Shown: positions 1-64,000 of the stretch, piece by piece
Numbering within the stretch: the stretch's first letter is position 1
Layout of the letters: the number at the start of each line of letters is the position of its first letter
Origin: Xylanimonas ulmi
Lineage (GTDB): Bacteria > Actinomycetota > Actinomycetes > Actinomycetales > Cellulomonadaceae
Reading direction: 5' to 3'
NCBI RefSeq assembly: GCF_004216535.1
Contig: NZ_SGWX01000001.1
Span: 2,914,001 to 2,978,000, forward strand
Length of the DNA: 64,000 bases
The notes under the pieces: generated by a model
The model's input: the letters and a program-made list of their open reading frames with translations, nothing else
Databases searched by the model: none
Told to the model about the DNA's origin: nothing
Position numbers and translations under genes: made by a program

Positions 1-253
1 GCGTGTTGAGCAGGATCGACGTCGTCGACCCGCCGTACATGCCCCCGTAGTAGATGCCGGCGAACACGATGAGCGCCGCCGCCGGGTCGAGCGAGTACGT
101 CAGCGGCAACAGCAGCGCGATGGTCATCGCGGGGCCGATGCCGGGCAGCACACCGACGGCGGTGCCCACGAACACGCCGAACAGCGCGTACAGCAGGTAC
201 ATGGGGTGCAGCACGGTCGAGAAGCCCTCGATCAGCGCGGAGAGGTCACCCAT
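1..253 (-). CDS. tctA: Tripartite tricarboxylate transporter large permease TctA (N-terminal part, cut by window edge)
   Basis: Large membrane subunit of a tripartite tricarboxylate transporter (TTT), which imports citrate-like carboxylates with a periplasmic-type binding protein and a small membrane subunit. About 84 residues are visible, reading leftward off the window. They begin [11 protein letters not shown] and contain the TctA signature [17 protein letters not shown] followed by [14 protein letters not shown], both typical of the family's first conserved repeat. The ATG at 253 overlaps the end of tctB by 8 bases, so the genes are translationally coupled in the order tctC-tctB-tctA. The remaining roughly 400 residues lie outside the window. 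Confidence 0.93.
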
Positions 254-788
254 GGAAGAGACCGACTCCCCTCAGCAACGGTCCGGGAGGCAGGCTCAGG
301 CCGAGCATGCCGCCGAACACCAGTTGGATGGCCAGGGCCAGGGCGACGGCGATCAGCACGGCCTTCCACCACGGCCGGGCGCCGAGCGTCACCGCCGCCC
401 CGGCGAACAGCAGCGACCCCGCCACGGGCCACCCGGCGACGTTGATGACCAGGATGTGCGCGACGAACACGCCCACGAGGATCACCACCGTGCGCCAGTC
501 GGTCCGCACGGCCATGTCGACGTCCTCGCCGCCCTCCTCCTCGCCGAGCCGCCCCCGCAGCGCCTGCGCGGCCACCACGGCGCCGGCGACGAGCATGAGC
601 GCGCCCACAAGGAACGGGAAGGCGCGCGGCCCGAGCGTGTTGGCCGACCCCGGCACCACGATCCGGCGCGCGTCCAGGAGCACGAACCCTCCCGCCAGGG
701 CGATCACCCCCGAGAAGCCGAGCTCGCCCAGGCGCCGGCCGCGCGATCGGCGCCGTTGCGCCGTCGCGACGGACAGGTCCGAGCTCAC
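246..788 (-). CDS. tctB: Tripartite tricarboxylate transporter small permease TctB
   Basis: Small membrane subunit of the TTT carboxylate importer; the family is poorly conserved and usually 140-180 aa, and this one is 180 aa. Four hydrophobic segments are visible (around residues 23-40, 55-78, 100-125 and 135-165) after a short basic N-terminus ([11 protein letters not shown]). I chose the GTG at 788 because it overlaps the tctC stop codon as GTGA, the usual coupling arrangement. A longer in-frame extension upstream would overlap tctC heavily and has an arginine-rich, non-membrane composition. The call rests on position between tctC and tctA, size and topology. Confidence 0.85.
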
Positions 789-1816
789 TTGACGAGCCCG
801 ATGTCCTTGAGCACGCCCTGGATCTCGGTGATGTTGCCCGCGAGATAGGTGTCGAACTCGTCGCCCGCGAGGAACGCGTCGGCCCAGCCCTTCTCCTCCA
901 GCGTGCCGCGCCACGACGGCGACTGCGCGAGGCCGGTCACCAGCTCGATGAGCCGGTCACGCTGCGCGTCGTCGACCGACCCGGGCGCCACGACGCCGCG
1001 CCAGTTGGTCAGCTCGACGTCGTACCCCGACTCGATCAGGGTCGGGACGTCGGGCAGCAGCGCGTCGCGCTCGGCGCCCGAGACGGCCAGCGCCCGCAGC
1101 GCGCCCGCGTTGACCTGCTCCGCGTACTCGCTGATGCCTGAGACGCCCGCGTCGACGTTGTTGCCCAGCAACGCCGCGAGCGACTCGCCGCCGCCCGAGT
1201 AGGCGACGTAGTTGAGTGTGTCGCCCACGGCCTCAGGCGTGACGCCGGCGGCCTTGAGGACCAGCGCGGCCAGGATGTGGTCGGTGCCGCCGGCTGAGCC
1301 GCCCGTGACCGTCACGGCCTTGCCGCGCGCCACGACGTCGTCGACCAGGTCCCCGATCGTCTCGTAGGGCGAGTCCGCCGGGACGACGATGACCTCTTGC
1401 TCCTCGGTGAGCCGGGCGATGGGTGTGGTGTCCTCGATCCGGGCCTGCGCCTGGTTGGTCTCGACGGCGCCGACCATGACCAGGCCCATGACCAGCAGCG
1501 TGTTCGGGTCGTTCGACGCGGCGATGTTCGCCAGGCCGACGGTGCCGCCGGCCCCGCCGACGTTGGAGACCGACACGCTCGCGGCGAGGTCCTCGGCCTC
1601 CAGCCCCGCCTGCATGGCCCGTCCGGTCTGGTCCCAGCCCCCGCCCGGGTCGGCGGGGACGACGATGCTGAGTTTCGTGATCGCTCCGGCGTCGTCCGAC
1701 TCCCCCGACGCCCCCTGGTCGCCCGACGACAACGCCGAGCAGCCCGCGAGCGCGACCCCGAGGCCGATGGCAAGCGGCGCGGATACGGCCGCGCGGACGG
1801 TCCTGACCTGGCGCAT
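785..1816 (-). CDS. tctC: Tripartite tricarboxylate transporter substrate-binding lipoprotein (TctC/Bug family)
   Basis: Extracytoplasmic receptor of the TTT system, 343 aa, the normal size for Bug proteins. It starts with a lipoprotein signal peptide: basic MRQVRTVR, a hydrophobic stretch, and lipobox LAGC with the lipidated Cys near residue 25. Family motifs include PADPGGGWDQTGRAM, which in Bug proteins forms the carboxylate-binding loop, then NVGGAGGTVG and a C-terminal WRGVVAPG block. It is first in the tctCBA operon and divergent from a CitA/DcuS-like two-component system that probably controls it. The exact carboxylate cannot be read from the sequence. Confidence 0.93.
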   Translation of the reverse strand: MRQVRTVRAAVSAPLAIGLGVALAGCSALSSGDQGASGESDDAGAITKLSIVVPADPGGGWDQTGRAMQAGLEAEDLAASVSVSNVGGAGGTVGLANIAASNDPNTLLVMGLVMVGAVETNQAQARIEDTTPIARLTEEQEVIVVPADSPYETIGDLVDDVVARGKAVTVTGGSAGGTDHILAALVLKAAGVTPEAVGDTLNYVAYSGGGESLAALLGNNVDAGVSGISEYAEQVNAGALRALAVSGAERDALLPDVPTLIESGYDVELTNWRGVVAPGSVDDAQRDRLIELVTGLAQSPSWRGTLEEKGWADAFLAGDEFDTYLAGNITEIQGVLKDIGLVK

Positions 1817-1896
1817 GACTCCTCCTCGAGTCCCGGGCCGGGCGTCGTCGCCACGGCCGTACGGGCACGCTAGGCGGCCCCCGCACGCCGCTCGGG

Positions 1897-1910
1897 CTTA
1901 CGGTCGTAAG
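1897..1910. promoter_or_regulatory. Palindrome CTTACG-N2-CGTAAG between tctC and the sensor kinase
   Basis: A perfect 6-bp inverted repeat with a 2-bp spacer lies in the 161-bp divergent region between tctC and the two-component genes. Position and symmetry suggest a binding site for the adjacent CitB/DcuR-type response regulator, but this is inference from context only. Confidence 0.35.
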
Positions 1911-1977
1911 GGACGTTCTGGTCATTGTGGTGACGGCAAGACTCACCACCCCGCTGTGGTGTGAGCCACACTGGGGC

Positions 1978-3351
1978 ATGGTCCGGGCGACGTCGCTGCG
2001 CGTGCAGCTCCTGCTGCTGCAGGTCGCGATCGTGCTCGCGCTCATCTGCACGACCGGCGTCGTCGCCTCCTGGGTCCAGGAGCGCCAGCTGCGCGGCGCC
2101 TACCTCGACCGCATGACCGGGGTCGCCCAGTCGGTGGCCCGGCTCCCCTCGGTCGTCGACGCCCTCGACGACGCCGACCCCTCGGCCACGATCCAGCCGA
2201 TCGCCGAGGTGATCCGTCGCGCGTCGGACGTCACCTACGTCGTGGTCGCCGACACCGACGGCATCCGCCACTCCCATCCCGACCCGACGCGCATCGGCGA
2301 GCGCGTCTCGACCGACCCGGCGCCCGCGCTCGCCGGGCAGGTGTGGACCGGCACGCAGACCGGCACCCTGGGGACCTCGTGGCGGGTCAAGGTGCCCATC
2401 TACGGCACGGCCGACGACGACGCCGCGTCCGCGCCCGTCGTCGGCGTGGCCAGCGTCGGCATCCTGGAGAGTGAGCTGCGCCGCGACCTGCGGGCGGGAC
2501 TGGGTCCGCTCTTCGGCGCGCTCGCCGCCTCGGCCGCGGTCGGCGTCGTGGCGGCCGTCTGGGTCACCCAACTCGTGCGGCGGCGCTTCTTCCGGCTGGA
2601 GCCCGCGCAGGTCCAAGCCCTGATGCGCGACCTCGACGGCGCGCGCGGGCTGACGGCGGCGCTGCGGGCCCAGGCGCACGAGTTCGCCAACACGCTCCAC
2701 GTCGTCTCGGGCCTGCTCGACCTGGGCCGCGGTGAGGACGCCATGCGCCTGATCGAGCGCGAGACTCGCGACCAGACCGCCCCGGCCCCGCCGGTGCCTC
2801 CCGGGGTGCGGGCGCCCGAGATCGCCGCGGTGCTGCGGGTCAAGGCCCGCATCGCCGCGGCGCACGGCATCGCGCTCGTCGTCGACGAGTCCTCGGACGT
2901 GTCGGGGCTGGGCGACGACCCCACCCCGCACGACGCGGACCACTACGCCGACCTGCTGACCGTGCTCGGCAACCTGGTCGAGAACGCCGCCGAGGCGGTC
3001 GGTCCGGGCGGGCATGTGTCCGTACGCGTCACCGACACCGCCGTCGTGGTGGACGACGACGGGCCGGGCATCCCGCGCGGCGCGCGCCGCGAGGTGTTCG
3101 AGGACGGCGTGAGCACCAAGCCGCCGACGCCCGAGCGGCCCGCGCGCGGCGTCGGGCTCGCCCTCGTGCGCCGCGCCACGGACCGCTGGGGCGGGCGCGT
3201 GATCATCACGACGTCGCCGCTGCGCGGGGCCCGGGTGGCGGTCACCCTGCCCTGGCGCCCGCCCCCGGCCCCACCCGCGCAGACGCCCGCGCAGACGCCC
3301 GCACCGTCGAGCGCGGCGCGGGCGGCGCGGGCGCGGGCCGCGGACCGGTGA
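1978..3351 (+). CDS. CitA/DcuS-family sensor histidine kinase
   Basis: Membrane sensor kinase for carboxylates. Starting at ATG 1978 it is 457 aa: a transmembrane helix at about 7-30, an extracytoplasmic PAS-like sensor domain (about 35-180, with VVVADTDGIRHSHPDPTRIG as in CitA/DcuS ligand domains), a second helix at about 185-210, then the SpoOB-type H-box AHEFANTLHVVSGLLDL with the phosphoacceptor His. The ATPase domain shows N-box NLVENAAEAV, G1 DDDGPGIP and G2 GVGLALV. An upstream GTG (1927) would add 17 residues before the membrane helix; I prefer 1978 because the hydrophobic segment then sits at the N-terminus. It overlaps the regulator gene by 4 bases and probably senses the substrate of tctCBA. 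Confidence 0.9.
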   Translation: MVRATSLRVQLLLLQVAIVLALICTTGVVASWVQERQLRGAYLDRMTGVAQSVARLPSVVDALDDADPSATIQPIAEVIRRASDVTYVVVADTDGIRHSHPDPTRIGERVSTDPAPALAGQVWTGTQTGTLGTSWRVKVPIYGTADDDAASAPVVGVASVGILESELRRDLRAGLGPLFGALAASAAVGVVAAVWVTQLVRRRFFRLEPAQVQALMRDLDGARGLTAALRAQAHEFANTLHVVSGLLDLGRGEDAMRLIERETRDQTAPAPPVPPGVRAPEIAAVLRVKARIAAAHGIALVVDESSDVSGLGDDPTPHDADHYADLLTVLGNLVENAAEAVGPGGHVSVRVTDTAVVVDDDGPGIPRGARREVFEDGVSTKPPTPERPARGVGLALVRRATDRWGGRVIITTSPLRGARVAVTLPWRPPPAPPAQTPAQTPAPSSAARAARARAADR

Positions 3352-4061
3352 CCGCAGCCCCCGGGCGGCGCGAGAGCGCACCGCTGCGCGTGCTCGTGGT
3401 CGAGGACGACCCCGCGGTCGCCGACCTGCACCGCCGGTACGTCGACAGCCACCCCCGGTTCGCCGTGGTCGGCGCGGCCGCCACGGGATCCGAGACACTG
3501 CGCCTGGCCGCCGCACTGCGCCCCGACGTCGTCCTGCTCGACGTGCACCTGCCCGACGGCGACGGACTCGACGTCCTGACCCGGCTGCGGACACTGCCCG
3601 GGCCGCCCGCCGACGTCGTGGCGGCCACGGCGGCGAGCGAGGCCGACGCGGTGCGCCGCGCGATGGCGGGCGGCGTCGCGCACTACCTCGTCAAGCCCTT
3701 TACCGCCGCCGCGCTGCGCGAGCGGCTCGACGCCGTCTGGGCGGCGCGCGAGCGGCTGCGGCAGACCGCGCACGACCTGGGACAGGACGAGGTCGACCGC
3801 CTGCTCGCCCGCGGGGGCCCACCCGCGGCCGGGCTGCCCAAGGGGATCCAGGCGCGGTCGCTCACCCGCGTCGAGGCGGCGCTGGGCGAGGTCGCGCCCG
3901 GGTCCGCGGGGCTCTCGTCATCGCAGGTCGCGGCCGCGGTCGGTATGTCGCGGGTCTCGGCGCGGCGCTACCTGGAGCACCTCGTGGACGCCGGGCGCGC
4001 CGAGGTCGAGCCCCGCTACGGCGCGACGGGCCGACCCGAGAACGTGTACCGCACACGGTGA
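3348..4061 (+). CDS. CitB/DcuR-family response regulator
   Basis: Cytoplasmic transcription regulator partner of the preceding kinase, 237 aa. The receiver domain (about 12-125) has VLVVEDDPAVA with the acidic pocket, phosphoacceptor Asp in VVLLDVHLPDGDG and Lys in YLVKPF. The C-terminal helix-turn-helix (about 185-237, SSSQVAAAVGMSRVSARRYLEHLV) is the CitB/DcuR type rather than LuxR or winged OmpR. The GTG at 3348 overlaps the kinase stop as GTGA. It ends 5 bp from the convergent ABC-transporter ATPase gene, with no obvious terminator between them. Confidence 0.92.
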   Translation: MTAAPGRRESAPLRVLVVEDDPAVADLHRRYVDSHPRFAVVGAAATGSETLRLAAALRPDVVLLDVHLPDGDGLDVLTRLRTLPGPPADVVAATAASEADAVRRAMAGGVAHYLVKPFTAAALRERLDAVWAARERLRQTAHDLGQDEVDRLLARGGPPAAGLPKGIQARSLTRVEAALGEVAPGSAGLSSSQVAAAVGMSRVSARRYLEHLVDAGRAEVEPRYGATGRPENVYRTR

Positions 4062-4066
4062 CCCGG

Positions 4067-5878
4067 TCAGCGGGTCGCCCCGGCTCCCGCCACGGTCGGG
4101 GTCGCCGCCTGAAGCCGCCGCGTGTACTCGTGCCGCGGGTGCGACCAGACCTCCTCGGTGGGGCCCTGCTCGACGATCTCCCCGGCGCGCATGACGGCGA
4201 CGCGGTCGCACAGGTGCCGCACCACCGCCAGGTCGTGCGAGACGAGCACCAGCGTCAGGCCGCGCTCGTCGGCGAGCCGCCCCAGCAGGTCGAGCACCTG
4301 GGCTCGCACCGACACGTCGAGCGCGCTGACCGGCTCGTCGGCCACCAGCACGCGCGGGCGGCACACCAACGCCCGCGCGATCGAGATGCGCTGGCGCTCG
4401 CCGCCCGAGAACTGGTGCGGGTAGCGCTCGCCCGCGTCGTCAGGCAGGCCGACCGCGTCGAGCATCTCGCGCACCAGCTCGCGGCGACCGGCGCGCGTGG
4501 CGGCCTGCGGCAGCGAGCGCCGGTTGGCGGGGTTGAGCAGCGGCTCGGCGACGATGTCGGCGACCGACATGCGCGGGTCGAGCGAGCCCATGGGGTCCTG
4601 GAGCACGAGTTGCAGGTCGCTGCGCACGCGGGCCACCTCGCGCGCCGAGGCGAGCGCGACCTGCCCGGGCCGGGCGCCCGGTCCCGCCAGCCGCACGCCC
4701 GCGACCTCGACCGCGCCCGACGTCGGCGCGGACAGGCCGGCCAGCAGCCGCAGCGTCGTCGTCTTGCCCGAACCCGACTCGCCAACGAGGCCGAACCGCT
4801 CGCCCGCGGCGACCTCGAACGAGACGCCGCGCAGCGCGTCGACGGTCTGCGGCGGGCGGCCGCGGCGCCAGGCGGTCAGGCCGTACAGCGCCGACCCGCG
4901 CGCGCGCACGTAGGTCTTGGTGACGTCGCGGAACGCGATGACGCCGCCCCCGGTGGTTGAGCCTGCGGTGGTTGAGCCTGTCGAAACCACCACCCCCAGC
5001 TGCGGGGTTTCGACAATGGTTTCGACAGGCTCAACCAGCGGGGGGCGGGTTTCGACGGGCTCAACCGGCGGGGTCGGCGGGCGGCGCGGCGGGAGCTGCG
5101 ACGCCTCCAGCAGGCGGCGCGTGTACTCGTGCCGGGGCGCCGCGAAGACCTGCTCGGTCGTGCCGCCCTCGACGATCCGCCCGTCCTTCATCACCAGCAC
5201 CCGCTCGCACACGCGCGCGACCACCGCCAGGTCGTGGGTGATGAACAGCAGCCCGGTGCCACGGCGCGCCACCAGTTCGCCCATGAGCTCAAGCACCTGC
5301 GCCTGCACGGTGACGTCGAGCGCCGTCGTCGGCTCGTCGGCGACCAGCAGTGCCGGGTCGTTGGCCAGCGCCATGGCGATCATGACGCGCTGGCGCTGCC
5401 CTCCCGAGAGCTGGTGCGGGTAGGCGCGCGCAGCCGCCGGTGGGTCGGGCAGGCCGACCTCGCCCAGCAGGTCGACGGCGCGACGACGCGCCGCGGCCGA
5501 GCGCGCGCGCCCGGCGCCGCCGTCGTGCAGCGTGACGACCTCGGCGACCTGCGCGCCCACGCGCGCGAGCGGGTCGAGCGCCGTCATCGGCTCCTGGAAC
5601 ACCATCGACATGAGCGAGCCGCGCAGCGGCGCCAGGCGGCGGTCGGAGCGGGCGAGCAGGTCACGCTCGCCCGAGACGTCGACGGCGCCCGTCGCGGTGA
5701 GGTTGTCGGGCAACAGGCCCAGCACCGACAGCGCCGTGAGCGACTTGCCGCTGCCCGACTCGCCGATGAGGCCCACGCGCTCGCCCGCGGCGACCGTCAG
5801 GCTGACGCCCTCGATGAGCGTGCGGTGGCGGGTGCGCACGGTGAGGTCCGCGACCCGCAGGGCGGGCGGGGGCGTCAT
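4067..5878 (-). CDS. Dipeptide/nickel-type ABC transporter double ATPase (DppD-DppF fusion)
   Basis: Cytoplasmic energy-coupling protein of the peptide/nickel importer, 603 aa, with two complete ABC domains. Domain 1 (about 5-255): Walker A GLIGESGSGKS, signature LSGGQRQRV, Walker B LLVADEPTTALD. Domain 2 (about 310-600): Walker A GLVGESGSGKT, signature FSGGERQRI, Walker B VLVADEPVSALD. Each ends with the oligopeptide-type C-terminal YTRRLLEA or YTRRLQAA motif. The linker (about 262-310) is made largely of reading frame through a palindromic DNA repeat, giving VEPVET-like peptides. The ATG at 5878 overlaps the upstream permease stop as ATGA. It is last in a four-gene operon. Confidence 0.95.
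   Translation of the reverse strand: MTPPPALRVADLTVRTRHRTLIEGVSLTVAAGERVGLIGESGSGKSLTALSVLGLLPDNLTATGAVDVSGERDLLARSDRRLAPLRGSLMSMVFQEPMTALDPLARVGAQVAEVVTLHDGGAGRARSAAARRRAVDLLGEVGLPDPPAAARAYPHQLSGGQRQRVMIAMALANDPALLVADEPTTALDVTVQAQVLELMGELVARRGTGLLFITHDLAVVARVCERVLVMKDGRIVEGGTTEQVFAAPRHEYTRRLLEASQLPPRRPPTPPVEPVETRPPLVEPVETIVETPQLGVVVSTGSTTAGSTTGGGVIAFRDVTKTYVRARGSALYGLTAWRRGRPPQTVDALRGVSFEVAAGERFGLVGESGSGKTTTLRLLAGLSAPTSGAVEVAGVRLAGPGARPGQVALASAREVARVRSDLQLVLQDPMGSLDPRMSVADIVAEPLLNPANRRSLPQAATRAGRRELVREMLDAVGLPDDAGERYPHQFSGGERQRISIARALVCRPRVLVADEPVSALDVSVRAQVLDLLGRLADERGLTLVLVSHDLAVVRHLCDRVAVMRAGEIVEQGPTEEVWSHPRHEYTRRLQAATPTVAGAGATR
4952..5068. repeat. Cluster of REP-like palindromes (core GGTTTCGACAGGCTCAACC) inside the ATPase linker
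   Basis: Several full and partial copies lie in both orientations: a truncated copy at 4952-4965, a full palindrome at 4967-4991, a partial at 5004-5016, a full copy at 5017-5037 and a variant at 5046-5068. The same core recurs at 11527-11581, 59082-59117 and 63437-63508. Here it is read in frame and encodes VEPVET-type residues of the interdomain linker. Confidence 0.85.
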
Positions 5879-6756
5879 CGGGTCCCCTTGAGGCGCGGGT
5901 CGAGCACGTCGCGCAGCCCGTCGCCCAGCAGGTTGAAGCCCAGCACCGCGACCGCGATGGCGAGGCCGGGGGCCAGCGCGAGGTTGTCGTGCACGCCCAG
6001 GTACTGCTGCGACTCCTGGAGCATGCGCCCCCACGACGGGGTCGGCGGCGCCGTGCCGAGCCCGAGGAACGACAGCGCCGCCTCGGCGAGCACCGCGAGG
6101 CCGAAGTTCACCGAGCACTGGACCACGACGATGCCCGCCAGGTTGGGCAGCACGTGCCGCCACGCGATCGCCCACGCCGAGCGGTTCGCGGCACGCGCCG
6201 CGAGCACGTAGTCGGTGCGCATGATCTGCAGCGTCCCCGACCGCGCGACGCGCGCGAACGCGGGGATGGCACCGATGCCGAGCGCCACCATCGCCGTCGT
6301 CGTCCCCGTGCCGAACGCGGCGCCGAGGATGATCGCGAGCAGCAGGCCGGGGAAGGCGAGCAGCACGTCCGAGGCGCGCATGAGCGCCGCGCCCGGCGCC
6401 CCGCCGCGCATGCCCGCCACGATGCCGACGGGCACCCCGATAGCGGCGGCGATGCCCACGGCGACCACGCCGACATAGAGCGTGATGCGCGCGCCCGCCA
6501 TGAGCTGCGAGACGACGTCGCGGCCGAACCGGTCGGTGCCGAGCCAGTGCGCGGCGCTCGGCCCTTGCAGGCGGGCGGCGGGCACGGCCCGCACGGGGTC
6601 GTACGGCGTCCACACCAGCGAGACGACGGCGAGCGAGACGACGGCGAGCACCAGCGCCGCGCCGATGATCAGTTGCGGGTGCACGCCCGGGCGCCGCCGC
6701 GGGCCGACGGCGGCGACGGCGTCGGGCAAGGGCACGCCCGCGGGCAGGGCGCTCAT
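5875..6756 (-). CDS. Dipeptide/nickel-type ABC transporter permease (DppC-like)
   Basis: Second membrane subunit of the peptide/nickel-type importer, 293 aa. The N-terminus is cytoplasmic with a first helix at about 28-50. Then come the OppC/DppC hallmark LGTDRFGRDVVSQLMAGARITLYVG and the ATPase-contacting EAA-type region (about 190-220, AAARAANRSAWAIAWRHVLPNLAG). The C-terminus has GDGLRDVLDPRLK, the typical end of DppC proteins. Its ATG overlaps the preceding permease stop and its own stop overlaps the ATPase start, so the three genes form a tight translationally coupled unit. Confidence 0.94.
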   Translation of the reverse strand: MSALPAGVPLPDAVAAVGPRRRPGVHPQLIIGAALVLAVVSLAVVSLVWTPYDPVRAVPAARLQGPSAAHWLGTDRFGRDVVSQLMAGARITLYVGVVAVGIAAAIGVPVGIVAGMRGGAPGAALMRASDVLLAFPGLLLAIILGAAFGTGTTTAMVALGIGAIPAFARVARSGTLQIMRTDYVLAARAANRSAWAIAWRHVLPNLAGIVVVQCSVNFGLAVLAEAALSFLGLGTAPPTPSWGRMLQESQQYLGVHDNLALAPGLAIAVAVLGFNLLGDGLRDVLDPRLKGTR

Positions 6757-7718
6757 CGGGCGCCCCCCTCGGCGCGCAGGCGCGGATCGAGCGCGGTGTA
6801 GAGCAGGTCGACCACGAAGTTGACCACCACCACGAGCGCGACCAGCACCACGACGATCGACTGCACCGCCAGCAGGTCGCGCTGCTGCACCGAGTCGACC
6901 AGCAGCGAGCCGAGGCCCGGCACCACGAACACGCGCTCGACGACGACGGCGCCCACGAGCATCGCGGCCAGTTGCACGCCCACGACGGTGACGACCGGCA
7001 CACCCGCGTTGCGCAGGCCGTGGCGCACCAGCGCGCCGGCCCGCGTGTGCCCCGCCGCCCGCGCGGTGCGCAGGAAGTCCTCGCGCATGACCTCGAGCAC
7101 GGCCGAGCGCACGTAGCGTGTGATGACCGCGGCCTGCACGGTGCCGAGCGCGACCGCGGGCAGGATCGCCCGCCGCAGGAACTCGACGGGATCGACGGCC
7201 GGCGGCGTCCAGCCGCCCGCGGGCAGCCACCCGGCGTGCACCGCGACGAGCGAGACCAGCAGCACGCCGACCAGGAAGTTCGGCACCGCGACGCCCACCT
7301 GCGACGCCCCCGCGATGACCGTCCCCCACACCGAGCGGTGCGTCACGGCCGCGAGCGTGCCCAGCGGGATCGCGACGACCAGCGCGAGCAGCATGCCCAG
7401 GCCCACGAGGATGAGCGTGACCTGCACGCGGTCGGCGATGAGCGTCGTCAGGTCGTTGCCCGTGACGAACGACGTGCCGAAGTCGCCGCGCAGCATCCCG
7501 CCGACCCACTCGCCGTACTGCGCGAGCAGCGGACGGTCCGTGCCGTGCTCGGCGCGCCAGCGGGCCAGCGCGTCAGGCGTCGCGTTGACGCCGAGCGCCA
7601 CCACGGCCGCGTCGCCCGGCAGCACACGCAGCACCACGAACACCAGCGCGCTGGCCAGCGCGAGCGTCGCGAGGAACTGGCCCGCGAGCCAGCCGACCTG
7701 TCGCCTCACGAGGACCAT
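6753..7718 (-). CDS. Dipeptide/nickel-type ABC transporter permease (DppB-like)
   Basis: First membrane subunit, 321 aa, six predicted helices. Typical DppB/OppB features are the N-terminal helix followed by LPGDAAVVALG, the LLAQYGEWVGGMLRGDFGTSF block, the EAA loop TARAAGHTRAGALVRHGLRNAGVPVVT, and the end YTALDPRLR. The gene follows the binding-protein gene after a 94-bp gap, in which I see no strong terminator. It overlaps the next permease by 4 bases. Confidence 0.94.
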   Translation of the reverse strand: MVLVRRQVGWLAGQFLATLALASALVFVVLRVLPGDAAVVALGVNATPDALARWRAEHGTDRPLLAQYGEWVGGMLRGDFGTSFVTGNDLTTLIADRVQVTLILVGLGMLLALVVAIPLGTLAAVTHRSVWGTVIAGASQVGVAVPNFLVGVLLVSLVAVHAGWLPAGGWTPPAVDPVEFLRRAILPAVALGTVQAAVITRYVRSAVLEVMREDFLRTARAAGHTRAGALVRHGLRNAGVPVVTVVGVQLAAMLVGAVVVERVFVVPGLGSLLVDSVQQRDLLAVQSIVVVLVALVVVVNFVVDLLYTALDPRLRAEGGAR

Positions 7719-7812
7719 CGTGCCGTCGTCGGCGACGATCCCGCCTGGTCAGCGTCGCCCGCCGCGGGTTCCCGGCTCGTGGGCGGCGCCGGGATCGTGG
7801 GGCGCGGCGGGG

Positions 7813-9342
7813 TCAGGAGGCCCACGCGAGGGTGGTCAGGTCCATCGACTCGGTGACCGCGTTCGCCTTGACGCCCGTGAGCCCCTTGTCGGCGACGATG
7901 AGGGTCGGCGCCAGGTAGAGCACGACGCCGCCCGCGTCGTCGACGATCTGCCGCGCCACCTGGCGCATGCCGGCGACGTACTCGTCGCCCGTCCCGGCGT
8001 CGGCCTGCGCCGCGAGGGGCGCGATGACCGAGTCGTCGTAGCCGAGGTAGTAGTCGCGCTGGAACACCGTCAGAAGGTCGTGGGCCTCGGAGTGCTGGAT
8101 GACCGACATCTGGAAGTCGTGGCGCGTGAAAACCTTGTCGAGCCAGACGGCGGGGAACTCGTCGGTCGTGATGGTCGCGGTGACCCCGACCTCGGCGAGC
8201 TGGGACGCGATGAGCTCGGCCGCCGTCGTCGCGTAGGCGAGGTTGGGCACGTCGAACGTGACGCGCAGACCCTCCTGGCCGGCCTCGGCGAGCAGGGCCC
8301 GGGCCTTGTCCGGGTCGTACGGGTACACGCCCGTCAGGTCCTCGTAATACGGGTCGGTCGGGGTGACCATGGCGCCGACCAGCGTGCCGTACCCCGCCGA
8401 GGCGGTGTCCATGACGGCCTGGCGGTCGATGGCGTAGGCGAACGCGCGGCGCACGCGCACGTCGTCGAACGGGGCGGCGCGGTTGTTGAACGACAGCAGC
8501 ACGTCGCCCGTCGAGGTGCCCTCGATGACCTGGAGGCTCGCGTTGCCCGCGAGCTGGCGCACCTGGTCACCCGAGGCGGAGTTGAACAGCATGTCGACGT
8601 CGCCCGCGCGCAGCGCGTTGACCGCGGCCGTGGTGTCGGTGAGGTAGCGGACCGTGACCGTGCGCAGGCGCGCGGCCCCACCCCAGTAGTCCTCGCGGCC
8701 GGTCAGCGTGATGCGGTCGCCCTGGGTGACCTTCGTGACCTCGTAGGGTCCGGTGCCGACGGCGGTGGTCTTGAGGTCGAAGTCGAGGTCGGCGGGGAAG
8801 ATCGCGCCCACCGACGTGCCGAGGTCGAACAGCCACGCGTTGGAGGGCTGCTTGAGGGTGACCCGCACGGTCGCGTCGTCAACCTTCTCCGTCGAGGCGA
8901 CGACGTCCATCTTGCCCTTGATGGCGTTGAGCCAGTCGGCGCCCACCCGGTCGAACGAGGCCACGACGTCGTCGGCCGTGAACGGGCGCCCGTCGGAGAA
9001 CGTGACGCCCTGGCGCAGATGGAACGTGTACTGCGTGCGGTCGTCGGACACGTCCCAACCGGTGGCCAGCAGCGGCACGAGCGAGCCGTCCTGGTCGACC
9101 TTGACGAGCGTCTCGTACACGTTGTTCATCAGGAGCTGCGGGATGGCGGCGCCCGAGGTCGTGGTGAAGTCGAGGTTGACCGGCTCGGCGCCGACGGCGA
9201 TGGTCACGTCGGTGCGCGCGCCCGGGCTGCCGGTCGGGTGCTGCGCGGTGCTGCCCGCGCTGCAGCCGGCGACCACGGCCAGCGCGACCGCGGTGAGCAC
9301 GGCGACGACGGCGTGCGGTCGGCGCTGAGGCAGGCGTGGCAT
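7813..9342 (-). CDS. Peptide/nickel ABC transporter substrate-binding lipoprotein (SBP family 5)
   Basis: Receptor of the peptide-type ABC importer, 509 aa. The lipoprotein signal is clear: MPRLPQRRPH, a hydrophobic core, lipobox VAGC. SBP_bac_5 features are visible: VYETLVKVDQDGSLVPLLATGWDVSDDRTQYTF near residues 65-95, LRQGVTFSDGRPFTADDVVASF, and RRAFAYAIDRQAVMD. The start at 9342 is supported by a GGAG ribosome-binding site and puts the signal peptide at the N-terminus; a longer open frame upstream has no signal sequence. The ligand (peptide, nickel or another solute) cannot be told from the sequence. Confidence 0.94.
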   Translation of the reverse strand: MPRLPQRRPHAVVAVLTAVALAVVAGCSAGSTAQHPTGSPGARTDVTIAVGAEPVNLDFTTTSGAAIPQLLMNNVYETLVKVDQDGSLVPLLATGWDVSDDRTQYTFHLRQGVTFSDGRPFTADDVVASFDRVGADWLNAIKGKMDVVASTEKVDDATVRVTLKQPSNAWLFDLGTSVGAIFPADLDFDLKTTAVGTGPYEVTKVTQGDRITLTGREDYWGGAARLRTVTVRYLTDTTAAVNALRAGDVDMLFNSASGDQVRQLAGNASLQVIEGTSTGDVLLSFNNRAAPFDDVRVRRAFAYAIDRQAVMDTASAGYGTLVGAMVTPTDPYYEDLTGVYPYDPDKARALLAEAGQEGLRVTFDVPNLAYATTAAELIASQLAEVGVTATITTDEFPAVWLDKVFTRHDFQMSVIQHSEAHDLLTVFQRDYYLGYDDSVIAPLAAQADAGTGDEYVAGMRQVARQIVDDAGGVVLYLAPTLIVADKGLTGVKANAVTESMDLTTLAWAS

Positions 9343-9573
9343 GAGGCTCCTTCGGGTGCGGACCCTGGGACTGAGTATCAGGGCCCGGATATCGGATGAC
9401 GCTAGAGCCCCGCGGGTTGGCGATGCAAGCACACGCCGCTGACCTGCGACGACGTCGGCGCCGTGGCACGGAGCGCTCGACCGCACGGATGGTTCGGCGT
9501 CTCAGGATCGGTGCGACTGCGTCTCACGATCTCTGGCGGGGTCAACGGGCGTCATCGACCCTGGGCCACTGGC

Positions 9574-9579
9574 TACAGT
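9574..9579 (+). promoter_or_regulatory. -10 element TACAGT of a leaderless xthA transcript
   Basis: TACAGT matches the actinobacterial TANNNT -10 and ends 6 bases before the GTG at 9586, so transcription would start at or near the start codon. No Shine-Dalgarno sequence is present, in agreement with leaderless translation. Confidence 0.55.
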
Positions 9580-9585
9580 GGCGGC

Positions 9586-10413
9586 GTGCGCCTCGCCACC
9601 TGGAACGTCAACTCCGTCCGCGCCCGCGCCGACCGCGTCGTCGCCTTCCTCGAACGCTCGCAGGTCGACGTGCTCGCGGTCCAGGAGACCAAGTGCCGCG
9701 ACGACCAGTTCCCGTACCTGGCGTTCGAGGCGGCCGGGTACGAGGTCGCGCACGTCGGGTTCTCGCAGTGGAACGGCGTCGCGGTCATCTCGCGCGTCGG
9801 GATCGACGACGTCGCCACGGCGTTCGTCGGCCAGCCCGGGTTCGCCAAGGGCGCCGCGGACGCCGACGCGACGGGCGAGGACGCCCCGGACCCCGTGCAC
9901 GAGGCGCGCGCGCTCGGCGCGACCTGCGGCGGCGTGCGCGTCTGGTCGCTCTACGTGCCCAACGGGCGGGGGCTGGACGACCCGCACTACGCCTACAAGC
10001 TCGCCTGGCTGGAGGCGCTGCGCGCGCAGGCGGCCGGATGGCTCACGGCCGACCCCGCGGCCCAGGTCGCGCTCGTGGGCGACTGGAACGTCGCCCCGCT
10101 CGACACCGACGTGTGGGACATGGAGCCGTTCACCGGGGCCACACACGTCTCGGCGCCCGAGCGGGCCGCGTTCGCCGCGTTCGCCGACGCCGGGTACCGC
10201 GAGGTCTCCCGCGAGCACCTGCCGGCCGAGCACACCTACACCTACTGGGACTACAAGCAGCTCGCGTTCCCCAAGAACAAGGGCATGCGCATCGACTTCG
10301 CCTGGGCCTCCCCCGCCCTGGCCGACCGGGTGACCACGGTGCGCATCGACCGCGACGAGCGCAAAGGCAAGGGCGCCAGCGACCACGTCCCCGTCATCCT
10401 CGACCTCGCCTGA
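9586..10413 (+). CDS. xthA: Exodeoxyribonuclease III / AP endonuclease (XthA)
   Basis: Base-excision repair nuclease that cleaves at abasic sites and removes 3' blocking groups, 275 aa, the usual exonuclease III size. Motifs in order: LATWNVNSVRAR (metal-binding Asn), VLAVQETK (catalytic Glu), SLYVPNG, LVGDWNVAP (Asp/Asn), and the C-terminal SDHVPVILDL with the catalytic Asp-His pair. The GTG at 9586 is chosen because conserved sequence starts immediately and a leaderless -10 box lies in front. In-frame sequence further upstream has no similarity to the family. Confidence 0.95.
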   Translation: MRLATWNVNSVRARADRVVAFLERSQVDVLAVQETKCRDDQFPYLAFEAAGYEVAHVGFSQWNGVAVISRVGIDDVATAFVGQPGFAKGAADADATGEDAPDPVHEARALGATCGGVRVWSLYVPNGRGLDDPHYAYKLAWLEALRAQAAGWLTADPAAQVALVGDWNVAPLDTDVWDMEPFTGATHVSAPERAAFAAFADAGYREVSREHLPAEHTYTYWDYKQLAFPKNKGMRIDFAWASPALADRVTTVRIDRDERKGKGASDHVPVILDLA

Positions 10414-10434
10414 GCCCCGCTACCCGCCTCGCAG

Positions 10435-10490
10435 CGGCAGTTTGTCGTCGGCTCGTGCGCTCGAGCGCACGAGCCGACGACAAACTGCCG
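10435..10490. repeat. 56-bp perfect palindrome after xthA
   Basis: Every base from 10435 to 10462 pairs with 10463 to 10490, with TCGA at the centre. The arm carries TTTGTCGTCGGCTCG, and a GTCGTCGGCTCG core also appears in the repeat at 44866-44935. It lies between xthA and the dehydrogenase gene and could end xthA transcription, but the length and absence of a loop are unlike a normal terminator. More likely it is a member of a dispersed palindromic repeat family. Confidence 0.85.
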
Positions 10491-10524
10491 AACGGAGGGC
10501 GGGGATTCGTGATGGGGTGCCGGT

Positions 10525-11535
10525 ATGAGAGCAGCACGGTTGCATGGCGTCGGGGATCTGCGGGTGGCACAGGAGGCGGAGCCCTCACCCGGAGACGGTG
10601 AGGTGCTGGTGCGTGTGGGCGCCGTCGGGCTGTGCGGCTCCGACCTGCACTGGTTCGCCGACGGCGGCATCGGCGACGCGACACTGTCACGCCCTCTCGT
10701 GCTGGGGCACGAGTTCGGCGGCGTCATCGCCTCCGGCCCGCGCGCCGGCGAGCGCGTCGCCGTCGACCCGGCCGTGCCGTGCGGGGCGTGCGAGCTGTGC
10801 GCCGACGGCCACGGCAACCTGTGCCCGCAGGTGAGGTTCGCGGGGCACGGCGTCACCGACGGCGCGCTGCGCGAGGTCCTCGCCTGGCCCGAGCACCGGG
10901 CGCACCCCGTCCCGGACACGCTCGACGACGCCGACGTCGCCATGCTGGAGCCGCTCGGCGTCGCGATCCACGCCGTCGACCTGTCCCACCCGCGCGTCGG
11001 CGGCACGGTCGCCGTCGTGGGCTGCGGGCCCATCGGGCTGTGCGCGCTGCAGGTGGCGCGCGCCGCCGGGGCGACCCACGCCGTCGCCGTCGAGCCCCTC
11101 GCCCACCGCCGCGAGGTCGCCGCGCGCTGGGCCGACGTCGTGCTCGACCCGGCCGCCGACGGGTTCGACGCCGCGCTGCGCGAGGCCGTGGGCCCGCTGG
11201 GCGCGCACACCGTCATCGAGTGCGCGGGCAACGACGACGCCGTCGCGATCAGCGTCGAGGCGGCCCGGCCGGGCGCGACCGTGGTGCTCGCGGGCATCCC
11301 CGACGACGACCACACCGCGTTCCCGGCGGCTAACGCCCGCCGCAAGGGCCTGACGTTCCGCATGGCGCGGCGCATGAAGGAGGTCTACCCGCGCGCGATC
11401 GACCTGGTCACGAGCGGGCGCGTCGACGTGCGCTCGCTCGTCTCGCACCGCTTCGCGCTCGACGACGCGCCGCGCGCCTTCGAGGTCGCCGTGGCCCGCG
11501 AGGGCCTCAAGGTCGTGGTGACCCCCGGTGGTTGA
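10525..11535 (+). CDS. Zinc-dependent polyol dehydrogenase (MDR family, sorbitol/xylitol/L-idonate type)
   Basis: NAD(P)-dependent oxidoreductase, 336 aa. The GroES-like N-terminal domain carries the catalytic zinc site (GLCGSDLHWF and GHEFGG) and the structural four-cysteine lobe PCGACELCADGHGNLC. The Rossmann domain shows AVVGCGPIGLCALQVAR at about 165-182. Sequence features place it among sorbitol, xylitol or L-idonate 5-dehydrogenases. The next gene, 7 bases overlapping, encodes a xylulokinase-like kinase, so oxidation of a pentitol to xylulose followed by phosphorylation is a reasonable pathway. No sugar transporter or dedicated regulator is adjacent. The last codons and the stop fall inside a REP-like palindrome. 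Confidence 0.87.
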   Translation: MRAARLHGVGDLRVAQEAEPSPGDGEVLVRVGAVGLCGSDLHWFADGGIGDATLSRPLVLGHEFGGVIASGPRAGERVAVDPAVPCGACELCADGHGNLCPQVRFAGHGVTDGALREVLAWPEHRAHPVPDTLDDADVAMLEPLGVAIHAVDLSHPRVGGTVAVVGCGPIGLCALQVARAAGATHAVAVEPLAHRREVAARWADVVLDPAADGFDAALREAVGPLGAHTVIECAGNDDAVAISVEAARPGATVVLAGIPDDDHTAFPAANARRKGLTFRMARRMKEVYPRAIDLVTSGRVDVRSLVSHRFALDDAPRAFEVAVAREGLKVVVTPGG

Positions 11536-11581
11536 GCCCGTCGAAACCACCCACCCAGTGCCCGACCCCGTCGAAACCACG
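11527..11581. repeat. REP-like palindrome spanning the dehydrogenase stop and kinase start
   Basis: A full copy of the GGTTGAGCCYGTCGAAACC palindrome occupies 11527-11551 and a partial second copy (CCCCGTCGAAACCAC) ends near 11581. The first copy supplies the dehydrogenase TGA (11533-11535). It also supplies the first residues of the longest kinase reading frame (VEPVETT, with PVETT again from the second copy). Confidence 0.85.
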
Positions 11582-13156
11582 TCGCCCCCGTGGGTCATCG
11601 CGGTCGACTGCTCCACGACCGCGGCCAAGGCCGTCGTCGTCGACGCCGCCGGGGCCGTGGTCGCCTCCGCCGCATCCCCGCTGACCACGTCGACGCCCGC
11701 CCCGGGCTTCCACGAGCAGGACGCGACCGCGTGGTTCGAGGCGACCGCCGCCGCGGTGCGCTCCGCGGTCGGCGCCCTGGGCGACGCCGACCGCGCGCGC
11801 ATCGGCGCCATGGCGGTCACCCACCAGCGCGAGTCGTTCGTGTTGCTCGACGACGACGGCGCCCCGCTGCGGCCCGCGATCCTGTGGGTCGACTCGCGGG
11901 CCGCCGAGCAGATCGCCCGGATCGGGTCGCGTCCGCTGCCCGACGGCCGCTCGGTGCACGAGGTCTCGGGCAAGCCGCCCGACACCACCCCCGCGATCTA
12001 CAAGCTCGCCTGGCTCGCCGAGCATGAGCCCGGCGTCGTCGCGCGCGCCGCCCACCTCGCCGACGTGCAGGCCTACCTGGCGCTGCGCCTGGCGGGGCGG
12101 CTGGCCACGAGCCACGCGTCGGCCGACACGCTCGGCCTGTTCGACCTCGCCCACCTCACCTGGTCCCCCGCCCTGCTGTCCGCGGCCGGTCTGCGCGCGG
12201 ACGAGCGTCCCGCAATGTCGGCCAACGCGGCGGTTTCAACGACTTTGCGGGACGCTCGTCCGCGCGCCGGACTCGGGCTGCCCGAGTTGGTGGCCGCGGG
12301 GGAGGTCATCGCGGACCTGCGGCCCGACGTCGCCGCGGCCCTCGGACTGCCCCGGCCCGTGCCGCTGGTCGCGGGGATCGGGGACGGCCAGTCGGCCGGG
12401 ATCGCCCTCGGCGTCGCCGAGCCGGGCGTCGCGTACCTCAACCTGGGCACCTCGATGGTGTGCGGCGTCGAGGTCGCCGAGTACCGCACCAGCCCGGCGT
12501 ACCGGACGCTCGCCGGCACGCGACCGGGCACGTTCGTCCTGGAGACGGTGCTCAACGCGGCCGCGTACGTGGCCGACTGGGTCACCACCTTCGCCGGCCT
12601 CGACCACCAGACGCTCACGGCCCGTGCGACGGCGATCGCCCCCGGCGCCGAGGGCCTGCTGGTCCTGCCCTACTGGAACGCCGCGCAGACGCCGCACTGG
12701 GACCCGCTCGCGCGCGGCGCCGTCGTCGGCTGGCACGGGCGGCACACCACCGCGCACCTGTACCGGGCGGTGCTGGAGGGCGTCGCGTTCGAGCTGCGGC
12801 TCCAGCTCGACCTGCTGGAGCGGGACACGGGCGCGCGCGTGGGTGAGCTGCGGGCGGTCGGCGGTGGGGCGCGCTCGCCGCTGTGGGCGCAGGTCGTCGC
12901 CGACGTCACGGGCCGCACGGTGCGCGTGTGCGCGGACGGCGAGGTGAGCGCCGCGGGGGCGGCGATCCAGGCGCAGGCCCGGTTGAGGACCGGCGCAGTG
13001 ACGGGCGCCAGCCGCTTCGTCACCGAGGGCCGCGACGTCACGCCCGACGCCGACGCCCGGGCCGCCTACGATCCCCTCTTCGCGGCCTACCGCACCCTCT
13101 ACCCCGCCCTGCGCGCCACCTTCGCCCTCGCCGCGCCGACCGCCCCCTCCGCATAG
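11528..13156 (+). CDS. xylB: FGGY-family sugar kinase, xylulokinase-like
   Basis: ATP-dependent sugar kinase, up to 542 aa. The FGGY N-terminal domain begins AVDCSTTAAKAVVVD (phosphate-binding loop) with THQRESFVLLD and ILWVDSRA. The catalytic Asp is in VAGIGDGQSAGIALG. The C-terminal domain has VGGGARSPLWAQVVADVTGRTV, typical of xylulokinases. The start is uncertain: GTG 11528 lies in a palindromic repeat, and GTG 11558 would give a shorter N-terminus still containing one VET motif. A segment at about residues 222-247 is encoded by a perfect 23-bp inverted repeat with its loop and looks like an in-frame insertion between two conserved xylulokinase blocks. Active-site motifs are intact. Confidence 0.88.
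   Translation: MVEPVETTHPVPDPVETTSPPWVIAVDCSTTAAKAVVVDAAGAVVASAASPLTTSTPAPGFHEQDATAWFEATAAAVRSAVGALGDADRARIGAMAVTHQRESFVLLDDDGAPLRPAILWVDSRAAEQIARIGSRPLPDGRSVHEVSGKPPDTTPAIYKLAWLAEHEPGVVARAAHLADVQAYLALRLAGRLATSHASADTLGLFDLAHLTWSPALLSAAGLRADERPAMSANAAVSTTLRDARPRAGLGLPELVAAGEVIADLRPDVAAALGLPRPVPLVAGIGDGQSAGIALGVAEPGVAYLNLGTSMVCGVEVAEYRTSPAYRTLAGTRPGTFVLETVLNAAAYVADWVTTFAGLDHQTLTARATAIAPGAEGLLVLPYWNAAQTPHWDPLARGAVVGWHGRHTTAHLYRAVLEGVAFELRLQLDLLERDTGARVGELRAVGGGARSPLWAQVVADVTGRTVRVCADGEVSAAGAAIQAQARLRTGAVTGASRFVTEGRDVTPDADARAAYDPLFAAYRTLYPALRATFALAAPTAPSA
12193..12267. repeat. In-frame palindromic insertion within the kinase gene
   Basis: Arms 12193-12215 and 12245-12267 are perfect 23-bp reverse complements around a 29-base loop. 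The arm begins GCGCGCGGACGAGCGTCC. The element encodes about 25 residues (from RADERPAM to DARPRA) not expected in the family. Confidence 0.85.
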
Positions 13157-13178
13157 GGACGCGGAAGGGGCGGTCGGC
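13135..13178. terminator. Bidirectional terminator between the kinase and clpB
   Basis: Arms 13135-13152 and 13161-13178 form an 18-bp stem with one mismatch and an 8-base loop. It sits between two convergent genes and overlaps the last codons of the kinase. There is no T-run, as is common in high-GC actinobacteria. Confidence 0.7.
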
Positions 13179-13183
13179 GGCGG

Positions 13184-15850
13184 TCAGGACCCGGGAGTGG
13201 TCAGCGTCAGGCCGCCGGTGTCGATCTCGTCGGGGCGGTCGACGCGCACCGTCGAGCCGTCGTGGACCTCGCCCGCGAGCAGCATGCGGGCCAGGCGGTC
13301 GCCGATCTCGCGCTGCACCAGGCGGCGCAGCGGGCGCGCGCCGTACGCCGGGTCGAAGCCCTCCAACGCCAGCCACTCGCGAGCCGCGGGGGTCACGTCG
13401 AGCTGGATGCGCCGGTCCGCGAGCCGCGCCGCGAACGCCCGCACCTGCAGGTCCACGATCTGCCCGAGCTCGTCGAGCGACAGCGCGTCGAACACCACGA
13501 CGTCGTCGAGCCGGTTGAGGAACTCGGGCTTGAACGACGCCCGGACGGTGGTCATCACGGCCTCGCGCTTGGCGTCGTCGGACAGGGTCGGGTCCACGAG
13601 GAACTGCGAGCCGAGGTTCGAGGTCAGCACCAGGATGACGTTGCGGAAGTCGACGGTGCGGCCCTGGCCGTCGGTCAGGCGTCCGTCGTCGAGCACCTGC
13701 AGCAGGATGTCGAAGACCTCGGGGTGGGCCTTCTCGACCTCGTCGAGCAGCACCACCGAGTACGGCCGGCGCCGCACGGCCTCGGTGAGCTGGCCGCCCT
13801 CCTCGTAGCCGACGTACCCGGGGGGCGCCCCGACCAATCGTGCGACCGAGTGCTTCTCGCCGTACTCGGACATGTCGATGCGCACCATGGCGCGCTCGTC
13901 GTCGAACAGGAAGTCCGCGAGCGCCTTGGCGAGCTCGGTCTTGCCGACGCCCGTGGGCCCGAGGAACAGGAACGACCCGGTGGGGCGGTCGGGGTCGGCG
14001 ACGCCGGCGCGCGAGCGCCGCACCGCGTCGGAGACGGCGGCGACGGCGGCCTTCTGCCCGATGAGGCGTGCGCCGATGACGGTCTCCATCGACAGCAGCT
14101 TCTCGGTCTCGCCCTGCAGCAGCCGCCCGGCGGGGATGCCGGTCCAGGCGGCCACGACCTCGGCGATCTCGTCGGCGCCAACCTTGTCGGCGATCATGGG
14201 CGCCTGCTCGGCGACGCCCTCGGTGGCGCCCTCTCGCGCCTCGGCGTCGGCGAGCTCCTTCTCGACGGCGGGGATCTCGCCGTACTGGATGCGCGCGGCG
14301 CCCTCCAGGTCGCCGTCGCGCAGCTTGCGCTCGGCGTCGACGCGCAGCTCGTCGAGGTGCGCGCGCAGGTCGCCGACGCGGTTGTGGCCGGCCTTCTCGG
14401 CCTCCCACCGGGCGGTCAGCGCGGCGAGGGCCTCGCGCTTGTCGGCGAGCTCGGCGCGCAAGCGCTCGAGCCGCTCGACGGAGGCGGCGTCGCGCTCGGC
14501 CACGCCGCGGACGCCCGCGGCGGAGCGCGGCGACTCGTGGGCTGAGTCGGCCGACTCCGACAGCACGACCTCCTCCATCTCCAGGCGGGTGACGGCGCGC
14601 TGCAGCTCGTCGATCTCGATGGGCGAGGAGTCGAGCTCCATGCGCAGCCGCGAGGCGGCCTCGTCGACCAGGTCGATCGCCTTGTCGGGGAGCTGGCGCC
14701 CGGAGATGTACCGGTCGCTGAGGGTCGCGGCGGCCACGAGCGCCGAGTCGGCGATGGTGACCTTGTGGTGCGCCTCGTAGCGCTCCTTGAGCCCGCGCAG
14801 GATCGCGACAGTGTCTTCGACCGACGGCTCGCCCACGAAGACCTGCTGGAAGCGCCGCTCGAGCGCCGGGTCCTTCTCGATGTGCTCGCGGTACTCGTCG
14901 AGCGTGGTCGCGCCGACCATGCGCAGCTCGCCGCGGGCCAGCATGGGCTTGAGCATGTTGCCCGCGTCCATGGCGCCCTCGCCGCCCGCGCCCGCGCCGA
15001 CGACGGTGTGCAGCTCGTCGATGAAGGTCACGACCTCGCCGTCGGACGACTGGATCTCCTCGAGCACGGCCTTGAGCCGCTCCTCGAACTCGCCGCGGTA
15101 CTTGGCGCCGGCGACCATGCTCGCCAGGTCGAGGGAGACCAGGCGCTTGCCGCGCAGCGAGTCGGGCACGTCGCCCGCGACGATGCGCTGCGCCAGGCCC
15201 TCGACCACCGCCGTCTTGCCGACGCCGGGCTCGCCGATGAGCACGGGGTTGTTCTTGGTGCGCCGCGACAGCACCTGGATGACGCGGCGGATCTCGGCGT
15301 CACGCCCGATGACGGGGTCGAGCTTGCCGTCGCGCGCGCGCTGCGTCAGGTCGGTCCCGTACTGCTCGAGCGCCTTGTAGGTGCCCTCCGGGTTGGGGCT
15401 GGTCACGCGCGCGGATCCGCGCACGACGGGCAGCGCGCCGCGCAGCGCGTCGGGCGTGGCTCCGGCGGCGGTGAGCGCCTGGGCGGCCGGCGACTGCCCG
15501 GCCGCGATGGCGATGAGCAGGTGCTCGGTGGACACGTACTCGTCGCCGAGGCCCTGGGCCTCCTTCTGCGCGTTCTCCAGCACGACGGCGGTGGCGCGGC
15601 TCGCGCTCGGCTGCGCCGTCGTCGTGCCGCTGGCCTGCGGGAGCGCGACAAGCGCGGCGCGCACGGCGCGGCCGATCTCCTGAGCGTTCGCGCCGACGGC
15701 GTCGAGCAGGCCGACCGCGACGCCGCCTTGCTGGGCGAGCAGTGCGGCGAGCAGGTGGACGGGTTCGAGTTGGGGGTTGCCCGCCGCGGACGCCGACTGG
15801 ACGGCGTCACCGAGGGCCTGCTGGGACATGGTCGTGAACTTGGTGTCCAT
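13184..15850 (-). CDS. clpB: ATP-dependent disaggregase ClpB
   Basis: Hexameric AAA+ chaperone that rescues aggregated proteins with DnaK/DnaJ/GrpE, 888 aa. Domains: N-terminal Clp repeat (1-145, [12 protein letters not shown] and STEHLLIAI); first AAA module (about 155-400) with Walker A GEPGVGKT and Walker [10 protein letters not shown]; a coiled middle domain (about 410-530) that distinguishes ClpB from ClpC; second AAA module (about 550-760) with Walker A GPTGVGKT and Walker [13 protein letters not shown]-terminal small domain ending [13 protein letters not shown]. An HspR-type operator lies about 50 bases upstream of the ATG at 15850. Confidence 0.97.
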
Positions 15851-15898
15851 AGGTGCTCCGTACTGGGTGACAAGGTGCCTGACGAGGGAACCGGCCCA

Positions 15899-15923
15899 AA
15901 GTTGAGTCTATTCCACTCAACTT
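15899..15923. promoter_or_regulatory. HAIR element (HspR operator) upstream of clpB
   Basis: AAGTTGAGT-N7-ACTCAACTT is a perfect 9-bp inverted repeat containing TTGAGT-N7-ACTCAA. It matches the HspR-associated inverted repeat (CTTGAGT-N7-ACTCAAG) known from Streptomyces and Mycobacterium heat-shock genes. It predicts repression of clpB by HspR/DnaK. Confidence 0.88.
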
Positions 15924-15957
15924 CTGGGGCAAGCCCTCCAGGCGCTCGACGGCGCCG

Positions 15958-16314
15958 TCACTCCTGCGGCACGAAGTGCTCCGAGAGCTCGAACGTCCCC
16001 GACGTCTCGACGATCACGGCGCGCATCGCCGTCGTCGCCCAGGTCTGGTGGACCTCGCCGACCTCCCAGACGATGAGCGTCCCGGGCCCGACCGACCGCC
16101 GCGGGCCGTCGGCCACCGCGACGTGGCCGCTTCCCTCGACCACGGCGAACGCCTGCGCGAGCGGGGCGGCGTGCGCGCCGATCGTGCCACCGGCGTCGAT
16201 CCGCGCGAACGTCACACGCGTCGAACCGTCGGTGACGGCGGGCAGGAAGTCCATCGCGACGCCCGCGCTCTCGAACCGGAGCAAGGGCGCTGCGGGCAGC
16301 GTGAGGATCCTCAT
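15958..16314 (-). CDS. Small cupin-domain protein
   Basis: Single-domain cupin, 118 aa. The two cupin blocks are GGTIGAHAAPLAQAFAVVEGSGHV (about 42-65) and GPGTLIVWEVGEVHQTWA (about 76-94). Of the usual metal ligands, one His is visible in block 1 (GAHAA) and one in block 2 (EVHQTW); the typical HxH pair is not present, so metal binding is uncertain. Function is unknown. It is divergent from the hydrolase gene, with an 11-bp inverted repeat between them. Confidence 0.8.
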   Translation of the reverse strand: MRILTLPAAPLLRFESAGVAMDFLPAVTDGSTRVTFARIDAGGTIGAHAAPLAQAFAVVEGSGHVAVADGPRRSVGPGTLIVWEVGEVHQTWATTAMRAVIVETSGTFELSEHFVPQE

Positions 16315-16330
16315 CGCCCCACGCTAGGCG

Positions 16331-16360
16331 CACCGTCGCGCACTGGTGCGCGCGACGGTG
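16331..16360. promoter_or_regulatory. Inverted repeat in the cupin/hydrolase divergent region
   Basis: CACCGTCGCGC (16331-16341) and GCGCGACGGTG (16350-16360) are perfect reverse complements with an 8-base spacer. It could be an operator shared by the divergent genes or an mRNA hairpin; nothing decides between these. Confidence 0.35.
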
Positions 16361-16433
16361 GGCCGCGTTCGGTCAGGGCCGAGCGCGCCACCGCCAGGCC
16401 ACATCGCGCGCCGCCGTCGGGCAGCATGGGGCC

Positions 16434-17492
16434 ATGCACAGCCGCAGCGACGACACCGGTGTCGAGGGCCCCGAGGCCACCGGCGACGACACCTCCCCCG
16501 CGTGGCGCCCCGACCTCCTGGGCGACGGCTTCGAGCGGCGCACGCTCCACCTGCCCGACGGGGCGCAGGTCACCTTGGTGCGCCTGACCCCCTCGCTCAC
16601 CGACGACGACGGGGCCGCCCGCCGCGTCGCGGTGCTGTACGTGCACGGCTTCGTCGACTACTTCTTCCACCCCCACCTGGCGCGGGCCCTCGCCGACCCG
16701 GGCGCACTGGCGGGAGGCGACCCGGCTGGCGTGCGCGGCTACGCGTTCTACGCCGTCGACCTGCGCGGGCATGGGCGCTCGCTCGCCGCGCACACCGCGG
16801 CGGGCGGCGACCCGAACCTCGTCGCCGACATCGCGCTGCACGCCCGCGACCTTGACGCCGCCGCCGCGGCGATCCGGGCCGCAGGCCACGAGAGGCTCGT
16901 CGTGCTGGGCCACTCGACGGGTGGCCTGATCGCGACGCTGTGGGCGGCCGCGCGGCCGGGCCGCGCCGACGCGCTGGTGCTCAACAGCCCGTGGTTCGAC
17001 CTCAACGAGCCGTGGCTGCTGCGCGGGCCCGGGACGCGCGTGATCGACGCCGTCGCCCGCGTCGCGCCGCGGCTGCCCGTCGGTGGGCTGGCCGAGCACT
17101 ACGGGCGCGCGCTGCACGTGGTGACCGGCGGCGAGTGGGACTACGACCTCGCGTGGAAGCCGCACGCCGGGTTCCCGGTGCGGGCCGGGTGGTTCCGCTC
17201 GGTGCGCGCGGCGCAGGGGCGCGTGCGGCGCGGAGTCGATGTCGGCGTGCCCACGCTGGTGCTGGCCTCGGCCCGCTCGGGACCGAGCCGGCGCGCGCAC
17301 GACGCGCTGTTGACCACGGACTCGGTGCTCGACGTCGGGCACATCCGCCGCGCCGCCCAGCGCATCGGGTCGGACGTGCTGTTCGTGCCGGTCGAGGGCG
17401 GCGCGCACGACCTGGCGCTGTCGCCGCGCGCCGGGCGCGAGGAGTATCTGCGCGCGGTCACCGCGTGGCTCGCGGCGCGGGCGCCCGCCTGA
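16434..17492 (+). CDS. Alpha/beta hydrolase (monoacylglycerol-lipase-like)
   Basis: Predicted cytoplasmic serine hydrolase, 352 aa, with no signal peptide. The fold signatures are VLYVHGFVDYFFHPHLA (oxyanion region), DLRGHGRS, and the nucleophile elbow VLGHSTGGLIA with Ser near residue 163. The acidic residue and the His probably lie in LTTDSVLDVGH and VEGGAHDLALS near the C-terminus. This layout is that of Hydrolase_4/monoglyceride lipases, but the natural ester is unknown. A weak -10 (CAGCAT) sits 6 bases before the ATG, so the mRNA may be leaderless. Confidence 0.88.
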   Translation: MHSRSDDTGVEGPEATGDDTSPAWRPDLLGDGFERRTLHLPDGAQVTLVRLTPSLTDDDGAARRVAVLYVHGFVDYFFHPHLARALADPGALAGGDPAGVRGYAFYAVDLRGHGRSLAAHTAAGGDPNLVADIALHARDLDAAAAAIRAAGHERLVVLGHSTGGLIATLWAAARPGRADALVLNSPWFDLNEPWLLRGPGTRVIDAVARVAPRLPVGGLAEHYGRALHVVTGGEWDYDLAWKPHAGFPVRAGWFRSVRAAQGRVRRGVDVGVPTLVLASARSGPSRRAHDALLTTDSVLDVGHIRRAAQRIGSDVLFVPVEGGAHDLALSPRAGREEYLRAVTAWLAARAPA

Positions 17493-17631
17493 CGGGCTGG
17501 GCCATCGCCGCCATCGGGGTCGTGGCCGGCGCCGTGATGGACGGTGTGGGGCTGCGGGCCAACCGCGCGCACCGCCCACGATGTCCGATTTCCGCTAGCC
17601 CAGGCCGCGGGCCGCGCGTCAGGATGCTGGC

Positions 17632-19344
17632 ATGGCCACCGTCAGCACCGACCCCTTCGCCGAGCGCTACCGCGCGATCGCCGCGCGCGACGCCCGGTTC
17701 GACGGCCAGTTCTTCACGGCGGTCCGCACGACGCGCGTCTACTGCCGCCCGTCGTGCCCGGCGCGCACCCCCAAGCCCGAGAACGTCACGTTCTACCTCA
17801 CCCCGGCCGCCGCGCACGAGGCCGGGTACCGCGCGTGCAAACGCTGCCTGCCCGAGGCCGCGCCCGGCTCACCCGCCTGGAACCTGCGGCGCGACCTGGC
17901 CGGACGCGCGATGCGCCTGGTGGCCGACGGCGTCGTCGACCGCGAGGGGGTCGGCGGGCTCGCCCGGCGGCTCGGCTACAGCCCGCGGCAGGTGCAGCGC
18001 CTGCTCGTGGCGGAACTGGGCGCGGGCCCGCTCGCCCTCGCCCGCGCCCAGCGGGCGCAGACGGCGCGGGCGCTGCTCGTCGGCGCCGACCTTCCGCTCG
18101 CGGACGTCGCCTTCGCGGCCGGATTCGGGTCGATCCGCCAGTTCAACGAGACGATCCACGAGGTCTTCGCCACCACCCCCGGAGCGCTGCGCGCGTCGGC
18201 CGCGCGCGTCCATCGGGCGCGGACACACGGGACCGCCGCTGGCGCACACCCCCGGGTGACCGCCGCCGGGTGGACGCACGAGCCTGCTCGCACGTCCGCG
18301 CCCGCCGCGTCCACGACACCCGAGCCTGGTCCTCCGTCTGAGCCCGTCGCGCCCGTCGCGACCGACCCAGCCTCGCTCGATCCGGTGCGGCTCACGCTCC
18401 GGCTGCCCGTGCGCGCGCCGTTCGACGCCCCGGGGATCTTCTCCTTCCTGGCCGTCCGCGCGGTCGCGGGCGTGGAGTGCGCCTCGTCCGACGACGACGG
18501 CGCGCTGCGCTATGCGCGCACGCTCGCGCTCCCCCACGGGCCCGCCGCGGTCGAGGTCACGGCTACGCCGGACGGGTCCGGCGTGGGCTGGAGCCTGCGG
18601 CTGCGCGTCGAGCTCACCTCGCTCGCCGACGTCGCCACCGCCGTCACGCGAGTTCGACGGCTGTTCGACCTCGACGCCGACCCGGTCGCCGTCGACACGG
18701 CGCTCGCCGCCGACGCCGCGCTCGCGCCGCTGGTCGCCGCGACCCCCGGCATCCGCGTGCCGGGCGCCGTCGACCCGCACGAGCTCGTGGTCCGCGCGAT
18801 CGTCGGCCAGCAGATCTCCGTGGCCGCGGCGCGCACGCACCTGGGACGCCTCGCGGCCCGGCTCGGAACGCCGTACCGATCCGGGTTCGACGGGTTGACG
18901 ACACTCTTCCCCACACCCGCCGCGATCGCGGCAGACGTGCCCGTCCCCGTGCCCGGCAGCGACCAGGCCGCCGACCCCGCGCGCCCGCTGCGACTGCCCG
19001 CGCGCGGCGTGGCCGCCGTCGTCGGCGCGGCCACGGCGCTGGCCGACGGGAGCCTCACGGTCGACGTCGGCGCCGACGCCGACGAGTTGCGCAGCGCGCT
19101 CGTCGCCCTCCCCGGCGTCGGGCCGTGGACCGCCGCCTACGTCGCCATGCGTGTGTTGGGCGACCCGGACGCGTGGCTTGAGGGCGACGTCGCGCTGCTC
19201 GCCGGGGCGAGCGCGCTCGGCCTCGCGCCGCCGCCCGACCTGCCGGCGGGGCGCCGCCATCGCGACCTGGCCGCCCGCGCCGCCGCCTGGGCGCCGTGGC
19301 GCTCGTACGCGGCGATGCGCCTGTGGCAGGCCGCGGCGCCCTGA
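17632..19344 (+). CDS. Ada-AlkA fusion: methyl-phosphotriester-sensing activator with 3-methyladenine glycosylase
   Basis: Bifunctional alkylation-repair protein, 570 aa. The N-terminal Ada zinc domain has C38, C42, C69 and C72 (YCRPSC and CKRC), the same positions as in E. coli Ada, where C38 accepts the methyl from phosphotriesters. An AraC-type DNA-binding domain follows (about 90-195, [16 protein letters not shown] and [16 protein letters not shown]), then a Pro/Ala-rich linker, then AlkA: N-terminal domain (about 250-345) and HhH-GPD (about 370-560). The HhH hairpin is [15 protein letters not shown] and the catalytic Asp is in LEGDVAL. The fusion lets methylated DNA switch on repair genes, presumably including ogt immediately downstream. 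Confidence 0.95.
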
Positions 19345-19392
19345 CCGGCCCTGCCCTGCCCTCCCCTGACCGGACCATCGAGAGGAACCCTC

Positions 19393-19959
19393 ATGCCTGC
19401 CGCACGCTCCGCCACCCTCGCCACCCCCGACGGCCCCTTCACCGTGGTCGTCGACGGTGACGCGGTGATCGCGTCCGGGTGGACCGACGACGTCGCCGCG
19501 CTGGTCGCGCTCGTGCACCCGTCGCTCCGGCCGGTCGCGGTCACGCCCGACGCTCCCCCAGCGAGCGCACCACCCCAGGTCTCGGGGTCCGGTCTCGCGG
19601 CCCCCGCCCTCACTGACGCCGTGCTGTGCGAGGCGGTCGCCGCGGTCGAGGGGTACTACGCCGGGCGCCTCGACGCGCCCAGCGCCGTGCCGGTGCGCCA
19701 GCGGTCGGGCGAGTTCCGCCAGCACGCGTGGGACGTGTTGCGCGGTGTGCGGCCGGGTGAGGTCGTGACCTACACCCAGTACGCGCTGCGGTCCGGGCGG
19801 CCCGCGGCGGTGCGCGCGGCGGCTGGCGCCTGCGCGATGAACGCGGCCGCGCTGTTCGTGCCGTGCCACCGCGTGCTGCGCACGGACGGAACCCTGGGCG
19901 GGTTTCGCTACGGCTTGTCGGTCAAGGAGTCATTGCTCGCGCGCGAGGGCTCGCGGTAG
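19393..19959 (+). CDS. ogt: Methylated-DNA-[protein]-cysteine S-methyltransferase (Ogt)
   Basis: Suicide repair protein that transfers O6-alkyl groups from guanine to its own cysteine, 188 aa. The active site PCHRV is present with the acceptor Cys at about 158, and the winged-helix block RSGEFRQHAWDVLRGVRPGEVVTY precedes it. The C-terminus GGFRYGLSVKESLLARE is typical. A GAGAGGAA ribosome-binding site precedes the ATG. It follows the Ada-AlkA gene by 48 bases in the same direction. Its last 52 bases are also the 3' end of mnhG on the other strand. Confidence 0.95.
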   Translation: MPAARSATLATPDGPFTVVVDGDAVIASGWTDDVAALVALVHPSLRPVAVTPDAPPASAPPQVSGSGLAAPALTDAVLCEAVAAVEGYYAGRLDAPSAVPVRQRSGEFRQHAWDVLRGVRPGEVVTYTQYALRSGRPAAVRAAAGACAMNAAALFVPCHRVLRTDGTLGGFRYGLSVKESLLAREGSR

Positions 19960-20318
19960 CGCCCGAGGGGGCGCGACAGGTCGTCGACCTCCAGGTCCTG
20001 GGAGCGCACCTTGCCCGTGCGGAAGCCCGCACGTCCGACCATGTGCGCCGCGACCGGGCTCGTCAGCAGTTGGAACACCACGACCAACGCCAGCAGCGTC
20101 AGCGCGGTGGCGCTGCGCAGCCGCAACGCGACCGCCGTCAGCAAGAGGATCAGGCCGAGCACCTGCGGCTTGGTCACCGCATGCATTCGCGCGAGCAGGT
20201 TGGCGAACCGCAGCACGCCGACACCTGCGGAGAACGTCAGGAACGCGCCCAACAGCAGGCAGACCGCCGCGGCGATGTCGGCCAACGCGGTCCAGAACCC
20301 CGGTTCGACGTGGGTCAT
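19908..20318 (-). CDS. mnhG: Mrp-type Na+/H+ antiporter subunit G
   Basis: Small membrane subunit of the multisubunit Mrp antiporter, 136 aa. Three hydrophobic segments are visible (about 13-35, 45-65 and 70-92) with the family pattern GVLRFANLLARMHAVTKPQVLG between the first two. The last 40 residues are a hydrophilic tail. The ATG at 20318 overlaps the mnhF stop as ATGA. The gene is last in the operon, and its 3' end overlaps ogt tail-to-tail by 52 bp, so the two mRNAs are complementary there. Confidence 0.9.
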   Translation of the reverse strand: MTHVEPGFWTALADIAAAVCLLLGAFLTFSAGVGVLRFANLLARMHAVTKPQVLGLILLLTAVALRLRSATALTLLALVVVFQLLTSPVAAHMVGRAGFRTGKVRSQDLEVDDLSRPLGRYREPSRASNDSLTDKP

Positions 20319-20791
20319 CGCGACTCGTCCCCTCTCGGCGCGCGCGACGGATCGTCCCGCGATGTGTCGGGCTGCGGGCCGTCGGAGGATGGTGGGACGG
20401 ACGCGGCGTCGTCGGCGCCCGTGGGGCGTGCGCCGCCCGCGCGGCGGCGCGGCGCGTCGAGCGCGTCGAGGGCGGCCTGACGGGCGGCGTCCTCGGCGGC
20501 GACCTCCTCGGCCGTGCGGATGCGGCCCTCGCCCTCGGGCTCGACGGCGGCGAACCGCGCGATCGTCACCGAGCCCACGAACCCGACGAGCGAGAGCACC
20601 ACGAGGATCGGGATCGACTCGGTGCGCCGCGACCACGCGGCCTCGACCGCGACGGCGCCGACGATCGTCGTCGTCAGCAGGTCGAAGGCGACCGTGCGGT
20701 CGAGCATCGACGGGCCGCGCTCAACCCGGACGAGCGCGAGGGCGGCGGCGGCGGCGATCATCGCGGTCGCCACGATCACGACGACGATCAT
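20315..20791 (-). CDS. mnhF: Mrp-type Na+/H+ antiporter subunit F, with long hydrophilic tail
   Basis: Membrane subunit F, 158 aa, against about 90 aa in most Mrp systems. The first 85 residues form the family core: three helices with LVRVERGPSMLDRTVAFDLLTTTIVGAVAV. Residues about 86-158 are an added Ala/Pro/Asp-rich hydrophilic tail (from EGEGRIRTAEEVAAE to the stop), probably disordered and cytoplasmic. Start overlaps mnhE as ATGA, and its stop overlaps mnhG. Confidence 0.9.
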   Translation of the reverse strand: MIVVVIVATAMIAAAAALALVRVERGPSMLDRTVAFDLLTTTIVGAVAVEAAWSRRTESIPILVVLSLVGFVGSVTIARFAAVEPEGEGRIRTAEEVAAEDAARQAALDALDAPRRRAGGARPTGADDAASVPPSSDGPQPDTSRDDPSRAPRGDESR

Positions 20792-21429
20792 GGCCGCTCC
20801 TCGGGACGGGGGGCGTCGGGGCTCGGCGCCTGCCCGGACACGGTCTCGCCCGAACCGGCGGGGACAGGGGGCGCCGCGAGGCCGGCGCGGGCCAGGTCGG
20901 CCCGCGAGGCGAAGGCGCGCAGGACGCGCTCCTCAAGGTGCAGGGTCTGCTCGCGGACCGCGTCGGGGCCACCCGCCGCGTCCAGGTCGAGCACGTGCAG
21001 GTACAGCGTCGCCGTCCGCGTGTCGGCCTCGACCACGAGCGATCCGGGCACCAGCGACGACAGCTCGGCCGTCATCGCGAAGAACACGTCCGGCGCCGGG
21101 CGCAGCGGCACCGCCACGACGCCCCCGCGTGGGGAGGTTCCGGGCCGCAGCGCCGTCCACGCCACCTGGAACGAGGCCACCACGAGGTCCGCGGCGAACC
21201 GCGCCCCCAGGATGACCGCGCGCCACGGGCGCAGTGCGGCGCGCACGCCCACGGGTGGCAGCGGCAGCAGCGCCACGACGACCAGGCCCGCCAGCAGGCC
21301 CGCGAGGAACGTCCCCCAGGTGATCGACCCCCACAGCGCCATCCACAGCACCCCCAGCAGCAGGACCGACGGCCACTGGGCGGCCACGCGGCGCAGCCGG
21401 TTGCGGCGGGTCGGTGTCAGGTGCGGCAT
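20788..21429 (-). CDS. mnhE: Mrp-type Na+/H+ antiporter subunit E
   Basis: Membrane subunit E, 213 aa. After a basic N-terminus there are two helices (about 20-58), then a cytoplasmic domain with the MnhE pattern FFAMTAELSSLVPGSLVVEADTRTATLYLHVLDL. The tail after residue 175 is Pro/Ala-rich. The ATG at 21429 overlaps the mnhD stop by one base (TGATG); the upstream open frame is out of register with mnhD and not membrane-like. Confidence 0.9.
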   Translation of the reverse strand: MPHLTPTRRNRLRRVAAQWPSVLLLGVLWMALWGSITWGTFLAGLLAGLVVVALLPLPPVGVRAALRPWRAVILGARFAADLVVASFQVAWTALRPGTSPRGGVVAVPLRPAPDVFFAMTAELSSLVPGSLVVEADTRTATLYLHVLDLDAAGGPDAVREQTLHLEERVLRAFASRADLARAGLAAPPVPAGSGETVSGQAPSPDAPRPEERP

Positions 21430-23117
21430 CAGCCCCCCACCTCCGCGGTCTTGGCCTCGGAGCCGAGGTCGGCCGACTCGCCGACGCCCCGCTCGCCGCC
21501 TCCGGGGAACACGGCCTCGATGTAGCCCCGCGTGCCGACCAGAGTGCTGGCGGCCCGCTGCGCGTACCCGTACACGGGCCCCGCGAACACCGTGAGCGCG
21601 AGGCCGAACGCCACCAGCGCCGCCGTGGGCGCCACCATGCCACGCGGCAGTCGCGTCTCCTCGCGCACGGTCGGCTCCAGGTCCTCGGGCGCCGTCTGCC
21701 AGAACGCCTTGTTCCACGCCTTGACCAGCGCGTACAGCGTCAGCAGCGAGGTCACGACCGACCCGACCACGAGCGTCCACGCCAGCGGCGTGCCGCTGCG
21801 CACACCCGCCTCCAACAGGCCCACCTTGCCCAGGAACCCGGACAGGGGCGGGATGCCCGCGAGGTTCATCGCGGGGATGAAGAACAGGACCGCCAGCCCC
21901 GGCGCGACGCGCGCGAGACCGCCGAGCCGGTCGAGCGACGTCGTGCCTCCGCGCCGCTCGACCAGGCCCACCACGAGGAACAGCGTGGTCTGCACGGTGA
22001 TGTGGTGCACGACGTAGAAGATCGCCGCGGCCGTCCCGGCCGTCCCGGCGATCGAGACGCCGAAGATCATGAACCCGATGTGGCTGACCAGGGTGAATGA
22101 CAGCAGACGTTTGATGTCGTCCTGCGCGACGGCGCCGAGGATGCCCACGAGCATCGTCAGCAGCGCGAGCACCATGAGCACCTGGTCCACGCGCACGGAG
22201 CCCGCGCCCGACGCCGGGAACAGCAGCGTCTGGGTGCGGATGATCGCGTAGACGCCCACCTTGGTCAGCAAGCCCGCGAACACCGCCGTGACGGGCGCGG
22301 GCGCCGTCGGGTAGGAGTCCGGCAGCCACGCCGACAGCGGGAAGATCGCGGCCTTGATGCCGAACCCGAGCAGCAGCAGGAGTTGGATGCCCAGGCGCAC
22401 GGCCGGGTCGACGTCGGGCAGCCGCTCGGCGACCTGCGCGAGGTTGACCGTGCCCGTGGCCGCGTAGACCAGCCCGACCGCGGTGAGGAACACGATCGAG
22501 CTGAGCAGCGCGACGACGACGTACACGCTGCCGACCCGGATCCGGTCCCCCGTGCCGCCGAGCGTGAGCAGCACGTAGGAGGCCGCGAGCAGCACCTCGA
22601 ACCCGACGTAGAGGTTGAACAGGTCGCCCGCGAGGAACGCGCCGCCCACGCCCGCGGCGAGCACCAGGAACGTCGGGTGGTAGATCGCGACGGGCAGCAG
22701 GTCGCGGCGGTCGGCTTCGTCGGGGTCGCCGCTGCCGCCGTCGGCGGCGCGCGGCTCGCCGGGCACGCCCTCACCCACCATGTCGACGTCGTCGCTGCCG
22801 TCGGCGACGCCCTGGGCCATCGAGTACAGCAGCACGCACAGCAGGACGACGCCGCTGACCAGCAGCATGAGCGCGGCGAGCCGGTCGGCGACCAGGTTGA
22901 TGCCCACGGGCACGGCCCAGTCGCCGATGACGGCGACGACGGGGCCGGAGTCGGCCGCCACGACGAGCACGGCCGCCGTGACGACGACGACGCTGAGTGC
23001 GACGACCGAGATGACGCGCTGGACGCGCGCGTAACGGTGCAGCGCGAGCGTGAGCCCGGCCGCGAGCAGCGGGACGAGCGCCGGCAGCGGCAGCAGCGAG
23101 GCCGCGGACCATGTCAC
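21429..23117 (-). CDS. mnhD: Mrp-type Na+/H+ antiporter subunit D (proton-conducting, NuoM/N-like)
   Basis: Antiporter-like membrane subunit homologous to complex I NuoM/NuoN, 562 aa, about 14 helices. Conserved elements include the helix-5 Glu in NLYVGFEVLLAASYVLL, the Lys-containing GFGIKAAIFPLSAWLPDSYPTAPAPVTAVFAGLLTKVGVYA block, and SFTLVSHIGFMIFG. An acidic 35-residue loop (about 103-140, VADGSDDVDMVGEG onward) is inserted after the third helix, longer than in typical MnhD. It starts at GTG 23117, which overlaps the mnhC stop as GTGA. Confidence 0.94.
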   Translation of the reverse strand: MTWSAASLLPLPALVPLLAAGLTLALHRYARVQRVISVVALSVVVVTAAVLVVAADSGPVVAVIGDWAVPVGINLVADRLAALMLLVSGVVLLCVLLYSMAQGVADGSDDVDMVGEGVPGEPRAADGGSGDPDEADRRDLLPVAIYHPTFLVLAAGVGGAFLAGDLFNLYVGFEVLLAASYVLLTLGGTGDRIRVGSVYVVVALLSSIVFLTAVGLVYAATGTVNLAQVAERLPDVDPAVRLGIQLLLLLGFGIKAAIFPLSAWLPDSYPTAPAPVTAVFAGLLTKVGVYAIIRTQTLLFPASGAGSVRVDQVLMVLALLTMLVGILGAVAQDDIKRLLSFTLVSHIGFMIFGVSIAGTAGTAAAIFYVVHHITVQTTLFLVVGLVERRGGTTSLDRLGGLARVAPGLAVLFFIPAMNLAGIPPLSGFLGKVGLLEAGVRSGTPLAWTLVVGSVVTSLLTLYALVKAWNKAFWQTAPEDLEPTVREETRLPRGMVAPTAALVAFGLALTVFAGPVYGYAQRAASTLVGTRGYIEAVFPGGGERGVGESADLGSEAKTAEVGG

Positions 23118-23683
23118 GGGCGCTCACCCCCGCGCGAGCCGGGCGCGTCGTCGGCAGGGCCGTCGGGCGGGCCGTCGGCAGACCCGCCGGGCGCCTCGCC
23201 GGCCGCCGTCAGGCTCTCCTCGATGTCGTCGTGGATCTCGGCCGCCTCCTCGTCGAGCGTCTCACCGGTCTCGGCCGCGTCGACGTCGGCGTACGCCGCC
23301 TCGTTGCGCGCGGCACGGCGGGCGATGCGGCGGTCCTCGTCGTCGTCCTGGACCTCGTCGTGGCCGTTGAGCTGCCAGGACCGATACGCCATGGCCAGCA
23401 CGAACGCGGTCAGCGCGAGCGTGATGACGATCGAGGTCAGCACCATGGCCTGGGCGAGCGGGTCGCTGAGCCGCACGGCGGGGTCGGCGTTGCCCACGAT
23501 GGGCGCGGCGCCCGCGCGCCCGCCCGCGATGAGCAGCGCGAGGTTCGCGCCGTTGCCCACCAGCACGAACCCGAGCAGCACGCGCGTCAGCGAGCGTTCG
23601 AGCAGCAGGTAGACGCCGACGGCGAACAGCACGCCGACCGCCACGACCAGCGCGGCCGAGGGGACGTTGTCGAGCACGATCAT
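23114..23683 (-). CDS. mnhC: Mrp-type Na+/H+ antiporter subunit C (NuoK-like), with acidic tail
   Basis: Small membrane subunit homologous to NuoK, 189 aa. The first 110 residues hold three helices with family motifs GVYLLLERSLTRVLLGFVLVGNGANLALL and DPLAQAMVLTSIVITLALTAF. Residues about 112-189 form a strongly acidic tail (DDDEDRRIARR, DEEAAEIHDDIEESL), unlike the short end of most MnhC proteins. It lies 7 bp after the large mnhAB gene. Confidence 0.93.
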   Translation of the reverse strand: MIVLDNVPSAALVVAVGVLFAVGVYLLLERSLTRVLLGFVLVGNGANLALLIAGGRAGAAPIVGNADPAVRLSDPLAQAMVLTSIVITLALTAFVLAMAYRSWQLNGHDEVQDDDEDRRIARRAARNEAAYADVDAAETGETLDEEAAEIHDDIEESLTAAGEAPGGSADGPPDGPADDAPGSRGGERP

Positions 23684-23690
23684 CCGGCCC

Positions 23691-26600
23691 TCACCGCCCC
23701 CACACCGCGCCGCGGCCTGCGGCCCCGGCGCCGCCCTCGATCTCGCCCTGGTGGTCGATCTCGGCGCCGAGGGAGCGCAGGATGTCGAGCACCAGGCCGA
23801 TGACGACCAGGAACACCCCCAGGTCGAAGACCAGCGACGTCACCACGTGCACCGACCCGAAGACCGGCAGGTGCAGGTCCACGATGAAGCTCTCCAGCGC
23901 GTGCTGCCCGGCCAGCAGGGTCACGAGCCCGACGCCGGCCGACAGCACCAGGCCCGTGCCCAGCACGCGGCCGGGGTGCACGGGCGCGGCCTCGCCCAAC
24001 TCGTACCGCCCGCCGGCGAGGTAGCGCACGGCCAGGGCCAGGCCCACCACGAGCCCCGCGGCGAACCCGCCGCCGGGCGCGTTGTGCCCTCGGAACAGCA
24101 GGAACAGGGCGAAGACGATCATGGCGTGGAAGACGACGCGCGTGACCACCTCGAACATGATGGAGCGCCGCTCCGGGGCCAGGGTGGGGCCCGCGACGAT
24201 CCACGTGGTCGAGCGCGCGATGGGCGCCGTGCCCGACGCCGTGCCCGACGCCGTGCCCGACGCCGTGCGCGGGCGCAGCGCGCGCGCGTCGTCGCGCAGG
24301 CGTGGCACGCGGCCCGAGCGCTGGCGCAGGAACACGAGCGAGGCCACGCCGGTCGCGGCGACCAGCAGGACCGAGATCTCGCCCACGGTGTCCCAGGCGC
24401 GCACGTCGACCAGGGTCACGTTGACGACATTGCGCCCCCCGCCCCAGGTGACCGCCTCGGACGGGAAGTCGACCGAGATGGGCAGGTGCGTGCGGGCCAG
24501 GGGCGCGGCGGTGACCAGCAGCATCATCACGAGCCCGACCCCCACCCCGATCGCGAGCCGCACCCAGCGGCTCGCGGCCAGCGGCCGGTTGGAGAAGTAT
24601 CCGGGCAGCCGCCGCAGCACCAGCACCATGACCACGAGCGTCACGGTCTCGGTCAGCACCTGGGTCAGCGCGAGGTCCGGCGCCCCATGCAGCAGGAACA
24701 GCACGGCGTTGCCGTACCCGGTGACCCCGACGAGGAACACGGCCTTGAGACGGCGTCGGGCGCGGGCGGCGAGCACCGCCGCCGCGGCGATGACCGCCAC
24801 GACGACGAGTTGCACGGGTCGGTCAAAAGGCACCAGGGTCAGCGGCCCGAGCGTGAACGCGTCGGCTCGCCCGACGGCGTCCTGCGTGCCGGGCAGCGTG
24901 GCCCCGCGCAGCCCCCAGGCGAGCGCGACGCCGGGGCCCGCGATGAGGACCAGCAGGATCACGCCGAGGTAGAACGGCAGCGAGCCGCGCTGGGTCTGGC
25001 CGGTGACGTCGGCGGCGAAGTCGTCGAGGCGGCGCATCGTGCGCCGGTAGACGAGGTCGGCGCCCAGCGGGGACCACAGCCGCTCTTGCAGGCGCTCGAT
25101 CCGCTCGCGCTGCCAGAACGCGGCCGCCCCGAGCGCGAGCACCCCGAGGGTCACGAAGACCGTCGGCGTCAGGCCCGCCCACAGCGTCAGGTGCCCCGGC
25201 TCGCCCGTCGGGTAGGTGTCCGCGTGCGGCGCCAACAGGCGGTCGCCGACCTGTGGCGCCAGCGCGACCACGAGGCCCAGCACCGCGAGCACAAACGGCG
25301 GCGCGGCCAGCAGCAGCGGGGGGCGGCGCACCACACCCGAGGCGGGCGGCGCCACGATCGAGCCCGCGGCGGGCGTCGCGGCGGCCGGGCTCGCGGCGGC
25401 CGGGCTCGCGGCGGCCGGGCTCGCCGTCGTCGCCGCCGGCGTCATCCCGCCCTCGACCGAGATCGTCCCCAGGGACACGGGCTCGACCATCTGCACCACG
25501 GGCGTCACCTTCGCGCGGCGCCCGAACGCGCCCCAGGCGAACCGCAGCCCGTAGGCGACGGTCAGCGCCGAGCCGAGCGCGACGACGACGGTCAGGACCT
25601 TGCCGAGCGGGTCGTCGCCGTGCGCCCACGCCTCGAGCGCGGCCTCCTTGGCCACGTACCCGGCGAACGGCGGCAGGCCGATCATCGACGCCGTCGCGAG
25701 GATGCCCGCGGCGGCCGTGAGCGGCAGCTGGCGTGCGAGCCCGGCCAGTCGCCGCAGGTCGCGCGTGCCGGTCGCGGCGTCGACCACGCCGACCACGAGG
25801 AACAGGGACGCCTTGAACATCGCGTGCGCCCCGAGCAGGGCGAGCCCGGCCAGCGCTGCGCCGCGCGTGCCGTAGCCCAGCAGCAGCACGAGCAGGCCGA
25901 GCTGCGACACCGTGCCGAAGGCGAGCACGAGTTTGAGGTCGTGCTGACGCAGGGCGCGGTATCCGCCCAGCAGCAGCGTCGCCGAGCCGACGACCACCAC
26001 CACCCACCGCCAGGCGGCCAGGCCTGAGAACGCGGGCGCGAACCGCCCCACCAGGTAGATGCCCGCCTTGACCATCGCGGCCGCGTGCAGGTACGCCGAC
26101 ACCGGCGTGGGGGCGGCCATCGCCGCCGGCAGCCAGAAGTGCGCCGGCACCTGTGCGGACTTGGTCATGGCCCCGGCCAGCAGGCACAGCGCGGCCACGA
26201 CGGCGGGCGCCCCGGTGGGCGGGTCGGCCAGCACCTCGGACACGCGCCACGTGTCGGCCGCGACCCCCAGCACGACGATCCCGACCAGCATCGTCAGGCC
26301 GCCCGCGGTCGTGACGACGATCGCCTGCATGGCCGCGCGCCGCGAGGCCTTGCGCTCCGCGTGATGGCCGATCAGCAGGTAGGAGAAGACCGTCGTCAGC
26401 TCCCAGAACACGAACATGAGCAGCAGGTCGTCCGCGGTGACCAGACCGGCCATGGCGCCCGCGAACGCGACCAGCACGCCCGCGAACTTGGACATGCCGA
26501 CCGCGCCGCGCGCGAAGTACGCGCTGCAGTACAGCAGCACGAGCGCCCCCACGGCGCCCACCACGAGCAGCATGAGCCACGACAGGGTGTCGAGCCGGAA

Positions 26601-26807
26601 GTCGAGCGCGAGGCCGAGGGAGGGCACCCACTCCAGGCGTTCGGTCGGGCCGTCGCCGCGGACCACCGCCCCGGTCTGCGACAGCGCGTACCCGGCGGCC
26701 GCGGCGGGACCGCTGGCCAGCACCCAGAAGGCCCTGCGCCCGAGCCACGCGACGAGTGCGGACGCGGCCAGAGCCAGCAGCAGATGGACGCAGACGATGA
26801 TCAGCAC
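23691..26807 (-). CDS. mnhA: Mrp-type Na+/H+ antiporter subunit A/B fusion
   Basis: Largest antiporter subunit, 1038 aa. Residues about 1-500 are a NuoL-like module with the conserved Glu in [21 protein letters not shown], the Lys/His region [39 protein letters not shown] and [19 protein letters not shown] variable Ala/Pro-rich stretch with a 15-bp tandem DNA repeat follows (about 460-480), then the MnhA C-terminal and MbhE/MbhD-like regions (about 600-840). The last 170 residues are an MnhB domain ([18 protein letters not shown]). The A/B fusion explains why no separate mnhB is present. It starts at GTG 26807. The complex exports Na+ in exchange for H+. Confidence 0.94.
   Translation of the reverse strand: [1038 protein letters not shown]
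24229..24267. repeat. 12-bp tandem repeat in mnhAB
   Basis: GTGCCCGACGCC occurs three times in a row plus a partial fourth copy, encoding a GTAS repeat in the linker before the MnhB domain. It is a candidate for slippage variation in linker length. Confidence 0.8.
25381..25425. repeat. 15-bp tandem repeat in mnhAB
   Basis: GCGGCCGGGCTCGCG occurs three times (last copy with one change), encoding SPAAA repeats in a hydrophilic loop after the NuoL-like module. Confidence 0.8.
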
Positions 26808-26813
26808 GGGCGC

Positions 26814-27947
26814 CTACAGGTCGTCCGGGTCGACAAGGAAGTCCGACTCGTCGGCGATCTCGCCTCCCGCGGCGTCCCAGAGCGCGCGGGCCACACGCGC
26901 GACGAGCTCGGCGGCGCGCTTGCGCGCGACCAGGTGGCTGTGCGGCGGGCGCTCGCGGTTGGCCTCGATGAGGTCCGGTGGGTCCCAGTGCACGCGGTAG
27001 GAGACGCAGCCGCCGCGCGTCCAGGGCAGATCGCGCAGCAGGGGCGGGACGGTCTCGGCGCCGATGACCTCGACCGCGAGGTAGCCGTCGTGCCCGAGGT
27101 CGACGACGACGCCGAACCCGTCGAGCACGTGCGGCTCCTGGAGCGCGGCGATGTCCCAGTCGTCGGCCGCGGCGTGCAGACGCCGACGCTCCTGCGGGTC
27201 CATGGTGTCGCCCGGGTACAGCGGCAGCTCCGCGATGCCGGGCGGCGGGCCTTGGTACGGCGCGCCCTCGGTCGCGAGCACCGCGCGCGGGTGCACGCTC
27301 TGGATCACGCGGTGGCACGCCTGCGGGTCGAGCCACACGTCGGAGTAGAGCGTCAGGTCGACGGCCGAGGCCGGGTCGGGGGTCAGGACGACGCCGGCGC
27401 CGACACGCGCCGCGGCGGCCGGGGCCGGGTCGTCCCACATGCCGGCGACGTCGAGCCGCACCGCCCCGCCGAGGCGGCGGCAGGCGGCGATCAGCCATGT
27501 GATGACGCGGTCCTCCTCGCGGTTGGGCACGCCCGCGGGGAACGCCCGCGCGATCCCGTCCTTGTCGCCGCCCTCGGCCGGGGGCGGGTCGGGCCACCGC
27601 TCGCGCGGGCACACGACGTCGAACACCATCGCGGTCCCGGAGGGCAGACCGGCGTCGAAGCCGCGGCCGGCGGGGGCATAGGGGCCGGTCAGGGTCGTGT
27701 GCCGACTCACGCGCAGCACCCCGGGCTCGCCTGGTCCGGCCATGCGCCCCATGGGCACGTCGGCGCCGGGAAGGTCGCGTGGCACGACCTCCCACCGGGT
27801 GGTCGCGAACCGTGACAGGGCCAGCACCTCGACCTCGTCGACCTCGACATCGGCGGGGAGCGCGAGCAGGTGGCGGGCCTCGTGGCCGCGTGTCACGGTG
27901 CGGGGGAGGGCGGGGTAGGCCGCGGTGTCACCGGCGGTCTGGCCCAT
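26814..27947 (-). CDS. Uncharacterized protein, paralog of the gene at 30930-31958
   Basis: Cytoplasmic protein of 377 aa without signal peptide or membrane segment; I do not recognise a characterised family. The core (about 100-290) shares an ordered set of motifs with the gene at 30930-31958: GVLR then TLTGP, DGIARAFPAGVPNREEDRVITWLIAACRRLGGAV, TPDPASAVDLTLYSDVWLDP, and a C-terminal HLVARKRAAELVARVARAL. The ATG at 27947 follows a GGAGC ribosome-binding site and leaves out an Arg-rich upstream extension. It ends 6 bp before mnhAB, so it may be first in the antiporter transcript. Confidence 0.75.
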   Translation of the reverse strand: MGQTAGDTAAYPALPRTVTRGHEARHLLALPADVEVDEVEVLALSRFATTRWEVVPRDLPGADVPMGRMAGPGEPGVLRVSRHTTLTGPYAPAGRGFDAGLPSGTAMVFDVVCPRERWPDPPPAEGGDKDGIARAFPAGVPNREEDRVITWLIAACRRLGGAVRLDVAGMWDDPAPAAAARVGAGVVLTPDPASAVDLTLYSDVWLDPQACHRVIQSVHPRAVLATEGAPYQGPPPGIAELPLYPGDTMDPQERRRLHAAADDWDIAALQEPHVLDGFGVVVDLGHDGYLAVEVIGAETVPPLLRDLPWTRGGCVSYRVHWDPPDLIEANRERPPHSHLVARKRAAELVARVARALWDAAGGEIADESDFLVDPDDL

Positions 27948-28092
27948 GCGTCGCAGCTCCTTCCGTGAGGGCAGGGGCGCAAAACGTTGTCTCGCGCCTT
28001 CGTGGCGCGACCGAGCGTAGCGGCGCCTGGGCGTTTGCCCTCCCTCGCTGCGCACAGGAGGCTGAGTGCTCACCCCGCTCCCTCCCTCGGGC

Positions 28093-28668
28093 TCACACCG
28101 CGGTCCGGTGGAAGCTCTGCCACGATCGGCTCGCCGTCGGGCCCCGCTGACCCTGGTAGCGCGAGCCGTATTGCGAGGCGCCGTACGGGTGCTCGGCCGG
28201 GCTCGACAGCCGGAAGAAGCACGTCTGGCCGATCTTCATGCCCGGCCAGAGCATGATCGGCAGCGTGGCGACATTGCTCAGCTCCAGCGTGACGTGGCCG
28301 CTGAAGCCCGGGTCGATGAAGCCCGCCGTGCTGTGCGTCAGCAGGCCCAGCCGCCCGAGGCTCGACTTGCCCTCCAGGCGGGCCGCGACGTCGTCGGGCA
28401 GCGTGATCGACTCGTACGTCGAGCCGAGCACGAACTCGCCCGGGTGCAGCACGAACGGCTCGTCGCCTGTGACCTCGACCAGGCGAGTCAGGTCGGGCTG
28501 CTCCTGGGACGGGTCGATGTAGGGGTACTTGTGGTTGTCGAACAGCCGGAAGTAGCGGTCCAGGCGCACGTCGATGCTCGACGGCTGGAGCATGCCCGGC
28601 TCGTACGGGTCCAAGACGACGCGACCTGCGTCGAGCTCGGCGCGGATGTCACGGTCGGAGAGCAGCAC
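28093..28668 (-). CDS. dcd: dCTP deaminase (Dcd)
   Basis: Converts dCTP to dUTP, and in many actinobacteria directly to dUMP, supplying thymidylate synthesis; 191 aa, normal length. Motifs: [16 protein letters not shown] at the start, [29 protein letters not shown] (active-site region), [21 protein letters not shown], and the C-terminal [11 protein letters not shown] nucleotide lid. The gene lies next to tRNA-Gly on the opposite strand, with 123 bp between them holding both promoters. Confidence 0.97.
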
Positions 28669-28751
28669 GGAGCCACCGTAACGGCCCGCCGCCGAAGGCG
28701 CGGAACGGGGTCGCTATGAGACGCCGGTTCGGCCGCGGCGCCCGCAATGGG

Positions 28752-28757
28752 TATGAT
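28752..28757 (+). promoter_or_regulatory. -10 element TATGAT of the tRNA-Gly promoter
   Basis: TATGAT lies 34 bases before the tRNA. A weak -35 TTCGGC (28728-28733) is 18 bases upstream. Confidence 0.6.
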
Positions 28758-28791
28758 CGCACCCGCACGCACCGATGACCGGTGCGGCTGC

Positions 28792-28865
28792 GCGGGTGTA
28801 GTTCAATGGTAGAACTTCAGCTTCCCAAGCTGACAGCGCGGGTTCGATTCCCGTCACCCGCTCCA
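28792..28865 (+). tRNA. tRNA-Gly, anticodon CCC
   Basis: Cloverleaf of 74 nt with encoded CCA. The acceptor stem GCGGGTG pairs with CACCCGC. The D-arm contains TTCAATGGTAGAA. The anticodon stem TCAGC/GCTGA encloses loop TTCCCAA, so the anticodon is CCC and it reads GGG. The T-arm contains GGTTCGATTCC. A strong terminator hairpin begins 9 bases after the CCA. Confidence 0.97.
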
Positions 28866-28873
28866 GCGCCTCA

Positions 28874-28898
28874 GGGCCCGGCCGTCATGGCCGGGCCC
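28874..28898. terminator. Terminator between tRNA-Gly and the pirin gene
   Basis: GGGCCCGGCC, loop GTCAT, GGCCGGGCCC, then TT: a perfect 10-bp GC stem just after the tRNA. It overlaps the last codons of the convergent pirin gene and can serve both directions. Confidence 0.8.
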
Positions 28899-29931
28899 TT
28901 GTGCGTGGGCGCAGGCGCACATCAGGCATGGTCGGCGCCCGCAGCGGGCCGCCGTCGTACCCGCGCACCTGCCCGAAGCGCCGCGACGGCGCCCCCGCGG
29001 TGTACTGGGTGGCCACCCCGGCGGCGTCGGCGGGGTCGTCGGCGACCTGGGCCATCCACTCGTCGCGCGCCCGCGCGACGTCGTCGTGCGAGCGGCCGAC
29101 GAAGTTCCACCACATGACGATGTCCTCGCCGAACGGAACTCCACCCAGCAGCACCGCACGTGCGGGACTCGGCCCCGCCTCGATGACGAGGCGCCGCTGG
29201 CCCGGGCCGACGTAGCCGAGCTGGTCGCGCGGCACGGCCATGCCCTGCAGCCGCACCTGGCCCGCGTCGGTGAGCACGGCGTGCTCGAAGTCCGGGTCGG
29301 CGTCGAGCGTGAGGCGCGCGCCCGGGGCGAGGTCGACCTGCGCGCCGACGAGCGGGGTGTACGCGGTGGCGGGTGAGGCCAGGCGGGCGCCGCCCACGGT
29401 GAGCGCGCCGAGGAACACCTGCACCCGCGCGCCGTCCGCCTGCGCGACGGGCAGGTCCGCGTGGTGCTCGAAGTGCGGCGCGGCGCCGAGCGCCGACGCG
29501 GGCAGCGCCGTCCACAGCTGCACGCCGTGCAGCACCGGTGGGCGGCCGGCCTGGGGCGACTCCTCGGAGTGCGAGATGCCGACGCCGGCCGTCATGAGGT
29601 TGAGCTCGCCGGGACGCACCGCCACGAGCGACCCGACCGAGTCGCGGTGCAGGATCTCGCCCTCGAACAGCCATGTCACGGTCTGCAGGCCCGTGTGGGG
29701 GTGGGGCGCCACCTGCATGCCGGCGGACTGCGAGACGTCGTCGGGTCCGAAGTGGTCGCAGAAGCACCACGCCCCGACCAACGACCGCGCGCGCTGCGGG
29801 ATGGTGCGGCGCACCGTCATCGAGCGCGTGCCGCCCAGCGGCACCTGCCGCGCGGTGAGCAACTCGACGCCGTCGCCCGACACCCCCGCCACACAGACCT
29901 GTTCCTCGGGGCGCGCGTCGAGGTTGCTCAT
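28885..29931 (-). CDS. Pirin-family protein
   Basis: Bicupin of 348 aa. The N-terminal pirin domain has the metal site APHPHTGLQTVTWLFEGEILHRDSVGS with the usual His residues, followed by PGELNLMTAGVGISHSE (second His/Glu pair). The C-terminal pirin_C domain contains LGGVPFGEDIVMWWNFVGRSHDDVARARDEW. Bacterial pirins act as quercetinases or regulators of central enzymes; the substrate here is unknown. The gene faces away from the large intergenic DnaA-box region. Confidence 0.93.
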   Translation of the reverse strand: MSNLDARPEEQVCVAGVSGDGVELLTARQVPLGGTRSMTVRRTIPQRARSLVGAWCFCDHFGPDDVSQSAGMQVAPHPHTGLQTVTWLFEGEILHRDSVGSLVAVRPGELNLMTAGVGISHSEESPQAGRPPVLHGVQLWTALPASALGAAPHFEHHADLPVAQADGARVQVFLGALTVGGARLASPATAYTPLVGAQVDLAPGARLTLDADPDFEHAVLTDAGQVRLQGMAVPRDQLGYVGPGQRRLVIEAGPSPARAVLLGGVPFGEDIVMWWNFVGRSHDDVARARDEWMAQVADDPADAAGVATQYTAGAPSRRFGQVRGYDGGPLRAPTMPDVRLRPRTRARP

Positions 29932-30018
29932 GACACGACACTATCGACGTGGGGCCGGACGCGGGATCTGGCGGCGGGCCCCCCTGCGGTGGACGCGGTG
30001 GCGCCCGGCCGGGCATGG

Positions 30019-30051
30019 CCGAGGCCCCCCGGGAACGCCGGGGGGCCTCGG
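30019..30051. terminator. Strong GC hairpin upstream of the pirin gene
   Basis: A perfect 14-bp stem (30019-30032 with 30038-30051) and a GAACG loop. It lies about 90 bases upstream of the pirin start, in DNA with no convincing gene, so it may end an unrecognised transcript or insulate the following region. There is no T-run. Confidence 0.5.
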
Positions 30052-30408
30052 AGTCCTCCGCGGACCCTGGCCAGGGGTGGACACCGATCGCCAGGGGCGC
30101 CGCGCGTCGACGACGCGGCTCCGGCGGCCGTCGGGCAGAGGGCCGGTCCTCGCGAGGGACCCCCCGACCCGTTCACCACGGCCCTCCGGACGCGGGTGGT
30201 CTTCCGGCCCCGCTCGGACACCTGCGTCGTCACCCGCAGCCCGCACCGCGGTACGGGATGGTCCGTCGTTCTCCGGTTGACCGTGTCTCTGGGCGACGGC
30301 AAGCCCCGCCGAATCGGGTGGGGTGGACCGTCGCCATGGAGACCAGTAGCCACGATTCAAGCCCCCTGACCGCGGCCGTGCAAGGGGGCCGGGCGCGGTC
30401 TGTGACCC

Positions 30409-30494
30409 TGTGGATAGTCCCACAACGTCGTCCACAGGCTATGCCGCGGAATCCCCACACCGTCCACAGCCCTGGGGACAAAAGATGTGGACGC
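30409..30494. other. DnaA-box-like cluster, left half
   Basis: Five 9-mers resemble the DnaA box TTATCCACA/TTGTCCACA: 30409 TGTGGATAG, 30428 TCGTCCACA, 30460 CCGTCCACA, 30473 TGGGGACAA and 30486 TGTGGACGC. Three have one mismatch and two have two. They lie in the 998-bp gap 29932-30929, in which I find no gene. The DNA between the two half-clusters is GC-rich, with no AT-rich unwinding element. Confidence 0.6.
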
Positions 30495-30800
30495 CGGGTG
30501 AACGAAGAGCGTCCGACGACGGCGCCCGTCGCGTCGCGGGGCCACCCCGAGGCGGGTCCACCGGCGCCGCGACGGCCGCGGAGCGCGACGACGGACGAGT
30601 GTCGCCTTTGCGGCAGTCGGAGAGCGGATCTCGGATCTTGTGGTACGCGAACCGCATGATCACGCGGCGAAAGCGGCCACGAAGCGCCCGCGCGGCGCTC
30701 GCCGCGCCCGCCCGGGTTCCCGCCCCTCGAACGCCCTCCCGCCGGCGCCGCGCCCCTGACGCGCCCCCATCGCGCCCTCACGGCGCACGCCGGTGTGCTA

Positions 30801-30889
30801 TGTGGACGCCCGGTGGATAACAGTTTGCGCAGGTGAGTCCCGCTGTCGGCGCCTATCCACACAACCCTGTGGACACAGCCTGTGGATAC
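30801..30889. other. DnaA-box-like cluster, right half
   Basis: Five more sites: 30801 TGTGGACGC, 30812 GGTGGATAA, 30853 CTATCCACA, 30868 TGTGGACAC and 30881 TGTGGATAC. Four have one mismatch to the consensus. The last three are packed in 37 bases, in both orientations. About 300 bp separate this from the left half. Confidence 0.62.
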
Positions 30890-30929
30890 TCGCCGGACCC
30901 GTCCACCGCCGCCCGCGCGTGGCCTGGCC

Positions 30930-31958
30930 TCAGACCCAGGCGCGCGCCTGGTGGTGGCGCCCCTCGACGCGCGCGGCCAGTTCGGCGCCCGTCGCGACGA
31001 ACCCGCCGTCGTCGACCAGGACGCCCGCGATGCGCGCCTGCAGCGCCGTCGCCAGCCGCGCCACGATGGTGGACATCCGTCCGCGGGCGATCAGGTGCAG
31101 CCCCGAGGGGTGCTCGGTCCGCAGTTCGTCGGGGTCCTGCGGGATCCATGACAGGTGGTAGGCGAACGGGCCGTACGCCCGCCACTCAAGCACCCCCAGG
31201 GCGCGCGGCACGCGGTCGACGTGCGCGACGCGCACCCGCAGGTCGCCGTCGTAGGAGGTGCGCGCGCGGATGGCGTAGGAGAGCGAGCCGTCGGCGCTCG
31301 TCGCGCGCTCCTCGGGCTCGGCGGTCGCGACCAGGCCGCGCACCTGGCCGAGCAGGTCGGCGGGATCGAGCGCGTGGGCCGAGTACAGCGACAGGTCGAC
31401 CGCGGCGCCCGGGTCTGGGGCGAGCGGCGTGCGGCCGTCGACCAGCACCGCCCCGCCGAGCTTGCGGGCCACCGCGACGGCCCACCGCACCACGCGCAGC
31501 TCCTCGCCCTCGGGCAGGCCCGCGGCGAAGGCCCGGCTCAGGCCGTCACGGTCGTCGTACGTCGCCGGCCGCTGCGTGCGCTCGGCGCGGACCGGGTCGA
31601 CGGGCGCGATGGTCCATGCGCGAAAGCCGTGCTGCGCGGCGCGCGCGCCCAGCGCCGCGGCGCGGTCGGCGTCGACGGGGAACGGTCCCGTCAGCGTGTG
31701 CCGCTCCCCCAACCGCAGCACACCGGGCTCAGGGTCAGGGTCGACGTCAGGCGTCGCGCCCCGGAACCGCGCGCCGCGCGGGCGCGGCGCCGGCGGACCG
31801 GACGGCTCGCGCAGCCAGGCGGCGTCCGAGAACCACGCCGCGGCGAGGCCGGGCATCGCGGCGTGCGGGGCCTGCGCCGTGGAGTCTGCGAGATCGGGGA
31901 CGACGAGCGTGTGGTCGGCCGCGCGCTCGGGTGGCGCGGCGGCCTCGGGCTGTGGCAT
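30930..31958 (-). CDS. Uncharacterized protein, paralog of the gene at 26814-27947
   Basis: Cytoplasmic protein of 342 aa, no signal or membrane segment, function unknown. It shares with the 26814-27947 protein the order GVLRLGERHTLTGP, DGLSRAFAAGLPEGEELRVVRWAVAVARKLGGAV, APDPGAAVDLSLYSAHALDP and HLIARGRMSTIVARLATAL. It adds WRAYGPFAYHLSWIPQDPDEL, whose counterpart in the paralog is the VHWDPPDL region. The ATG at 31958 is preferred over a start 21 bases upstream, because the proline-rich N-terminus is not conserved. Its stop lies about 40 bp from the right DnaA-box cluster. Confidence 0.75.
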   Translation of the reverse strand: MPQPEAAAPPERAADHTLVVPDLADSTAQAPHAAMPGLAAAWFSDAAWLREPSGPPAPRPRGARFRGATPDVDPDPEPGVLRLGERHTLTGPFPVDADRAAALGARAAQHGFRAWTIAPVDPVRAERTQRPATYDDRDGLSRAFAAGLPEGEELRVVRWAVAVARKLGGAVLVDGRTPLAPDPGAAVDLSLYSAHALDPADLLGQVRGLVATAEPEERATSADGSLSYAIRARTSYDGDLRVRVAHVDRVPRALGVLEWRAYGPFAYHLSWIPQDPDELRTEHPSGLHLIARGRMSTIVARLATALQARIAGVLVDDGGFVATGAELAARVEGRHHQARAWV

Positions 31959-32018
31959 GCGGGGAACGGTAGCGCCCACGCCGACGGCGCGGAACCTCTC
32001 CCCGCCGCAGCGGGCGCC

Positions 32019-32570
32019 CTACGCGCCGACGTCGTGCAGGTGGTGGACCACGTCGTGCAGGAAGTACTGCCCGAGCGTGCGGACGGTGAACCGCGACCCG
32101 TTGGAGCGCCGCCCGGGGCGTTCGAGCCGCTGCGGCCCGACGGCGTCGAACCGCGCGGCGATCGCCTCGCCGTCGGCCGCCAGCCCGCGCGTGACCTCGG
32201 CCGGGTCCTGGCTCGCGTAGTCGGCCTCGACGGCGGCGGCGTCCTGGTCCCAGTTGGCGAACGTCGGATCGTCGTGCGCGAGCATCGCGGCCAGGCGGGA
32301 GTCGAAGACCCGGAACACGTCGCGCACGTGCGCGGCGTACTCGAGCGGCGACCAGACGCCGGGGGCCGGACGCGTGCGCACATCCTGGCGTGTGAGCACC
32401 GCGGACCAGCGCGGGAGCGTCGCGCGCACCGCGTCGCCCACGCCCAGTGGGTCCGCCGCGGCCGCGTCGAAGCCGCACTCGGGGCAGGGGCGCTCCAGGA
32501 CCCAGGTCCAGTCCTTGGTGTCGGGATCGATCTCGGGATCGATCTCGGGCACGGTCTCGTCGTTGCGCAT
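32019..32570 (-). CDS. DinB/YfiT-fold protein (DUF664-like)
   Basis: Predicted four-helix metal-binding protein, 183 aa. The putative metal His residues are in WSPLEYAAHVRDVF (about 77) and the C-terminal YFLHDVVHHLHDV. This fold covers mycothiol- and bacillithiol-dependent transferases and many uncharacterised actinobacterial enzymes; a thiol-transferase role is inference. The N-terminus carries a direct 12-bp repeat (32523-32546) giving IDPEIDP, and an unusual PCPECGF pair of cysteines. It is divergent from the TetR gene, 67 bp away. Confidence 0.82.
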   Translation of the reverse strand: MRNDETVPEIDPEIDPDTKDWTWVLERPCPECGFDAAAADPLGVGDAVRATLPRWSAVLTRQDVRTRPAPGVWSPLEYAAHVRDVFRVFDSRLAAMLAHDDPTFANWDQDAAAVEADYASQDPAEVTRGLAADGEAIAARFDAVGPQRLERPGRRSNGSRFTVRTLGQYFLHDVVHHLHDVGA

Positions 32571-32610
32571 CCTCGCAGCGTACGGCCACTTTCCGGGCGA
32601 ATAACCCGTA

Positions 32611-32636
32611 CTGACAGTCTCACCCTATGATGTCAG
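32611..32636. promoter_or_regulatory. TetR promoter and likely operator
   Basis: CTGACA (32611-32616) and TGTCAG (32631-32636) form an inverted repeat with a 14-base spacer that encloses the -10 TATGAT (32626-32631). The -10 ends 6 bases before ATG 32638, so the mRNA is probably leaderless. Autorepression by the TetR protein, and possibly control of the divergent DinB gene, is inferred. Confidence 0.5.
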
Positions 32637-32637
32637 C

Positions 32638-33240
32638 ATGCCCAAGATCATCGGGAAGAGCCTGCACGAACACCGCCAGATGACCCGGCAACGGCTCTTC
32701 ACCGCACTCTCGACGCTCATGGCCGAGCGCGGGTTCGACACCATCACGCTCGCCGACATCGCCGCGACGGCCGGGGTGGGACGCACCGCGGTGTACAACC
32801 ACTTCCCGGACAAGGAGGCGCTGCTGCTGGGCTTCATCACCCACGAGACCGAGGAGTACGCCCGCCGCCTCGAGCGCGCGCTCGACGGCGTCGACGAGCC
32901 GGTCGAGCAGCTGCGCACCTACATCCGCCAGCAGGCCCAGCTCTCGCGCATGTTCCACCTGGCCCCCGGGCCCGACCTGCGCACCGTGCTGTCGCGGCCG
33001 ACGCTGCAGCGGCTGCGTGAGCACGCCGAGATCGTCGAGTCGATCCTGCGCCGCATCCTCACCGAGGGGATCCGCACGGGAGAGTTCCCCGACCAGGACA
33101 TCGACCCGACCGTGCAACTCGTCAACGCCTGCCTGTCGGGCCGGCTGATCCCCGAGGAGCCGGTCGCGCGCGAGCGCGCCGTGCGCGCCGCCGAACGGTT
33201 CGTGCTGCGTGCGGTGGGCGCCCGCGAGGCCGCGGCCTGA
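32638..33240 (+). CDS. TetR-family transcriptional regulator
   Basis: 200 aa. The N-terminal TetR helix-turn-helix (about 14-60) reads TRQRLFTALSTLMAERGFDTITLADIAATAGVGRTAVYNHFPDKEALL, a textbook match. The C-terminal all-helical ligand domain has no recognisable ligand signature. The only neighbour close enough to share its operator is the divergent DinB-fold gene. It ends 3 bp from the convergent AraC gene. Confidence 0.93.
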   Translation: MPKIIGKSLHEHRQMTRQRLFTALSTLMAERGFDTITLADIAATAGVGRTAVYNHFPDKEALLLGFITHETEEYARRLERALDGVDEPVEQLRTYIRQQAQLSRMFHLAPGPDLRTVLSRPTLQRLREHAEIVESILRRILTEGIRTGEFPDQDIDPTVQLVNACLSGRLIPEEPVARERAVRAAERFVLRAVGAREAAA

Positions 33241-33243
33241 GGC

Positions 33244-34074
33244 TCAGCTCGCCAGGCGCGAGCGCAGCTCCGACGGCGTCGAGCCCGTCGCGGCCTGGAC
33301 CGCGCGGCGCAGGGCCAGCGCGCTGCCGTACCCGCACAGCTCGGCCACGTCCTCCAGCGTGACGGCCGCGTAGCGCGGGTCGTGCAGGCGCGAGAGCGCC
33401 GAGCGCAGCCGCTCGTGCGCGATCCACCCGCACACCGTGCGCTCCTCGCCCTCGAACAGGCGGTGCAGCGTGCGCGTCGAGACGCCGAAGTGCTCGGCGA
33501 TGGCCGCGGGCGTCAGGTCGCGCTCGGAGTGGTGGGCGGCGATGTACTGCACGACGCGCGAGCGCTCGACCTGCTCGAGCAGCGCCGTCGAGCGCGTCTC
33601 GGGTCGGCAGGTCGCCACGGCGCCGACGAGCTGTTCGACGACGCGCACGGTCTCGGCGCGCACCTCGGGCACCACGCCCGGGCGGCACAGCAGCTCGCGC
33701 AACGCCGACGCCGTCGCGCTCGGCAGCACCGTCTCGGGGCCCCACACGGTCAGCGGCGCGTCGTCGAACGTGCCCCGCATCGCGGTGCGCTCCACGGCCA
33801 CGTCGACCTCGATGAGCAGCGCGCCGGGCGAGGAGACCTCCAGCGGGCGCCAGCCCACGGCGAGCGCCGCGGAGCGGGGGCCGAGCACCTCGATGGTGCC
33901 CGCCGTCTTGAGCGAGACCTCGCCGTCGAGCACGACGACCAGGCGCACCGCGCGCCATGGGTGCCCGAAGTTGTCACCCGCGATGCGCGTGGTGATGGGG
34001 CCGAGCTGGACCAGCGAGACCAGATACGCGCCGAATCGAGCCGAACGCCGTCGTTCCGACTGCACGGATGCCAT
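33244..34074 (-). CDS. AraC-family regulator (paralog of the gene at 37187-38248)
   Basis: 276 aa. The N-terminal cupin-like sensor (about 15-125) has DNFGHPWRAVRLVVVLDGEVSLKTAG. The C-terminal AraC DNA-binding domain (about 175-275) has LTPAAIAEHFGVSTRTLHRLFEGE and CGYGSALALRRAVQAATGSTPSELR. The second AraC gene at 37187-38248 shares both the DNFGH/VVVLDGEV block and the GSALALRRAVQAATG block, so the two are full-length paralogs. Effector unknown. Confidence 0.9.
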   Translation of the reverse strand: MASVQSERRRSARFGAYLVSLVQLGPITTRIAGDNFGHPWRAVRLVVVLDGEVSLKTAGTIEVLGPRSAALAVGWRPLEVSSPGALLIEVDVAVERTAMRGTFDDAPLTVWGPETVLPSATASALRELLCRPGVVPEVRAETVRVVEQLVGAVATCRPETRSTALLEQVERSRVVQYIAAHHSERDLTPAAIAEHFGVSTRTLHRLFEGEERTVCGWIAHERLRSALSRLHDPRYAAVTLEDVAELCGYGSALALRRAVQAATGSTPSELRSRLAS

Positions 34075-34334
34075 GGGATGCGCCTAACCCGCGACCACAG
34101 GCAGGGGCGAGTCGCCCGCGCGCGATGACCCGAGCGGGTCGCGCGTGATCGTCCGGCGTCGGCACGTCGTGTGCGTCGCGTCCACGGAGTCCTCCCTGAT
34201 ATCAGACGGGCAGAACCGGCGGCTGGCGTCGGCCCGGGCGGTCGGCGCCCACGCGCACGGGGGGATGTCGCGCGGGCGCCGGCCCTTCGCGGCGTGACCG
34301 GCGCGGGGCGGCGAGGGGACGGTGCCGCCCGGGC

Positions 34335-34394
34335 TTGAGGATCGCTCCCTACCGCGGTCCCTCAACAATCGGGGCCTGGCCAGGCCGCTTGAGG
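34335..34394. promoter_or_regulatory. Repeated TTGAGG half-sites upstream of the LuxR-type regulator
   Basis: TTGAGG (34335-34340), its inverse CCTCAA (34360-34365) and TTGAGG again (34389-34394) lie in the 373-bp gap 34075-34447. The gap holds no convincing gene and otherwise shows only a short GGCCTGGCCAGGCC palindrome. They may be operator half-sites. Confidence 0.3.
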
Positions 34395-34447
34395 CCATTG
34401 GCGCTGCCTGCTCTACCGCGTGGCACTGAGTGGTCCTGTGGGTGACG

Positions 34448-37078
34448 ATGTGCTCCATGACGCCGCACGGAACCCTGCACGTCGACGTGCGCGACGACGC
34501 CGTCAAGCACCTTCTCGCCGGCACGAGCGTCGACTTGCAGGGATTGCCCGGCTCGGGGCGCTCCGTGCTCGCACGCGCCGTCGCCGCGGAGCTGGAGGAC
34601 GCGGGCTGGCAGGTGATCCACGCCCACGGGGTCCTCGCGTTGCGCGACCGCCCGCTGGAGGCGCTGTCGGTCGCCGGACTCGTCGCCCGCCAGGGCGGTG
34701 GCCCCCAGGCGCCGACGACGGCGGTGTCCGCCGCGGTGCAGGGCATCACCTCCGCGGTGCGCGGCGGCAGCACCCTGCTCGTCGTCGACGACGTCGACGA
34801 CCTCGACGAGATCTCCGCGGGAGCGATCGCGGCGGCCCACGCGATGTCCGCGTTCCCCCTGCTGACCACGTCCCGCCCCGCCCCGCGCGTGCTGCGCGCG
34901 CCCACCCGCGTCCCGGCGGCCGTGCTGCCGGGGGTCTCGCTGCAGGTCCCGCCGCTGGGCTACGTCGACACCCAGACGCTGCTCATCGAGGCGTTGGGCG
35001 GGCCGATCGAGTCGGCCGCGGTCAGCCGGGTGTTCTCCGGATCGGGCGGCCTGCCCGGGCTGAGCCTCGCGCTGGCCACCAGCGCCCGACTGCACGGCTC
35101 GCTGCGCCGGGTCGACGGCGTCTGGTCCGCGGGGCCCGAGCTGTGGTCGCCCGAGATGGTGCGCTCGGTCGACCCGCTGCTGGCGCGCCTGAGCCCCGAG
35201 GGCGTCGACGGGCTGCACACGCTCGCCCTGGCCGGGACCATCGACGTGACGATGGCGCGTCGCCTCATGCCGTGGGACGTGCTGGAGGAGCTCGACGGGT
35301 ACCGCCTGCTGCGCTTCGTGCCGCGCGACGACAAGATGCTCGTCAGCCTGTTCCCGCCCGCGATCGTCGAGTTCTTCCGCCACCAGGGGGTCGGGGCGCG
35401 GCACCTGCGCGTCGACGAGGCCGTGACGAGCGCCTTCGGCGGGGTCAAGGTGCAGCAGCCGCCGCTCGGCACGGCGCCGTGGCGGCTGGTGGGCGCCGCC
35501 GACGCGGGACGGTCCCGCGTGGCGCTCGAACGCGCCGGTGAGGCCGACGTCATCGTCAACCGCCTCCTGCAGGAGCACTGGCACCGCGAGCTGCTGGTGC
35601 GTCGCACCGAGTGGGAGGACAACCCCACGCCGCGCACGGCGGCCGTGCTGCTGCGCACCATGCTCGTGACCGGCGCCGACGCCGAGTCGGTGCTCGCGGT
35701 GCGCGAGGCCACGCCGCGCACGGGCGACTCACGCGAGCTCGTCGCCTTCGACGACTGGTACGCGCTGTTTCTGGGCGCCGTCGAGCACAACCTCGAATGG
35801 GTGCACGCGGTGCTCGAACAGGCGCGTGAGGAGGCCGACGAGTGGGTCCAGCTCGTCGACGGCATCGAGGCCTTCATCGTGCTGCTGGTCGACCACGCGC
35901 CCGACCCCGACGAGCTGCCCGCGGCCGCCGACATCGCCACGGCCCCCGTCGACACACGCGAGATCGTGGGCACCGTGCGCGCCGAGCTGCTGCTCGCGCA
36001 GGGGCGCTCGGCCGAGGCGCTCGAGGTCATCGACGGGCTGGGCCAGGTGACCTCGACGTTCGCCCTCGCCCGCGTCACCGCCCGCCCCTGGGCGCTGATG
36101 CTCGAGGCGCGCCTCGACGAGGCGCTCGCCGAGGCCCAGGACCTGCTCGCCGAGGCCCGCCGTGAGCACGACGTCGAGGGGATCGTCGGCGCCGCGTACG
36201 TCGCCGCGCAGGTGCTCACGCTGCGCGGGCGCGCCGGGGAGCTGCGCACCCTGCTCGGGTCGGTGCTGTCCTCGGGGGTGCTGCCCGCGCTCGAACGCCC
36301 GCAGCATGTCGCGCTGCTGTCGATGGCCGCGGGCCTGGCGGCCGACGAGGGCCGCGGCACGACGGCGCGCACCCTCGCGCAGCAGGCCCTGGCGCTGCGC
36401 ACCGGCCCCGGCCCGTTCCCGCTGGGCTCGCCGACGCTCGCGATCGCCCGGCTCGACGGCGCCGACCTGCCGCCGATCCAGGCGCGCGCCTTGGCCGCCG
36501 AGCGCCTGTGGTCCGAGGCCGAGACGCTGCTCGAGGCCGGCTACGCGATGTCGGGGTACGTGTGCGGCATGCTCGCCGTCGTCGAGGAGCCGACGCCGCT
36601 GCGTGGCTCCGTGCTAGCCGACGTGGCCGCCGAGATGCCGGCGCCGCTCGTGCGCCAGTTCGACAGGTTCGTCGCCGCGCTGTGCGACGGCGACCCCGAG
36701 GCGCTCGTCGCGGTCGGCGACCGGCACGCCGACGCCGGCCTGGTGTGGACCGCGACGGCCGCCTACACCGCCGGGCTGTCGGCGCTGCGCGCGTCAGGCG
36801 CCGCGGCGCGCGCCGCCGAGGTGCACGAGGAGGCCAGACGGCGTCTGGAGGCGTGGGGCGCGGAGGCCGCCGCGGGCATGCGCTCGGCCGCCGAGGGCGC
36901 CGAGCTCACCGCGCGCGAGGACGAGATCGCGCGCCTGGCGGCGTCGGGCATGACGAACCAGGACATCGCCCGCCGCCTGCTCATCTCGGTCCGCACCGTC
37001 GAGAACCACCTGCACCGGGTCTTCCGCAAGCTGGGCGTCGACAACCGCGCCGACATGAGCCGCGTGCTGTCGGTCTGA
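34448..37078 (+). CDS. Large ATPase-type LuxR-family transcriptional regulator
   Basis: 876 aa from ATG 34448 (GTG 34430 would add 6). An N-terminal STAND/AAA-like NTPase has a P-loop QGLPGSGRSVLARAV at about 30-45, in which the usual Lys is Arg. Walker B is STLLVVDDVDDLDE. A long helical, TPR-like middle region (about 350-800) follows. The last 65 residues are a LuxR helix-turn-helix: LTAREDEIARLAASGMTNQDIARRLLISVRTVENHLHRVFRKLGV. The domain order is that of the large LAL regulators. Flanked by two paralogous AraC genes. Targets unknown; the Arg in place of Lys questions ATP hydrolysis. Confidence 0.88.
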   Translation: MCSMTPHGTLHVDVRDDAVKHLLAGTSVDLQGLPGSGRSVLARAVAAELEDAGWQVIHAHGVLALRDRPLEALSVAGLVARQGGGPQAPTTAVSAAVQGITSAVRGGSTLLVVDDVDDLDEISAGAIAAAHAMSAFPLLTTSRPAPRVLRAPTRVPAAVLPGVSLQVPPLGYVDTQTLLIEALGGPIESAAVSRVFSGSGGLPGLSLALATSARLHGSLRRVDGVWSAGPELWSPEMVRSVDPLLARLSPEGVDGLHTLALAGTIDVTMARRLMPWDVLEELDGYRLLRFVPRDDKMLVSLFPPAIVEFFRHQGVGARHLRVDEAVTSAFGGVKVQQPPLGTAPWRLVGAADAGRSRVALERAGEADVIVNRLLQEHWHRELLVRRTEWEDNPTPRTAAVLLRTMLVTGADAESVLAVREATPRTGDSRELVAFDDWYALFLGAVEHNLEWVHAVLEQAREEADEWVQLVDGIEAFIVLLVDHAPDPDELPAAADIATAPVDTREIVGTVRAELLLAQGRSAEALEVIDGLGQVTSTFALARVTARPWALMLEARLDEALAEAQDLLAEARREHDVEGIVGAAYVAAQVLTLRGRAGELRTLLGSVLSSGVLPALERPQHVALLSMAAGLAADEGRGTTARTLAQQALALRTGPGPFPLGSPTLAIARLDGADLPPIQARALAAERLWSEAETLLEAGYAMSGYVCGMLAVVEEPTPLRGSVLADVAAEMPAPLVRQFDRFVAALCDGDPEALVAVGDRHADAGLVWTATAAYTAGLSALRASGAAARAAEVHEEARRRLEAWGAEAAAGMRSAAEGAELTAREDEIARLAASGMTNQDIARRLLISVRTVENHLHRVFRKLGVDNRADMSRVLSV

Positions 37079-37125
37079 GCGCGCGGTCTGACCGCGCCGC
37101 CTGACCGCGCCGCCCGCTGACGCGA

Positions 37126-37173
37126 CGAACCCCCCGCCCGCTCACGGGGTCACCGTGGCGGTCGGGGGGTTCG
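37126..37173. terminator. Bidirectional terminator between the LuxR-type and AraC genes
   Basis: CGAACCCCCCG (37126-37136) and CGGGGGGTTCG (37163-37173) are perfect 11-bp reverse complements in the convergent gap; further pairing (GCC with GGC) extends the stem inward. Confidence 0.7.
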
Positions 37174-37186
37174 GGGATCTCGCGTG

Positions 37187-38248
37187 TTACGCGGTCCAGC
37201 CGGTCAGGGCCTCCTGGCGCAGCGCCGAGGGCGTGCGGCCCGTGGCGGCCTGCACCGCGCGGCGCAGGGCGAGGGCGGAGCCGAAGCCGGTCAGGACGGC
37301 GAGCTCGTCGAGCGAGGTGCCGGCGTAGCGCGGGTCGCGCAGGCGCAGCAGCACCTGGTCGACGCGCTTGGCCTGCACGAGCTGCGAGACGGACATCTTC
37401 TCGCCCTCGAACAGGCGCTGCAGCGAGCGCTTCGACATGCCCAGGTGTGCGGCGAGCGTCGTCGGGCCGAGCTGCGGGTCGGCGTAGTGCGTCGCGATGT
37501 AGCGCACCACGTGCATGCGCTGGCTGCGGCGGTTCCAGTCGCCGCCGCTCGGGACGGCGAGCGTCGAGACGGTGCCCGAGTAGAGCGACTCGAGCGAGTC
37601 GGTCACCTGGGCGCGCACCGCGGGGGTGAGCGTCTCCACGTCCTGGCGCAGCAGGTCGAGCGCGAACGCGGCCAGCGCGGACAGCAGCGCCGTCTCCGAG
37701 CCGCCGACGACGAACGGGGCGGTCTCGGGCAGACCGACCAGCGCGTCGTGGTCCACGGGCACGTCCACCACGACGACGCGGGCGGGCGCGGCGGCGGTGT
37801 AGCTGACAGGCGCCCAGCCGAGCACGAGGGCGCCGTCGCGGCGGCGCAGCGTGGCCTGCTCGCCGTGCAGGGCGTCACCGGTGCGCAGCACGACCTCGCC
37901 GTCGAGCACGACGACCATGCGCAGCGTCTTGACGTCGTGGCCGAAGTTGTCGGCGGCGGGCTCGAAGCGCAGCGGGCCGTGCACCATGTAGGTGACGTCG
38001 AACGAGCCGAAGCGGGCGGTGCGCGTCTGCAGGTGGAACGACTCGGGGCGCGCCGTGACCGGCACGAGCGAGCCGAGCTGGGCGAGGTCCTCATCGCCCT
38101 TCCACTCACGCACGCTGACCGCGGCGCCGGGCTCGGGCTCGAAGGGGCACCCCGTGGTGAGGCGCGTGGGGCGGTGCGTGCGGGGGGCGGGCGCGGCGAG
38201 GGCCGAGCGACGGGACATCGGTCGGGCCATCGGGGTGCTGAGCGTCAT
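37187..38248 (-). CDS. AraC-family regulator (paralog of the gene at 33244-34074)
   Basis: 353 aa from ATG 38248, which has a GGAGG ribosome-binding site; longer in-frame sequence would overlap the next gene. The sensor domain has DNFGHDVKTLRMVVVLDGEVVLRTGDAL. The DNA-binding domain has LAAHLGMSKRSLQRLFEGEKMSVSQLV and GFGSALALRRAVQAATGRTPSALRQE. It differs from its paralog in a longer, Arg/Pro-rich N-terminus (about 1-70). Several in-frame ATG codons (38230, 38218) make the exact start uncertain. Confidence 0.88.
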   Translation of the reverse strand: MTLSTPMARPMSRRSALAAPAPRTHRPTRLTTGCPFEPEPGAAVSVREWKGDEDLAQLGSLVPVTARPESFHLQTRTARFGSFDVTYMVHGPLRFEPAADNFGHDVKTLRMVVVLDGEVVLRTGDALHGEQATLRRRDGALVLGWAPVSYTAAAPARVVVVDVPVDHDALVGLPETAPFVVGGSETALLSALAAFALDLLRQDVETLTPAVRAQVTDSLESLYSGTVSTLAVPSGGDWNRRSQRMHVVRYIATHYADPQLGPTTLAAHLGMSKRSLQRLFEGEKMSVSQLVQAKRVDQVLLRLRDPRYAGTSLDELAVLTGFGSALALRRAVQAATGRTPSALRQEALTGWTA

Positions 38249-38417
38249 GGGGGTCGTCCTCCTCGTGTCGCCACGACCCTCGGCGCTGGACCGGGCACCC
38301 CGGCGCGCATCGTCGGCCACCTGAGTGCTCGATGCGGTCGATGTGAGTACGTCGCGGCCATAAACCCGTGCGGAACGCGCCTGGTCCGACGTCGAAGTCG
38401 CAGCAGCCTCCATCACG

Positions 38418-38819
38418 TCAGCCCTGCCCCCGGCCGCCGGGGGCGGCGACGGCCCACCGCAGGGCGCGCAGCAGCGCACCCCGGGAGGGACACACGAGGT
38501 CGGGCAGGCCGAACGCGTAGACGATGTCGCCGAGCGTCAGGCCGAGCGGCGACGGCGCGGCCATCCCGGGCAGGTAGGCCATGGTCCCGGGCAGAAGGCC
38601 GCGCGCGACCTCCATCTCGCGCACCTGCTCCCACAGCTCCTGCGTCGGCTGGTCGAGCAGCTCGAACAGCGCACACCGCAGCCCGCAGTCGTCTCCGGCC
38701 TCGGGGTCGAGCGTCGCTCGTGCGGCGCAGACGGCGTCGAGCACCTCGGCGATCTCCAGGAGGGTCGAGCGGTCGGCCGCCAGGACGCCTCCCCGGTGGC
38801 TGCGGTGGGTGTGTTTCAT
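38418..38819 (-). CDS. Small uncharacterized protein upstream of the AraC gene
   Basis: 133 aa, soluble, no signal peptide; not recognised. It is mostly helical by composition (LLEIAEVLDAVCAARATLDPEAG, LFELLDQPTQELWEQVREMEVARGLLPGT), with five cysteines, two of them in CGLRC. It lies 169 bp upstream of the AraC gene in the same direction, so a shared transcript is possible. A short GAGAA-ACCG-TTCTC palindrome (38928-38941) lies upstream. Confidence 0.6.
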   Translation of the reverse strand: MKHTHRSHRGGVLAADRSTLLEIAEVLDAVCAARATLDPEAGDDCGLRCALFELLDQPTQELWEQVREMEVARGLLPGTMAYLPGMAAPSPLGLTLGDIVYAFGLPDLVCPSRGALLRALRWAVAAPGGRGQG

Positions 38820-38953
38820 GCGCGCTCCCGGCCTCGCCCCCAGCCCTACGTGGGGGACCCTCCACCGTCTGCCCGGGCATACTGCCCCAGCGCGCCTGTG
38901 GCACTATCCGAACGACATCGTGGCGCTGAGAAACCGTTCTCGACGCGCTCGTC

Positions 38954-39808
38954 TCACCATGCGTCGGCGGGTAGGTGTCGGCGCTCGGGCGCCGGCGGCC
39001 GATACGGCGTCGGAACGGCCGCCAGATAGGAGCGCGCGAACCTCAGCGCGGCCTCCAGGTCGCCGTGCCGTTCGTGCGCCGATCGGTCGCGCCGTGTCGA
39101 GATCTCGACGACGACGTCGCCGCGCCAGCCGCGCGCGGCGAGCTCGACGAGCACCTCGGCGCAGTCCATCGAGCCGCGCCCCGGGACCAGGTGCTCGTCA
39201 CGCGGCACGCCCGTGCCGTCGGCGAGGTGCAGGTGGCGCAGCCGGTCGCCGAAGGTCGCGACGAGCTCCATCCCCGACTGGTGGGCCACGGCGGCGTGCG
39301 ACAGGTCGAGCGTCACGGAGTCGTAGTCGTGCTCGGTCGCGTCCCAGCCGGGCAGATAGGCGACGTAGTGCCGGTCGCTGCGTGAGCGCGCCTTCCACGG
39401 GTACATGTTCTCGACGGCGAGCGTCACGCCCGTGGTCGCCTCCAGCTCACGCACCTGGTCCTGGAAGCCGCGCGCGTAGCGGTACTGCCAGCGGAACGGG
39501 GGGTGTACGACGACGGCGCCGGCGCCCAGCTCGCGCGCCATGTCGACGGTGCGGCGCAGTTTGAGCGCCGGGTCGCGGCCCCACACGCCCTGGCTGACGA
39601 GCAGGGTCGGGGCGTGCAGGCTGCGGATGGGCATGGCGTGGTGCGCCGACAGGCGCGCGAGCACCGCCGGATCCTGGGTGGCGGGATCGGACCACACCAT
39701 GACCTCGACGCCGTCGTAGCCCAGCTCGGCCGCGGACTCGAACGCGTAGGCGACCCGTCGCGGGTACACCGAGGCGGTCGACAGCGTCACCGGGATGGCC
39801 GGGTCCAT
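38954..39808 (-). CDS. Sugar phosphate isomerase/epimerase family protein (TIM barrel)
   Basis: 284 aa, xylose-isomerase-like AP2EC fold. Typical barrel strands are ESAAELGYDGVEVMVW, IRSLHAPTLLVSQG, GAGAVVVHPPF, TLAVENMYPW (catalytic Glu), SVTLDLSHAAVA, LRHLHLADGTG and GDVVVEISTRRD (second Glu). The metal-binding Glu/Asp/His set of the family is present. Substrate unknown; inositol- or sugar-related reactions are common in this family. It stands alone, divergent from the PTS EIIA gene. Confidence 0.88.
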   Translation of the reverse strand: MDPAIPVTLSTASVYPRRVAYAFESAAELGYDGVEVMVWSDPATQDPAVLARLSAHHAMPIRSLHAPTLLVSQGVWGRDPALKLRRTVDMARELGAGAVVVHPPFRWQYRYARGFQDQVRELEATTGVTLAVENMYPWKARSRSDRHYVAYLPGWDATEHDYDSVTLDLSHAAVAHQSGMELVATFGDRLRHLHLADGTGVPRDEHLVPGRGSMDCAEVLVELAARGWRGDVVVEISTRRDRSAHERHGDLEAALRFARSYLAAVPTPYRPPAPERRHLPADAW

Positions 39809-39945
39809 ATCTCGACGATACGTGTCGGCGCGCGCGGGCGACGGGTGGGCCGTCGCTGCCCGCCGGGTGCGCGACGTGCGCGGGCCTGCGAGTACCGTTC
39901 GCCTGATCGCTTCGTCACGGGGCGCACTTCGGGGGAGGGAAAACG

Positions 39946-40410
39946 ATGCACACGCCGCTCGTGGTCTGTGCCCCCGTCGCCGGGACCGTCGTGGCCGTCA
40001 CCGACGTCCCCGACCCGGTGTTCTCGGCCGGGCTCGTCGGTCCGGGCACGGCCATCGCGCCCGACCCGTCCCGGGGCGCCGACGTCGTCTCCCCCATCGA
40101 CGGGCGCGTCGTCAAGCTGCGCCCGCACGCGTTCGTGGTCGCCGCCGACGACGGCCGGTCGGTGCTGGTGCACCTGGGGATCGACACCGTCGAACTGCGC
40201 GGCGCCGGGTTCGTGGCCCACGCCGCCGAGGGCGACCGGGTCGTGGCCGGACAGCCCGTCACGTCCTGGGACCCGACGGCGGTGCGCGACGGCGGACGCT
40301 CGCCCCTGGTGCCCGTGGTCGCGCTCGACGCGGACCCCGCCTCGCTCACCGGCCTGCCCGGCCCGGGGTCGGCCGTGACGACGTCCGACGTGCTCTTCAC
40401 GATCGGATGA
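39946..40410 (+). CDS. PTS system glucose-type EIIA component
   Basis: Phosphocarrier of a glucose-family PTS, 154 aa. It has the EIIA-Glc fold motifs CAPVAGTVVAVTDVPDPVFSAGLVGPGTAIAP and SPIDGRVVKL. The two active-site His residues are H61 in LRPHAFVV and the phosphorylated H76 in VLVHLGIDTVEL. A GGGGGAGG ribosome-binding site precedes the ATG. No EIIB or EIIC is nearby, so it must serve a permease elsewhere or act as a regulator. Confidence 0.95.
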   Translation: MHTPLVVCAPVAGTVVAVTDVPDPVFSAGLVGPGTAIAPDPSRGADVVSPIDGRVVKLRPHAFVVAADDGRSVLVHLGIDTVELRGAGFVAHAAEGDRVVAGQPVTSWDPTAVRDGGRSPLVPVVALDADPASLTGLPGPGSAVTTSDVLFTIG

Positions 40411-40472
40411 CACCCGCGCGCAGGTGATCTTCGCCGCCCCGCGCCGACCGCACCCGCCCGCAACCCGCGCCG

Positions 40473-40478
40473 TAGGCT
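40473..40478 (+). promoter_or_regulatory. -10 element TAGGCT, leaderless start for the HAD gene
   Basis: TAGGCT ends 7 bases before the ATG at 40486, and no ribosome-binding site is visible. Confidence 0.5.
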
Positions 40479-40485
40479 GGCGCGC

Positions 40486-41226
40486 ATGGTGCGCGCGGTG
40501 GTGTTCGACGTCGGCGAGACCCTGATCGACGAGACCCGGATCTGGACCCGCTGGGCCGCGCGGCTCGGCGTGCCGGCCCTGACGTTCCACGCCATGCTCG
40601 GCGCGTGCGCGGCGCTCGACCTGCCGCACCAGGCCGCCTTCGACCTGGTGCGACCGGGCCTCGACCTGGCCGCCGAGGAGGCCGCGTGGGCGGCCGCGGA
40701 CCCCGACGGCCTGCGCAACGGGTTCGACGCCGAGGACCTGTACCCCGACGTCGTGCCCGCGCTGACCGCACTGCGCGCCGCGGGGCTGCGGCTCGTGATC
40801 GCCGGCAACCAGCCCCCGCACGCGCTGACCGCGCTGCGCGCGATGGACCTGCCCGTCGACGCGATCCGCAACTCGGCCGAGCTCGGGGTCGAGAAGCCCG
40901 ACCCGGCGTTCTTCGCGGCGGTCGCCGACCTGGCGGGCGTCGACGCCTCCGAGATCGCCTACGTCGGCGACCGCGTCGACAACGACGTGCTGCCGGCCGC
41001 CGACGCGGGCATGGTCCCCGTGCTGCTGCGCCGCGGCCCGTGGGGGTACCTGCATGCGCACCGCCCGCAGGCCGCGCGAGCCCACGTCGTCGACTCGCTG
41101 CTCGACCTGCCGGGGCTGTTCGCAACGCCAGGCGCCCACATCGCGCCAGGATCAGGGGCCGTGGCGCGCCATGTGGCCGAACGGACCGGGCCGTCGACCG
41201 GCGCCCCCGGGACGGCTCCCGCCTAG
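40486..41226 (+). CDS. HAD-family hydrolase
   Basis: 246 aa. HAD motif I is VVFDVGETLID, where the second Asp of the usual DxD is replaced by Gly, a variant seen in some HAD proteins. Motif II is LVIAGNQP with Asn/Gln in place of Ser/Thr-rich sequence. Motif III/IV is GVEKPDPAFFAAV ... IAYVGDRVDNDVLPAADAGM. The last 35 residues (APGSGAVARHVAERTG) are low-complexity. Phosphatase activity is plausible but the motif-I change is notable. It ends 10 bp before ppsR; the ppsR -10 box overlaps its stop codon. Confidence 0.85.
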   Translation: MVRAVVFDVGETLIDETRIWTRWAARLGVPALTFHAMLGACAALDLPHQAAFDLVRPGLDLAAEEAAWAAADPDGLRNGFDAEDLYPDVVPALTALRAAGLRLVIAGNQPPHALTALRAMDLPVDAIRNSAELGVEKPDPAFFAAVADLAGVDASEIAYVGDRVDNDVLPAADAGMVPVLLRRGPWGYLHAHRPQAARAHVVDSLLDLPGLFATPGAHIAPGSGAVARHVAERTGPSTGAPGTAPA

Positions 41227-41229
41227 TCT
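41224..41229 (+). promoter_or_regulatory. -10 element TAGTCT, leaderless start for ppsR
   Basis: TAGTCT begins with the stop codon of the HAD gene (TAG 41224-41226) and ends 7 bases before ATG 41237. Confidence 0.55.
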
Positions 41230-41236
41230 GAGCGAC

Positions 41237-42168
41237 ATGACCGCACCGGGGCGCGTAGTCGACATCCACGTGGTCGCCGACTCGACGGGCGACACCGGGG
41301 CGCGCGTCGCCCGCGCGGTCCAGGCGCAGTACCCCGACCTTGAGGTCGTCGTCGTGCGCCACCCCCGCATCCACGACGCCGCGGGGGTCGACGACGCGAT
41401 CGCCGCGCTGCGCGAGGCGCCCGGCGCCGCCGTCGTGTTCTGCACCGTCGTCGACATCACGCTGCACGACCGCGTCGAGGCCGCCTGCCGCGAGCTCGCG
41501 GTGCCGTTCGCCGACCTCATGGCGCCCGCGCTCGACGCCGTCATCGCCCGCACCGGCCGGCACCCCGCACGCATGGTGCAGCCGGTGGGCCTCGCCGCCG
41601 ACTACTTCGAGCGCATCCACGCCATGGAGTTCGCCGTCGCCAACGACGACGGGAACCTGACCGACTCGCTGACCGAGGCCGAGATCGTGCTGGTCGGAGC
41701 CTCGCGCACGGGCAAGACGCCGCTGTCGATGTACCTGGGCTACCTCGGCTACCGCACCGCCAACGTGCCGCTGGTGACCGGGGTGGCGCCGCCGCCCGAG
41801 CTGTTCGAGGCCGACCCGTGGAAGGTCGTCGGCCTGACGATCGACCCCGAACGGCTGCTCGCCATCCGGCGCCGACGCGTGGACCTCATGGGCGCGGGCG
41901 GCCTGCCCGTGGCCGGGGCCCAGGGCGGGCGCCTGGGCGGATACGCGGACCTGGTCGGCATCTTCGACGAGCTCGACGAGGTCAAGCGCATCCAGCGCCG
42001 GCTCGGCTGCCCGGTGTTGGACACCACCGCGCTCGCGCTCGAGGAGGCCGCCGGCCGGGTCATCGAGCTGGTCACCGCACGCCGTCGTGCGCTCGCCGCG
42101 CACGCCCCGAACCCCACTCCCCCCGACTCCGCTCCCCCCGCACGCCCGCTACCGGAAGGACAGGATCG

Positions 42169-42172
<4 letters not shown>
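41237..42172 (+). CDS. ppsR: Pyruvate, phosphate dikinase regulatory protein (DUF299, PpsR/PDRP)
   Basis: Bifunctional ADP-dependent kinase/Pi-dependent pyrophosphorylase that inactivates and reactivates PPDK by Thr phosphorylation; 311 aa. Family motifs: VVADSTGDTGARVARA at the N-terminus, VFCTVVDITLHDRVE, and the P-loop VGASRTGKTPLSMYLGYLGYRTANVPLV near residues 152-180. The C-terminus is Pro-rich. Its stop overlaps the start of ppdK (ATGA), so regulator and target are co-translated. This pairing strongly supports both calls. Confidence 0.96.
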
Positions 42173-44856
<2,684 letters not shown>

Positions 44857-44865
44857 CGCCCGGGC

Positions 44866-44935
44866 GTCTGGTCGTCGGTTTGTGGTCTGGTCGTCGGATG
44901 GGAACGACGACCAGACCGCGAGCCGACGACCAGAC
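44866..44935. repeat. Nested inverted repeats between ppdK and the NHL-repeat gene
   Basis: Outer arms GTCTGGTCGTCGG (44866-44878) and CCGACGACCAGAC (44923-44935) enclose inner arms GGTCTGGTCGTCG (44884-44896) and CGACGACCAGACC (44905-44917). There are thus two direct copies followed by two inverted copies. A GTCGTCGGCTCG core is shared with the 56-bp palindrome at 10435. It lies in a convergent gap and may also end transcription. Confidence 0.8.
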
Positions 44936-44959
44936 CGCGCGGCCTTCGCCGCCGCCGCG

Positions 44960-46942
44960 TTAGCCGCGCAGGGGGAGGGTGAGGGTCGTCGCGCCGGTGG
45001 GGGTGACCGTGATCGGCACGCCCCAGTCCTGTTGGGCCAGGTGGCACGCGGGGAACTCGCCCTCGGCGTCGCAGCTCGCGGCCTTGGCGGTCACGTGCAG
45101 AACGCCCTCGCCGATGGCCGGGTTGACCACCAGGTCGCGCAGCAGATCGGTGCCCGTGCCCTCTCCCGCGAGCAGCAGCTCGGGCGGCGTGGCGCTGACC
45201 TGCAACGACGCGGACGGCCCCCAGCGGTCGTCGAGCTTCTGCCCCGGCGCCGGCACGAACGGCACCTCCAGGCGCAACGCCCCGGGCCCGACGGCGGTGG
45301 CCGGGCGCTGCGTGCGGCGCGCGCCGCCGTCGAGCACCTCGCCCGCGAGCGACGCGGGCAGCGCGATCCGCGTGAGCCGGTGCGCCGCAGACTCGACGAC
45401 CAGCAGGCGGACGCTCGCCTGGCCCGCCCCGGCCTGCCCGTCGGCGCCCGAGTCGACCTCGACCAGCACGTCGGACGGTTCGGCCAAGCCCGTCGCGATG
45501 GTCGTGACCTGCCCGGACAGCGGGTCGTAGCGGCGCAGCGCCCCGTTGTAGGTGTCGGCGACGACGGCGGAGCCGTCGGGCAGCGTGGCCACGCCGAGCG
45601 GGTGTTGCAGCAGCGCCTGGCCGGCGTCGCCGTCACGGTGGCCGAAGTCGAAAAGCCCCTGCCCGACGGCGGTGGAGACCTCGACGTCGCCGGCGCGCGG
45701 TGTGACGCGGCGCAGCGCGGATGTCTCGGAGTCGGCGAGCCAGAGCGTCTCGCTCGTCGCGCCGGTCGCCGGGTCGAGGTCGCGGCGCACCGCGAGCCCC
45801 GACGGCTGCGCGAACCACGCCGTGCGCCCGGGGCCGTCCTCCAGGCCCTCGTTCATCGTCCCGGCGAGCAGGGTGAGACTGCCCTCCTTGGCGTCGAAGG
45901 CCCACAGCGTGTGGTTGCCGGCCATCGCGACGACGAAGGCCGCCAGCTCCTGCGACCACGCGACGTCCCACGGCGACGACAGCCGCACCCACGTGGGCGG
46001 GAGCCGGTCCGGCACGGGCAGCTCGGGCGACCCCAGGCCGTAGGCCCGCGGCGGGCGGCCAGGCTCGGCGACGTTCTCACGACCGCCCACCATGAACTGC
46101 TCGCCCGTCCCGGCGACCGTGACGACCTCGCCGGAGTCGAGCGAGACGCCGCGCAGCGCGTGGTTGACCGTGTCGGCGACCAGCACGTCGTACCCGAGCC
46201 AGGGGCGCAGCTCGTCGGGCACCAGGCACAGCCCGTTGGGCTCGGAGAACCGGGCCACGTCCGCCGGGCCGTCGACCAGCCCGCGCTCGCCCGAGCCGAT
46301 GCGCCGCACCAGCGTCTCGCCGTCGGGCGCGAGCCGCGCGAGCGAGTGGTGGCCGGCGTCGGCGACCAGCAGGTCGCCGCCCGGCAGCGCGATCGCCTTG
46401 GCGGGGAACCGCAGCGTGCCCGACGTCGGCTCGGGCGGCACGTACGGACCTGCGCCGCGGTGCAGCGTGCCCTTGGCCTCGTGCTCGGCGACCAGCTCGG
46501 CGACCAGCGCCTCGAGCGCCGAGGCGTGCCCCTCGCCCGCCATCTGCGCGACGACATACCCCTCGGGGTCGACGACGACGAGGGTCGGCCAGGCGCGCGC
46601 GGTGTAGGCGCCCCACGTGACCAGGTCGGGATCGTCGAGCACGGGGTGGCGCACCTCGTAGCGCTCGACGGCGGCGGCGAGCGCGACCGGGTCGGCCTCG
46701 TGCTCGAACTTGGGTGAGTGCACCCCGACGATCACCAGGACGTCGCGGTGCCGCTCCTCCAGCTCGCGCAGCTCGTCCAGGACGTGCAGGCAGTTGACGC
46801 AGCAGAACGTCCAGAAGTCCAGCACCAGGATCCGCCCGCGCAGGTCCTCCAGGCGCAGTGACGTGCCGCCCGTGTTGAGCCACCCTCGGCCGACGAGCTC
46901 GGAGGCGCGGACGCGGGGGGTGCGGGTGGGGGTCGTGGTCAT
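44960..46942 (-). CDS. Thioredoxin-fold / NHL-repeat protein (NHLRC2-like)
   Basis: 660 aa. Residues about 15-160 are a TlpA-like thioredoxin domain with WTFCCVNCLHVLDEL (CxxC in CVNC) and AWPTLVVVDPEG (cis-Pro). It is followed by a beta-propeller of NHL repeats (about 175-510; examples LLVADAGHHSLARL, VLVADTVNHALRGV, AVVADTYNGALRRY) and a C-terminal beta domain. No signal peptide is visible, so it is probably cytoplasmic. The architecture matches NHLRC2-type proteins, whose role is unclear; a thiol-redox scaffold is inference. Confidence 0.9.
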   Translation of the reverse strand: MTTTPTRTPRVRASELVGRGWLNTGGTSLRLEDLRGRILVLDFWTFCCVNCLHVLDELRELEERHRDVLVIVGVHSPKFEHEADPVALAAAVERYEVRHPVLDDPDLVTWGAYTARAWPTLVVVDPEGYVVAQMAGEGHASALEALVAELVAEHEAKGTLHRGAGPYVPPEPTSGTLRFPAKAIALPGGDLLVADAGHHSLARLAPDGETLVRRIGSGERGLVDGPADVARFSEPNGLCLVPDELRPWLGYDVLVADTVNHALRGVSLDSGEVVTVAGTGEQFMVGGRENVAEPGRPPRAYGLGSPELPVPDRLPPTWVRLSSPWDVAWSQELAAFVVAMAGNHTLWAFDAKEGSLTLLAGTMNEGLEDGPGRTAWFAQPSGLAVRRDLDPATGATSETLWLADSETSALRRVTPRAGDVEVSTAVGQGLFDFGHRDGDAGQALLQHPLGVATLPDGSAVVADTYNGALRRYDPLSGQVTTIATGLAEPSDVLVEVDSGADGQAGAGQASVRLLVVESAAHRLTRIALPASLAGEVLDGGARRTQRPATAVGPGALRLEVPFVPAPGQKLDDRWGPSASLQVSATPPELLLAGEGTGTDLLRDLVVNPAIGEGVLHVTAKAASCDAEGEFPACHLAQQDWGVPITVTPTGATTLTLPLRG

Positions 46943-47169
46943 GGCGTCAGTGTCTCAGCGGGCCGCGCAGGGATGAAGCCGCGAGGGCTCCCCTCTCACT
47001 CCGCGAGAATCGTCAACCGTGCCCACGGGCGAAGCGCCGGAGCGGCTCGGCCCTGGGCCGTCAACCCCACGCCGAACGGAGAGCATGGATTCGTGGGCGA
47101 TATGGATCCGTGAGCGGTGGGCGCCGTGTCTGGACTGCCAGCGGCGGGGCGCTCGCGGTGCCCGCGGGG

Positions 47170-47352
47170 CTACTCGGGGAGCCATGCCTCCAGCGCGGTC
47201 TGGGCCTCCAGGAACGCCGAGAAGACGGATTCGCGCTCCTCCTCGGGGGCCGCGCGGTAGGCCTCCAGGCACGCGCCAGCCAGGGCCGCGATGAGACGTT
47301 GGCGCAGGTCGCAGAGGGCCAAGTCGCGGCGGGCCCGCTCAGAGGGCGTCAT
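47170..47352 (-). CDS. Small hypothetical protein, last of a coupled cluster
   Basis: 60 aa from ATG 47352, starting MTPSERARRDLALCDLRQ. Helical and charged (CLEAYRAAPEEERESVFSAFLEAQTALEAWLPE), no membrane segment. It overlaps the previous small gene by 14 bases in another frame, suggesting translational coupling. Not recognised. A short, helical, paired-gene layout could suit a toxin-antitoxin or phage-type module, but nothing in the sequence proves it. Confidence 0.5.
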   Translation of the reverse strand: MTPSERARRDLALCDLRQRLIAALAGACLEAYRAAPEEERESVFSAFLEAQTALEAWLPE

Positions 47353-47575
47353 GGGGCGCGGCACGCTTGATCCACTCGCGGTCATCCGGGGCCCCGTGCG
47401 CCGTGAGCCAGCGGTCGAGTTCCCTCCAGGCGTCGCCGTAGGCGACCAGGATCTCCACCTTCTCCGGGCCGCTCGCGCCGGCCTGCTGGGCCTCCAGGGT
47501 CGCCAGGTAGGAGCCCGTGGCGACGGCGTGTTGCAGCGCCGGGCGCGCGAGGCAGAGGGCGTCTTGCATGTTCAC
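47339..47575 (-). CDS. Small hypothetical protein, middle of a coupled cluster
   Basis: 78 aa, soluble and helical (MQDALCLARPALQHAVATGS, EILVAYGDAWRELDRWLTAHG). GTG 47575 overlaps the stop of a tiny upstream frame; ATG 47569 is an alternative start 2 codons in. It overlaps the next gene by 14 bases. Not recognised. Confidence 0.5.
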   Translation of the reverse strand: MNMQDALCLARPALQHAVATGSYLATLEAQQAGASGPEKVEILVAYGDAWRELDRWLTAHGAPDDREWIKRAAPHDAL

Positions 47576-47655
47576 GCGGCCTCCTCCCGGGCGTCGTCGA
47601 GCGAAGCCGCGCGCGGGTCGGGGGCGAAGTCGGCGGTCACGTTGTCATCGGTCAC
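47572..47655 (-). CDS. Tiny reading frame (27 aa) at the head of the coupled cluster
   Basis: GTG 47655 to TGA, acidic peptide beginning MTDDNVTADFAPDP. A TACCGT -10-like box (47663-47668 on the reverse strand) ends 7 bases before the GTG, the spacing of leaderless genes in this window, and its stop overlaps the next GTG. It could be a leaderless upstream frame that couples translation. Low confidence because of its length. Confidence 0.3.
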   Translation of the reverse strand: MTDDNVTADFAPDPRAASLDDAREEAA

Positions 47656-47739
47656 GAGGTGGACGGTAGAGGCCCCCGGGGACAACTCCTCGGGGAGAGC
47701 GTGCGACCGGGCGAGCCCCGTCCTGCGGGGCGGCGCGTC

Positions 47740-48057
47740 TCACTCCTCGAACGTGCTCCAGTGCACGCCGCCCACGATCGGCGCGTCGCGGCGCGCCGGT
47801 GCGGGCCGACAACTGTCGGCCATGCCGCAGTACAGGTTGATCTCGCGTCCGACCTCGACGACGGCGAAGGTGTCGGCGCCTGGGTCGAGCCCGCGGTCGC
47901 GGATCATCTCGATGACGATGTTGCGCCGATCCGAGCGGTCGTGGGACGCGTACTCGGCGCACGTCGTCATGCCCGCGGACGCGCATCCCGCCGACAGCGG
48001 CACCGACGCGCCCGCCACGGCCGCTCCGATCACTCTCCACACATGACGCGACGCCAT
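47740..48057 (-). CDS. Small secreted lipoprotein with paired cysteines
   Basis: 105 aa. Start ATG 48057 has a GGGGAGGCGG ribosome-binding site. Signal MASRHVWRVIG, hydrophobic core, lipobox LSAGC. The mature part begins ASAGMTTCAEYASHDRSDRRNIVIEMIRDRG and ends with INLYCGMADSC. The TCAEY...NLYC spacing resembles small two-cysteine helical domains such as HdeA-like or actinobacterial extracellular proteins, but this is weak similarity by eye. It would be anchored outside the membrane. Confidence 0.65.
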   Translation of the reverse strand: MASRHVWRVIGAAVAGASVPLSAGCASAGMTTCAEYASHDRSDRRNIVIEMIRDRGLDPGADTFAVVEVGREINLYCGMADSCRPAPARRDAPIVGGVHWSTFEE

Positions 48058-48224
48058 GGCCCGCCTCCCCGTTGATCGCGTTGGCCCATCGTCGCCGCAG
48101 CGGGTACGCCGCGCGCTGCCCCTGAGGGTGTTTTTCACCGCCCGGATCACCCCTGGTCATCGGGCACCGGCGGCGTGAATCTCACGATGCAGTCCCTCCG
48201 GTCGACCGCATTCTGAGACACGGG

Positions 48225-48253
48225 TTGTTCCACCTCGGCGGTCTGTCTAGCGT
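48225..48253 (+). promoter_or_regulatory. Likely promoter of the sulfur operon
   Basis: -35-like TTGTTC (48225-48230), 17-base spacer, -10 TAGCGT (48248-48253). It would give a leader of about 230 nt before the ATPase gene. Confidence 0.5.
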
Positions 48254-48273
48254 GCAGTCCAAGAGATGGGACA

Positions 48274-48290
48274 GTCTCACCAGTTGAGAC
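48274..48290. promoter_or_regulatory. Inverted repeat GTCTCA-N5-TGAGAC in the sulfur-operon leader
   Basis: Perfect 6-bp arms just after the predicted transcription start; a candidate operator or 5'-UTR hairpin. Confidence 0.4.
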
Positions 48291-48323
48291 GCCTCGCGGC
48301 CCACGGCACAGGAAGGAGGGGCC

Positions 48324-48395
48324 ATGCGCACCACCCGCACCGCCCCCGAACCCTGCCGCCGCGGCTGTCGAATGCGCCACACCGCCGGCAGGTGA
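48324..48395 (+). CDS. Cys-containing leader peptide of the sulfur operon (23 aa)
   Basis: Short frame with a near-perfect ribosome-binding site (GGAAGGAGGGG, 3 bases before ATG 48324). The peptide is basic with two close cysteines, CRRGC, at residues 11 and 15, and ends at TGA 48393-48395. The downstream genes import and use organic sulfur. Cysteine-codon leader peptides before sulfur genes are known in actinobacteria as translation-dependent attenuators. The two Cys codons (TGC, TGT), the strong RBS, and a hairpin 5 nt after the stop support that role here; it is inference. Confidence 0.55.
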   Translation: MRTTRTAPEPCRRGCRMRHTAGR

Positions 48396-48400
48396 GCCCT

Positions 48401-48418
48401 GCGGCCCCACGAGGCCGC
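48401..48418 (+). promoter_or_regulatory. Hairpin after the Cys leader frame
   Basis: GCGGCC, loop CCACGA, GGCCGC: perfect 6-bp stem beginning 5 bases after the leader stop. Upstream GC-rich sequence in the leader (GCCGCCGCGGC near 48356-48364) could compete for pairing, as attenuation requires. Confidence 0.4.
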
Positions 48419-48492
48419 CCCCTGCCAGCGCGCAGTCGTCCCGCGGCCGCCGGCGATCCCCGGTCGCTCCCCCACGGAGTTCAGGACCACCC

Positions 48493-49320
<828 letters not shown>

Positions 49321-49388
49321 CCCCCGACCACGCAACGCCCGGCCCGTATCCCCCAACCATGTATCTCCAGACCGCGAAGGACCACACC

Positions 49389-50420
49389 ATGCGCACCCGA
49401 CCCGCCCGCCTCGCCACCGCCATCGCGGCCCTCGCCGCCGCGACCATGCTGGCGACGTCCGGCTGCGTCTCTGGCGAGGGCGCCGCGGCGTCGTCCAAGG
49501 ACGACGCCGCCGGCTCGCAGTGGAGCACCGACACGCTCTCGATCGACTTCGCCACCTACAACCCGCTGAGCCTGGTCGTCAAGGACCAGGGGCTCATCGA
49601 GAAGGCCCTCGGTGACTCGGTCGAGGTGACCTGGCTGCAGTCGGCCGGGTCGAACAAGGCCAACGAGGCGCTGCGCGCCGGCGCGGTCGACGTCGGCTCG
49701 ACCGCCGGCTCCGCCGCGCTGCTTGCCCGCTCCAACGGCTCGCCCATCAAGACCATCGACGTCTACAGCCAGCCCGAGTGGGCGGCGATCGTGGTCCGCA
49801 AGGACTCGGACATCACCTCGGTCCAGGACCTCGCGGGTAAGTCCGTCGCCGCGACCAAGGGCACCGACCCCTACTTCTTCCTGCTTCAGTCCCTGGAGGA
49901 GGCGGGCGTCGACCCGGCCGACGTCGAGGTGCAGAACCTCCAGCACGCCGACGGGCGCGCGGCGCTCGACAACGGATCGGTCGACGCGTGGGTGGGCCTC
50001 GACCCGATCATGGCGGCCGCGCAGGCGGAGTCGGGCGACACGCTGCTGTACCGCAACGTCGACTTCAACACCTACGGGTTCCTCAACGCGACCGAGGATT
50101 TCGTGACCGAGCACGCCGACGTCGCGCAGGTCGTCGTCGACGCCTACGAGCAGGCCCGCACCTGGGCGATCGCCCACCCCGACGAGGTCTCGGCGCTGCT
50201 GGCCGACGCCGCCGGCATCGACCCGCAGGTCGCCGACACCGTGATCCAGGAGCGCACGCACCTGGACATCGACCCGACGCCGGGCGCCGCGCAGACCAAG
50301 GTGTTGCAGGTCGTGGGCCCGATCTTCGTGGCCAACGGCGATGTGCCGAGCCAGTCCCAGGTGGACGACGCGCTCGCGACGCTGTTCGACACCCGGTTCA
50401 TCGAGAAGGCGACACACTGA
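49389..50420 (+). CDS. ssuA: Sulfonate-type ABC transporter substrate-binding lipoprotein (SsuA-like)
   Basis: 343 aa. Lipoprotein signal MRTRPARLATAIAALAAATM with lipobox TSGC. The mature domain has the SsuA/THI5 pattern: FATYNPLSLVVKDQG, QSAGSNKANEALRAGAVDVGSTAG, PIKTIDVYSQPEWAAIVVRKDSDITSVQDLAGKSVAATKGTDPYFF and ALDNGSVDAWVGLDP. Start 49389 has an AAGGA ribosome-binding site 8 bases upstream; ATG 49359 would put extra residues before the signal. The stop overlaps the permease ATG by one base (TGATG). Confidence 0.92.
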   Translation: MRTRPARLATAIAALAAATMLATSGCVSGEGAAASSKDDAAGSQWSTDTLSIDFATYNPLSLVVKDQGLIEKALGDSVEVTWLQSAGSNKANEALRAGAVDVGSTAGSAALLARSNGSPIKTIDVYSQPEWAAIVVRKDSDITSVQDLAGKSVAATKGTDPYFFLLQSLEEAGVDPADVEVQNLQHADGRAALDNGSVDAWVGLDPIMAAAQAESGDTLLYRNVDFNTYGFLNATEDFVTEHADVAQVVVDAYEQARTWAIAHPDEVSALLADAAGIDPQVADTVIQERTHLDIDPTPGAAQTKVLQVVGPIFVANGDVPSQSQVDDALATLFDTRFIEKATH

Positions 50421-51271
50421 TGTCCGCGAGCGTCCCGGAGGTCCGCGCCGACCTCGCCGGCCCCGCAGACGCGGCGGCGCCGGTGGGGACGGCGCCGCGC
50501 GCCCGCGGCGGGCTGCTGGCCCGCCGCCCGGTCGCCGTCCTCCTCGGGCTGGCGCTGCCGCTCGCGCTGATCGTCGCCTGGCAGACGGTCACCGCCACGG
50601 GGTGGGTGCCGGCCTACCAGCTCCCCGGGCCGACGGCGGTGTGGGACGCCGCGCTCGACCTGCTGCGGCGTGGCGACCTGGGCCAGCACGTCGCGATCTC
50701 GACGCAGCGCGTGCTGCTGGGCTTCGCGATCGGCGCGGGCGTCGGGCTGGTGGCGGGCTCCGCCGTCGGGCTCTCGCGGCTCGGCGACGTGCTGCTGAGC
50801 CCGACGCTGGCGGCGCTGCGCGCGGTGCCGTCGCTCGCGTGGGTGCCGCTGCTGATCCTGTGGCTCAAGATCGGCGAGGACTCGAAGGTCACGCTCATCG
50901 CGATCGGCGCGTTCTTCCCCGTCTACACGACGCTCGCGGCGGCGCTGCGGCACGTCGACCCGCAGTTGGTCGAGGCGGGCCGGTCGTTCGGGCTGCGCGG
51001 GTTCGCGCTGCTGCGCACGGTGCAGCTGCCCGCCGTGCTGCCCGCGCTCGTGGCGGGGCTGCGGCTCGCGCTCGCGCAGGCGTGGCTGTTCCTGGTCGCG
51101 GCCGAGCTCATCGCCTCGTCGATGGGCCTGGGCTGGCTGCTGACCGACTCGCAGCAGAACGGCCGCGTGGACCGCATCCTGCTCGCCATCGTGCTGCTGG
51201 CCCTGCTGGGCACCGCGACCAACGCCCTGCTGGGCCTGGCGGAGAAGCGCCTGCTGAGGAGATGGTCATGA
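50420..51271 (+). CDS. ssuC: Sulfonate-type ABC transporter permease (SsuC-like)
   Basis: 283 aa, six predicted helices after a Pro/Ala-rich cytoplasmic N-terminus. SsuC hallmarks: YQLPGPTAVWDAALDLLRRGDLGQHVAISTQRVLLGF, LRAVPSLAWVPLLILWLKIGEDSKVTLI, and the ATPase-contacting loop VEAGRSFGLRGFALLRTVQLPAVLPALVAGLRL. The stop overlaps the next gene's ATG as ATGA. Confidence 0.93.
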   Translation: MSASVPEVRADLAGPADAAAPVGTAPRARGGLLARRPVAVLLGLALPLALIVAWQTVTATGWVPAYQLPGPTAVWDAALDLLRRGDLGQHVAISTQRVLLGFAIGAGVGLVAGSAVGLSRLGDVLLSPTLAALRAVPSLAWVPLLILWLKIGEDSKVTLIAIGAFFPVYTTLAAALRHVDPQLVEAGRSFGLRGFALLRTVQLPAVLPALVAGLRLALAQAWLFLVAAELIASSMGLGWLLTDSQQNGRVDRILLAIVLLALLGTATNALLGLAEKRLLRRWS

Positions 51272-53334
51272 CCGTCACGTCCGCCGCGACCGAGGCCCGC
51301 CTCGTCGAGACCCGCGTCTATGCGCCGTCGACGGCGTTCGCGGCCCAGGCCAACGTAGGCCCCGACGCCTACGCGCACGCCGCGGCCGACCCGGTCGCCT
51401 TCTGGGAGGCCGCCGCACGCCGCCTCGACTGGGACACGCCGTGGCACACCGCCCACACCTGGGCGCCGCCCGTCGTCGACCCCGACACCGGCGACCTGAC
51501 GACACCGCGCGCCACCTGGTTCGACGGCGGCCGCCTCAACGTCGCCGTCAACTGCGTCGACCGGCACGTGGCGGCCGGGCGCGGCGACAAGGTCGCCCTG
51601 TACTTCGAGGGTGAGCCGGGCGACCGGACCACGGTCACCTACGCCGACCTCCAGCGCCGCGTCGCGCAGGCCGCGCACGGGCTCACGGCGCTCGGCGTCG
51701 GCCCGGGCGACCGCGTCGTGGTCTACCTGCCCGTGCTGGTCGAGACGGTCGTCATCGCGCTCGCCTGCGCGCGCGTCGGCGCCGTCCACAGCCTGGTGTT
51801 CGGCGGCTTCTCGGCCGAGGCGGTGCGCTTCCGCCTCCAGGACACGCGCGCCAAGCTGCTGGTCACGAGTGACGGCCAGTTCCGCCGCGGCGTGCCGACC
51901 CCGGTCAAGCGGCATGCCGACGAGGCCGCCGCGGGCCTGGAGCACCTGGAGCACGTGCTGGTGCTGCGCCGGGTGAGCGACGCGCTGGGCGACGCGCCCG
52001 GCGAGGTCGCTGGCGCCCCGCTCCCGTGGACCCCGGGGCGTGACGTGTGGTGGCACGACGTCGTCGACACGCAGCCCACCACGCACGAGCCGCAGGCCTT
52101 CGACGCCGAGCACCCGCTGTTCGTCATCTACACCTCCGGCACCACGGGCAAGCCCAAGGGCCTGGTGCACACCAGCGGCGGATACCTCACGCACGCCGCG
52201 TGGGCGCACTGGGCGCACTTCGACGCCAAGCCCGACGACGTCCACTGGTGCACCGCCGACCTGGCCTGGGTCACCGCGCACACCTACGAGATCTACGGCC
52301 CGCTGGCCAACGGGCTCACGCAGGTCATCTACGAGGGCACACCCGACGCCCCGCACCGCGAGCGCCACCTGGAGATCATCGAGCGCTACGGCGTGACGGT
52401 GTACTACACGGCGCCCACGCTCATCCGCACGTTCATGTCCTGGTTCGGCCAGGCGCTGCCCGAGGGCCACGACCTGAGCAGCATCCGCCTGCTGGGCACG
52501 GTCGGCGAGGCCATCAACCCCGAGGCGTGGGTGTGGTTCCGCCGCACGTTCGGCCGCGACGAGACGCCCGTGGTCGACACGTGGTGGCAGTCCGAGACGG
52601 GCGCCGCGATGGTCGCCCCGCTGCCCGGCGTCACGGTGCTCAAGCCGGGGTCGGCCACCGTGGCGCTGCCCGGGATCGACGTCGCCGTGGTCGACGACGA
52701 CGGCCGCCCGGTCGGCCCGGGACGTGCGGGCACGCTCGTGGTGCGCCGCCCGTGGCCGGGCATGGCCCGCACCGTGTGGGGCGACCCCGAGCGCTACCGC
52801 GACGCCTATTGGCGCCGGTTCGCCGGGCACGGCCCGCACGGCGGCTACTACGTCGCGGGCGACGGCGCGACGCTCGACGACGACGGGTACCTGTGGGTGC
52901 TCGGCCGACTCGACGACGTCGTCAACGTCTCGGGGCACCGCCTGTCGACCATCGAGATCGAGTCGGCGCTCGTCGCGCACCCGCGCGTGGCCGAGGCCGG
53001 GGTCGCCGGGGTCCACGACCCGGTGACCGGCCAGGCGGTCGCGGCGTTCGTCGTGCTGGCCGGTGACGGCGGCCCCGCTGATCCCACGGCCCACGCCGAC
53101 GACGTCGCCGACCTGCGCGCCGCCGTCGCCGTCGCCATCGGTCCGGTGGCCAAGCCGCGGCACGTCGTCGTCGTGCCCGAGCTGCCCAAGACCCGCTCGG
53201 GCAAGATCCTGCGCCGCCTGCTGGCCCAGCTGTGGGACGGCCAGGAGCTCGGCGACACCACATCCCTGCAGAACCCGTGGGCGGTCGGCGAGGTCCGCGC
53301 CGCCGTCACCGCACACCGAGGAGGCCACGCATGA
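51268..53334 (+). CDS. Acetyl-CoA synthetase-like AMP-forming enzyme
   Basis: 688 aa, ANL superfamily, close in layout to acetyl/propionyl-CoA synthetases. Motifs: YTSGTTGKPKG (ATP-binding loop), VDTWWQSETGAAMVAPLPG (the WWQ(S/T)ETG motif whose Trp favours acetate), GRLDDVVNVSGHRLSTIEIESAL (hinge), and TRSGKILRRLL with the acetylatable Lys. Start ATG 51268 is chosen over 51262 because of the GGAG spacing and the overlap with ssuC. Its place in a sulfur operon is unusual; it could supply acetyl-CoA for O-acetylhomoserine, the MetY substrate, or activate another small acid released from the sulfur compound. Confidence 0.88.
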   Translation: MTVTSAATEARLVETRVYAPSTAFAAQANVGPDAYAHAAADPVAFWEAAARRLDWDTPWHTAHTWAPPVVDPDTGDLTTPRATWFDGGRLNVAVNCVDRHVAAGRGDKVALYFEGEPGDRTTVTYADLQRRVAQAAHGLTALGVGPGDRVVVYLPVLVETVVIALACARVGAVHSLVFGGFSAEAVRFRLQDTRAKLLVTSDGQFRRGVPTPVKRHADEAAAGLEHLEHVLVLRRVSDALGDAPGEVAGAPLPWTPGRDVWWHDVVDTQPTTHEPQAFDAEHPLFVIYTSGTTGKPKGLVHTSGGYLTHAAWAHWAHFDAKPDDVHWCTADLAWVTAHTYEIYGPLANGLTQVIYEGTPDAPHRERHLEIIERYGVTVYYTAPTLIRTFMSWFGQALPEGHDLSSIRLLGTVGEAINPEAWVWFRRTFGRDETPVVDTWWQSETGAAMVAPLPGVTVLKPGSATVALPGIDVAVVDDDGRPVGPGRAGTLVVRRPWPGMARTVWGDPERYRDAYWRRFAGHGPHGGYYVAGDGATLDDDGYLWVLGRLDDVVNVSGHRLSTIEIESALVAHPRVAEAGVAGVHDPVTGQAVAAFVVLAGDGGPADPTAHADDVADLRAAVAVAIGPVAKPRHVVVVPELPKTRSGKILRRLLAQLWDGQELGDTTSLQNPWAVGEVRAAVTAHRGGHA

Positions 53335-54452
53335 CCGCGACGTACGCCAACGACGCCGACCGCACCACGCCGCTCAAGTTCGCCTACTGGGTCCCCAACG
53401 TCTCGGGCGGCCTGGTGGTCTCGACCATCGAGCAGCGCACCGACTGGGGGTATGAGTACAACCGCGACCTGGCGCGGATCGCCGAGGACAACGGGTTCGA
53501 GTACGCGCTGACCCAGGTGCGCTACGCCGCGAGCTACGGCGCCTCGCAGCAGCACGAGTCGACGGCGTTCTCGCTGGCGCTGCTGCTGGCCACGCAGCGG
53601 CTCAAGGTCATCGCCGCGGTGCACCCGGGGCTGTGGCACCCGGGCGTGCTGGCCAAGTGGATCATCACGGCCGACCACCTGTCGGGGGGCCGCGCCGCGG
53701 TCAACGTGGTCTCGGGCTGGCTCAAGCAGGAGTTCGTGAGCTTCGGCGAGCCGTGGCTCGAGCACGACGAGCGCTACCGGCGCACGGGCGAGTTCATCGA
53801 CGCGCTGCGCGGCCTGTGGACCGAGCAGGGCTTCGACCTGCGCGGCGACTTCTACCGCTTCCACGACGCGACGCTGTCGCCGGCCCCGGTCGACGTGCCC
53901 GGCCGCGCCCACCCGGAGATCTTCTTCGGCGGCAACTCGACGGCCGCGCGGGCCACCGCAGGCGCCCACGCCGACTGGTACTTCTCCAACGGCAAGGACC
54001 TCGACGGGTTCAGTGAGCAGTACCACGACGTCACGGACGCGGCGAAGGCCGCGGGCCGCGGCATCCGGTTCGGCCTCAACGGGTTCATGATCGCCCGCGA
54101 CACCCAGGCCGAGGCGCGCGAGACGCTGCGCGAGATCGTCGCCAAGGCCGACCGCCCCGCCGTCGACGGCTTCCGCTCGGCGGTCCAGCAGGCGGGCGCA
54201 TCGACGGCCGACAAGAAGGGCATGTGGGCCGACTCGACGTACGAGGACCTGGTCCAGTACAACGACGGCTTCCGCACGGGGCTGATCGGCACGCCCGAGC
54301 AGATCGCGGAGCGCATCATCACCTACAAGCGCCGCGGCGTGAGCCTGTTCCTGCTCGGCTACCTGCACTTCCAGGAGGAGGTCGCCCAGTTCGGCCGCAG
54401 CGTGCTGCCACTCGTGCGCGAGCTCGAGGCCGAGGAGGTCCGCACCGCATGA
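53331..54452 (+). CDS. sfnG: Dimethylsulfone monooxygenase (SfnG-like, FMNH2-dependent)
   Basis: Luciferase-like two-component monooxygenase, 373 aa, that in Pseudomonas converts dimethylsulfone to methanesulfinate and formaldehyde. The N-terminus KFAYWVPNVSGGLVVSTIEQR and the blocks VNVVSGWLKQEF, GEPWLEHDERYRR, YDDLVQYNDG-type (here YEDLVQYNDGFRTGLIGTPEQIAERI) and LGYLHFQEEVAQFGRSVLPLVREL are characteristic of SfnG rather than SsuD. No flavin reductase (SsuE/MsuE) is in the window, so one must be supplied elsewhere. It overlaps both neighbours by 4 bases. Confidence 0.92.
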   Translation: MTATYANDADRTTPLKFAYWVPNVSGGLVVSTIEQRTDWGYEYNRDLARIAEDNGFEYALTQVRYAASYGASQQHESTAFSLALLLATQRLKVIAAVHPGLWHPGVLAKWIITADHLSGGRAAVNVVSGWLKQEFVSFGEPWLEHDERYRRTGEFIDALRGLWTEQGFDLRGDFYRFHDATLSPAPVDVPGRAHPEIFFGGNSTAARATAGAHADWYFSNGKDLDGFSEQYHDVTDAAKAAGRGIRFGLNGFMIARDTQAEARETLREIVAKADRPAVDGFRSAVQQAGASTADKKGMWADSTYEDLVQYNDGFRTGLIGTPEQIAERIITYKRRGVSLFLLGYLHFQEEVAQFGRSVLPLVRELEAEEVRTA

Positions 54453-55771
54453 GCGAGCACCGCTTCGGCTTCCGCACGCGCGCGCTGCACGCGGGCTCGA
54501 TCCCCGACGCCGCGACCGGCGCGCGCGCCGTGCCCATCTACCAGACGACGTCGTTCGTGTTCAACGACGCCGACGACGCCGCGAACCTGTTCGCGCTGCA
54601 GAAGTACGGCAACATCTACAGCCGCATCGGCAACCCGACGGTCGCCGCGCTCGAGGAGCGCATCGCCTCGCTCGAGGGCGGCATCGGCGCGGTGGCGACG
54701 GCGTCGGGCATGAGCGCCGAGTTCATCACCTTCGCCGCGCTCGTCGGCGCGGGCGACCACGTGGTCGCCTCGGCGCAGCTCTACGGCGGCACCGTCACCC
54801 AGCTCGACGTGACGTTGCGGCGGTTCGGCGTGGAGACCACGTTCGTGCGCGGCACGGACCCGGCCGACTTCGCCGCCGCCATCCGGCCCGAGACCAAGGT
54901 GGTGTACACCGAGGTCGTGGCCAACCCGTCGGGAGAGGTCGCCGACCTGGCGGGGCTGGCCGAGGTCGCGCACGCGGCGGGCGTCCCGCTCGTGGTCGAC
55001 GCCACGCTCTCGACGCCGTACCTGGTGCGGCCCATCGAGCACGGCGCCGACATCGTCATCCACTCGGTCACCAAGTTCCTCGGCGGGCACGGCACGACGC
55101 TGGGCGGCGTCGTCGTCGAGTCGGGGCGGTTCGACTGGGGCAACGGCAAGTTCCCGCAGATGACCGAGCCTGTGCCGAGCTACGGCGGCATCCGCTGGTG
55201 GGGCAACTTCGGCGAGTACGGGTTCCTCACCAAACTGCGCTCGGAGCAGTTGCGCGACATCGGACCGGCGCTCTCACCGCAGGCCGCGTTCCAACTCTTG
55301 CAGGGGGTCGAGACGCTGCCGCAGCGCCTGGACGCGCACCTGGCCGGCGCCCGCGCCGTGGCCGAGTGGCTCGAGTCCGACCCGCGCGTGTCCTACGTGT
55401 CGTGGGCCGGGCTGCCCTCGCACCCGCACTACGAGCGGGCCAAGCGGTACCTGCCGCTGGGCCCCGGGTCGGTGTTCGCCTTCGGGGTGCGCCCCGGCGG
55501 CGGCGCCCAGGGGCCCGACGCCGCGCGCGACGCGGGGCGGGCGTTCATCGAGGCGCTTGAGCTCGCCTCGCACCTGGCCAATGTGGGCGACGCGCGCACG
55601 CTGGTGATCCACCCGGCCTCGACGACGCACCAGCAGCTCGCGCCCGAGCAGCTCGCGGCCGCCGGGGTCCCGGCCGACCTCATCCGCATCAGCGTGGGAC
55701 TTGAGGACGTCGAGGACATCCTGTGGGACCTGGACCAGGCCCTGACCAAGGCGACGGGAGAGGTGCGATGA
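54449..55771 (+). CDS. metY: O-acetylhomoserine sulfhydrylase (MetY-like)
   Basis: PLP enzyme that makes homocysteine from O-acetylhomoserine and sulfide (or methionine from methanethiol), 440 aa. Cys/Met-metabolism PLP signature: FGFRTRALHAGSIPD, YQTTSFVF, SRIGNPTVAALEERIASLEGG, and DIVIHSVTKFLGGHGTTLGG with the PLP Lys. C-terminal block LVIHPASTTHQQLAPEQLAAAGV and LIRISVGLEDVEDI. It overlaps sfnG and the next gene (ATGA each). In this operon it would capture the sulfur released by the oxygenase after reduction. Confidence 0.95.
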   Translation: MSEHRFGFRTRALHAGSIPDAATGARAVPIYQTTSFVFNDADDAANLFALQKYGNIYSRIGNPTVAALEERIASLEGGIGAVATASGMSAEFITFAALVGAGDHVVASAQLYGGTVTQLDVTLRRFGVETTFVRGTDPADFAAAIRPETKVVYTEVVANPSGEVADLAGLAEVAHAAGVPLVVDATLSTPYLVRPIEHGADIVIHSVTKFLGGHGTTLGGVVVESGRFDWGNGKFPQMTEPVPSYGGIRWWGNFGEYGFLTKLRSEQLRDIGPALSPQAAFQLLQGVETLPQRLDAHLAGARAVAEWLESDPRVSYVSWAGLPSHPHYERAKRYLPLGPGSVFAFGVRPGGGAQGPDAARDAGRAFIEALELASHLANVGDARTLVIHPASTTHQQLAPEQLAAAGVPADLIRISVGLEDVEDILWDLDQALTKATGEVR

Positions 55772-56406
55772 GCGGCACAGTGGGCACGGTGGGCGCGGCG
55801 GGCACGGTGGGCACGGCGGGCGGCCTCCTCACTCCGGCGGACGCGGCGGCGTGCGCGCTGCCGGGCGCGGCGGCGTCGGGCATCGCGGGCACTGCGGGCG
55901 CGCCGGGCGCCGGCCCGTCGTCGCACGCCCGCACATGGCAGGGGCCGAGCGCTCCCGAGCGGCTCGCGCTGCTGCGCCGCACCACGAGCGTCGCGATCGT
56001 GGGAGCGAGCGACAACCCGGCGCGGGCCTCCTACTTCGTGGCCACGTACCTGCTGTCGAGCTCGCCGTACGACGTGTACTTCGTCAACCCGCGCGCCACC
56101 TCGATCCTCGGCCGGCCCGTCTACCGGTCGCTCGCGGACCTGCCGGTCGCCCCCGACCTCGTCGACGTGTTCCGGCGCCATGAGGACCTGCCCGACGTCG
56201 CACGCGAGGCCGTCGCCGTCGGCGCGAAGGCGCTGTGGCTGCAACTCGGATCGTGGAACGAGCAGGCCGCGGCCATCTCCGAGGCGGGCGGCCTCGACGT
56301 CGTCATGGACCGCTGCGTGAAGATCGAGCACGCGCGCTTCCACGGGGGCCTGCACCTGGCGGGCTTCGACACGGGCGTCATCAGCAGCAGGCGCGCGCGG
56401 GGGTAG
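55768..56406 (+). CDS. CoA-binding-fold protein (YccU-like)
   Basis: 212 aa, Rossmann-like CoA_binding_2 domain (about 75-205): VAIVGASDNPARASYFVATYLL, YDVYFVNPRATSILGRPVYRSLADLP, DLVDVFRRHEDLPDVAREAVAVGAKALWLQLG and DVVMDRCVKIEHARF. The N-terminal 50 residues are Gly/Thr/Ala-rich from a 9-bp tandem DNA repeat (GTVG units). YccU-like proteins often sit beside MetY genes. The function is unknown; a CoA- or acyl-carrier role linked to the acetyl-CoA synthetase in this operon is possible. Last gene of the operon, 19 bp from a convergent gene. Confidence 0.85.
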   Translation: MSGTVGTVGAAGTVGTAGGLLTPADAAACALPGAAASGIAGTAGAPGAGPSSHARTWQGPSAPERLALLRRTTSVAIVGASDNPARASYFVATYLLSSSPYDVYFVNPRATSILGRPVYRSLADLPVAPDLVDVFRRHEDLPDVAREAVAVGAKALWLQLGSWNEQAAAISEAGGLDVVMDRCVKIEHARFHGGLHLAGFDTGVISSRRARG

Positions 56407-56425
56407 GCGAAGGCGGCCTCATCCC

Positions 56426-57046
56426 TCACCACACGCCCCGCAGGAGCGCGGGCACGTCGAGATCGCGGACGCCCAGCGCGACCCGGAACAGGACGCGCTG
56501 GGCGTTCGCGCCCAGAAGCACCTCGTACCCGTCGCCCGACGACGTCATCGACAGCATCGAGAGCGCGAACCGCAACCGGTTGACCGCGCGGACCTGCGCC
56601 CGGGGCCAGACGAACCGCGCGCAGCGGGCTGCGCGCGTCTCGTGCGTCAGGGCCAGGCTCCGATCGGTGAGCGCCATGAGCCCCTGACTCCACGCGCCGT
56701 TCGCCCGGACCTGGACCCCTGCGGGCGCGGGAAGCGGCAGCGGGTCGTCGTCGACGAAGCACGGCCAGGACGCGACGACCCGCTCGTCACCCGCCAGGAC
56801 TGCGCGCAGGCCGCCTGGGCGCGCCTGCCCATCGCGCTCGTCGCCGATCAGCGCGGGCGCGTATCGCGTGGCGACCACCCGCTGCCACCGCTGGACGTCC
56901 TCACCGTCGACAAGGTCCGCCAGGTGTCGCGGCCAGTCACTGATCGACTCGGCGAGAGTGGTCACGACCCACGGCGGCGAGATCGATGGCACGGTCAGGT
57001 CCCCCTCCCCAGCGCGCGCCCCATCGCACACGCTCGACGCGTCCAC
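56426..57046 (-). CDS. Uncharacterized protein
   Basis: 206 aa, soluble, unrecognised. Features: TLAESISDWPRHLADLVDGEDVQRWQ, GVQVRANGAWSQGLMALTDRSLALTHETRAARCARFVWPRAQVRAVNRLRFALSM. GTG 57046 is the 5'-most start, with a GAGG close upstream; later starts are possible. It is the last gene of the set 57573-56426 transcribed leftward, 3 bp after the small NAL1-like-domain gene. Confidence 0.6.
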   Translation of the reverse strand: MDASSVCDGARAGEGDLTVPSISPPWVVTTLAESISDWPRHLADLVDGEDVQRWQRVVATRYAPALIGDERDGQARPGGLRAVLAGDERVVASWPCFVDDDPLPLPAPAGVQVRANGAWSQGLMALTDRSLALTHETRAARCARFVWPRAQVRAVNRLRFALSMLSMTSSGDGYEVLLGANAQRVLFRVALGVRDLDVPALLRGVW

Positions 57047-57049
57047 ACC

Positions 57050-57271
57050 TCACAGCGCCCGCACGGCCCCCACCACACGCACGACCACCGGCACGCCGTC
57101 GACCGCGGGCGGCACGTCCTTGCGCGCCCGCACCGTCTCGACGTTGACCTGCAGCACCCAGTCCGACGGGCCGCCGCGCTGGGCGAGCCCGACCCCCGTG
57201 ACGCCGTCGAGCCTCGCCACGGCGTCCCGCAATGTCTGCTTCGCAGCTCTGGCCGCGTCGATGGTCGCCAT
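57050..57271 (-). CDS. Small stand-alone NAL1-protease N-terminal-type domain
   Basis: 73 aa from ATG 57271 with an excellent ribosome-binding site (GGGAGGTGACC). The sequence DGVTGVGLAQRGG ... VPPAVDGVPVVVRVVGAVRAL has the GVxGVG and DGVPVxVxxVGxxxAL pattern of the N-terminal domain of bacterial NAL1-like serine proteases. A full protease of that type is at 59134-60279. No protease domain is attached here. It may be an inhibitor, a chaperone of the protease, or a relic; by-eye similarity only. Confidence 0.55.
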   Translation of the reverse strand: MATIDAARAAKQTLRDAVARLDGVTGVGLAQRGGPSDWVLQVNVETVRARKDVPPAVDGVPVVVRVVGAVRAL

Positions 57272-57273
57272 GG

Positions 57274-57573
57274 TCACCTCCCGAGGTGCACACCTCCATT
57301 GTGCCCCGGTTCGGCCGCGGGCGGGCGGGGCGCGGTCTGCGGCGCGAACCCCTCGGAGCGCTCCGGCGCGTCGGGGACCCAGCGCAACAGGTCGCCCGGC
57401 TGGCACTCGAGCGCTCGGCACAGCGCGTCGAGCGTGCTGAGGCGGACGGCGCGCGCCCGACCGTTCTTGAGCACCGCGAGGTTGGCGGGGGTGATTCCGA
57501 CGCGCTCGGCGAGCTCGCCGACGCCCAGACGGCGCCGGGCCGCCATCACGTCGATGTCGACGACGATGGGCAT
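57274..57573 (-). CDS. XRE-family regulator paired with DUF2975 (YozG-like)
   Basis: 99 aa. Helix-turn-helix (about 8-65): MAARRRLGVGELAERVGITPANLAVLKNGRARAVRLSTLDALCRALECQPGDLLRWVP, the YozG/HTH_26 type. A 30-residue Pro-rich tail follows. ATG 57573 overlaps the stop of the membrane gene by one base (TGATG). DUF2975 and YozG-like genes commonly occur as a pair. An inverted repeat upstream of the pair is a likely binding site. Confidence 0.88.
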   Translation of the reverse strand: MPIVVDIDVMAARRRLGVGELAERVGITPANLAVLKNGRARAVRLSTLDALCRALECQPGDLLRWVPDAPERSEGFAPQTAPRPPAAEPGHNGGVHLGR

Positions 57574-58133
57574 CAGATGACCCCGCCGAGCTCGGCGTGC
57601 AGCGCCGCGGTCTCGTCCGTGAGCGCCACGGCCCGCACGAGCAGGGCGCGCAGCACGACGACCAGCAGCGTCACCCCGGCTCCGCCCACGATCGCGCCGC
57701 ACGTGACGAGCAACAGGCCGGGTTGCAGCATCCCCGTCGCCACCGTCAGCGCCAGTGCCGCGACCGCGAGCGCCGTCGCCACCGCACCGGCCAGCACGAT
57801 GCCGTCGACGTACCGGAATGCGGCATGGCTGAACACGGCCGACTCGGCGACCAGCGTGAGCAGGCGCCAGACGCAGACGACGGCGACCTGCACCATCGCG
57901 AGTCCCGCGATCACCATGACCAGCAGCGGCCAGCGCAGGAACGCCGCCTCGGGGAGCGTCGTCGCCATCTCGTCGGCGATCAGCGGGACGAAGAGCGCCT
58001 GTGCGAGCAGCACGCCGACGAACACGGCGCCGAGCACGAGGCGCAGCGCGCCGAGGGTCAACGCGCCGGTCTGCCCGACCCGTCCCAGGACGGTGTCCAC
58101 GCGCCGCTGGGCGCGCGAGACGAGCGATTCCAT
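57573..58133 (-). CDS. DUF2975-family membrane protein
   Basis: 186 aa with four predicted helices (about 28-52, 68-95, 108-133 and 140-165) and a basic N-terminus. DUF2975 features: long first extracytoplasmic loop and the ESAVFSHAAFRYVDGIVLAGAVATAL region. Function unknown; the family is typically paired with a small XRE regulator, as here. The ATG at 58133 has a GAAGGAGG ribosome-binding site. Confidence 0.85.
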   Translation of the reverse strand: MESLVSRAQRRVDTVLGRVGQTGALTLGALRLVLGAVFVGVLLAQALFVPLIADEMATTLPEAAFLRWPLLVMVIAGLAMVQVAVVCVWRLLTLVAESAVFSHAAFRYVDGIVLAGAVATALAVAALALTVATGMLQPGLLLVTCGAIVGGAGVTLLVVVLRALLVRAVALTDETAALHAELGGVI

Positions 58134-58149
58134 GGGGCCTCCTTCACCA

Positions 58150-58195
58150 TTGCCTATCGATAAACGATCGTATCCTCTCGATATTCGATAGGCAA
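58150..58195. promoter_or_regulatory. AT-rich operator-like inverted repeat upstream of DUF2975/XRE
   Basis: TTGCCTATCGA (58150-58160) and TCGATAGGCAA (58185-58195) are perfect 11-bp arms with a 24-base AT-rich spacer containing further TATCGATA-like sites. It is a striking low-GC patch directly upstream of the XRE pair, probably an autoregulatory operator and promoter. Confidence 0.6.
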
Positions 58196-58217
58196 GGGAG
58201 CGCGGGGAGGCGCCGGA

Positions 58218-59060
58218 TCAGCGGTCGGTGCGGTTCTCCGTGTCGGGGTGCGAGCCGGTGCGCCCATCACGGTTGAGCCCGTCGATCGCCGCCATGTCCT
58301 CCTCGCCCAGCGCGAACCCGAAGATGTCGGCGTTCTCGGCGATGCGCGCGGGCTTCGCCGACTTGGGGAAGACGACGTCGCCGCGTTGCACGTGCCAGCG
58401 CAGCACCGCCTGGGCCGGGGTGACGCCGTGGCGGGCCGCGACGTCGGCGATGACCGAGTCGCCCAACACCGTCCCCCGACCCAGCGGCGACCACGCCTGC
58501 GTCACGATCCCGTGCGCGGCGTCGAAGGCGCGGACCTCGTCCTGCCGCAGGTAGGGGTGGGCCTCGACCTGGTTGACGGCGGGAACCACCGTCCCCGTCT
58601 CCAGCACGCGCTCCAGGTGCGCGGGCTGGAAGTTGGAGACGCCGATCGCGCGCGCCCGCCCCGAGGCGGCGATCTCCTCCAGCGCGGCCCACGCCTGGGT
58701 GTACAGGCCGAGCGCGGGCAGCGGCCAGTGGATGAGGAACAGGTCGACGTAGTCCGTGCCCAGCGCGTCGAGCGAGCGCGCGAACGCGGCGAGCGCGGCG
58801 TCGTGCGCGTGGAACGCGTTGTTGAGCTTGGTGGTGACGAACACCTCGGCGCGCGGCAGCCCGCTCGCCGCGAGCGCCTGCCCGACCTCGCGCTCGTTGC
58901 GGTACATCTGCGCGGTGTCGACGTGGCGGTAGCCCGCGTCGAACGCGCACAGCACCAGGTCGCGGGTCTGGTCAGGCGGCAGCTTGTAAGTGCCGAACCC
59001 GAGCTGCGGGATCAGGACGCCGTTGTTGAGCCGGAGGGTGGGGATGGCGCAGGTGCTCAC
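58218..59060 (-). CDS. Aldo/keto reductase
   Basis: NADPH-dependent reductase, 280 aa, AKR fold. Catalytic tetrad elements: GYRHVDTAQMYRNEREVG (Asp, Tyr), TTKLNN (Lys), LFLIHWPLP (His). Cofactor region: QAWSPLGRGTVL and FPKSAKPARIAENADIFGFAL. The group resembles 2,5-diketo-D-gluconate reductases. GTG start at 59060. Substrate unknown. Confidence 0.93.
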   Translation of the reverse strand: MSTCAIPTLRLNNGVLIPQLGFGTYKLPPDQTRDLVLCAFDAGYRHVDTAQMYRNEREVGQALAASGLPRAEVFVTTKLNNAFHAHDAALAAFARSLDALGTDYVDLFLIHWPLPALGLYTQAWAALEEIAASGRARAIGVSNFQPAHLERVLETGTVVPAVNQVEAHPYLRQDEVRAFDAAHGIVTQAWSPLGRGTVLGDSVIADVAARHGVTPAQAVLRWHVQRGDVVFPKSAKPARIAENADIFGFALGEEDMAAIDGLNRDGRTGSHPDTENRTDR

Positions 59061-59081
59061 CGCCCCAGCATCCCCGACCGC

Positions 59082-59117
59082 TGGTGGCCGAGCCCGTCGA
59101 AACCGCCGAAACCGCCG
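59082..59117. repeat. Degenerate copy of the REP-like palindrome
   Basis: TGGTGGCCGAGCCCGTCG followed by AAACCGCC (59082-59107), then a second GAAACCGCC. It matches the repeat core with a few changes and lies in the gap between the aldo/keto reductase and the protease. Confidence 0.55.
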
Positions 59118-59133
59118 CCCGGAGCGATCGGTG

Positions 59134-60279
59134 TCACATCAGCGTGACCCCCAGCGCGTCGAGCACCGCGTCGATCGGGTTGAGGTACGTCAGCCCGGAG
59201 CCGTCCGGACCGCCCGTCTCCGAGCCGGCGAACAGCAGGCCCAGCGCGGCGCCGTCCTCGCGGAACACCAGCGACCCGGAGTCACCGCCGCGCGAGAACG
59301 GCCCGCCGCCCGTCGACTCGACCTCGATCTGCCCGTCGAACCCCAGCACCCCGAGTTCGTCGCCGTACCCGACCAGCACGTCGTCGAGCTCGATGGCGCT
59401 GACCCGCCCGTGGGTGAGCGACGTCGTCCGCCCGACCTTGGCGACCCGCTCCCCGCCCCGGGCCGGCGCCGTCACGCTCACGCGCCCGACCTGCGGGTAG
59501 GTCGCGTCGACCTCGACGCCGTCGTCGAGCAGCGCGAGCGCGGCGTCCACGCGGTGGTGCTCACCGGGAGCGAGCGGCGCCCACCTCGCCAGCGCGCCCA
59601 CACGGTCACGCGGCGCCGCGCCGCCGTCGGCGGGCCCCGGCTGCACGACGACGTCGCCCGCCGCGGCCTGCGGGGACCCGGCCAGCACATGCCAGTTCGA
59701 CAGCGCGTACCGCACGGGCGCGCCGTCGGCGGCGTCGACGACGAAGCCGCCCAGCGTGCCCGCGGTGACGGCGGCGTTCGCGATCGAGACGCCCGGCCGC
59801 AGCGGTCGCGCCCGCCCCGTCTCCCCCAGCGCCCGCGCGCTGGCGACCGGCGGGCGGGGGCCCAGCGTGCGGATGCGCCCGGTGCGGCGCACGTCGACGT
59901 CGGCGCCCGCCTCGGCCGCGATCCTGCGCACCACCGCGCGCGCCGCCGGGACCCCGAGCCGGTAGCGGACCGCGACCGCGTACGCGCCGTCGGCCCCCGA
60001 GGCCCGAACGCCCGGCGCCGCGTCGACCGGCGCCGCGTCGCCCGGCGCCGGGGTGAGCCCGAGCGAGAGCGTGGGCGCGCGCACGGCGTCGAGCGACGCC
60101 CGGCGCACCGCGGCGCTGTCAGAGGCGGCAACGTCCCGGGCGCCGCCGTCGAGGCCCGCGCCGCCCGGGACCACGACGTCGTACGCGGTCACGGCGCCGT
60201 AGCGGTCGGCGAGCTCGCGCGCGAACCCCAGAAGCTGCTCCTTGAGGCAGCGCGCCTGCGCGAGGTCCATCATCGTCAT
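59134..60279 (-). CDS. NAL1-like trypsin-fold serine protease
   Basis: 381 aa from ATG 60279 (ATG 60270 also possible). The N-terminal domain (about 95-155) has AVAVRYRLGVPAARAVVRRIAAEAGADVDVRRTGRIRTLGP. The protease domain has SNWHVLAG (His), VDAALALLDD (Asp) and FSRGGDSGSLVFRE (nucleophile Ser in GDSGS). Closing motif GLLFAGSETGG. No signal peptide is visible, so a cytoplasmic protease is likely. The Asp assignment is by motif order only. Confidence 0.85.
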   Translation of the reverse strand: MTMMDLAQARCLKEQLLGFARELADRYGAVTAYDVVVPGGAGLDGGARDVAASDSAAVRRASLDAVRAPTLSLGLTPAPGDAAPVDAAPGVRASGADGAYAVAVRYRLGVPAARAVVRRIAAEAGADVDVRRTGRIRTLGPRPPVASARALGETGRARPLRPGVSIANAAVTAGTLGGFVVDAADGAPVRYALSNWHVLAGSPQAAAGDVVVQPGPADGGAAPRDRVGALARWAPLAPGEHHRVDAALALLDDGVEVDATYPQVGRVSVTAPARGGERVAKVGRTTSLTHGRVSAIELDDVLVGYGDELGVLGFDGQIEVESTGGGPFSRGGDSGSLVFREDGAALGLLFAGSETGGPDGSGLTYLNPIDAVLDALGVTLM

Positions 60280-60434
60280 GGCGCGAGTGTGTACCCGGGC
60301 GCCCACATCGACGGGTGGGCGCGCGGAGGGGCGCGGCACGCCATCGGCCCGCAGCGCCCAGGTCCCCTTTGTACGCTGCGGCAGCCGACGAGCCCGACAC
60401 GGGGCTCTCGCCCGCAGCGTGAGGGAACCACAGC

Positions 60435-60650
60435 ATGGCGACACCACCGATGGAGGCGGCCGAGCCGCACCCTTCGACCGAGCCGACGCCCGAGGCGCTG
60501 CTCGCGGCGGCCCGATGGGCGCTCGACCACGACCACCAGGCGCTGCTCGCCCACCGCGTCGCCCGGCTGAGCCAGGCGCCGTGGGACGTCCAGGACGCGG
60601 CGGACCGCCACCTGATCCGCAGGCATCGCGAGGCCGCGCTCACCCACTGA
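60435..60650 (+). CDS. Small protein, paralog of the next gene
   Basis: 71 aa, soluble, Arg/His-rich. The core is EALLAAARWALDHDHQALLAHRVARL followed by RHLIRRHREAALTH. A GAGGG ribosome-binding site precedes ATG 60435, and a TACGCT -10 lies further upstream (about 60373). It shares the (A/V)RAA.xWA(L/I)DHD..xL..HR.. pattern with the gene at 60745. Function unknown. Confidence 0.6.
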   Translation: MATPPMEAAEPHPSTEPTPEALLAAARWALDHDHQALLAHRVARLSQAPWDVQDAADRHLIRRHREAALTH

Positions 60651-60744
60651 TCCGCCCCCCGCGACGCACGGCCTCGCGCCGTGCTCGCCGGAACCCGACC
60701 GCGAAGTCGCGTCACAAAGCCGGCGATCCGACCTCTCTTCACAT

Positions 60745-61017
60745 GTGACGTCCGACTCTCGCGTGGCCGACGACGGCCCTCGGCGCCCCACCGCCCGCGG
60801 CGGTGGCCGACTCGCGCCGACCGTCACGCGCGACGAGGTGCGGGCCGCGATCCTTTGGGCGATCGACCACGACGTCGCGAGCCTGGTCCGCCATCGACGG
60901 ATCGCCCACACGGTGCATGACGAGGGCCGGCGGCGCCGCTCGGACGCCGACCTCGTCGCGAGGTGGCGCCGAGCGGCCCAGCCGGCCCTGGACGCGGTGC
61001 GAACACCCGCCCCCTGA
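60745..61017 (+). CDS. Small protein, paralog of the preceding gene
   Basis: 90 aa from GTG 60745 (GTG 60763 is an alternative). The core DEVRAAILWAIDHDVASLVRHRRIAHTVHDEGRRRRSDADLVARWRRAA parallels the 60435 protein. Highly basic (Arg/His). No known domain. Convergent with the YhgE-like gene, 14 bp apart. Confidence 0.55.
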   Translation: MTSDSRVADDGPRRPTARGGGRLAPTVTRDEVRAAILWAIDHDVASLVRHRRIAHTVHDEGRRRRSDADLVARWRRAAQPALDAVRTPAP

Positions 61018-61031
61018 TCGGTCTGGGGACC

Positions 61032-63398
61032 TCAGACGGTCGCGGTCAGCAGACGCCCCACGCGCGTCACGCGCGCCCGAGCCGTCGCGAACACCGCCAG
61101 GCCCAGCCCTGCGACGCCCCACAACACGAGCCCGATGACCGCCGCGCCCACGCCGCCGGCGGCCGGCACCACGAGCCCGACCAGGGCCTCGCGGGCCGCG
61201 CCGATCGCGAGCAGGTCGGCGACGCCGTCAAGCCAGCCGGGCACGGTCGCCACGACACCCGTCGCGATGACCAACACCGCCATGAGCAGGCTGACGCCGC
61301 GCGCGAGGTCGCCCAGCAGCAGGCAGAAGCCCTGGTGCAGCGCGACGAAGACGAGCGAGGTCAGCATCCCGAGGCCGATCGCGCCCAGCCATCCGCCCAC
61401 CGACAGGTGCTCGACGGCGGCGATGACCACCCCGACGACGGCGCCCGTCCCGGCCGCGATGAGCGCGGGCAGCGCCAGGTCGGCCAGTGCGAGGCGCACC
61501 GCGCCGCGCGTGGCGCCGAGCACGCGCGAGCGGGAGGGCCGCACGACCGTGGTCAGCCCGAGCGCGCCCAGCCACAGCGCGACGACGGCGAACAGCGGGC
61601 CGGTCGAGCCGGTGTCGAGCGTGTCGTCACCCGGCGCCTTGACCGGGTCGGCGACGACCGAGGCGAGCGTCGCGCGCTCGCCGTCGGAGTAGACCGGGAT
61701 CTGGTCGACGGCCTGCCCGAGCCCGTCGGCGAGCTGGTCCGCTCCCCCGACCAGCTCTCCCACTCCGGTCGCCAGGCCGGTCGCGCCCGACGCGACGCCG
61801 TGCGCGCCCGCGGCCAGGTCGCCGACCCCGGAGGCGAGGTCGCGCGCGCCGCCGGACACGCCCGTGGCGCCGGTGGCGAGCGCCCGGACGCCCGAGGAGA
61901 CCTGCGTGGCGCCGGCCGACACGCCCGAGGCGGCGTCGGCGATCTGGCCGACCCCGCCCGCGAGGTCACGGGCGCCGCCCGCGAGGTCCGTGGCGCCCGA
62001 GGCGACGGTGTTGGCGGCGCCGTGGAGCCGGCCGAGCCCGTCGGCGAGCTCGTGCTGACCGGCCGCGGCCTCCTCCATGCCGTCGGCGACCTTGGTCGCG
62101 GCGTCGGAGAGGTCCTTCACGCCCTGCGCGGTCGTCGTGAGCTGCCCGCGCAGATCGCGCACCTTCTCCAGGGCGCCCGAGGCGCCACCCAGGTCCTCGA
62201 AGTCCTGCTGGAGTTCGGCGAGGTTGAGGGCGACGAGCTGGGCGCACAGGTCCGCGTCGATCGCCGGCGGCGTGGCGCCGCACGCTGTCACGAGCGCGGT
62301 GAGCGCCTGGCCGATCCTGTCGCTCATGCCATCGAGGTCGTCGAGCCACGGCAACGTGTCCGGATCGGGAACCTGGGGGATCGCGACGTTGATCTGTGCG
62401 AAGCCCGCGTCGAGCTGCGCGACGCCGTCGGACACGCCGCGCGCGCCCGCGGCGAGCTTGTCGCCGCCCGCCGCGGCGGCCTGCGCGCCCGACGCGCTCT
62501 GGCCGATGCCACCCGCGAGCTGCGAGGCGCCGCCCGCGAGCTGGTCCGCGCCTCCCGCGAGCGCCGACGCGCCTCCCGACGCCGACGACGCGCCGTCCGC
62601 GAGCTGGCCCGCACCGCCCGCGAGCGCCGACGCGCCGCTCGACGCCGCCCGGGCGCCCGAGGCGAGCCGGCCCGCGCCGTCCGCGAGCTGCGCGGCGCCG
62701 CCCGCGGCCGAGGTCGCGCCGTCCGCGACCAGGCCCGCGCCGTCCGCGAGCTGCGAGGCGCCGTCGGCGGCCGAGGTCGCGCCGTCCGCGAGCTGCGAGG
62801 CGCCGTCGGCGGCCTGCCCGAGCTGTTCGCCCAGGGTGTTGAAGCCGACCAGCACGTTGTCGACGTACGTCTGGGTGAGCGAGGAGCCCATGACCGTCGT
62901 CGCGGTCGAGGCGACGACCCGCGCGAGCACCGCGTCGGCGACGCGGCCCCCCGGCGGGGTCGCCACGTCGATGGTCGCCTGCCGCGCCTGGCTGGGGTCG
63001 TCCCCGCCGAACGAGGTGGCGGCGGCCGAGAAGTCCTTCGGGATCGTCACGACGGCCGCGAACGTGCCATCAGCGAGCCCGGCGGCGGCCTGCTCCTGGT
63101 TGGTGACCTCCCACTGGTAGCTCGCGTCCGAGGCAGGGACCGCCTTGGGCGTCTGCTCGGTCGCCGGCGCCACGCCCGAGACCAGTCCGGCCGCGAGCTG
63201 CCGCCCGAGCGGCACGTACTGGCCGTTCACGGTGACGGGCTCGTCGTTGTTGACGATCGCGGCGCGCACGGTGTCGAGCCGATCCGCCGGGTCCCACAGG
63301 GCCGTGAGCAGCAGCCCGAGCACCGCGAGCGGGAGCAGCGCGACGGCCGCCAGCCGCCAGACCCCGGCGCGGGCGCCGGTACGGGTCAGGGCGTTCAC
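61032..63398 (-). CDS. YhgE/Pip-family membrane protein with alanine/glycine heptad-like repeats
   Basis: 788 aa. One N-terminal helix (about 12-33), the YhgE/Pip N-terminal domain (DTVRAAIVNNDEPVTVNGQYVPLGRQLAAGL, like the NNDxG motif), then a long low-complexity central region (about 185-340 and 420-560) made of GAxQLADGA-type 7- and 14-residue repeats, likely extracellular coiled-coil or fibrous structure. Five to six C-terminal helices follow (about 615-780). The family is related to phage-infection proteins and type VII secretion EsaA. GTG 63398 overlaps the upstream gene's stop. Confidence 0.88.
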   Translation of the reverse strand: MNALTRTGARAGVWRLAAVALLPLAVLGLLLTALWDPADRLDTVRAAIVNNDEPVTVNGQYVPLGRQLAAGLVSGVAPATEQTPKAVPASDASYQWEVTNQEQAAAGLADGTFAAVVTIPKDFSAAATSFGGDDPSQARQATIDVATPPGGRVADAVLARVVASTATTVMGSSLTQTYVDNVLVGFNTLGEQLGQAADGASQLADGATSAADGASQLADGAGLVADGATSAAGGAAQLADGAGRLASGARAASSGASALAGGAGQLADGASSASGGASALAGGADQLAGGASQLAGGIGQSASGAQAAAAGGDKLAAGARGVSDGVAQLDAGFAQINVAIPQVPDPDTLPWLDDLDGMSDRIGQALTALVTACGATPPAIDADLCAQLVALNLAELQQDFEDLGGASGALEKVRDLRGQLTTTAQGVKDLSDAATKVADGMEEAAAGQHELADGLGRLHGAANTVASGATDLAGGARDLAGGVGQIADAASGVSAGATQVSSGVRALATGATGVSGGARDLASGVGDLAAGAHGVASGATGLATGVGELVGGADQLADGLGQAVDQIPVYSDGERATLASVVADPVKAPGDDTLDTGSTGPLFAVVALWLGALGLTTVVRPSRSRVLGATRGAVRLALADLALPALIAAGTGAVVGVVIAAVEHLSVGGWLGAIGLGMLTSLVFVALHQGFCLLLGDLARGVSLLMAVLVIATGVVATVPGWLDGVADLLAIGAAREALVGLVVPAAGGVGAAVIGLVLWGVAGLGLAVFATARARVTRVGRLLTATV

Positions 63399-64000
63399 TT
63401 CGACACCTCCGCGTTGTCGTTTCCGGTGTTCGGGGTGGTTTCGACAGGCTCAACCAGCTGGGGCGGGGTTTCGACGGGCTCAACCAGCTGGGGCGGGGTT
63501 TCGGCGGGATGCGCCTGCGACGCCTGCGCGAGGTCGAGCGTGAGCGCGTCCGGCAGCAGGTCGGACGCGTCGGCGCCCGTGGTGCCCACCAGCACGGCGA
63601 CGCCCTGCGCCCGCGCCGCCCGCAACGCCGCGGCGAGCGCGTCACGCCCGTCACGGTCGCCCAGGGCGTGCGCCCGCAGCACGACGACGGCGCGCGGCGC
63701 CCCGCGCAGCGCCTCGACGACGGCCCGCGCGGCCGCGCCGTGCGCACCGGACTGGTGCGCGTCGTCGGACGGCGCCGCGTCGATGACGGCGACGCGGCCG
63801 CGCACCGCGGAGGCCCGCTCGGGCAGCACGTACCCGGCCACCTTGACCGCTCCGGCGTCGGGCTTGAGGCGTCCGGCGAGCGCGAGCAGCAGCGCGTCGG
63901 TCGAGGCGACGGCGTCGGACCAGACCACGAGGGCGCCGCCGTCGGGCACCCGCACGGTGACGGGCCCGACCAGGGGCGCCTCCGACGGGCCGTCCACGAC
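63395..64000 (-). CDS. Degenerate ABC-ATPase-like protein (5' end outside the window)
   Basis: At least 202 aa; the frame is open at the right edge. It looks like an ABC ATP-binding domain (LLLALAGRLKPDAGAVKVAGYVLPERASAVRGRVAVIDAAP and the C-terminal half), but the P-loop position reads VVWSDAVASTDALLLAL with no GxGK(S/T), and no LSGGQ signature is visible. ATP hydrolysis is therefore doubtful in this form. ABC-like partners commonly precede YhgE genes. The last 25 residues are 10-residue VEPVET repeats from a 30-bp DNA repeat. Confidence 0.75.
   Translation of the reverse strand, partial: VVDGPSEAPLVGPVTVRVPDGGALVVWSDAVASTDALLLALAGRLKPDAGAVKVAGYVLPERASAVRGRVAVIDAAPSDDAHQSGAHGAAARAVVEALRGAPRAVVVLRAHALGDRDGRDALAAALRAARAQGVAVLVGTTGADASDLLPDALTLDLAQASQAHPAETPPQLVEPVETPPQLVEPVETTPNTGNDNAEVSK
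63437..63508. repeat. 30-bp tandem repeat of the REP-like palindrome in the C-terminus of the ABC-like gene
   Basis: Two full copies (63437-63466, 63467-63496) and part of a third to 63508, each starting GGTTTCGACRGGCTCAACCA. In frame on the minus strand they encode PPQLVEPVET units just before the stop codon. Confidence 0.88.

Follow-up and report, generated by a model that had tools for sequence, protein, structure and literature searches.

A conserved, mostly origin-near array of DnaA-box-like sites in a non-coding region of Xylanimonas ulmi and related actinobacteria

The DNA analyzed here, referred to as the window, is a stretch of 64 kb (G000:C1:2914001-2978000) within a single contig of 3,965,098 bases. 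The earlier note had described a gene-free region of about 1 kb in it, and such a region was found at 29932-30929 between the flanking open reading frames. On its left is the gene of a pirin family protein (28885..29931, minus strand; Pfam PF02678/PF05726), and on its right is a gene without a Pfam match (30930..31979, minus strand); both genes lie outside the element described below. The product of the latter is related to the protein encoded at 26814-28073, and the two are paralogues without Pfam matches, each of which matches the other's place in relatives. The 30930-31979 gene has been lost in two genomes of one genus. The sites that are the subject of this study had been placed next to tRNA-Gly and dcd, an adjacency that has to be withdrawn, as the pirin gene separates them from both dcd and the tRNA-Gly gene (28792-28865).

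Re-scanning of 30409-30889 found ten sites within two mismatches of TTRTCCACA, seven with one mismatch and three with two, in agreement with the number given previously, and likewise returned two groups about 300 bp apart with boxes in both orientations. The ten DnaA-like boxes start at 30409, 30428, 30460, 30473, 30486, 30801, 30812, 30853, 30868, and 30881, and none of them is a perfect TTRTCCACA box (0/10). Sites with at most one mismatch number eight in the whole 64-kb window, and seven of the eight are inside 30409-30889; no 481-bp stretch exceeded two of them when the window was dinucleotide-shuffled 200 times. In the whole genome such sites number 363, compared with 304 matches to the reversed control word, and given the former count, the probability of seven sites in 481 bp is ~6e-14 per stretch, or ~5e-10 after multiplying by the number of stretches. 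Density across the genome was judged from two full scans for TCCACA cores facing one another or in tandem within 30 bp. Groups of at least three cores were confined to the window groups, the surroundings of dnaA, and 3161629-3161658, with isolated pairs otherwise. The earlier note had considered that equally dense clusters might occur at many loci; none did in the scans made, and only the dnaA region matches the window in density, the densest 481 bp within 20 kb around oriC also having seven sites with at most one mismatch. The third place, G000:C1:3161629-3161658, is a small DnaA-box group in which three TCCACA cores follow one another in tandem at 12-bp intervals; it lies ~54 kb upstream of dnaA.

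The left group, or cluster 1, contains the core element (30421..30494, plus strand), in which five CCACA sites in the order + + + - - are held in a nearly fixed register. This is seen both in alignment A1, of 15 genomes, and in alignment A2, of 48 sequences from five families (f1, f3, f9, f13, and f17). The first site, S1 (30420..30424, +), is a half-site, CCACA, whose C30421 is identical in 48/48 rows and whose next three letters are kept in 41-45. It is followed by S2, the DnaA box TCGTCCACA (30428..30436, +), which reads TCCACA from 30431 and has a CAC at 30433-30435 that is identical in 48/48 rows. S3, the box CCGTCCACA (30460..30468, +), is the first box of a + - - unit, and its CACA at 30465-30468 is also identical in all 48 rows. 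The unit continues with S4, TTGTCCCCA (30473..30481, -), 13 bp after S3 on the opposite strand and reading TGTGnA from 30473, and with S5, GCGTCCACA (30486..30494, -), a further 13 bp on, on the same strand as S4 and reading TGTGGA from 30486. An A-tract occurs between S4 and S5 (30480..30485); it is AAAAGA here and mostly AAAATC in relatives, with each A of 30481-30483 kept in 38-43 of the 48 rows. Left of the core is a further DnaA-like box, CTATCCACA (30409..30417, -), whose register is not fixed among relatives.

Conservation in relatives, on which the earlier note had made its proposal depend, was strong for the left group. Every one of the 16 invariant columns in A2 falls within the five sites, 12 of them in S3-S4-S5. 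When the 15 loci were anchored on the left group, mean pairwise identity reached 0.61-0.80 across 30420-30499 (four bins of 20 bp), compared with 0.28-0.40 for every other bin between -300 and +700, a gapless measure to which conserved parts shifted by indels, such as cluster 2, are invisible. The S2-S3 distance differs by one or two bases among rows, and the remaining core spacings are constant in nearly all rows; the exceptions in A2 are G129, one base shorter between S1 and S2, and G380 of f17, which is without a clear S1. The pairing of S3 with S4 as an inverted repeat raised the idea that the boxes represent a hairpin, CCACAGCCCTGTGG, of a transcribed structured RNA or terminator. This is exceedingly improbable and was disfavored, as no compensatory change was found at the eight pairs of the possible hairpin in 15 sequences, 181 of 500 shuffles pair as well, and Rfam at the gathering score gives matches to tRNA only. 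The absence of compensatory change makes the core pattern look like the signature of a DNA-protein interaction.

Two variations on the core were noted. In f35 loci L187-L191, L194, L195, and L198, the S2-S3 spacer has a word peculiar to the clade, CTGAGCG (or GCTCAG when the opposite strand is read), which is possibly a site for another protein. Several f13 genomes have a second array of cluster-1 type ~235-270 bp downstream of the first (~235-260 bp in L156, L157, and L158), so that a doubling of the element recurs outside the window's family.

The spacer between the two groups (30495..30800) was unconserved by both BLAST and the identity bins. Beyond it are two weaker boxes on the minus strand (30801..30820), a second GCGTCCACA at 30801 and TTATCCACC at 30812; the GGTGGA at the place of the latter is kept only in the close relatives L057 and L059. 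Cluster 2 (30853..30889, plus strand) is a second three-box unit, + - -, with starts at 30853, 30868, and 30881 (0/+15/+28), and it is common to part of the family. The unit is present without mismatch in eight of the 15 A1 loci, the window included, and in nine when one mismatch is allowed. Upstream of it is the word GCAGGT (30829..30834, +), a possible accessory site, found 23-26 bp before the first cluster-2 box in 7 of 8 loci with a perfect cluster-2 unit. Several sequences of f13 and f1 have its complement, ACCTGC, between S2 and S3.

The range of the element was followed with searches of increasing reach. BLAST of 30380-30920 gave some match in 34 of 59 genomes, of which only matches spanning the left group were counted (14 of 58 relatives); among the matches listed, the right group was matched in four genomes (G008, G010, G027, and G033). 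The remaining matches, mostly to the GC-rich middle and the query ends, were discarded as likely chance. Model R1, trained on 15 family genomes, matched 147 of 150 family genomes at E<=0.01 (100 at E<=1e-9 by a hand count in which not each match was checked against oriC) and 109 of 297 order genomes at E<=1e-4. Model R2, trained on 48 sequences of f1, f3, f9, f13, and f17, matched 99 of the 297 order genomes at E<=1e-6 (82 at E<=1e-9, hand count), with 198 having no match at that threshold, and 89 of 394 class genomes at E<=1e-4, with 305 having none. Matches of either model weaker than ~1e-8 were distrusted because they include oriC (e.g., G023:C1:11643, where dnaA is at 11942). In the class sample, 31 genomes had a best R2 E-value of 8.1e-9 or better, and after a gap came 58 at 6e-7 or weaker, which were set aside. 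The strong R2 matches outside the order (E<=1e-8) were in 24 genomes, 17 of f35 and seven of f47, both families absent from the training rows. Compared with a 25-letter site pattern, 23 f35/f47 loci had zero mismatches in 16 cases, one in six, and two in one, a fit that is not independent of the model by which these loci were picked; in the shuffled control for the pattern, a value of 7 stands for more than 6.

These data indicate that the element recurs within the window's family and is also present in four further families of the same order and, beyond the order, in f35 and f47. In its own genome it was the sole match of its model at E<=1e-4. A contig scan with a strict pattern returned 17 stretches, from Isoptericola, Cellulosimicrobium, Xylanimonas, Paraoerskovia, Sediminihabitans, Antribacter, and a Demequinaceae MAG, all of the window's wider family, which we take to be Cellulomonadaceae broadly defined and which these matches place near Isoptericola, Cellulosimicrobium, and Xylanimonas. 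No copy was found in viral contigs scanned with the exact pattern.

The core is ~490-560 bp upstream of the pirin start, and one reading of the locus would be a DnaA-regulated promoter of a neighbor, whether pirin, the 30930-31979 gene, or a TetR-type regulator at 32638-33240. A TetR-type gene related to that of the window was the most persistent neighbor in a further sample of 40 stretches of 10 kb (19 of f1, eight of f13, three of f3, and five each of f9 and f17), being present in 13 of the 19 f1 stretches, five of the eight of f13, and one of the three of f3, and directly beside the core in two f1 loci, L062 and L145. Pirin and DinB genes were each found in 13 of the f1 stretches, and DinB in two of those of f13. 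Against a promoter, the core is kept in relatives that lack its supposed targets: among 14 of these, pirin was not found in the fetched stretch of three and the 30930-31979 gene was lost in three (in G005 and G004, the search for the right-hand gene finds the paralogue only). A search for eight window genes, the TetR-type gene among them, found none in the five f9 and five f17 stretches, and neither these eight nor dnaA or dnaN were found within 1.5 kb in the 23 f35/f47 loci. The adjacent genes, in one locus scanned for each family, are unrelated: FtsX-like, GNAT, and pentapeptide proteins in f35; GGDEF-EAL, DUF4190, and CtaG/CopD proteins in f9; and nucleotidyltransferases and glycosyltransferases in f17. 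Since the neighbors vary between families, no one target gene explains the element. We regard the promoter reading as very unlikely; a common target gene would have been expected to go with the element, and no such association was found, the TetR-type gene being absent from the f9, f17, f35, and f47 stretches.

Other ties to the neighborhood are loose. A tRNA-Gly(ccc) gene is a recurrent left neighbor, found in the stretches of nine of the 14 relatives at 1.6-5.4 kb, in six of 19 f1 stretches, and in two of five of f9; its recurrence on that side is the mark of a common ancestral place. The eight f13, five f17, and three f3 stretches, like the f35/f47 stretches checked, gave no tRNA-Gly, and tRNA-Ala was found in all five of f17. 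Of four f47 stretches, one (G590) has genes from the left flank of the window (21507-26741, which we read as an operon for an Mrp-type antiporter) at 1.4 kb from the element, which again suggests a shared ancestral place. Parts of the neighborhood thus persist within groups of families, and no gene goes with the element throughout.

On the chromosome, dnaA is at G000:C1:3215532-3216839, and the boxes of the oriC region form groups at 3215228-3215280 upstream of dnaA, at 3216903-3217078 in the dnaA-dnaN gap, which has seven boxes with at most one mismatch, and at 3221491-3221531 beyond dnaN. At this last place the boxes form a dense + - - - group (3221481-3221528), which is ~4.6 kb past dnaA and so not in the dnaA-dnaN gap that is usual for them. 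At 271 kb (6.8%) upstream of dnaA, the window sites are not oriC. A second or displaced replication origin was considered in view of a box density equal to that of oriC. That is highly improbable: the canonical dnaA-dnaN gap with its boxes exists, neither dnaA nor dnaN was found at any of the 147 element loci checked, and the element has no AT-rich unwinding stretch, its highest A+T per 50 bp being 0.42 versus 0.54 in the dnaA-dnaN gap. The prior statement that the locus has neither dnaA-dnaN nor an AT-rich unwinding region was accordingly borne out.

The element usually lies on the chromosome's origin side. Across 31 mostly complete genomes its distance from dnaA was 2.3-20.6%, with a median of 8.8%, on either side, and its orientation relative to the replication fork was identical in 29 of the 31, the exceptions being G171 and G287; the distance table takes in weaker matches, e.g., that of G287 (E 3.6e-8). 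G325 was left out of an initial 32 genomes, its dnaA contig not being a whole chromosome; there, the element precedes dnaA by 436 kb and shares its strand. Nine f35 genomes were queried and eight have the element and dnaA on one contig. Six of these eight resemble the window, with the element on the strand of dnaA and 217-316 kb upstream of it; G564 and G500 also have it on that strand, at 228 and 169 kb downstream, in the opposite fork orientation to the rest. In G048 (f13) the element shares the strand of dnaA and precedes it by 308 kb, and in G251 (f17) the two are 1.39 Mb apart; in G548 and G052 they are on separate contigs. As symmetric inversions keep distance and orientation for every gene, a constant orientation is weak evidence alone. 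Origin proximity may be plain synteny, which together with such inversions accounts for part of the pattern, so that position supports selection and does not prove it.

The mostly origin-near place, the mostly uniform fork orientation, and an array with an A-tract would also suit an architectural site, at which DnaA or a nucleoid protein would serve chromosome folding or segregation. We consider this quite unlikely, given that the sites are DnaA boxes like those of oriC and that no DnaA-dependent folding site was met in the portions of the literature covered for other questions.

Overall, we favor, with moderate confidence and from sequence comparison, the interpretation that the element is an origin-proximal, non-coding DnaA-binding control locus that acts in trans on initiation, most likely as a sink or inactivator of DnaA. 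We infer DnaA binding, action in trans, and a negative sign, and the element probably helps control the timing of chromosome copying. The earlier note had proposed a DnaA-titrating or regulatory locus outside oriC, and this stands as the best reading in view of density and conservation, with a likeness to E. coli datA that is weaker than was assumed. We hypothesize that DnaA would load cooperatively on the five-site array and that the locus, copied soon after oriC fires, would then be present in doubled dose. The doubled dose would remove free or ATP-bound DnaA, either by holding it or by favoring hydrolysis as datA does, and the next initiation would be delayed; the second three-box unit at 30853-30889 would add capacity. 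A sink or inactivator is favored because there are Gram-positive precedents of that kind, because an origin-near position matters in Bacillus subtilis, and because the relative place is that of datA, as far as the published accounts available describe them. Several observations count against a sink, namely that the + - - units are closer to DARS than to datA, that no box is a perfect match to the consensus, that tandem gaps are 4 bp, that proximity to the origin is possibly plain synteny, that G251, G564, G500, G171, and G287 are exceptions in place or orientation, and that 198 of the order genomes and 305 of the class genomes gave no R2 match at the thresholds used.

The main rival to a sink is a reactivating site resembling the DARS of E. 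coli, on which ADP-DnaA would assemble at a + - - unit, release ADP, be recharged with ATP, and stimulate initiation. Both window units are three-box units with one box facing two, with starts at 0/+13/+26 in cluster 1 and 0/+15/+28 in cluster 2, and the cores of E. coli DARS1 and DARS2 as we measured them are 0/+14/+26 with the same orientations. A review gives that arrangement as well, with box I opposite to boxes II and III and equal spacing in both DARS (PMC5742627, in the part available), and the total span of 26 bp is that of cluster 1. These orientations and the nearly shared spacing make reactivation a serious rival, and S3-S4-S5 carry most of the invariant A2 columns (12/16). We nevertheless consider it unlikely. 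The start-to-start spacing of DARS (14/12) is close to those of the window (13/13 and 15/13) and unequal to them; + - - is one of few possible orders and occurs at the genome's own oriC (3215248/3215260/3215272); and cluster 1 differs in having two extra forward sites before the three-box core and an actinobacterial host. According to the excerpt seen of PMC4245941, E. coli DARS2 depends on IHF and Fis, and conservation of its core is described for the gamma-proteobacterial relatives of E. coli. The element is origin-near, as is datA, whereas DARS2 and DARS1 are copied later: the times after initiation given in the accessible part of PMC5835720 are 8 min for datA, 16 min for DARS2, and 26 min for DARS1. 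The tandem gap of S4-S5, like that in cluster 2, is 4 bp, and pairs at this genome's oriC mostly have 3 bp; E. coli DnaA is described as preferring gaps of 2-3 bp, and one base added between paired boxes strongly cut binding at one site (PMC11317965, in part). A layout resembling DARS is thus combined with a gap that differs from oriC, and the layout does not decide function. A bolder version, which we think unlikely, is that the element is an ancestral, non-coding DnaA nucleotide-exchange site of Actinomycetes, a DARS-like reactivator whose evolution was separate from that of E. coli DARS and whose five sites form a code of their own, CCACA-TCCACA-CACA-TGTG-TGTGGA. Opposite outcomes are expected from a sink and from a reactivator.

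DnaA-tuning sites outside oriC are well worked out in E. coli, and for Actinomycetes we know of no better answer on the DnaA-ATP/ADP balance than there is for B. subtilis. In B. subtilis datA, DARS1, DARS2, Hda, SeqA, and IHF are absent and whether DnaA-ATP and DnaA-ADP are balanced by anything is unknown, as stated in the portion available of a 2026 review (PMC13220808). A 74-bp non-coding element with a near-invariant register, present in at least two orders, mostly origin-near and with most of its neighbors changing, is a concrete candidate. If the nucleotide-exchange reading were true, the DnaA-ATP/ADP balance would be set by a DNA element outside Proteobacteria, of which no example was met in the parts of the literature covered.

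Among known systems, datA is, like the element, a non-coding DnaA-box cluster outside oriC and near the origin, the window boxes being recognized by their letters. It is at 94.7 min and oriC at 84.6 min, a distance of ~10% of the chromosome (PMC5742627, part of the text), compared to 6.8% in the window and the relatives' median of 8.8%. The essential boxes of datA share one direction and have an IHF site between them, according to the same portion of that review, and this differs from the window orders + + + - - and + - -. datA adjoins tRNA-Gly(GCC) genes; the tRNA-Gly(ccc) of the window is 1.6 kb off with pirin between. The parallel with datA that had been drawn holds, then, for an origin-near non-coding cluster, and the tRNA-Gly likeness is weak and the layout nearer to DARS. 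No description of this element was recognized in the literature searched, which covered the original work on the Streptomyces and B. subtilis clusters through later citations.

The actinobacterial intergenic site Rv0010c-Rv0011c of mycobacteria is a DnaA-bound cluster outside oriC, with a two-box palindrome, identified by pulldown and ChIP-seq, for which its authors saw no obvious correspondence in other species (PMC7738170, the part seen). The DnaA-box clusters of Streptomyces coelicolor (Smulczyk-Krawczyszyn 2006, as cited) are also actinobacterial and outside oriC; they are said to repress untimely initiation (PMC5742627, available part). The oriC-proximal clusters of B. subtilis (Okumura 2012, as cited) offer a Gram-positive likeness by description, in that they lie near the origin, titrate DnaA, and depend on position (PMC5010248 and PMC13220808, both in part). 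A cluster was less effective in titration once moved to the terminus (PMC5010248), and deletion of six clusters led to early initiation (PMC13220808), as reported in those portions; there are six clusters in B. subtilis versus one main element here. Like such titrating clusters, the window array has densely spaced boxes, lies outside oriC, and is proximal to the origin.
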